Of a stretch of 22,648 nt of DNA, positions 1-22,648 are shown in pieces. The stretch is from IMG/VR virus record IMGVR_UViG_3300021368_001755, positions 1-22,648 of that record; one strand, given 5' to 3'. The position numbers were made by a program, and so were the translations under genes. How positions within the stretch are numbered: position 1 is the first letter of the stretch; each line of letters opens with the position of its first letter. The notes beneath the pieces are model-generated. The model worked only from the letters and a program-made list of their open reading frames with translations. It was not told where the DNA came from and searched no databases. The DNA comes from a virus.

Positions 1-659
1 GCCCCTGCTACTTTTTGTGCTAAACTTGTTCTCGGTACATCGTATGCTGGTTCAGTTCTAAACTTTCTATACTTTGTCATAGTTGATAAAGGTGCAATTA
101 ACTCACTACCTCTACCAATAAGTCTCATCTGTTGCAGTATTTCTGCTACAATTCTTTGCCTACTAGCATATTTCAAGTTGCCCCAATTAGAAATAAATCT
201 TCTATACTGTTTGTACTTAGGATTAGTAATGTTTAGTTGAGCTTCGAGTCTAAAGAAGTAGTTCATTGCTTCATTTGCTCTATCACTGGTAGTTGCTATT
301 TTTCTCATAAATGAGTAATGTTTACGACTGTCAAAATTTAACCTGCTTAACAATCTTTTACTGCCAATCGGGTCTTTTAATTTTATTTTATCTGACTCTG
401 GATTCTTCAATACATAACATAGCATGTATAAATCAGTAGCACTTGTTCTAAATGTTAAGTAATTACCATACTGCGAAGTTTGTTTTGCATACTGCTTTGC
501 ATAGTTATGTTGTACGTCATCTTGTAGCATCAAATATATAGAAATAGTGTTTAGGTATGCTAAATCTGCAACATTTTTGCCAGTAAGGTTACCCATATTA
601 CTGCTTGTACGGTATAATCTACTTTCAGAAATTTCGTTATCTATAAATTCTAATTCCAT
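1..659 (-). CDS. Conserved phage protein, probably virion-associated (partial, runs off left edge)
   Basis: The frame is open from the ATG at 657-659 to the window edge, giving 219 codons without a stop; the 3' end is missing. It lies one base after the stop of the ligase-like gene, so it is the last visible gene of the late operon. The protein is mixed alpha-helical in character, rich in Tyr, Arg and Leu, with no signal peptide or membrane segment. Segments such as NLTGKNVADLAYLN and FRTSATDLYMLCYVLK recall a conserved but uncharacterised family that I associate with T4-like cyanophage late clusters; this is from memory. Residues 10-13 are ISES, which fits the L/I-x-E cleavage pattern of T4 prehead protease. 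Function is unknown; a capsid-internal or virion protein is inferred from position and late promoter. Confidence 0.75.
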   Translation of the reverse strand, partial: MELEFIDNEISESRLYRTSSNMGNLTGKNVADLAYLNTISIYLMLQDDVQHNYAKQYAKQTSQYGNYLTFRTSATDLYMLCYVLKNPESDKIKLKDPIGSKRLLSRLNFDSRKHYSFMRKIATTSDRANEAMNYFFRLEAQLNITNPKYKQYRRFISNWGNLKYASRQRIVAEILQQMRLIGRGSELIAPLSTMTKYRKFRTEPAYDVPRTSLAQKVAG

Positions 660-660
660 C

Positions 661-1962
661 TTATGAACCTGGCTTGCCTGTTCCAAAGTTTAGTCTGCTA
701 AACTCCAGTCTGTCTACTAGTTTTAATGCATTACCCATTCTGTCAATAGCAACAAAGCCTTCACCACTTGTTGCTTTAAAGCCTTCGCCGTCTGCTGCGA
801 ACGTTCGTGTGCTTTGCAGTTTGCCTAACTTGTCAATTAGTTTTAATTTTGCTTTGATAAGCATCAAGTATAAATCATATACTGCTGTAATTTCAGCTGC
901 ATGCTGTTTGATAAATTCAACAGTTCTAACTTGCTGTTCCATCTTAGCATCTTTAGTGCTTTGCTGTTTTACAGCATCAATTTTTTTATTCCAGTACTCA
1001 ATAAACTTTACAACAAAATCCTTTGCTAAACTTTCAGGTGAACCAAAGTCGCCTGCTCTCACTTTGTTGTTCACTGTTGCTTTCAACTGTGGGAAAAAGT
1101 CTTTGCCTACTAAATCATTACCTTTTTCTAACCAATTAAATACATCTTTACCAATTTTCTTAGTGTATGAATCTGCGGCTGCTATTGCTGATAACACTTC
1201 TTTTGATTCTTCAGCAGTCATTGTTACTGTACCTGATACATCTTTGATGTTGGCATCTGTTTGCCACACACTTGGTGAACTGCCTAATCTATCTGAGTCA
1301 AAGCCAAACTTTGCTGTTGTGTCTGCTAAATTTGGTCCGCCTACATATTCTGTGTGCCACACAATGCCCATGTCAGCACTTAACATTTGTTTTGCTAGTT
1401 CACTGTCCTTAGGGACTGCGTATGCAAGTGTGTTAGGTTTAAAATAGATATACTGTTCGCCATCATGTTCCATTTCTTTGATGTCTTGTTTGAGAAACAT
1501 CAAGTCACCTTGTGCTACAGTGTCCCAATTTAGTTTGCTGAGATTTTTCAAACAGATTTTTAATTTAGTTCTAAGTCCTTCAGCACTCTTTAGTTCACCT
1601 TTTACCATTTTATCTTGGTGATTAGTATCAATATCTTTATCAGTGAAGTTGAGTTTTGCTTTTCCTGCAAACACACCTTTAGTGCCTACAAAGAATTTGC
1701 CTGTTTGTGGATCTTTACCAGCAATGATTGCAGGGGCACCGTCCCATTTCACCGTCATGTCAAACTTTTGTTTGCTTGAACCTTCTAGCATTTGATGTAA
1801 ACTGTATAGATAGTCTACTGCTTCTTTAGCACCCTGATAACCTTTGTTAAAAATATTATCTTCTAAGTGTTCCATGTGGGTATTCTTGCCTTCTGCTTCT
1901 AGCAGTAGGCTTTCTGATAATACTCTGGTAATTAGAGGTTTTGAAATCTCAATAAATCTCAT
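661..1962 (-). CDS. Ligase-like nucleotidyltransferase-fold protein, possibly virion-packaged
   Basis: 433 residues. The sequence shows motifs of the covalent nucleotidyltransferase (DNA/RNA ligase, capping enzyme) superfamily in the right order: motif I VKWDG with candidate nucleophile K72 (K-x-D-G, 72-75), motif III-like GDLMF (152-156), motif IV-like EGFV (401-404) and motif V-like KLVDR (414-418). Related proteins occur in marine T4-like phages, usually as an uncharacterised (DUF6267-type) family; the family name is from memory. There is a long helical insertion, about residues 245-385, between motifs III and IV, and no recognisable OB domain. The N-terminus carries LSES (15-18) and LLEA (20-23), both fitting the T4 prehead-protease pattern. 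The start overlaps the previous gene's stop by one base (TAATG). Adenylyltransferase activity is inferred; it could be a catalytically inactive structural relative. Confidence 0.7.
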   Translation of the reverse strand: MRFIEISKPLITRVLSESLLLEAEGKNTHMEHLEDNIFNKGYQGAKEAVDYLYSLHQMLEGSSKQKFDMTVKWDGAPAIIAGKDPQTGKFFVGTKGVFAGKAKLNFTDKDIDTNHQDKMVKGELKSAEGLRTKLKICLKNLSKLNWDTVAQGDLMFLKQDIKEMEHDGEQYIYFKPNTLAYAVPKDSELAKQMLSADMGIVWHTEYVGGPNLADTTAKFGFDSDRLGSSPSVWQTDANIKDVSGTVTMTAEESKEVLSAIAAADSYTKKIGKDVFNWLEKGNDLVGKDFFPQLKATVNNKVRAGDFGSPESLAKDFVVKFIEYWNKKIDAVKQQSTKDAKMEQQVRTVEFIKQHAAEITAVYDLYLMLIKAKLKLIDKLGKLQSTRTFAADGEGFKATSGEGFVAIDRMGNALKLVDRLEFSRLNFGTGKPGS

Positions 1963-4900
1963 TACACACCTGCTAAATCTTTCATTCTTAATAAGTCAGA
2001 GCTGATAATAAAGACACCGTCTGATACACCTTCGTCTACTCTAACTGTTAAGCCAATGTCACTCCATGTTAATCCATATGACTCTAACATTTCAGTCCAA
2101 TACTGATAACTTTCTTGATTTAGGAACCTCTCGCCTTGTTTGGCTTTTGCTAAAAATACTTGTGCGGCATTACTTACGTCATAACCTTGTTTAGCATAAG
2201 CCATAATTTGTCTGCCTGCTATAGCACCTGCATCTTTATTACCTTTAGACAGTTGATCTAGCATCTGAGATACTTTTTGTCCTGCTGCCGGAGGAAGTTT
2301 ACCACCTGGTAATTGTTTCTTATTAGCATCAGCATCTTGCTCTTTACGCAATGCTTGTTTTGCTAATTCGTAAGGATCATCTGTTGTTTCGCCTTTGCTA
2401 CCTGGTATATGAGTTTGTTTAAACTGTCCAGGCTTTTTCTCTTTACCCTGTTGCGGAGCAGGTTGCTCGCCACTAGGTGCTGGTGCTGGTGCTGGTGCTG
2501 GTTGCTCACCACCTGGTGCTGGTTGTTGCTGTGCTGGTTTACCGCCTGCTAATGCACCGCCAATTGCAGCGCCAGCAACACCTGCGGCTTTTCTAAATAC
2601 TGAACCAGGCTCACCTCTAGTTTTTTGTGCAAGGCCTGGTGTTTTACCTGACATGTAATCTTTTGCACGTTGCACTATACCTCTTTCTGGTGATTTTCCA
2701 GTGACATCGAGATCATGCTTTTTCATTAACTCGGCTTTCATAGCACCAGTTGCTGCAACTCCATTTGGATCTAGCCACTCGCCTTGTGCTTGGTCCCAAG
2801 TAAACATTATGTCATTGATTTTTTGTTTAGCATTCTTAGGAATACTAGGTTGTTCTTTACCTTGTGCTTGCTGTACACCTCTTGTTACTGCATTTCCACC
2901 TTTTTTCTGGGGTGCAGCACCGCTTGTAGTGCCCTGTGCGCCTGTTTTAGGTGCTGGGGTACCTTGTGCACCACCTTGTGCAGGTGCTTGTTTTGCTGGC
3001 TGTTGTGCTGGTTGTGCTGGTTGTTCGCCTGCTTGCGGTCGCTGAATTCCGGGTCTGCCTGCACCTGTTTGAGCACCTTGTGCTTGTTGTTGTGCTGTTG
3101 GTGCCGGTAATGCTGTTGATACTTGAGTAACATCACCTGGTTCCATGCCTGCTTTGGCTAATATGTTTGAAACTGATTGTGCATCTGTTGGCTTACCTGA
3201 TCTGCCCCACAAGTCATTTAATTTTTTGACTGTGATTTGGTTGCCTATTTCTTTTGCTGCGGCTTTTGCACCACCTGCAATAGCACCACCTGCTTTCTTA
3301 GCGGCATCACCTACTTTTGCTGCGGCATTATTTGCAAACTTTTTAATATCTGCTAGTCCAATTTCATTTACTACTTGTTGTTCTGATTCATTTAAAGGAA
3401 GGCCTGCTAAATGCTTGGTATAGATTAAGTCGTAATTAATACCTTCTACAACTTTTTTGTCTTGTAATTCTCTACTAAATGCAGCTACTGTTGCTGCTGC
3501 CCCAATTGATTTAGCAAGTGTTTGTTTAAATGTATCTACTATTTGTTCTACGTCTGCTTTAGAATCTACACCAACACCTGTGTATTCATTTTTGAATTGG
3601 AACAATTGATCTCGTGCTTCGGGAGACAAGTCTGCATCAGCAATTTGATCCCAAATTGGATGGCTTGGGCTTGTGAATACATCTTCTACTCGAAACACAG
3701 GATTTCCAGCAGGGTCTACACCTTGAATTGAAACAGTACTTGAAAAACTAATTGGCGGGTCTATTCCACCAACACTTGTTGAAATGTCTGACGTAATTTT
3801 TTTGCCAACTTGGATTTCTGTACCGTCAAATTCAGTTGTATCTAGTACAGGGGTATCTCCAGTATAAGCCGAAGTTACTTCGTTACTTGCACTAATGTCT
3901 GTTCCTATGAATCCAGCATCATCCATTGCTTTTTCCATCTGGAAATAGTCTTGTAGTTGTTCAGGATCAATACCGTTATCTTCTGCCCATCCAACTACTT
4001 CGGAAGAAATATCAGGTTCTGCATCAAAATTGATGCCGGCTGCGTTTAGTTCTTCTGCACTTATACTTTCTGCTGGTACTCTTTCAACTTCTCCACCTAT
4101 TCGTGTACTTGTAGTTCTTTCTAAATCTTGTCCCTCTAGACCTGCATAGTCCTGTAATTCGTCTACACCACCTAGTTCACCAATTTTTTGTGAAACTTTC
4201 TCAAGTTCTGCACCAATCATGTCTTGTGCATCACCTTCTGAACTTCTAAATGCAGTTTCGAGAGCATTTTGTGTTTTTAATAAATCTTCTACAGCATCAG
4301 GTTCTAATCCTTCAATGCTAGTTGCACTCATTGCTTCGAGGCCACTAACATCAACTGTTTGTCCGTCACTTGCAATAATAACATCTTGAACATCAGGTGG
4401 TACAAGCTCACCAATAACATCTAGACCTTTACCTATTACTGCACCAACGGCTGCTGTTTTAGCAGACTTGCCAACTGCTGTTGAAAGTTGTTCGCCTGCA
4501 AGTAATTCATTGCCGGCTCGTAATACAAAACCTGCTGCCGCACCTCCTGCTGGACCACCAGCAAAAGCGGCTGCTGTGGTTAATAAAGCAACTGCAAACT
4601 TTGCTTTACCTGGATGTTCTTTAGCAAGTTCACTTAGTTTGTTAACTGTGGCAACAATTTTAGAATCTTTGCCGCCTAATGCTGTTGTTAAATCTTTTTT
4701 GGATTTTTCAAAAGCGGCATCAATGTTGTTTACAGGAGTAGTATCCTGTATCATCTTACCTAGTTCATTAATTTTGTTGTTGATTTGACTTACAACACCA
4801 CTAGCAAGTTTAACACCACCTACTGCGGCTTTACCTGCTTGAGCTGCTTTCTCGCCTGCTTTGCCTGCTATCGTTTGATACTTGCCTGAATCTAGTGCAA

Positions 4901-5123
4901 ACTTTTCTGCTTGTCCAAAAATGCCTAAGATTTGATCAGCAGTGAATTCTGCTTCTGTGAGTTGTTCGTATTCTTCGAGGAGAGGCCATAATTCTTGCTC
5001 CCATCTGTTAACATAATTCTTTGTGTCTTCGTCTAATTGACGCCAAACACTTTCAGATAGGATTTTGTGACTTTTGCTTTCGTATAATTCTAAGTTATCA
5101 ACTAGTGCATCACGTAGTATCAT
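1962..5123 (-). CDS. Large low-complexity virion structural protein (1053 aa)
   Basis: The largest gene in the window and second in the late operon. The acidic N-terminus (1-65) contains LSES (22-25) and LTEA (55-58), matching the T4 prehead-protease pattern L-x-E. An Ala/Gly/Lys helical region (about 85-115) is followed by a strongly hydrophobic Ala/Gly segment at about 174-204 that could insert in or cross a membrane. Around 215-600 is acidic and mixed. Two Pro/Gln/Ala/Gly tracts lie near 674-750 and 848-904 and look disordered. The C-terminal 100 residues become ordered again (WTEMLESYGLTWSDIGL). AGAGGA-type ribosome site AGGA lies six bases before the ATG. Architecture, late promoter and neighbours suggest a virion or ejected internal protein of the T4-like marine phage type. 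No enzymatic motif is visible, and its exact role is unknown. Confidence 0.75.
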   Translation of the reverse strand: MILRDALVDNLELYESKSHKILSESVWRQLDEDTKNYVNRWEQELWPLLEEYEQLTEAEFTADQILGIFGQAEKFALDSGKYQTIAGKAGEKAAQAGKAAVGGVKLASGVVSQINNKINELGKMIQDTTPVNNIDAAFEKSKKDLTTALGGKDSKIVATVNKLSELAKEHPGKAKFAVALLTTAAAFAGGPAGGAAAGFVLRAGNELLAGEQLSTAVGKSAKTAAVGAVIGKGLDVIGELVPPDVQDVIIASDGQTVDVSGLEAMSATSIEGLEPDAVEDLLKTQNALETAFRSSEGDAQDMIGAELEKVSQKIGELGGVDELQDYAGLEGQDLERTTSTRIGGEVERVPAESISAEELNAAGINFDAEPDISSEVVGWAEDNGIDPEQLQDYFQMEKAMDDAGFIGTDISASNEVTSAYTGDTPVLDTTEFDGTEIQVGKKITSDISTSVGGIDPPISFSSTVSIQGVDPAGNPVFRVEDVFTSPSHPIWDQIADADLSPEARDQLFQFKNEYTGVGVDSKADVEQIVDTFKQTLAKSIGAAATVAAFSRELQDKKVVEGINYDLIYTKHLAGLPLNESEQQVVNEIGLADIKKFANNAAAKVGDAAKKAGGAIAGGAKAAAKEIGNQITVKKLNDLWGRSGKPTDAQSVSNILAKAGMEPGDVTQVSTALPAPTAQQQAQGAQTGAGRPGIQRPQAGEQPAQPAQQPAKQAPAQGGAQGTPAPKTGAQGTTSGAAPQKKGGNAVTRGVQQAQGKEQPSIPKNAKQKINDIMFTWDQAQGEWLDPNGVAATGAMKAELMKKHDLDVTGKSPERGIVQRAKDYMSGKTPGLAQKTRGEPGSVFRKAAGVAGAAIGGALAGGKPAQQQPAPGGEQPAPAPAPAPSGEQPAPQQGKEKKPGQFKQTHIPGSKGETTDDPYELAKQALRKEQDADANKKQLPGGKLPPAAGQKVSQMLDQLSKGNKDAGAIAGRQIMAYAKQGYDVSNAAQVFLAKAKQGERFLNQESYQYWTEMLESYGLTWSDIGLTVRVDEGVSDGVFIISSDLLRMKDLAGV
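2476..2499. repeat. Hexanucleotide tandem repeat, four copies of GGTGCT
   Basis: Four perfect head-to-tail copies of GGTGCT on the plus strand, with degenerate copies around them. On the coding (minus) strand this encodes the Pro-Ala run of the structural protein's second low-complexity tract. Such runs can change length by replication slippage without breaking the frame. Confidence 0.8.
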
Positions 5124-5373
5124 TATCTTTCCTCTGACTTTCCTTGATAACTTTCTTAATACCTCTACTAAACTTCAAAGGATCTCTGCCTTTGATGCTG
5201 TTTACTAGTCTATTAGAAAGATCTTTAGCGGTGTCAGAGTCATAATGTAACTCTATTTGTTCTAATAAGTTGATCGCACTATTAATAACGTGGTCAGCCC
5301 TATTCTCCACAGAGTAATCTCTGTCTCGATCTACTGATATTTGATTTAATTCTGCTAAAATACTTTTACGCAC
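5110..5373 (-). CDS. Small helical protein, first gene of the late structural operon
   Basis: 87 residues starting with GTG (5371-5373), chosen because GGAG lies five bases upstream and no ATG is available in a better place. The 3' end overlaps the 1053-residue gene by 14 bases, so translation is probably coupled. The protein is charged and predicted helical, with many Asp, Arg and Lys residues, and has no membrane segment, cysteine or recognisable motif. LAE at residues 6-8 weakly fits the L-x-E pattern seen in the three downstream proteins. A late promoter lies 31-41 bases upstream. Family not recognised; a small head or scaffold-associated protein is a guess from context only. Confidence 0.65.
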   Translation of the reverse strand: MRKSILAELNQISVDRDRDYSVENRADHVINSAINLLEQIELHYDSDTAKDLSNRLVNSIKGRDPLKFSRGIKKVIKESQRKDNDTT

Positions 5374-5403
5374 AACTTCTCCACCGATAAATTGTTATAA
5401 CAC

Positions 5404-5414
5404 TATTTATCAAA
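5404..5414 (-). promoter_or_regulatory. Late promoter (T4/cyanophage type), drives 87-aa to left-edge genes
   Basis: On the minus strand this reads TTTGATAAATA; GATAAATA fits the NATAAATA form reported for marine T4-like phages and differs in one base from T4's TATAAATA. It lies about 30 bases before the GTG of the 87-residue gene, in the short gap after the helicase stop. The identical 11-mer is found before the gene at 7818-8606. Confidence 0.65.
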
Positions 5415-6800
5415 TTAGAAGTCATCATTTTTCTTTAAAAACTCTCGCATGTTAAGTGCTTGAGCCACAGTGTCTTTTTCTTCTTCGCCTTCTGCTTTTA
5501 TACTACTTGATCTTTTCAGTTGATCTACAAGGCTACTAGTGCTCACAGTCATTGCATCTTCGTCGCCTTCCTCTAAATCCTCAATCCTTAGTGTGTCAGG
5601 GTCAAATTTCAAGTCTACTTTTGTGCCTACACCAGCACTACTACGAGTTTTCATAAATTGTATTTGATATCTACCACGTTCACGCATAGCATTACTGGTA
5701 AAGATACCTACAACGTTGTCTGCTGTTTGTATTTTACTGATACCACCTGCAATATGATGGTGATCAAATTCTATTTCTTCTACCGCACCTCTGTTCAACT
5801 GCGATGCTGTTACCATTAGCAACTCACGTTCCATTGCTAAGTTACGCAATTCCTCAGATACAAACTTATCTTTGATAAATGTGTTCTCTGCACTAACTTT
5901 GCCATTGATTGGCATCATCAAATCCAAGTAATCAATCAGTAAGCAGTCTACTTTTTCACCACATTCTATCTCATACTCACGCAAGAACACTCTTAAATCA
6001 TTAGCAGTTACACCATTAGGCATATATTTTACCCTCAGTTTTCCTGCACCTTTTGCTTTCATACGCACTCTTAAGTCAACATCATCGATGTTTTTCATAA
6101 CTTCTCTGGTGCTGTATCCACTTACCATTGCATCAAGACGCATACTGATAAGTTGTTCACTAAGTTCTAAACTAACATACACAACATTCATGCCAGCCAT
6201 TACCCAGTTAACTGCAAAGTTCTGTAAGAACAGACTTTTACCTGCGCCGGAGCCTCCTGCGAATATCGTGATTTCGCCTCTGTTCAGTCCACCGTAAAGT
6301 TTTTGATCTATCCCCTTCCAGCCTGTGCTTGTTGCTCCTGCTTGCTTTTTGATCCATTCCAATCTCTCCTTTGGATTGTCAAAGTAATCTAAACCTAAGT
6401 CTTTTACAAGTCCTGTTTGACTTGCTGCTTTAATTTTGTTTTCAACTTCGCCGTAACTTTGTTTTTCTAACAAGTCTGTGCTTTCAATAATTGCTTTTTC
6501 TAATGCTTTGTGTCTACAAAAAGTTTCAAACTCATTTAAAAACCAATTATGATGCTCAGGAGTTACGTTATCAATGGGATCAATATCAATTTTACCAACT
6601 GCTTTAATTTGATCTATTGTGGGGATAGTATTATATGATGTGCTATGACTTTTCAACAACTCAACTGCTGGCTGAAACTTTCTACTGAACCATTGCGGCT
6701 CAACAATATTTTGACATCTAGAAAACAACATAGGATCACTAATCAGAAATCTCAAGAACATTTCTTGTATTTCGTCGTTGTACTCTGTAATATCGCTCAT
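5415..6800 (-). CDS. 41: Replicative DNA helicase, DnaB/T4 gp41 family
   Basis: 461 residues, close to T4 gp41 in length. It is a hexameric RecA-fold helicase that would unwind the fork 5' to 3' with the primase. The N-terminal helical domain (1-130) is followed by the motor: Walker A GGSGAGKS (182-189), motif with LELS at 211-214, Walker B CLLIDYLDLM (286-295), the sensor-like TASQLNRGA (331-339), and the C-terminal KTRSSAGVG (384-392) expected to supply the arginine finger. The C-terminus ends in an acidic tail. It overlaps the primase stop by four bases (ATGA), so the two are translationally coupled and share the promoter at 7781-7809. The family assignment is secure. Confidence 0.96.
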   Translation of the reverse strand: MSDITEYNDEIQEMFLRFLISDPMLFSRCQNIVEPQWFSRKFQPAVELLKSHSTSYNTIPTIDQIKAVGKIDIDPIDNVTPEHHNWFLNEFETFCRHKALEKAIIESTDLLEKQSYGEVENKIKAASQTGLVKDLGLDYFDNPKERLEWIKKQAGATSTGWKGIDQKLYGGLNRGEITIFAGGSGAGKSLFLQNFAVNWVMAGMNVVYVSLELSEQLISMRLDAMVSGYSTREVMKNIDDVDLRVRMKAKGAGKLRVKYMPNGVTANDLRVFLREYEIECGEKVDCLLIDYLDLMMPINGKVSAENTFIKDKFVSEELRNLAMERELLMVTASQLNRGAVEEIEFDHHHIAGGISKIQTADNVVGIFTSNAMRERGRYQIQFMKTRSSAGVGTKVDLKFDPDTLRIEDLEEGDEDAMTVSTSSLVDQLKRSSSIKAEGEEEKDTVAQALNMREFLKKNDDF

Positions 6801-7774
6801 AACATTCTCATTTTTACTTGTGATTTAATCTTATTATTGGTTGCGTATTTAATTATACTTGCAACCGTTAAAAGTCTGCCATATTTGGCTACTGCATCAG
6901 CGGCATCTTTGCAATCTGCATGCCAAGGAGGAAAACTAACTTCCCATCCTAGCTCTAATGCTTGCTCAATTAATTCTTTACCAGCAGTATCTCTGTCAGG
7001 ACATAGTATAACACGTTTACCTAATCTGTCAATTAAGTGTGCTTGCTCTGCTGTTACACTGTTACCCATTACACTGACGCCATCTATAAGTATTGCATCA
7101 AACACACCTTCAGTAACAATAACAATTTCTCTTTCGTTGTTTGCAAATGCATCAACATTAAATACATACCCTGGTTGTAGTTTATGCAAATACTTTGGTG
7201 TTTGCTTATCCGGGGGAGCAATATGTCTACCAGTCCATCCTACTATTTCTCCATTGTAAGTGAAAGGCACAATAACTCTACGTTTGTTTGCTATGTCTTC
7301 AAAATGCAATAATGGATATATTCCAAGTATGCCTCTGTCTTTTGCATACTGCTTTAATTCGTTATCATCTGGCAACGAGTCTATCATCTTAACATTCTCT
7401 GGTAAGTCTACTGTGTCAAACTTACTGAGATTGTACACATAAGTTGATTCGTCCTGCTCCTGTAACTCGTCAGCAACTTTTAGCAACTCCATTTGTACAT
7501 TGTGTATGTCAGCATCTGTTGCACCTAAGCGAGTAACAACCTCCTTATATTTTTTACCCATATAAGGACTCATGCCCCAACCTGTTTTGTAACCGCAGTT
7601 AAAACAGTTGAAACTTATTTTTGCACCATTACTAATCACGCCAGCACGTTTACGAGTATCGTTACACATCGGGCAGTCAAAGGTTGTCCAACCGCTGGGC
7701 GTACGATTACTTCTTACTGGCAAATTATCTACCAATAATCTGTGTACTTGCTCTACTATAGAATCCACTGTCAT
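6797..7774 (-). CDS. 61: DNA primase, DnaG/T4 gp61-type with zinc finger and TOPRIM domain
   Basis: 325 residues, about the length of T4 gp61. It would make RNA primers for lagging-strand synthesis with the helicase just downstream. The N-terminal zinc finger uses C34, C37, C57 and C60 (CPMC and CFNC). A central region (about 140-215) is followed by the TOPRIM core: TEGVFDA with E222, and CPDRDTAGK with D260 and D262 as metal ligands. The ATG at 7772-7774 lacks any Shine-Dalgarno sequence and lies six bases downstream of a sigma70 -10 box, so the transcript should begin at or within a base of the start codon. It overlaps the helicase start by four bases. Confidence 0.94.
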   Translation of the reverse strand: MTVDSIVEQVHRLLVDNLPVRSNRTPSGWTTFDCPMCNDTRKRAGVISNGAKISFNCFNCGYKTGWGMSPYMGKKYKEVVTRLGATDADIHNVQMELLKVADELQEQDESTYVYNLSKFDTVDLPENVKMIDSLPDDNELKQYAKDRGILGIYPLLHFEDIANKRRVIVPFTYNGEIVGWTGRHIAPPDKQTPKYLHKLQPGYVFNVDAFANNEREIVIVTEGVFDAILIDGVSVMGNSVTAEQAHLIDRLGKRVILCPDRDTAGKELIEQALELGWEVSFPPWHADCKDAADAVAKYGRLLTVASIIKYATNNKIKSQVKMRML

Positions 7775-7780
7775 GCGTGT

Positions 7781-7809
7781 ATTTTAACAGGCATTAGGTA
7801 TGATGTCAA
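7781..7809 (-). promoter_or_regulatory. Sigma70 promoter of primase-helicase, probably giving a leaderless mRNA
   Basis: Minus strand: -35 TTGACA (7804-7809, exact consensus), a 17-base spacer, -10 TAAAAT (7781-7786, five of six). Six bases separate the -10 from the primase ATG at 7774, so initiation at the usual distance falls on or next to the A of ATG. Confidence 0.75.
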
Positions 7810-7817
7810 GATGTTTT

Positions 7818-8606
7818 TTAGTTTCTGAGTTGTACTTTAGTTATAGAACTGTTAGCATCATCAGGGTAACTTATTACTCTAACCCAATTTGCATTTACTT
7901 GGAATGTCCTATGCACGATATTACTAGTTGCACTCAATGCAATGTTGCCTGTAACATCAAACCAATCATTACTAGCATCGTCACTGTTTGGTGCACCAAT
8001 CATGCAACTTGCTTGCACCTTAACATTACCTGTGTAAGTGCTTGGATAGATAGCAACACTATGTCTAGCATGCTCGAAGTTTCGATCTAAGTTACCAAAC
8101 AAGGCACTTGAAACATACACGTTAGCACTTGCTTGCATTAATGAGTCATCTTCTTGTGTTGGTACAGGATCAAATACTGCTTGTCCTGAAATTGTGATGT
8201 CAAACGAGATATCGTTATTTTGATTTGAATAGATAGGTAAGTCCAAACCTTCTGCGTTTGTTCTTGTGATATAAATCTTGTATAAGCCTGGATCAATATT
8301 TTGAATATCGCCTTTGGTAAGGTACAACTTCACAATGCCTACATTGCTAGTGTTTTCAATCCTTTTTGTTAGTAAACGTTTCTTAGTTGCAGGGTTTACC
8401 AAGTATGCAACTAGTTCATCTGCGAAAACATTTTGAAGTTTTCTATCTCTATTTCTGATATTAAACTTAATTGTATTCGTTAATCCTTTATGTGCTATTA
8501 GTGATTTATTGTTCATTGGTCTGTTATCCACGTAAAAACTGTTGGTGGTAACCACAAGGTCCACTTCATCTTCGTACAAAAATAGTCTGTGATCGCCATA
8601 ATCCAT
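7818..8606 (-). CDS. Tail or baseplate-like virion protein (beta-rich)
   Basis: 262 residues, predicted mostly beta, no signal peptide or membrane span. The first 120 residues resemble an immunoglobulin-like domain of the kind in baseplate upper proteins: extended strands, then VAYLVNPATKKRLLTK and a pattern ending DPGLYKIYITR. The second half (about 150-262) is another beta-sandwich-like region ending with WVRVISYPDDANSS, as seen in many tail and fibre proteins. It is transcribed alone from a late promoter, with GAAAGG about 11 bases before the ATG. The next gene downstream, primase, has its own early-type promoter, so this is a late gene inserted between replication genes. A structural role is inferred from fold character and promoter class; the exact position in the virion is unknown. 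Confidence 0.65.
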   Translation of the reverse strand: MDYGDHRLFLYEDEVDLVVTTNSFYVDNRPMNNKSLIAHKGLTNTIKFNIRNRDRKLQNVFADELVAYLVNPATKKRLLTKRIENTSNVGIVKLYLTKGDIQNIDPGLYKIYITRTNAEGLDLPIYSNQNNDISFDITISGQAVFDPVPTQEDDSLMQASANVYVSSALFGNLDRNFEHARHSVAIYPSTYTGNVKVQASCMIGAPNSDDASNDWFDVTGNIALSATSNIVHRTFQVNANWVRVISYPDDANSSITKVQLRN

Positions 8607-8630
8607 ATAATATATACCTTTCTATTGTAG

Positions 8631-8641
8631 TATTTATCAAA
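8631..8641 (-). promoter_or_regulatory. Late promoter (T4/cyanophage type) for the tail-like gene
   Basis: Reads TTTGATAAATA on the minus strand, identical over 11 bases to the element at 5404-5414, and lies 25-35 bases before the ATG at 8604-8606. It shares the 54-base divergent gap with the start of the plus-strand gene. Confidence 0.65.
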
Positions 8642-8660
8642 GCCAAAGGTAAATATCTAC

Positions 8661-9026
8661 ATGCAAGAAGTCGATCGAGAACGTTTACCATTCATAACAG
8701 GAATAAAGTATAGCGGCAACGAATATTACGGCATAGTAGTTAATTACGATAACACGATTCTTACACTTTACGATCTTTCAAAAATGCCTGACCAAGAGAC
8801 AAGGCAAGATTTTGTTAGCCTCGGCGAAACTTGGTGGTGGGAATCAAATAGACAGTTACCTATAGACGTATTCCTACATCATGAAATGAAACAATTTCAA
8901 CCCTTCCTAACCACAGTCGTGATGAAAGACGTTGAACACCTGTTCGGTCCTATGACAACTTTACAAAATCTTTTAAAGAAACGTATCAAACGTAGAGGTA
9001 TTCAACTAGTTAAGAAGACTGACTAG
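8661..9026 (+). CDS. Conserved hypothetical phage protein, the only plus-strand gene
   Basis: 121 residues, ATG at 8661 with AAAGG 11 bases upstream. The sequence is compact and soluble with a Trp-rich, acidic middle (GETWWWESNRQLPIDVF, about 53-69) and a basic C-terminus (KKRIKRRGIQLVKK). The Trp-rich segment recalls a conserved unannotated protein of marine T4-like phages, but I cannot name a function. It is divergent from the tail-like gene, and its 3' end overlaps the DnaE-like gene on the other strand by 17 bases. A TATAAT on the plus strand at 8606-8611 could be its -10 box but has no good -35. The basic tail could bind nucleic acid, which is only a guess. Confidence 0.75.
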   Translation: MQEVDRERLPFITGIKYSGNEYYGIVVNYDNTILTLYDLSKMPDQETRQDFVSLGETWWWESNRQLPIDVFLHHEMKQFQPFLTTVVMKDVEHLFGPMTTLQNLLKKRIKRRGIQLVKKTD

Positions 9027-9594
9027 CATCCTCACAAATTAAATTCAACTGTACAACGATTGCTGTAGCAAATGCAATGGCGTGTGCTTTCTTAAAATAG
9101 TATTCGCCATCTTGTGGTTTATCCCAAACAGTTTTTTCTATCTCATCATATGGCTTGCCCATAAGATGTTTCTTTGCTGGACGTATAATTGCAAGTATCA
9201 TTGCTAACTGCTCAATGCTAGTAGGCTTGTATGCTTTTACAACGTCAGCATAATTGTTAATATGGTACAGTTGACTTACAACTTCATGATGCTCTAGTAA
9301 GTTCCACATAGGCTTAGTTGCTAATAGTTGATCTAAGTGTGCTTCATCTTTTACATTTTGATACACACTGTTGTTTAGAAAGTCAACTTTAAACCAGCCT
9401 TCTTGATCTGCTTGTTTGTGATCAATTGTGCTGTAACCTTCTAGTGGAAACATTGGAATAGTTTGAAAGTATACACCTGTGTTATGCTTTGTGTGCTCAT
9501 TTGCTTTGTGTATACTCGCAGGTGTATGTTTGACTAAACGTAAAAAGTCATCTCTGTTTGCCATATCAATGTCTACGTCAAAATCAAAACCCAT
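9010..9594 (-). CDS. Miniature DNA polymerase III alpha (DnaE)-like palm/thumb protein
   Basis: About 194 residues. Landmarks of bacterial C-family polymerase appear in order. FDVDIDM (5-11) matches E. coli FDVDFCM and supplies two aspartates (D6, D8), followed by the shared RD. KHNTGV (36-41) matches KHAGGV. WFKVDFL (67-73) matches LVKFDFL and gives the third aspartate (D71). PTSIEQLAMILAIIRP (124-139) matches the thumb helix ending RPGP. FKKAHAIAFA (167-176) matches FNKSHSAAYA. Usual DnaE is about 1100 residues; PHP, most of the fingers, clamp-binding and OB domains are absent. ATG at 9592-9594 is preferred over GTG at 9600 because AAAGG lies six bases before it. It is the last gene of the lipoprotein operon and overlaps the oxygenase stop. 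Homology is inferred by eye; whether it polymerises DNA is unknown. Confidence 0.72.
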   Translation of the reverse strand: MGFDFDVDIDMANRDDFLRLVKHTPASIHKANEHTKHNTGVYFQTIPMFPLEGYSTIDHKQADQEGWFKVDFLNNSVYQNVKDEAHLDQLLATKPMWNLLEHHEVVSQLYHINNYADVVKAYKPTSIEQLAMILAIIRPAKKHLMGKPYDEIEKTVWDKPQDGEYYFKKAHAIAFATAIVVQLNLICEDASQSS

Positions 9595-10270
9595 GATCAC
9601 CCTTTGATAGTTTTCTCTGTAACCTCTTTACTAAATTTGTTATATTATAATTGCATGCAATACTGTAACGTTCGCTATTGCCTACAACTGGTGTCGTATA
9701 ATGTGTTAGACTTGCTGGAAAAATATACATGTCGCCAACTTCAGGTTCAACACTTATTTTCATTGTGCCAAAGCCATTCTTTTCATTCTCACCATACGTG
9801 AAGTTCAACTGTCCTCGTTGTTTTTCTCCACCTGCTACATTATAATACTTGCTTTCATCATTGTCAAGTTTAATATCTGTAAATATAACGCACACAACAT
9901 CTGCAGAAAAATTATGATGATGTGGCGGGTTATGTTCGCCTGCTACTTGTTTGTTATACCAAGCAGATAACATTTCAACTGCTGTTGGCAAGGAACCAGA
10001 ATGTATTGCTTCATTCCAAATGCCAGTGTCAATATCGTATACATATTCATTCATGTATTCTAATAATTTATCGTGTACAATTTTATTTGCAACTATTTGA
10101 TCGTAGAGATTAATCTCTTCTCTGATAAACCCAACAAGTCTATCAGTCATTGACTCTTCAGCAGATGTGCACATACTTTGCAACATGCTTACTATACTGT
10201 CATCAAGTTTTACTCTGGCAACTCTAGGTCCAAAGTTATCAATTACTCGTAACTTATTTTGTGAAGACAT
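9584..10270 (-). CDS. 2-oxoglutarate/Fe(II)-dependent oxygenase
   Basis: 228 residues from the ATG at 10268-10270, chosen over an ATG 27 bases upstream because AGGGA lies about five bases before it. The C-terminal half is a double-stranded beta-helix oxygenase of the prolyl-hydroxylase/TIGR02466-like kind: PPHHHNFSADVVCVIF (115-130) holds the first iron-ligand cluster (H117-H119), IFPASLTH (183-190) the distal histidine H190, and ERYSIACNY (200-208) the arginine expected to bind 2-oxoglutarate. The N-terminal part is helical and unassigned. It overlaps the DNA methyltransferase stop by 17 bases and the DnaE-like gene by 11. The substrate is unknown; such proteins in marine phages could act on proteins, nucleobases or small molecules. 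Confidence 0.82.
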   Translation of the reverse strand: MSSQNKLRVIDNFGPRVARVKLDDSIVSMLQSMCTSAEESMTDRLVGFIREEINLYDQIVANKIVHDKLLEYMNEYVYDIDTGIWNEAIHSGSLPTAVEMLSAWYNKQVAGEHNPPHHHNFSADVVCVIFTDIKLDNDESKYYNVAGGEKQRGQLNFTYGENEKNGFGTMKISVEPEVGDMYIFPASLTHYTTPVVGNSERYSIACNYNITNLVKRLQRKLSKGDHGF

Positions 10271-11375
10271 ATATTCCCTCAAACTTTTCAACGCCATCTT
10301 GTTTGCCGTTGCCTACACCGGGTCTAGTATTTAACATCATCTTGATTGTTTCAGTATGCTTGAAGCCTAACTTTTCTGCTGTTTCAATCCAACGATCAAC
10401 AACTTTGAATTCCTCTTTAGGAGTTTTATAGTCTGCGATGTTTGTTGCAAAGATGCCATCGTTATTTAAACCTTTGTGTATGTTACGCATAGTTGGTGCT
10501 ACATATCCTTCAAACCAACTGTCCAAACTATCGAATTGGTTCATGCATTGTGTAGGCTCATCTGAATACTTTTCTAAATTAAAGTATGGAGGACTACTGA
10601 AGGCACAATCAATATTTTCAGGCACAAACTCTTCACTAACACTTTGATGTATCTCTCCTCGTCTACCTCCTGCTTGTTCAATAAAATCATTTAGCAGTCT
10701 TAGGTTCTCTACTGTTTCTGTATTAGGGTCGACACCAACATAATCAAATTGAAGATTACTGCTTGTAATGCCCAAAAGCCTTCCGCCATATCCTGAACTA
10801 TAATCATATATCCTACCCCATAACACAGGGCAACAATACTCAGCAATAGCACGGGCATTCTGAGCTTTAAAATTTTGTATATTTTCTCCGGTGACCAACT
10901 CGAGAGAGCGTCTAATAGCAGTAGGATAAACAAGACTGTTGCCGTCCCGAAATTCAAAGCAAATACGAATTGCTCTGCGAAGTTTTGTATCATCATAAAA
11001 TCTGTCCTTCAAACTGTTTGAGCCACGTCCTTTAGGCTCTGCTGTCATCATGTTTGGGAATATGAATCTGTTTATTGTTTGACCTCTGTTATTGCCTAAA
11101 CCAATTTTACCATCTTTAACATTGTTATAACTACTGTCTCGGAATGTTTTAATAGCATCTACTACACCTTGTTCTGTATAATAGATAATAGGCACTAAAT
11201 TAATACTGCGATATAAATCAAATACAGCATCAATTGTGCCTTGCGGGTCTGCTTCATATGTTTCGTTTGTAAACTTATCAAACTCAGAGTACAAAGGTTC
11301 ATAGCCTGTAAATTCGTTGCCATGTATGTTGTCTGGTTTGATATTCCAAAACGAATATATTTTATCTAACATCAT
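10254..11375 (-). CDS. SAM-dependent DNA methyltransferase (SPPY amino-methyltransferase type)
   Basis: 373 residues. The C-terminal half is a class I methyltransferase: motif I DYSSGYGGRLLG (191-202) would bind SAM, DYVGVDPN (211-218) is the acidic motif II, and SPPYFNLEKY (261-270) is motif IV, the D/S-PPY signature of N6-adenine or N4-cytosine DNA methyltransferases. The N-terminal 150 residues may form target recognition; they show no known domain. No restriction endonuclease gene is nearby, so it would act as an orphan methylase, protecting phage DNA or marking it. The ATG at 11375 overlaps the MazG-like stop (ATGA); a second ATG three bases on has better spacing from GAGGA. Target base and site cannot be read from sequence. 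Confidence 0.85.
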   Translation of the reverse strand: MMLDKIYSFWNIKPDNIHGNEFTGYEPLYSEFDKFTNETYEADPQGTIDAVFDLYRSINLVPIIYYTEQGVVDAIKTFRDSSYNNVKDGKIGLGNNRGQTINRFIFPNMMTAEPKGRGSNSLKDRFYDDTKLRRAIRICFEFRDGNSLVYPTAIRRSLELVTGENIQNFKAQNARAIAEYCCPVLWGRIYDYSSGYGGRLLGITSSNLQFDYVGVDPNTETVENLRLLNDFIEQAGGRRGEIHQSVSEEFVPENIDCAFSSPPYFNLEKYSDEPTQCMNQFDSLDSWFEGYVAPTMRNIHKGLNNDGIFATNIADYKTPKEEFKVVDRWIETAEKLGFKHTETIKMMLNTRPGVGNGKQDGVEKFEGIYVFTK

Positions 11376-11626
11376 TCCTCAAATAGTTTACTCCACTTTT
11401 TTAATTTATGAAGTTTCTCTTGTTCACGTTCCTTCAAACCGGCTTCGTTAATTAAGCCTCGTTGTATTAAAACCTGCAAGAGGCAGTATACATCACCTGC
11501 CTCATCTTGTAAATTTTTGTAGTATTTTTTCTTCCCATCACTGCGAATCATTTTACTACATGCTTGTACTAGTTCACCACATTCTTCCATTGTGATTACT
11601 AGTGCCTCTATGTCTTTACTTTTCAT
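11372..11626 (-). CDS. mazG: MazG-like nucleotide pyrophosphohydrolase
   Basis: 84 residues, single-domain all-alpha MazG/dUTPase-2 type. The magnesium-binding pattern is EECGEL (14-19, E14, E15 and E18) followed by DEAGDV (41-46, E42 and D45), the expected E-x2-E then E-x2-D arrangement. The family hydrolyses (d)NTPs to the monophosphate; phage MazG proteins have been linked to nucleotide-pool cleaning or alarmone levels. It sits between the lipoprotein and the DNA methyltransferase, overlapping both by 11 and 4 bases. Length is that of short phage versions rather than the two-domain bacterial protein. The family is clear; the substrate is not. Confidence 0.87.
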   Translation of the reverse strand: MKSKDIEALVITMEECGELVQACSKMIRSDGKKKYYKNLQDEAGDVYCLLQVLIQRGLINEAGLKEREQEKLHKLKKWSKLFEE

Positions 11627-13307
11627 TGCCGTACCATATGTTTATAAATCCTGATTTGTTTTCAAAGGCTGATGGTGTAGCATTAGCCTCTTTCATCCAA
11701 TCGTGCAAGTCTGGAACAACTGTACCAATGTGCCATTGTACAACATCCATCAATCCGTCGTTGTTCATGTCTACAAACATACTGTCGGATTCAAGTTCTA
11801 AACAAACATCATTAGCATCACATATAGTATACCCTGGCAACTGTGGTAAGTCATAAGTGCTAGTTCTTACCAGTCCACCATTTTGGTCGTTTAACCATAG
11901 TGTAGGCAATGTTTCGTGTGCATAACCGTTTGCAGTAAACCAGTCCATATATCCGTCACCGTTTACATCTAATGATTGCTTTAATACGCCACCTGCTTCA
12001 GTAGTATCTGTTTCAAAAGGTGATGCTAACATTTCAAGCCTGCCATTGTTAAACTCAAACATAGCCATAAATGTGCCTTCTGCAAATTCAGTTTCACATG
12101 TATAAGTAGCAGTTGGATCGTAGTCGCCACCGTTAGCCAATGTTTTCATAGCCGCAAATGCAAGTAACACAGGTTGACTATCAGGCGTAGGATACCATAG
12201 TTCGAAATGGTCCCATGCAAATCCGCCGAAATAAGGCTTGTTGTTGTAGATTACAATTTCACGTCTGCCACAGCCAGCCTCATCATATGAACCCCATTCA
12301 ACCCATTCTAGGTTATCATACACATTCCAAAAGTCTAGTTTTGTAGGTGCACCACCGTTGAGTTGGAACAATGCAATACCGTCACCAGTACCACCGACTG
12401 CATAGTCAACGTTAATAGATTTAGTTGTACCAAAAGGACTATGTGTAAACGAATCTAGTGTTTGTAAGTATGGGTATTGTGCCATATCATACTTTACAGT
12501 ATCGTTATAATATTCATCAGCAACATCAACAAAGTTTTCACCATCTTGCCTATAAGCAACAGGTGTATCTGTCATATGATCTGCTGTCCAATATCCAAAC
12601 AAAATATCCCAAGTGTAATTGTTGTTAGGCAATGCCGCAACACCTTGTGCCCAAATAGGAGCACCAAGTTCTTTAAGTTCGTATTTGCCTTCCCAATTAG
12701 GTACAAGAATACCCTGCTGTGATGTTACATTAGAGAAGTCTGATCTATACTTACGAACAAAGTCATCTCTACTGATAATATAACTGATTAATGGTAGTCC
12801 ACCATTTGGATTTTCCAATGGTGTGAAGAAACCTGCTACTCCGCCAAACTCAGCACCAAGTTCCATATCATTTTTACCAAACAATGCTTGGTTATCAACT
12901 TTGTATCCGCCGCCGGGTTGACTAACTAATGCTAACATGGTGTTACGACTAGGTAAATCATGTTCGACTTCGTCGCCGGGCCATTCAACATCGTTTGAAC
13001 CACACAGGACAAACATCAATATATCCTGCTGATCGTCTGCATTTAGATCTACTGCAATCATGTGTTGAATAACAGATAGTGTGCAATAGTCTAATTCAAG
13101 TTCTGCTACAGCATTCGTAATGCCAATATCAGGTTCTGTGTTATACCCAATACTGCTATTAGGCATTGAATGCGGATATGATGTGCTTGGTGGTGGTGTA
13201 GGATTAAGAGGCTGTAAGCCAACTGATGGTGATGTTCCACCACCTCCGCCACAACCTACAAGCATCATAACGCATGTAGTTTGCAATAAAGTTCTAAATA
13301 ATTCCAC
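11616..13307 (-). CDS. Exported lipoprotein with FG-GAP/VCBS-like DxNxDGxxD repeats
   Basis: About 563 residues. The N-terminus is a lipoprotein signal peptide: RTLLQTTCVMMLVGC with lipobox LVGC, then Gly5 and a Ser/Pro-rich linker. The mature part has calcium-binding-like repeats of beta-propeller type, including VDLNADDQQD, LDVNGDGYMD and VDMNNDGLMD, so an extracytoplasmic propeller is likely. I chose GTG at 13305-13307 because GGGAG lies eight bases upstream; an in-frame TTG at 13322 would add five residues including Lys-Arg. It is first after an exact-consensus sigma70 promoter, implying strong early expression, and overlaps mazG by 11 bases. A surface lipoprotein made early could block superinfection or alter the envelope; that role is inference. 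Homology looks bacterial, suggesting acquisition from a host. Confidence 0.85.
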   Translation of the reverse strand: MELFRTLLQTTCVMMLVGCGGGGGTSPSVGLQPLNPTPPPSTSYPHSMPNSSIGYNTEPDIGITNAVAELELDYCTLSVIQHMIAVDLNADDQQDILMFVLCGSNDVEWPGDEVEHDLPSRNTMLALVSQPGGGYKVDNQALFGKNDMELGAEFGGVAGFFTPLENPNGGLPLISYIISRDDFVRKYRSDFSNVTSQQGILVPNWEGKYELKELGAPIWAQGVAALPNNNYTWDILFGYWTADHMTDTPVAYRQDGENFVDVADEYYNDTVKYDMAQYPYLQTLDSFTHSPFGTTKSINVDYAVGGTGDGIALFQLNGGAPTKLDFWNVYDNLEWVEWGSYDEAGCGRREIVIYNNKPYFGGFAWDHFELWYPTPDSQPVLLAFAAMKTLANGGDYDPTATYTCETEFAEGTFMAMFEFNNGRLEMLASPFETDTTEAGGVLKQSLDVNGDGYMDWFTANGYAHETLPTLWLNDQNGGLVRTSTYDLPQLPGYTICDANDVCLELESDSMFVDMNNDGLMDVVQWHIGTVVPDLHDWMKEANATPSAFENKSGFINIWYGNEK

Positions 13308-13315
13308 TCTTTTTA

Positions 13316-13320
13316 CTCCC
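13316..13320 (-). promoter_or_regulatory. Ribosome binding site that decides the lipoprotein start
   Basis: GGGAG on the minus strand, eight bases before the GTG at 13305-13307 and overlapping the alternative TTG at 13320-13322, which has no upstream site of its own. Confidence 0.65.
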
Positions 13321-13343
13321 AAAGTAACTTAATAAGTTCATAT

Positions 13344-13372
13344 ATTATACGTTATTTTGGGGTAAATGTCAA
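13344..13372 (-). promoter_or_regulatory. Exact-consensus sigma70 promoter of the lipoprotein operon
   Basis: Minus strand -35 TTGACA (13367-13372), 17-base spacer, -10 TATAAT (13344-13349): both hexamers and the spacing are ideal. Initiation near 13337 leaves about 30 untranslated bases, enough for the GGGAG ribosome site. It lies in the 78-base gap after thyX. Confidence 0.88.
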
Positions 13373-13400
13373 GAGTATTTAATGGTTTAAAATCAGTAAC

Positions 13401-14063
13401 TTACGCAATATCTTTACCGGCATATTCGCTTGCTATTGGGAATATCTCAGTGATTGCTTTTGCTACAGCATGAGCCAGTTCAATGTGTTCTAATTGTGTA
13501 CCATTAGCACCACGTAATTCAATGTAGTGAATCCAACTACGCAACGTGCCGTTCACATACAACCTGCTTACAGTGTTTCCTTCTGGTAGCACTGCTCTGG
13601 CCTGCTCTTTGGCAATACCGTTGCTTATAGCGAAGTTATATGCGTCTAATGACGCCTTAATAACATCTCGTTGCTTGTCTTCCCATTGTGCTTGCAACTC
13701 TGCATCTTCTGTGGGTACACTGTTCTGTCTGTTTTTAGGGTCTTGCAATCTGGCATCACGAATTTCAAAGTCTAAGTCTTTTGTAGGGTCTGCATAACGT
13801 TGACTAAACTCTTGGAAACTAAAACTTCTATGGCGTAGCATTTGACGTGCAATATCACGTGTGGTTTCAATTTCCAAACATGCTGATACCATTTCAAGTG
13901 GTGACCAATGTTTGTGCTTCATCAAATACTTTACAAGTTTCTCACTTGTTTCTTTGTTGTTTTGATTATCTGGATTGCTCACTCTTGCACAGTAAGCCAC
14001 TAAATCCAGTGCAGACTCATTGTAGTCTGGTGCTTGACTAAAACTAATCAATTTTGCTTTCAT
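13401..14063 (-). CDS. thyX: FAD-dependent thymidylate synthase ThyX
   Basis: 220 residues, normal length. Converts dUMP to dTMP with methylene-tetrahydrofolate, FAD and NADPH. The ThyX motif RHRxxSxxExSxRY is complete as RHRSFSFQEFSQRY (77-90). Upstream HWSPLEM (52-58) and downstream YVNGTLRSWIHYIELR with the dUMP-binding arginines are also in place. ATG at 14061-14063 has AAGGA seven bases upstream and overlaps the preceding methyltransferase gene by 20 bases. It is the last gene of the long uvsW transcript, before the lipoprotein promoter. It supplies dTMP for replication of this AT-rich genome. Confidence 0.97.
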   Translation of the reverse strand: MKAKLISFSQAPDYNESALDLVAYCARVSNPDNQNNKETSEKLVKYLMKHKHWSPLEMVSACLEIETTRDIARQMLRHRSFSFQEFSQRYADPTKDLDFEIRDARLQDPKNRQNSVPTEDAELQAQWEDKQRDVIKASLDAYNFAISNGIAKEQARAVLPEGNTVSRLYVNGTLRSWIHYIELRGANGTQLEHIELAHAVAKAITEIFPIASEYAGKDIA

Positions 14064-14652
14064 CTAATTTTCCTTTCATTATGGTTTGCTCTCTAGGGTG
14101 TTGAATTTGTACTCTTTCTACTCGCCAACCAGTATTGTTTGCTATCTCTTCTATTGTAGATGGCTGGTAGAAAAAGTCTTTTCTAGCATGACTGGTTGTT
14201 GGGTTACGACTTTCTTTTTTCCATCTATTCTCCTCAAAGTATGTGAAGTAGAATACGCTCTCAGTTGTAGAAATGCTCTTAAGATTTTTAAAGCATTTTG
14301 CTATATCTAATGGTGTTAAATGTGAAAACAAACTGTTTGCCCATGCTACATCGTATGCTGAGCAAAAGTTAAAATCAAATGTGCTGTTGATTGCAAAGGA
14401 TGGTTCTTTACTTAGGTCACTTTCTAATTCGTTGACGATCCCTTCTTTGAGTATTCTGCCGTATGCTTCGATACCAAAATACTTTCCTCTGTTTAGATAG
14501 GGTATAAGGTGCTTGCCTAGTCTTAAACTACCGCAAGCAATATCTAATACTGTTGTATTTTGGTGTACGTTTGCTATATCTTTTAACGTTTCGAATTGCC
14601 ACAATCCAATTCTATCAAAATCTCCACCAACATACGATCGATGGTTTTCCAT
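14044..14652 (-). CDS. Class I SAM-dependent methyltransferase
   Basis: About 202 residues from the ATG at 14650-14652, preferred over a TTG 18 bases upstream because AAGGA is seven bases before it. Motif I VLDIACGSLRLGKHL binds SAM; YFGIEAYG gives the acidic residue after strand 2; the region YDVAWANSLFSHLTP is the motif IV area with the usual F-x-H-L of small-molecule methyltransferases. The lead-in YVGGDFDRIGLWQFETL resembles methyltransferases found in polysaccharide and secondary-metabolite clusters. It lacks a DPPY or PC motif, so a small molecule, lipid, glycan or protein is a likelier acceptor than DNA. The acceptor is unknown. Position between an oxygenase-fold protein and thyX does not settle it. 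Confidence 0.8.
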   Translation of the reverse strand: MENHRSYVGGDFDRIGLWQFETLKDIANVHQNTTVLDIACGSLRLGKHLIPYLNRGKYFGIEAYGRILKEGIVNELESDLSKEPSFAINSTFDFNFCSAYDVAWANSLFSHLTPLDIAKCFKNLKSISTTESVFYFTYFEENRWKKESRNPTTSHARKDFFYQPSTIEEIANNTGWRVERVQIQHPREQTIMKGKLDESKID

Positions 14653-14677
14653 ATTCTGTTCCTTATGCAAGAACTAC

Positions 14678-15277
14678 TTATGATTTTCCAGTGTATTTTT
14701 TACGGTATTCAGGCTTCATTGGGGCGATGAAAGAACATGAAAAAAGTATATTATCTGCTCTTCCTTGATTAACAGTCATACCCCATGGAATGTAAGCAGG
14801 CCAAAAAACACATTTATGTTTTCCTGCTTTTACGACATGATTATCTGGTTGCAGTAGGTTAGGTGTTGCAAACAACTTAGAACCAAAGTTTTCAAAATAC
14901 AAATCGCCGCCTTTGGTTTGTTGTAACCAAACAGCACAGTTGTACCATCTTTCTTTGTCTAAGTTGACAGGAAATATGTGTCCTGGCTTTAATGAAATTA
15001 AGTATGGATTTAGTACACTAAGATTACGTTCGTGTAATGGAAGAACTTTGTTTACTTCTTTGTGGAAGTAATCTCCAATAAGCATTTGCAGTTTTTTTAA
15101 CTGACTATCTAGTGGGTATTCTTTGTTGGTGATTGCACCGTAATTGGTTTCCATTGCAATAGCAGAGTCTAAACTTTTGTTTGCGCCTCCTATAATTGCT
15201 GAATCTATTTCTGGTGTTAGTTCTATCTTACCTTCAAATATATAATCTGGAAATAGTGTTGATACTTTAAATGCCAT
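14678..15277 (-). CDS. 2OG-Fe(II)-oxygenase-fold protein, probably catalytically degenerate
   Basis: 199 residues, ATG at 15275-15277 directly abutting the previous stop, with AGGA six bases upstream. The layout matches phage 2OG oxygenases of the prolyl-hydroxylase class: YLISLKPGHIFPVNLDKERWYNC (92-114, given in two parts: YLISLKPGHI then FPVNLDKERWYNC), GGDLYFENFG (123-132), and VFWPAYIPWGMTVN (157-170) followed by RADNILFSCSFI (173-184). At the places where the iron ligands are expected, the H-x-D reads VNLD and the distal His position of FPxxLxH reads IPWG, so I do not see a full His-Asp-His triad. It may be an inactive relative, or my alignment may be off by a few residues. Substrate unknown. 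Confidence 0.55.
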   Translation of the reverse strand: MAFKVSTLFPDYIFEGKIELTPEIDSAIIGGANKSLDSAIAMETNYGAITNKEYPLDSQLKKLQMLIGDYFHKEVNKVLPLHERNLSVLNPYLISLKPGHIFPVNLDKERWYNCAVWLQQTKGGDLYFENFGSKLFATPNLLQPDNHVVKAGKHKCVFWPAYIPWGMTVNQGRADNILFSCSFIAPMKPEYRKKYTGKS

Positions 15278-15979
15278 TTATATTCCTGCTAGTTCGCAAG
15301 TCTTCTTAACTTCACGAACCTCTTCTTTATTTTTTGTAAACAGTTTCATCCAAAACGGAGCATCAATGACATGTTGTATCATTTTTACTTGCTCTGTATT
15401 TAAGTTATTTAGCAGTTCGTCTCCAGTAATACTCAAGTAAAGTAACCATGGAGATATCTTAGCAGCTCTAATATCATGTACTGCTCTTGCGGGAGTTACA
15501 ACTTTAAAATACTCTTGCCATTGGTGTCCTGTTTCTTCTGCCCATTTAGACAAGTAGATAACATTCCTTTCTAATGCTCTCATACCTGTTTCTTTCTTAA
15601 CAAACTCTAGCAAGTACTCATCATACAATGCATCACTGCTCCAGTCCTTAAGTTTCTTCCCATTCTTAATTAACCATTCTGCAAATTTCTCTGGCTCCAA
15701 ATATTCATTGCGAATACAACTTCTGCCAAACTTTACAAAGCCTTCATAGTAATTACTTGTAATAAAGTCTTCTATGCTTTTTGATTTACTTGCAGTAGTA
15801 TTCAATTCATAGAACATCTGGAACACTCTGTAACCTAATCTTATGTGTGTTAAATCTTTGTCTGCCCAACGTCTTTTCTTTACACACATATGAGCCGCAA
15901 GGGTACGTTCACTCTTAAAGTTCTTACCGCACCATTTACAGGTGTTATTTTCCGAAGATGTCTTTAATTGATTTGTCAT
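15278..15979 (-). CDS. Zinc-finger phage protein (C2HC), function unknown
   Basis: 233 residues. A single N-terminal zinc-binding motif CKWCGKNFKSERTLAAHMC uses C14, C17, H30 and C32 and is followed by a basic stretch (KKRRW, 34-38), a combination I associate with an uncharacterised family conserved in T4-like marine phages. The remaining 190 residues are helical, Trp- and Tyr-rich, with no enzymatic motif. The start overlaps the upstream gp62-like gene by 35 bases. A DNA- or RNA-binding role in replication or transcription is plausible from the finger and neighbours. It could instead be a protein-protein adaptor. Confidence 0.75.
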   Translation of the reverse strand: MTNQLKTSSENNTCKWCGKNFKSERTLAAHMCVKKRRWADKDLTHIRLGYRVFQMFYELNTTASKSKSIEDFITSNYYEGFVKFGRSCIRNEYLEPEKFAEWLIKNGKKLKDWSSDALYDEYLLEFVKKETGMRALERNVIYLSKWAEETGHQWQEYFKVVTPARAVHDIRAAKISPWLLYLSITGDELLNNLNTEQVKMIQHVIDAPFWMKLFTKNKEEVREVKKTCELAGI

Positions 15980-16415
15980 CGTATCCGTGTGCTTTTGCCA
16001 TTTCTTTTAGTTCGCTTTTGTCGTTGATACTTAACAGTAATTCTATTTCATCATTCTTCATATGAGGATATAGATCAGCAACAAAGTTACTTAGTTTATC
16101 TTTTTTCTTCTTTGCATTTGGTGGTTTCAAATAAGGATGAAACTGTATTTTACCAACGCCACACGCACTCAACAATAACCATTGTAGTTCTGGATGTTTG
16201 CTAACTTCCATGAAGTCTTTGTTTACAAGTTCATTAGTCATGTAAATGTAATGTGCGGCATCTTTGCCTTGCACACTGCTAGAATAACGCATCATCATCC
16301 ATGCACTGAATGCTTTCTTTTGTTCAGGCGTTAGTCTATTATAAAAGCCTCTGTCACGTTTGTCAAGTGCAGACATAATGTCCTTCAAAGGTATCGCTGG
16401 TGCTTTTTTAGCCAT
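15945..16415 (-). CDS. Possible T4 gp62-like clamp-loader small subunit
   Basis: 156 residues from the ATG at 16413-16415, which overlaps the previous stop by one base (TAATG) and has AAGGA nine bases upstream; an ATG six bases earlier is only three bases from that site. All-helical and basic. The pattern FSAWMMMRYSSSV, then YIYMTNELVNKDF, then HPELQWLLLSACGVG resembles the phage clamp-loader A subunit (gp62) family, which joins gp44 ATPase in loading the sliding clamp. The C-terminus is a charged, helix-forming KEMAKAHGYDDKSIKDIFG. Gene 44 and 45 homologues are not in this window. The call is by pattern and length only; a different small replication protein is possible. Confidence 0.5.
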   Translation of the reverse strand: MAKKAPAIPLKDIMSALDKRDRGFYNRLTPEQKKAFSAWMMMRYSSSVQGKDAAHYIYMTNELVNKDFMEVSKHPELQWLLLSACGVGKIQFHPYLKPPNAKKKKDKLSNFVADLYPHMKNDEIELLLSINDKSELKEMAKAHGYDDKSIKDIFGK

Positions 16416-16672
16416 TACCATTTATCCTTGTTAATACCTGCATCATCAAATGTGCCATCAGTTCTTTGTTTCCTGTAATCAAAAGGAACACTCACACTGT
16501 ATGGACTTGATAGATCGTTGCCTACATACTGGAAACGTTTGTAGACAGTTGACGGATTTACATGGTCAAAGTATCGTATTACCCATGTATCTTGCTTTTC
16601 TGCGTATGCTTCGACTTCTTCATATGTACCGTAAACTAGTTCTTCATTATCTAACTTTGCAAGTTCTATCAT
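16415..16672 (-). CDS. Small hypothetical protein (85 aa)
   Basis: ATG at 16670-16672 overlaps the nucleosidase stop by four bases (ATGA), and its own stop overlaps the gp62-like start by one base, so it is locked into the operon by coupling. It is soluble, aromatic-rich and mildly acidic, with a probable alpha-beta start (ELAKLDNEELVYGTYEEVEAY cut here into ELAKLDNEEL and VYGTYEEVEAY) and a beta-rich middle (WVIRYFDHVNP). No cysteine, signal or known motif. Family not recognised. Confidence 0.65.
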   Translation of the reverse strand: MIELAKLDNEELVYGTYEEVEAYAEKQDTWVIRYFDHVNPSTVYKRFQYVGNDLSSPYSVSVPFDYRKQRTDGTFDDAGINKDKW

Positions 16673-17190
16673 TTCTCATTGTAAATATTAATAAAATGCT
16701 CTTCGCCTTTGGCGACATTCTCTAGCCAACTAGTGTCTGCAGAATCGTCAGCACTATCGCTAACATACTTATAACACTTAAATTCAACCTGTGCTTGTTG
16801 GCATGCTTTAGCAATAGCAAAGGCCTCCATGTCTACAACATGGGCTGGGTGTTCTAAATTAGGATCTGTAACGAAGTTATCTCCTGTGCTACAAGTGTAA
16901 CCTACGCCCATTGATATTGTAATAGGATCTTTTGGCAACATAAGTTCTAGTGCTTCTGGACATTTACCCTTATCACGTTCTACAAAGTTTACCATTTCGT
17001 GGCAACCATGCTCAAGTTTAATTCCACCTGCTGTACCAAAGTTCCACACAGTTTCTGGCTTATATTTTTGTATAAGTCTTGCGGCTGTGATAGCGGCATT
17101 AATTTTACCTACACCTGTAAAGAATACATTATCCCACTTAGCCATGTTAGGTGCTTCGTTTTCTAATGCAATCAAAATGATGTCTTTCAT
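16669..17190 (-). CDS. MTA/SAH nucleosidase-like protein (Pfs/PNP family, short)
   Basis: 173 residues against about 230 for bacterial MTA/SAH nucleosidase. The family cleaves the N-glycosidic bond of S-adenosylhomocysteine or methylthioadenosine, freeing adenine. Visible landmarks: an early Glu pair ENE (E10, E12) at the place of the catalytic Glu12, GVGKINAA (26-33), NFGTAGG (50-56), STGDNF (101-106), VDMEAFAIA (119-127) with the ribose-binding M121-E122, and YVSDSAD (142-148) with catalytic D145. All three key acidic residues are present; about 60 residues are missing from the middle and the C-terminal helix is shortened. Its start abuts the apt stop with GGAG five bases upstream. Alternative: a nucleoside phosphorylase-like enzyme with another substrate. 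Confidence 0.82.
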   Translation of the reverse strand: MKDIILIALENEAPNMAKWDNVFFTGVGKINAAITAARLIQKYKPETVWNFGTAGGIKLEHGCHEMVNFVERDKGKCPEALELMLPKDPITISMGVGYTCSTGDNFVTDPNLEHPAHVVDMEAFAIAKACQQAQVEFKCYKYVSDSADDSADTSWLENVAKGEEHFINIYNEK

Positions 17191-17724
17191 TTATTCTCCT
17201 TCGTATTCCAACAGATACTCTACGTTATATCCTGCATCTCTTATTATAGCACTTCCTCCTAGATCGGGCAAGTCTATAATTGCAACAATTAGTATATCTT
17301 CTTTTGGAATGTTCCAATTCTCATGTACAAGATCAGCACAGGCCATTGCTGTGCCTCCTGTAGCAATGAGATCATCTACAATGACAACTTTGCCTTCAAT
17401 AGGCGAAATCTTTTGTATATGTATTTCAGTTTCGCCATACTCTAACTTAAATGCTTTACTAAAAGTTTCGTTTGGCAGTTTGCTTGGCTTTCTTGCTAGT
17501 ATAAATGGCAAGTCAAATTTGGTTGCAACTGGTGCACCAAAAACAAAGCCTCTGCTTTCAATACCAACAACTGTGTCAGCATCAAACCTTGCTGTTGCAA
17601 CAGACAACCTTGTTACTGTATGGTTGAATGCTTCAGCATTGTCAGTGATACTTGTGATGTCTCTAAACTGTACTCCTGGTATAGGATAGTCCGGGACTGT
17701 TCTTATAATGCTTTTAAGATCCAT
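17191..17724 (-). CDS. apt: Adenine phosphoribosyltransferase
   Basis: 177 residues from the ATG at 17722-17724. A longer frame begins at 17775 but the family starts at the LKSIIRTVPDYPIPGVQFRD block, and the shorter start has GGA eight bases upstream. Makes AMP from adenine and PRPP. The PRPP loop is VVIVDDLIATGGTA (about 120-133), with the adenine-pocket region GIESRGFVFGAPVA (about 60-73) and the hood loop RKPSKLPNETFSKAF. Length matches bacterial Apt. It overlaps metK by 11 bases and abuts the nucleosidase-like gene, whose product adenine would be its substrate. A phage-borne apt beside metK and a nucleosidase is uncommon. Confidence 0.95.
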   Translation of the reverse strand: MDLKSIIRTVPDYPIPGVQFRDITSITDNAEAFNHTVTRLSVATARFDADTVVGIESRGFVFGAPVATKFDLPFILARKPSKLPNETFSKAFKLEYGETEIHIQKISPIEGKVVIVDDLIATGGTAMACADLVHENWNIPKEDILIVAIIDLPDLGGSAIIRDAGYNVEYLLEYEGE

Positions 17725-18817
17725 CGAACAAGTCCGTTTGTTCCCATGGAAGATCTTCTTTACCAAAGTGTCCATAGTTGGTTGTAGTTGTTAAGTCTAA
17801 ATCAAACAAACCAAACCTATCAATAATACCTTTTGGTGTTAGGTCAACATTTTCTTCAAACCACTCAACTAAGTCACTTCTAACTTCGCCGTCTGCATAC
17901 ACATACAAACTAGTTGGCTCTACAACGCCAATAGCATAACTTAGTTGCACTGTGGCATTCTTTGCTTTGCCACTTGCTACAATGTTCTTTGCCAAATAGC
18001 GAGCCATATATGCTGCTGATCTGTCGACTTTAGTGCAATCCTTACCTGAAAAAGCACCGCCGCCATGTGGAGCATAGCCGCCATAAGTATCAACAATAAT
18101 TTTTCGTCCAGTAAGTCCAGTATCTCCATCCGGTCCTCCAATTACAAATCTTCCAGTAGGGTTGATTAAAAATTCAGTGTCTGACAAATCAAACGTGCCG
18201 TCTAATTCATCTAAGATAATTTGTTCAACTCTATCACGTACAGCCTGTATACTCATTTCATCAGAGTGTTGTGTGCTACAAACAATCTTAGTAATACCAG
18301 TAGGAGTGTTTACGTCATCATATGACATAGTTACTTGAGACTTACTGTCTGGTCCAAGCCATGTTTCTCCATTACGTCTTTCTTGTGCAAGTCTACGCAA
18401 GATCCTATGACTGTAGTAAATAGCACTTGGCATTAAGTTTGGCGTTTCGTCGCATGCATAACCAAACATTAGACCTTGGTCACCTGCACCAAACTCGTCT
18501 GTGCCTAATGCAATGTCAGGCGATTGTCCATGTAGTTCATTGTAAACTTTTAAAGACGCCCAATGGAAACCATCTTGTTCATACCCAATATCTTTAACTA
18601 TATCTCTAACAATGTTTTCAATGTGTGCTTTATCAAAGCGATCACTTTTATATTCACCTGCTAGTGTAACCATATTAGTTGTCACTAATGTTTCAACTGC
18701 GGCTCTGTGATTTAGTTTTCCATCTATTAAGTATGTTGCGACTGCATCTGAAATTTGATCTGCAATCTTGTCTGGGTGTCCTTCCGACACACTCTCACTC
18801 GTAAATTGATACGGCAT
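17714..18817 (-). CDS. metK: S-adenosylmethionine synthetase
   Basis: 367 residues, slightly shorter than E. coli MetK (384). Makes SAM from methionine and ATP with release of PPi and Pi. Family blocks are intact: TSESVSEGHPDKIADQISD (6-24) with H14 and K17 at the ATP site, GAGDQGLMFGYA (110-121) in the methionine/ATP region, GGPDGDTGLTGRKIIVDTYG (227-246), and the phosphate loop GGGAFSGKDCTKVDRS (252-267). No internal stop or missing block, so it should be active. AGGA lies just before the ATG at 18815-18817. It is followed without a gap by apt and the nucleosidase-like gene, with two SAM-using methyltransferases further down. Confidence 0.97.
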   Translation of the reverse strand: MPYQFTSESVSEGHPDKIADQISDAVATYLIDGKLNHRAAVETLVTTNMVTLAGEYKSDRFDKAHIENIVRDIVKDIGYEQDGFHWASLKVYNELHGQSPDIALGTDEFGAGDQGLMFGYACDETPNLMPSAIYYSHRILRRLAQERRNGETWLGPDSKSQVTMSYDDVNTPTGITKIVCSTQHSDEMSIQAVRDRVEQIILDELDGTFDLSDTEFLINPTGRFVIGGPDGDTGLTGRKIIVDTYGGYAPHGGGAFSGKDCTKVDRSAAYMARYLAKNIVASGKAKNATVQLSYAIGVVEPTSLYVYADGEVRSDLVEWFEENVDLTPKGIIDRFGLFDLDLTTTTNYGHFGKEDLPWEQTDLFDGS

Positions 18818-18820
18818 ATA

Positions 18821-19255
18821 TTATTCCTGTAATTTAGTTTTAATTTGTTCGATCCAACTATTTACATGATTTTCTTCCCACCAAGTGTCTTTTGTGATCA
18901 CAAAGTCTACGTTGTCTACATCTGGGTTTTGAAACACTTTATTAGTATCTTCGAATCGACCCTCTTCGATTGTGTTTAGCCAAATTGTTATGTCTGCTTC
19001 GAAGTGCTCACGGGCACTTTCAAAAGGACATACAAAATCACAAATAACATTTCTGCCATTACTCTTTTCAAAGTCGGCGAATGTTTTCATACGATTAGCC
19101 TGGCGTGACCTTCCTTCGTCTGAGAAGTCCCAATCGTCAGCCATCTTTCTAACTGCATCAGCATTGTACCATGCTGTATCAATCTCTTTCTGTAAACGTT
19201 CTGCCAAGTATGTTTTGCCTGCACCTGGTAAGCCAAAGATTAATATTTTACTCAT
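18821..19255 (-). CDS. APS-kinase (CysC)-like P-loop kinase
   Basis: 144 residues. The P-loop is GLPGAGKTY (8-16). Then WYNADAVRKMADDWDFSDEGR (cut as WYNADAVRK and DDWDFSDEGR) parallels the APS-kinase block DGDNxR...LGFSxxDR, and NVICDFVCPFESAREHF (75-91) parallels its ISPYxxxR block. These suggest a small adenylylsulfate kinase-like enzyme, which phosphorylates APS to PAPS; bacterial CysC is about 200 residues, so this is compact. Other P-loop kinases acting on nucleotides or polynucleotide ends share part of this pattern. AGAGGA lies just before the ATG, and metK starts three bases after its stop. A link between sulfate activation and methionine/SAM supply is possible but inferred. Confidence 0.72.
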   Translation of the reverse strand: MSKILIFGLPGAGKTYLAERLQKEIDTAWYNADAVRKMADDWDFSDEGRSRQANRMKTFADFEKSNGRNVICDFVCPFESAREHFEADITIWLNTIEEGRFEDTNKVFQNPDVDNVDFVITKDTWWEENHVNSWIEQIKTKLQE

Positions 19256-19257
19256 TT

Positions 19258-20052
19258 TTATCCTCTGTCTTCATAGAAGTCATCAAATGCTTCTTTTACA
19301 ATTTCAGTTTCTTCCATATCGTAACTGACATATTTTTCTGATTCGTCATGCCACTTAGTGTTAACATAGCCGACACTCGCATAGTAGCCTTTGCCCATTG
19401 TGTCTGCATAGTCAAAGTCAATCTGTAACGGAGCACGGTCATACCAGTATGACTCAATTATCTCACCCATATCAGATTCAATTTGCCCTGTTTGCAATAA
19501 CTCTGGGTCAAAATCTTCACCATCAGTTTCGACATACACTTCACCAAAGCCGCCTTTCTCTGAACTAAAGAAAAACAATGTTGGTTGATAGTCTTCTTCA
19601 TTATCTGAATCAACTTCGTTACTGCTGTAACATTCTCTGCTGTAGATACATGATTGGTAATCATGTGATTCCTCATCACCAATTTCCTCATACATGCTTG
19701 TACTGTAATCATGATCAACACCATCTTTCCACTGCAACAATCCATCGGCATATTCTGCATCTTCATGTAGTTCAATTTCAACTACTTCAAATTCGTTATC
19801 TGCAAACGGTCCGTTAACATGTTCCATGTCATCGTTTTCGTTCCAGCAATAGAAATCTTCTAGTTTAGGAGATTTTGAATCTATCATATCATCATCTTCC
19901 CATTCTAATCCTTGCAAGTGTTCTATAAGTTCACCTTGCCCTTCTTCTTCAACAATAGGCATCCAGTAGTCTGCAAATTGCTTAGTGACAGCACCTACTG
20001 CCATTTCGCCACCGTATCGTCCGGTGTTAATTTTAAAATATCTTTTACTCAT
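19258..20052 (-). CDS. Highly acidic hypothetical protein, candidate DNA mimic
   Basis: 264 residues. By my count 72 are Asp or Glu and 16 are Lys or Arg, a net charge near -56. Acidic residues are spread along the chain rather than in one tail, with clusters near 52-58, 70-98 and 120-155, and there are many Tyr, Phe and Trp residues, so it looks folded rather than disordered. It has no signal peptide, membrane span or catalytic motif. The start overlaps the previous stop by four bases (ATGA). Family not recognised. Early-type promoter, charge and phage setting would suit a DNA-mimic inhibitor of a host nuclease or nucleoid protein, but nothing in the sequence proves this. Confidence 0.72.
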   Translation of the reverse strand: MSKRYFKINTGRYGGEMAVGAVTKQFADYWMPIVEEEGQGELIEHLQGLEWEDDDMIDSKSPKLEDFYCWNENDDMEHVNGPFADNEFEVVEIELHEDAEYADGLLQWKDGVDHDYSTSMYEEIGDEESHDYQSCIYSRECYSSNEVDSDNEEDYQPTLFFFSSEKGGFGEVYVETDGEDFDPELLQTGQIESDMGEIIESYWYDRAPLQIDFDYADTMGKGYYASVGYVNTKWHDESEKYVSYDMEETEIVKEAFDDFYEDRG

Positions 20053-20546
20053 AATATTTCTCCAAAGTCTAAGTCTTTTATTTTATTAATTTCTTTAACA
20101 AATAGAGCACACTTAGGCTCTGGTTTGTCTTCTAAAGGCACAACTAAAATGTGCCCATTCTTTAATCTTGGAAAGTACCACTTGACGTCTTGATATACAT
20201 TTGTAATCTGTATTTCTTCGTTGTCTGGGATACCGTTTCTCAATGGATTAAAAACTGGTGTAACAAAGCCTCTGTTGTTTAAACTTGCTAGAGGAATAAC
20301 CTCAAGACTTCCAAAGTCCTCGTCACTTGTTAATATACTCCAGTCCATAGGCATTTGTATTTGGCGTTCGCCGATGTTCAAACAAATCGCTGGGGCATGG
20401 AAACTCTCTAAAAAAATTAGAGGTAAAAAGTAGTAATCCATAAACTCAGGATCACTAGTATCGAATATACAATACCTAAGATCTTCTATCTCGTCAGGTA
20501 CAGTATCTAGTTCGTAGACTGTATTATCTACAGTTAATATTTTCAT
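20049..20546 (-). CDS. Conserved hypothetical phage protein downstream of uvsW
   Basis: 165 residues. Beta-rich and soluble, with a hydrophobic core FLPLIFLESFHAPAICL (about 40-56), QIQMPMDWSIL (62-72), and VYQDVKWYFPRLKNGHILVV (117-136). The combination is one I associate with an unannotated protein conserved beside uvsW in marine T4-like phages; this is from memory. No enzymatic residues stand out. It overlaps uvsW and the acidic gene by four bases each (ATGA on both sides). A regulator or polymerase-associated protein is possible, but no function can be assigned. Confidence 0.75.
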   Translation of the reverse strand: MKILTVDNTVYELDTVPDEIEDLRYCIFDTSDPEFMDYYFLPLIFLESFHAPAICLNIGERQIQMPMDWSILTSDEDFGSLEVIPLASLNNRGFVTPVFNPLRNGIPDNEEIQITNVYQDVKWYFPRLKNGHILVVPLEDKPEPKCALFVKEINKIKDLDFGEIL

Positions 20547-22003
20547 TTATACTCCACTTTAGTAACAGAGTGTCTAAACTGCTGTTCTTTATAAAACTGT
20601 TTTCTTTTCGTTAAGTGTCTCTTACTATACTTTAGATTACTCGTTAAGTCAATCACTTTCAGATAATCTTTATCTTCTGCTTTACGAATTCCTCTTCCTA
20701 TAGACTGAACAACTCGAACGAAACTCTTGCCGGGTTCAATAAGAACAAGGTTAAAAATACGAGGTATGTTAATACCCACGGCAGCAACACCATATGTTGC
20801 CACAATAACTTTGTTATCCATTTCACTAACTTCTGCATACTCATCTTGCCTATCTGTTGTTTTCATTTTGCCGCTAATAAATACCCAACTGTCATTTCTC
20901 TCTGCAAGCATTTCTCCTGTCTTGATTCTATCAATCAATACTAATGTATTTCCTGATACAGCAAGTCCATTAATGATACTGCTTATTTGATCAATTCTAT
21001 TTGGGTCTGTTACAAGCCATTTAAGTTCTTGTGCATAACTACCAAAGCCTAATTGGCCATCTTGTAATTGAAATATATCAATGTCCAAGTCTGCAAGTAC
21101 GCCCATGTCTTGTAATTCTTTACTACTCAAGTTTCCTACAACATTACCTAAGCAACATGTACATGCAACTGCTTCATGATCGTCTTTGGGTATTGTTCCT
21201 GTAAGACCCCATCTAATAGGCACGTTAGCAAATACGCCGCTTAGAAGGTCTCTAAGTACGTCTGCTTTAGCCTTATGCACTTCATCTACCATTACGCAAG
21301 CAACATTGTCTAAGAAGTCACCTATATCAATTGGTGCTTCGCCTGCCTTTGTTTTCTTGTGTAATACTGCTAAACTTTGCCATGTACAAATTGTGTGCGT
21401 TTTATTGTATTCTTTTCTGTCGCCATAGAAAACACCAACGTCTAGTCCTAAATGCTTGTAGTCCGCTTCTGTTTGCGTTACAAGGTCCTTATTAGGCACT
21501 ATCACTATTGTTCTACCATACTTCTCGCATTGATGACTTAGTGCGGCCGTTACTAGTGTTTTACCAGCACCTGTGGCAATCTCTTGAATACATTGTGGGT
21601 TTGCTAAAAACTTGTTAATTATTTCTACTTGATAATCTCTAAGTATAATTGGTAATCCTTCTGCAGGGTGTTTCTTTGGCCAACTGAATTCTTCATATGT
21701 ATCTTGCTTTACTTCATCAAAGCCAAAATCCCATTTTTCTCTTTTATCATCAAGTACGACTTCATAACCTAATTCAGTTACTACAGGAATAAGTTGGTCT
21801 AAAAGATTCAAATAACTTCTACCACCAACATCACAAAATCTCACATAGCCGTCCCAACGACCTAGTTTGTATGCTGGCATGTGATATGCATATGGCAAGA
21901 AGTATTTGCAAGTGTCAGATAGTTTTCTGCGTGTGGCTACATCTAAGTCATGAAACTTGATGTTTACTTCATCTCTAATTTCTAATCTTGTTTGTCTAGC
22001 CAT
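20543..22003 (-). CDS. uvsW: UvsW-type SF2 DNA helicase
   Basis: 486 residues, close to T4 UvsW. The N-terminal cap domain (1-110) carries the typical YKLGRWDGYVRF (45-56). Helicase motifs follow: Walker A ATGAGKT (143-149), motif Ia VIVPNKDLVTQ (167-177), Walker B VDEVH (239-243), motif III GLTGT (266-270), and motif VI QSIGRGIRK near 435-443. UvsW unwinds branched DNA and R-loops, helping the switch from origin- to recombination-dependent replication and fork repair. The ATG at 22001-22003 has no ribosome site and lies seven bases from a perfect -10 box, so the mRNA should be leaderless. The first internal Met would delete most of the cap domain, which argues for this start. Confidence 0.95.
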   Translation of the reverse strand: MARQTRLEIRDEVNIKFHDLDVATRRKLSDTCKYFLPYAYHMPAYKLGRWDGYVRFCDVGGRSYLNLLDQLIPVVTELGYEVVLDDKREKWDFGFDEVKQDTYEEFSWPKKHPAEGLPIILRDYQVEIINKFLANPQCIQEIATGAGKTLVTAALSHQCEKYGRTIVIVPNKDLVTQTEADYKHLGLDVGVFYGDRKEYNKTHTICTWQSLAVLHKKTKAGEAPIDIGDFLDNVACVMVDEVHKAKADVLRDLLSGVFANVPIRWGLTGTIPKDDHEAVACTCCLGNVVGNLSSKELQDMGVLADLDIDIFQLQDGQLGFGSYAQELKWLVTDPNRIDQISSIINGLAVSGNTLVLIDRIKTGEMLAERNDSWVFISGKMKTTDRQDEYAEVSEMDNKVIVATYGVAAVGINIPRIFNLVLIEPGKSFVRVVQSIGRGIRKAEDKDYLKVIDLTSNLKYSKRHLTKRKQFYKEQQFRHSVTKVEYK

Positions 22004-22010
22004 AAAATTT

Positions 22011-22038
22011 ATTATACATTATATATGTGTGTTGTCAA
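22011..22038 (-). promoter_or_regulatory. Exact-consensus sigma70 promoter of the uvsW operon, probably leaderless
   Basis: Minus strand -35 TTGACA (22033-22038), 16-base spacer, -10 TATAAT (22011-22016), both exact. Seven bases separate the -10 from the uvsW ATG, so initiation is expected at or next to the start codon. It lies in the 40-base gap after the edge gene. Confidence 0.82.
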
Positions 22039-22043
22039 TCTAT

Positions 22044-22631
22044 TCATAGTATACTTTTACAAATTTCTATGCTTCTTCTGTTGTATCCTGATTGCGATAC
22101 TGAGCCAAATCCCAATGAATATCCTGTGCTGTCTTGCTTATGATATGGCAAATAATAATGTAACTTTTCTATAGTTGCTACAGGTCCAAAAACAATTATG
22201 TCAACACCGTTGTTGTACAATTCTTTACCTCTTAAAAAATCTTCGTATGATGCAATTTTAATTGTTATAATATTATAGTCCTTAACTATGTCACATACTT
22301 CTTTAACATTCTCTGTGTCGTCTGGTAATATAATACACGATATAAATTCTGCTGATTCCTCACAATGTGTTTTAAGAGTTTCGATGTCAATTTTATTATC
22401 CTTAAATCCTACAGCAAGTCCTGTGGAATTAGTATTTGATAATGCATTTATTGTGTTCATCTCTGCATTATTAACAGTAATAACACAATCTTTATGTGCT
22501 AACATATTATGTCTAAAGTATTCTCTTGCAGTCATTATTGCTGTAAAGATATCGTTGCTATTGTTAGTAGATTGAAATGTAATATCGAAATATCCTGTTA
22601 ATGACAGTATATTTTTTCTTATATCAGACAC
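22044..22631 (-). CDS. Hypothetical TIM-barrel-like protein at right edge (possibly partial)
   Basis: 195 residues if it starts at GTG 22629-22631, which has AAGGA seven bases upstream; the frame stays open to the window edge, so it may be longer. Alternating strand and helix segments suggest a barrel or Rossmann fold: STGLAVGFK, EFISCIILPDD, NIITIKIASYEDFLRG, and NGVDIIVFGPVATIEKLHYY. The last part resembles the phosphate-binding half of IMP dehydrogenase/GMP reductase barrels, but the catalytic Cys loop (GSxCxTR) is absent, replaced by SLGFGSVSQSGYNRRS. That relation is weak. Base composition is as AT-rich as its neighbours. It ends just before the uvsW promoter and so belongs to a separate transcript. 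Function unknown. Confidence 0.6.
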   Translation of the reverse strand: MSDIRKNILSLTGYFDITFQSTNNSNDIFTAIMTAREYFRHNMLAHKDCVITVNNAEMNTINALSNTNSTGLAVGFKDNKIDIETLKTHCEESAEFISCIILPDDTENVKEVCDIVKDYNIITIKIASYEDFLRGKELYNNGVDIIVFGPVATIEKLHYYLPYHKQDSTGYSLGFGSVSQSGYNRRSIEICKSIL

Positions 22632-22648
22632 ATCAATATCCTTTTCTA

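Follow-up and report, generated by a model that had tools for sequence, protein, structure and literature searches.

A 194-residue phage DnaE relative is probably the catalytic half of a two-gene C-family DNA polymerase

C-family DNA polymerases are known as huge single chains. The stretch of viral DNA analysed here (22,648 nucleotides, IMG/VR virus record IMGVR_UViG_3300021368_001755, positions 1 to 22,648; hereafter the window) encodes a protein of only 194 amino acids that had been predicted, from the sequence alone, to keep the active-site landmarks of the bacterial polymerase III alpha subunit DnaE. What can so small a relative of a replicative polymerase be doing in a marine phage? The original prediction offered a stand-alone minimal nucleotidyltransferase, a decoy that binds host replisome parts, or a relic. 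We arrive at a different answer, to which we give a probability of about 0.78: the protein, called B here, is the catalytic half of a two-gene C-family enzyme whose other half, A, is encoded elsewhere in the genome. The features of the locus are collected in Table 1.

Table 1. Gene B, its motifs and its neighbours in the window. Residues are numbered on the 194-amino-acid protein; invariance refers to 156 distinct homologues of B.
Feature	Coordinates	Strand	Remarks
DnaB-like replicative helicase (T4 gp41-like)	5415..6800	-	downstream of B at 65/65 loci
DNA primase (T4 gp61-like, Toprim)	6797..7774	-	downstream of B at 77/78 loci with enough flank
phrog_14467 'virion structural protein'	7818..8606	-	downstream of B; kept at 136/167 loci
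Convergent small gene, phrog_11637, no assigned function	8661..9026	+	121 aa; 17-nt overlap with 3' end of B
Gene B, probable C-terminal catalytic half of split minimal Pol III alpha	9010..9594	-	194 aa, phrog_11778; start ATG 9594-9592, stop 9012-9010
FKKAH, equivalent of DnaE fingers motif FNKSH	9082..9096	-	H171 = E. coli H760, invariant 156/156
RPxK, R138-P139-x-K141	9172..9183	-	E. coli R639, P640, then P642; invariant 156/156
KVD, K69 and D71 (third catalytic Asp)	9382..9390	-	= E. coli K553, D555; invariant 156/156
KHxxGV motif, H37 and G40	9475..9486	-	= E. coli H511, G514; invariant 156/156
DVDID, D6-D8-D10	9565..9579	-	= E. coli D401, D403, D405; no substitution
2OG-Fe(II) oxygenase	9584..10297	-	directly upstream of B, overlapping B start by 11 nt

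Gene B is preceded by an AAAGGG Shine-Dalgarno sequence 5 nt 5' of its ATG, and its product is a direct member of phrog_11778 'DNA polymerase' (E = 1.5e-64 over 185 residues), from which it shows no difference. As a single sequence it resembles DnaE only weakly, with E = 0.16 against the Pfam DNA_pol3_finger model and E = 0.0028 against the full-length phage DnaE family phrog_405. Single-sequence searches of Pfam, NCBIfam and PDB (phmmer) gave no significant DnaE match, nor did a gene B profile searched against PDB sequences; the best family member reached E = 6e-5 with DNA_pol3_finger. The DnaE identity of B is settled only by profile-profile and structure comparison. The family itself is large: tblastn recovered 63 phage records, each with at least 80% query cover and less than 60% identity, from phages of the 121Q/RaK2/GAP32/CBB, PA5oct, Atu_ph07, XacN1 and SCTP-2 types and from two Alishewanella phages (141 kb). 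A scan of viral contigs found 287 relatives, and a wider profile scan at least 559.

Profile-profile comparison of 70 family members with eight DnaE/PolC sequences gave E = 1.2e-8 at a probability of 95.6%. The AlphaFold model of B folds confidently as one domain (mean pLDDT 94.6), and when it was compared with PDB chains the top 14 rows were all DnaE or PolC (Z 6.5-10.1, 176-192 residues aligned), led by Taq DnaE with Z 10.1 and 192 of 195 residues aligned; the best unrelated fold reached Z 4.0. The model aligns to residues 396/399-784 of E. coli DnaE, 457-841 of Taq DnaE, 415-808 of M. tuberculosis DnaE and 966-1301 of PolC. It thus carries the polbeta-like palm with three catalytic aspartates that is a feature of C-family polymerases. 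The 194-residue protein is a true relative of DnaE and PolC.

Conservation within the family singles out the same residues. We aligned 156 distinct homologues (198 sequences) and found H37, G40, K69, D71, W97, A131, R138, P139, K141 and H171 to be invariant; D6, D8 and D10 show no substitution, with one row gapped there. D6, D8 and D71 correspond to the catalytic D401, D403 and D555 of E. coli. K141 is constant in the phage family and was not found in the DnaE set. Against its three closest relatives, gene B has dN of 0.075-0.095 and dS of 0.88-1.16, a ratio of ~0.08. Much of the original prediction is borne out by these results: all five landmarks lie in the 194-residue frame in DnaE order, the match is beyond chance and extends to the palm fold, the three catalytic aspartates are kept, and the gene is under strong selection. 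The helix ending in ILAIIRP had been assigned to the thumb, an assignment that has to be corrected. This stretch aligns with E. coli ~626-642, which we take from published domain limits to be the start of the fingers, and the thumb is precisely what is missing.

B lacks several parts that bacterial polymerases hold in one chain. The thumb is absent (gap at E. coli ~425-508), as are the middle fingers (gap at ~650-740) together with G682, Q687, E688 and R709, which are invariant in the DnaE set. The GS/GRGS motif, present in every DnaE and PolC compared, is not found in the B polypeptide and is carried by the separate gene A. As predicted, there is no PHP, clamp-binding or OB domain and only a small part of the fingers: B corresponds to E. 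coli 396-784 and A to 279-396, and the pair contains nothing of DnaE beyond ~784. With the thumb and middle fingers absent, the grip on DNA and some of the surface that binds dNTP must be supplied by something else or have been lost. Since the catalytic residues seem to be kept while these functions are not, the chemistry of A and B is likely to be phosphoryl transfer to a nucleic-acid 3' end.

The partner gene was recognised through PF07733, which in seven of seven complete relatives matched a second short open reading frame and not gene B (profile positions ~16-98); three more genomes with gene A were found after these seven. A proteins are ~170-180 residues long and carry the GRGS motif, whose R146, G147 and S148 are invariant in 75 proteins. 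The family matches DnaE in profile comparison with E = 2.2e-11, and a search of PDB with A finds DnaE at 1.3e-5. The AlphaFold model of A (pLDDT 90.9) matches DnaE and PolC with Z 7.6-12.1, the next fold reaching 2.3. Its residues 78-179 align to E. coli 279-396, and the model aligns to M. tuberculosis DnaE 306-415, Taq DnaE 294-458 and PolC 822-966. Residues 1 to ~77 of A (L140:5770-6000) had no structural match in a search with the whole model.

Gene A stops at the counterpart of DnaE 'FERFLN', directly ahead of the Asp motif that opens B, and in all 138 A reading frames examined the stop lies no more than 6 residues from the profile end. The A and B alignments therefore meet to within a few residues, which puts the border between the two halves inside the palm, with the nucleotide-binding motif on one side and the metal-binding motif on the other. 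No reading frame was hit by the two profiles together, and no natural A-B fusion was found.

Genomes with one half mostly have the other as well. Gene A is present in all ten cultured genomes picked for B, and the cultured phage RAS14, which was picked for A, contains B (E = 4e-58). Among 11 uncultivated contigs with A and a length of 200 kb or more, all but one contain B as well. The two genes are never close: the distance is ~11 kb in a 141-kb genome and ~30 kb in PBECO4, and elsewhere it exceeds 100 kb, as on a 275-kb contig (G068) that combines an A of the marine clade with a B 52% identical to that of the window. The A profile did not find A on the window or on 19 related contigs (20-104 kb), and PF07733 likewise did not on 12 of them; the clamp loader, sought on the same contigs as a guide to A, was not found either. 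The distance between the genes explains why fragments of the window's clade, at most 104 kb long, show B without A.

We infer that A is present in the window's own genome, although the distance alone is no proof of it. The window's clade and an A-bearing contig share genes, a link that is suggestive and not proof, as the matches are only 66-76% and concern mainly methylase and thymidylate synthase. On contigs with A only, B was not found even with relaxed limits and PF17657. The six of these checked for B's convergent neighbour were without it as well and are therefore probably incomplete in that region. One 359-kb viral contig (G025, locus L129) has gene A and neither a detectable B nor the convergent neighbour; its genome may be incomplete, or B may have been lost from its lineage. 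This contig speaks against the two-gene reading, as do the lack of A on the window and its nearest contigs and the missing thumb and middle fingers.

Both genes keep company with replication genes. The original prediction placed B in an operon of lipoprotein, MazG, methylase and oxygenase genes, an arrangement that proved to be local: the oxygenase lies upstream of B at 22 of 179 loci and is not a conserved neighbour, while primase and helicase follow B almost without exception (Table 1). Cultured phages whose B is only 37-52% identical to that of the window share this primase-helicase order. A homologue of the convergent phrog_11637 gene overlaps or abuts the 3' end of B at 165 of 194 loci, and its product is a possible functional partner of B. 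Downstream of gene A come a GroES-like gene (187 of 192 loci) and a gp44-like clamp loader (130 of 152). All of these counts include many close relatives and are not counts of independent events. A family B polymerase is encoded in 10 of 10 cultured (complete) genomes checked.

Several further observations concern the same regions. Behind A the order is a ~120-aa gene without assigned function, a GroES/Cpn10-like gene and the gp44-like clamp loader (L140:6328-8095, L129:6540-8312), so that a co-chaperonin gene is fixed between two replication genes. PBECO4 and XacN1 encode a stand-alone DnaQ-type exonuclease within a few kb of B (L088:3-620, L090:6868-7461); that it might proofread for the split polymerase is speculation. 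Near the replication genes of the window, positions 11616-13322 (minus strand) encode a 568-aa lipoprotein-like protein with weak FG-GAP repeat matches. An S-adenosylmethionine synthetase, a phosphoribosyltransferase and a nucleoside phosphorylase-like gene stand in a row at 16669-18817 (minus strand). With the methylase and ThyX genes, also in the window, this row may form a set for SAM and purine salvage.

In a minimal C-family DNA polymerase split in this way, B would be the C-terminal subunit and provide the metal-binding aspartates, the KH..G and KVD elements from the palm and, from the fingers, the first helices and the FxKSH helix. A (~175 aa) would contribute the palm helices that bear GRGS, the motif for holding the incoming nucleotide. 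A and B would form a heterodimer, meeting where the chain is continuous in E. coli DnaE, near residues 396-399, and so rebuild one palm. From the gene neighbourhoods we would place the pair at the phage replication fork, where B would go with the primase-helicase, A with the clamp loader, and the family B polymerase would work alongside; the pair might extend primers, synthesise one strand or serve in repair. We lean towards templated DNA polymerisation as the activity of the pair.

An active pair need not copy a template. With its dNTP site kept, and with the thumb that grips the template and the middle fingers gone, the heterodimer could instead be a nucleotidyltransferase that adds a few nucleotides to ends or primers. 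This reading shares the split palm with the one that we prefer and differs from it only in activity. The catalytic aspartates and GRGS are invariant, yet neither the thumb nor the YGxxxYQEQ...LRRAMGKK part of the fingers is left, and the phages also encode a full family B polymerase; all of this would suit non-templated addition. However, FxKSH and KH..G are kept, and the primase, helicase and clamp loader neighbours fit templated replication equally well. We consider non-templated addition possible, if somewhat unlikely.

The explanations originally offered for B fare worse. A minimal nucleotidyltransferase made of B alone would agree with the confident single-domain fold and the three aspartates, but B is only half of an active site: complete genomes with B also carry A, and because GRGS lies in this second, distant gene in every complete relative tested, a one-protein enzyme is very improbable. 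That B is a decoy or scaffold without catalytic activity, made to bind parts of the host replisome, is likewise very improbable. Replisome inhibitors are indeed encoded by phages, but the alignment ends at E. coli ~784, short of the DnaE regions that contact the clamp, tau and OB ligands, the active-site residues are invariant, and the neighbours are phage replication genes. That B is a decaying relic of an acquired dnaE, as its shortness and truncation relative to bacterial DnaE might suggest, can practically be dismissed: dN/dS is ~0.08, homologues number in the hundreds, the split point is constant and the catalytic residues do not vary.

Returning to the split polymerase, we tentatively add a narrower proposal, which we regard as doubtful. 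A and B could be a thumb-less two-subunit enzyme in the service of the primase-helicase, which extends or trims primers and hands them over, via the clamp loader, to the family B polymerase. If true, this would be a phage counterpart of the eukaryotic division of labour between primase and polymerase, built on a bacterial-type palm. The fixed links to primase-helicase and clamp loader show where the function of the pair is to be sought, and since both proteins are small (~175-195 aa) with confidently predicted folds, their interaction and activity are directly testable.

A split minimal Pol III alpha has already been described computationally in 'group 2.2' jumbo phages, with Atu_ph07 named among them, and was proposed as a model of ancestral Pol III (Iyer et al. 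2021, PMC7824862). The window protein joins this kind of enzyme, and the same conclusion was reached independently in that study. Like the protein described there, B is a stand-alone C-terminal subunit with the Mg-binding aspartates, and Atu_ph07 is among the relatives found here. The described kind also has an N-terminal GRGS subunit from a separate gene and a family B replicative polymerase in the same genome, features that we see in cultured relatives of the window (11 and 10 genomes, respectively). Whereas those jumbo phages exceed 200 kb, the window is a 22.6-kb uncultivated fragment, and the B family also occurs in the 141-kb Alishewanella phages. Gene A of CBB had earlier been annotated as a truncated alpha subunit (PMC5259590). 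PF07733, reported from roughly half the members of a single marine jumbo phage cluster and from no other cluster (Weinheimer & Aylward, PMC9123017), is possibly gene A. We found no experimental study of the split enzyme in the open-access literature. Our analysis adds the split point, the residue invariance, the co-occurrence of the two genes, their replication-gene neighbourhood and the fold evidence.

Compared with bacterial DnaE and PolC, B shares the palm topology, the three catalytic aspartates and the KH..G, KVD, RP and FxKSH motifs, but it is only 194 residues long, is without PHP, thumb, middle fingers, clamp-binding and OB parts, and leaves GRGS to another gene. Cyanobacterial DnaE is also split between two genes, as full-size halves that are rejoined by intein protein splicing. 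Encoding by two genes is common to both systems, while inteins and full size are found only in cyanobacteria: the A reading frames end within 6 residues of their DnaE-like part and the B frames start only shortly ahead of theirs, so that an intein would not fit. A C-family palm that is cut inside its active site, and kept so in hundreds of phage genomes, would show how small the working core of the bacterial replicase can be.
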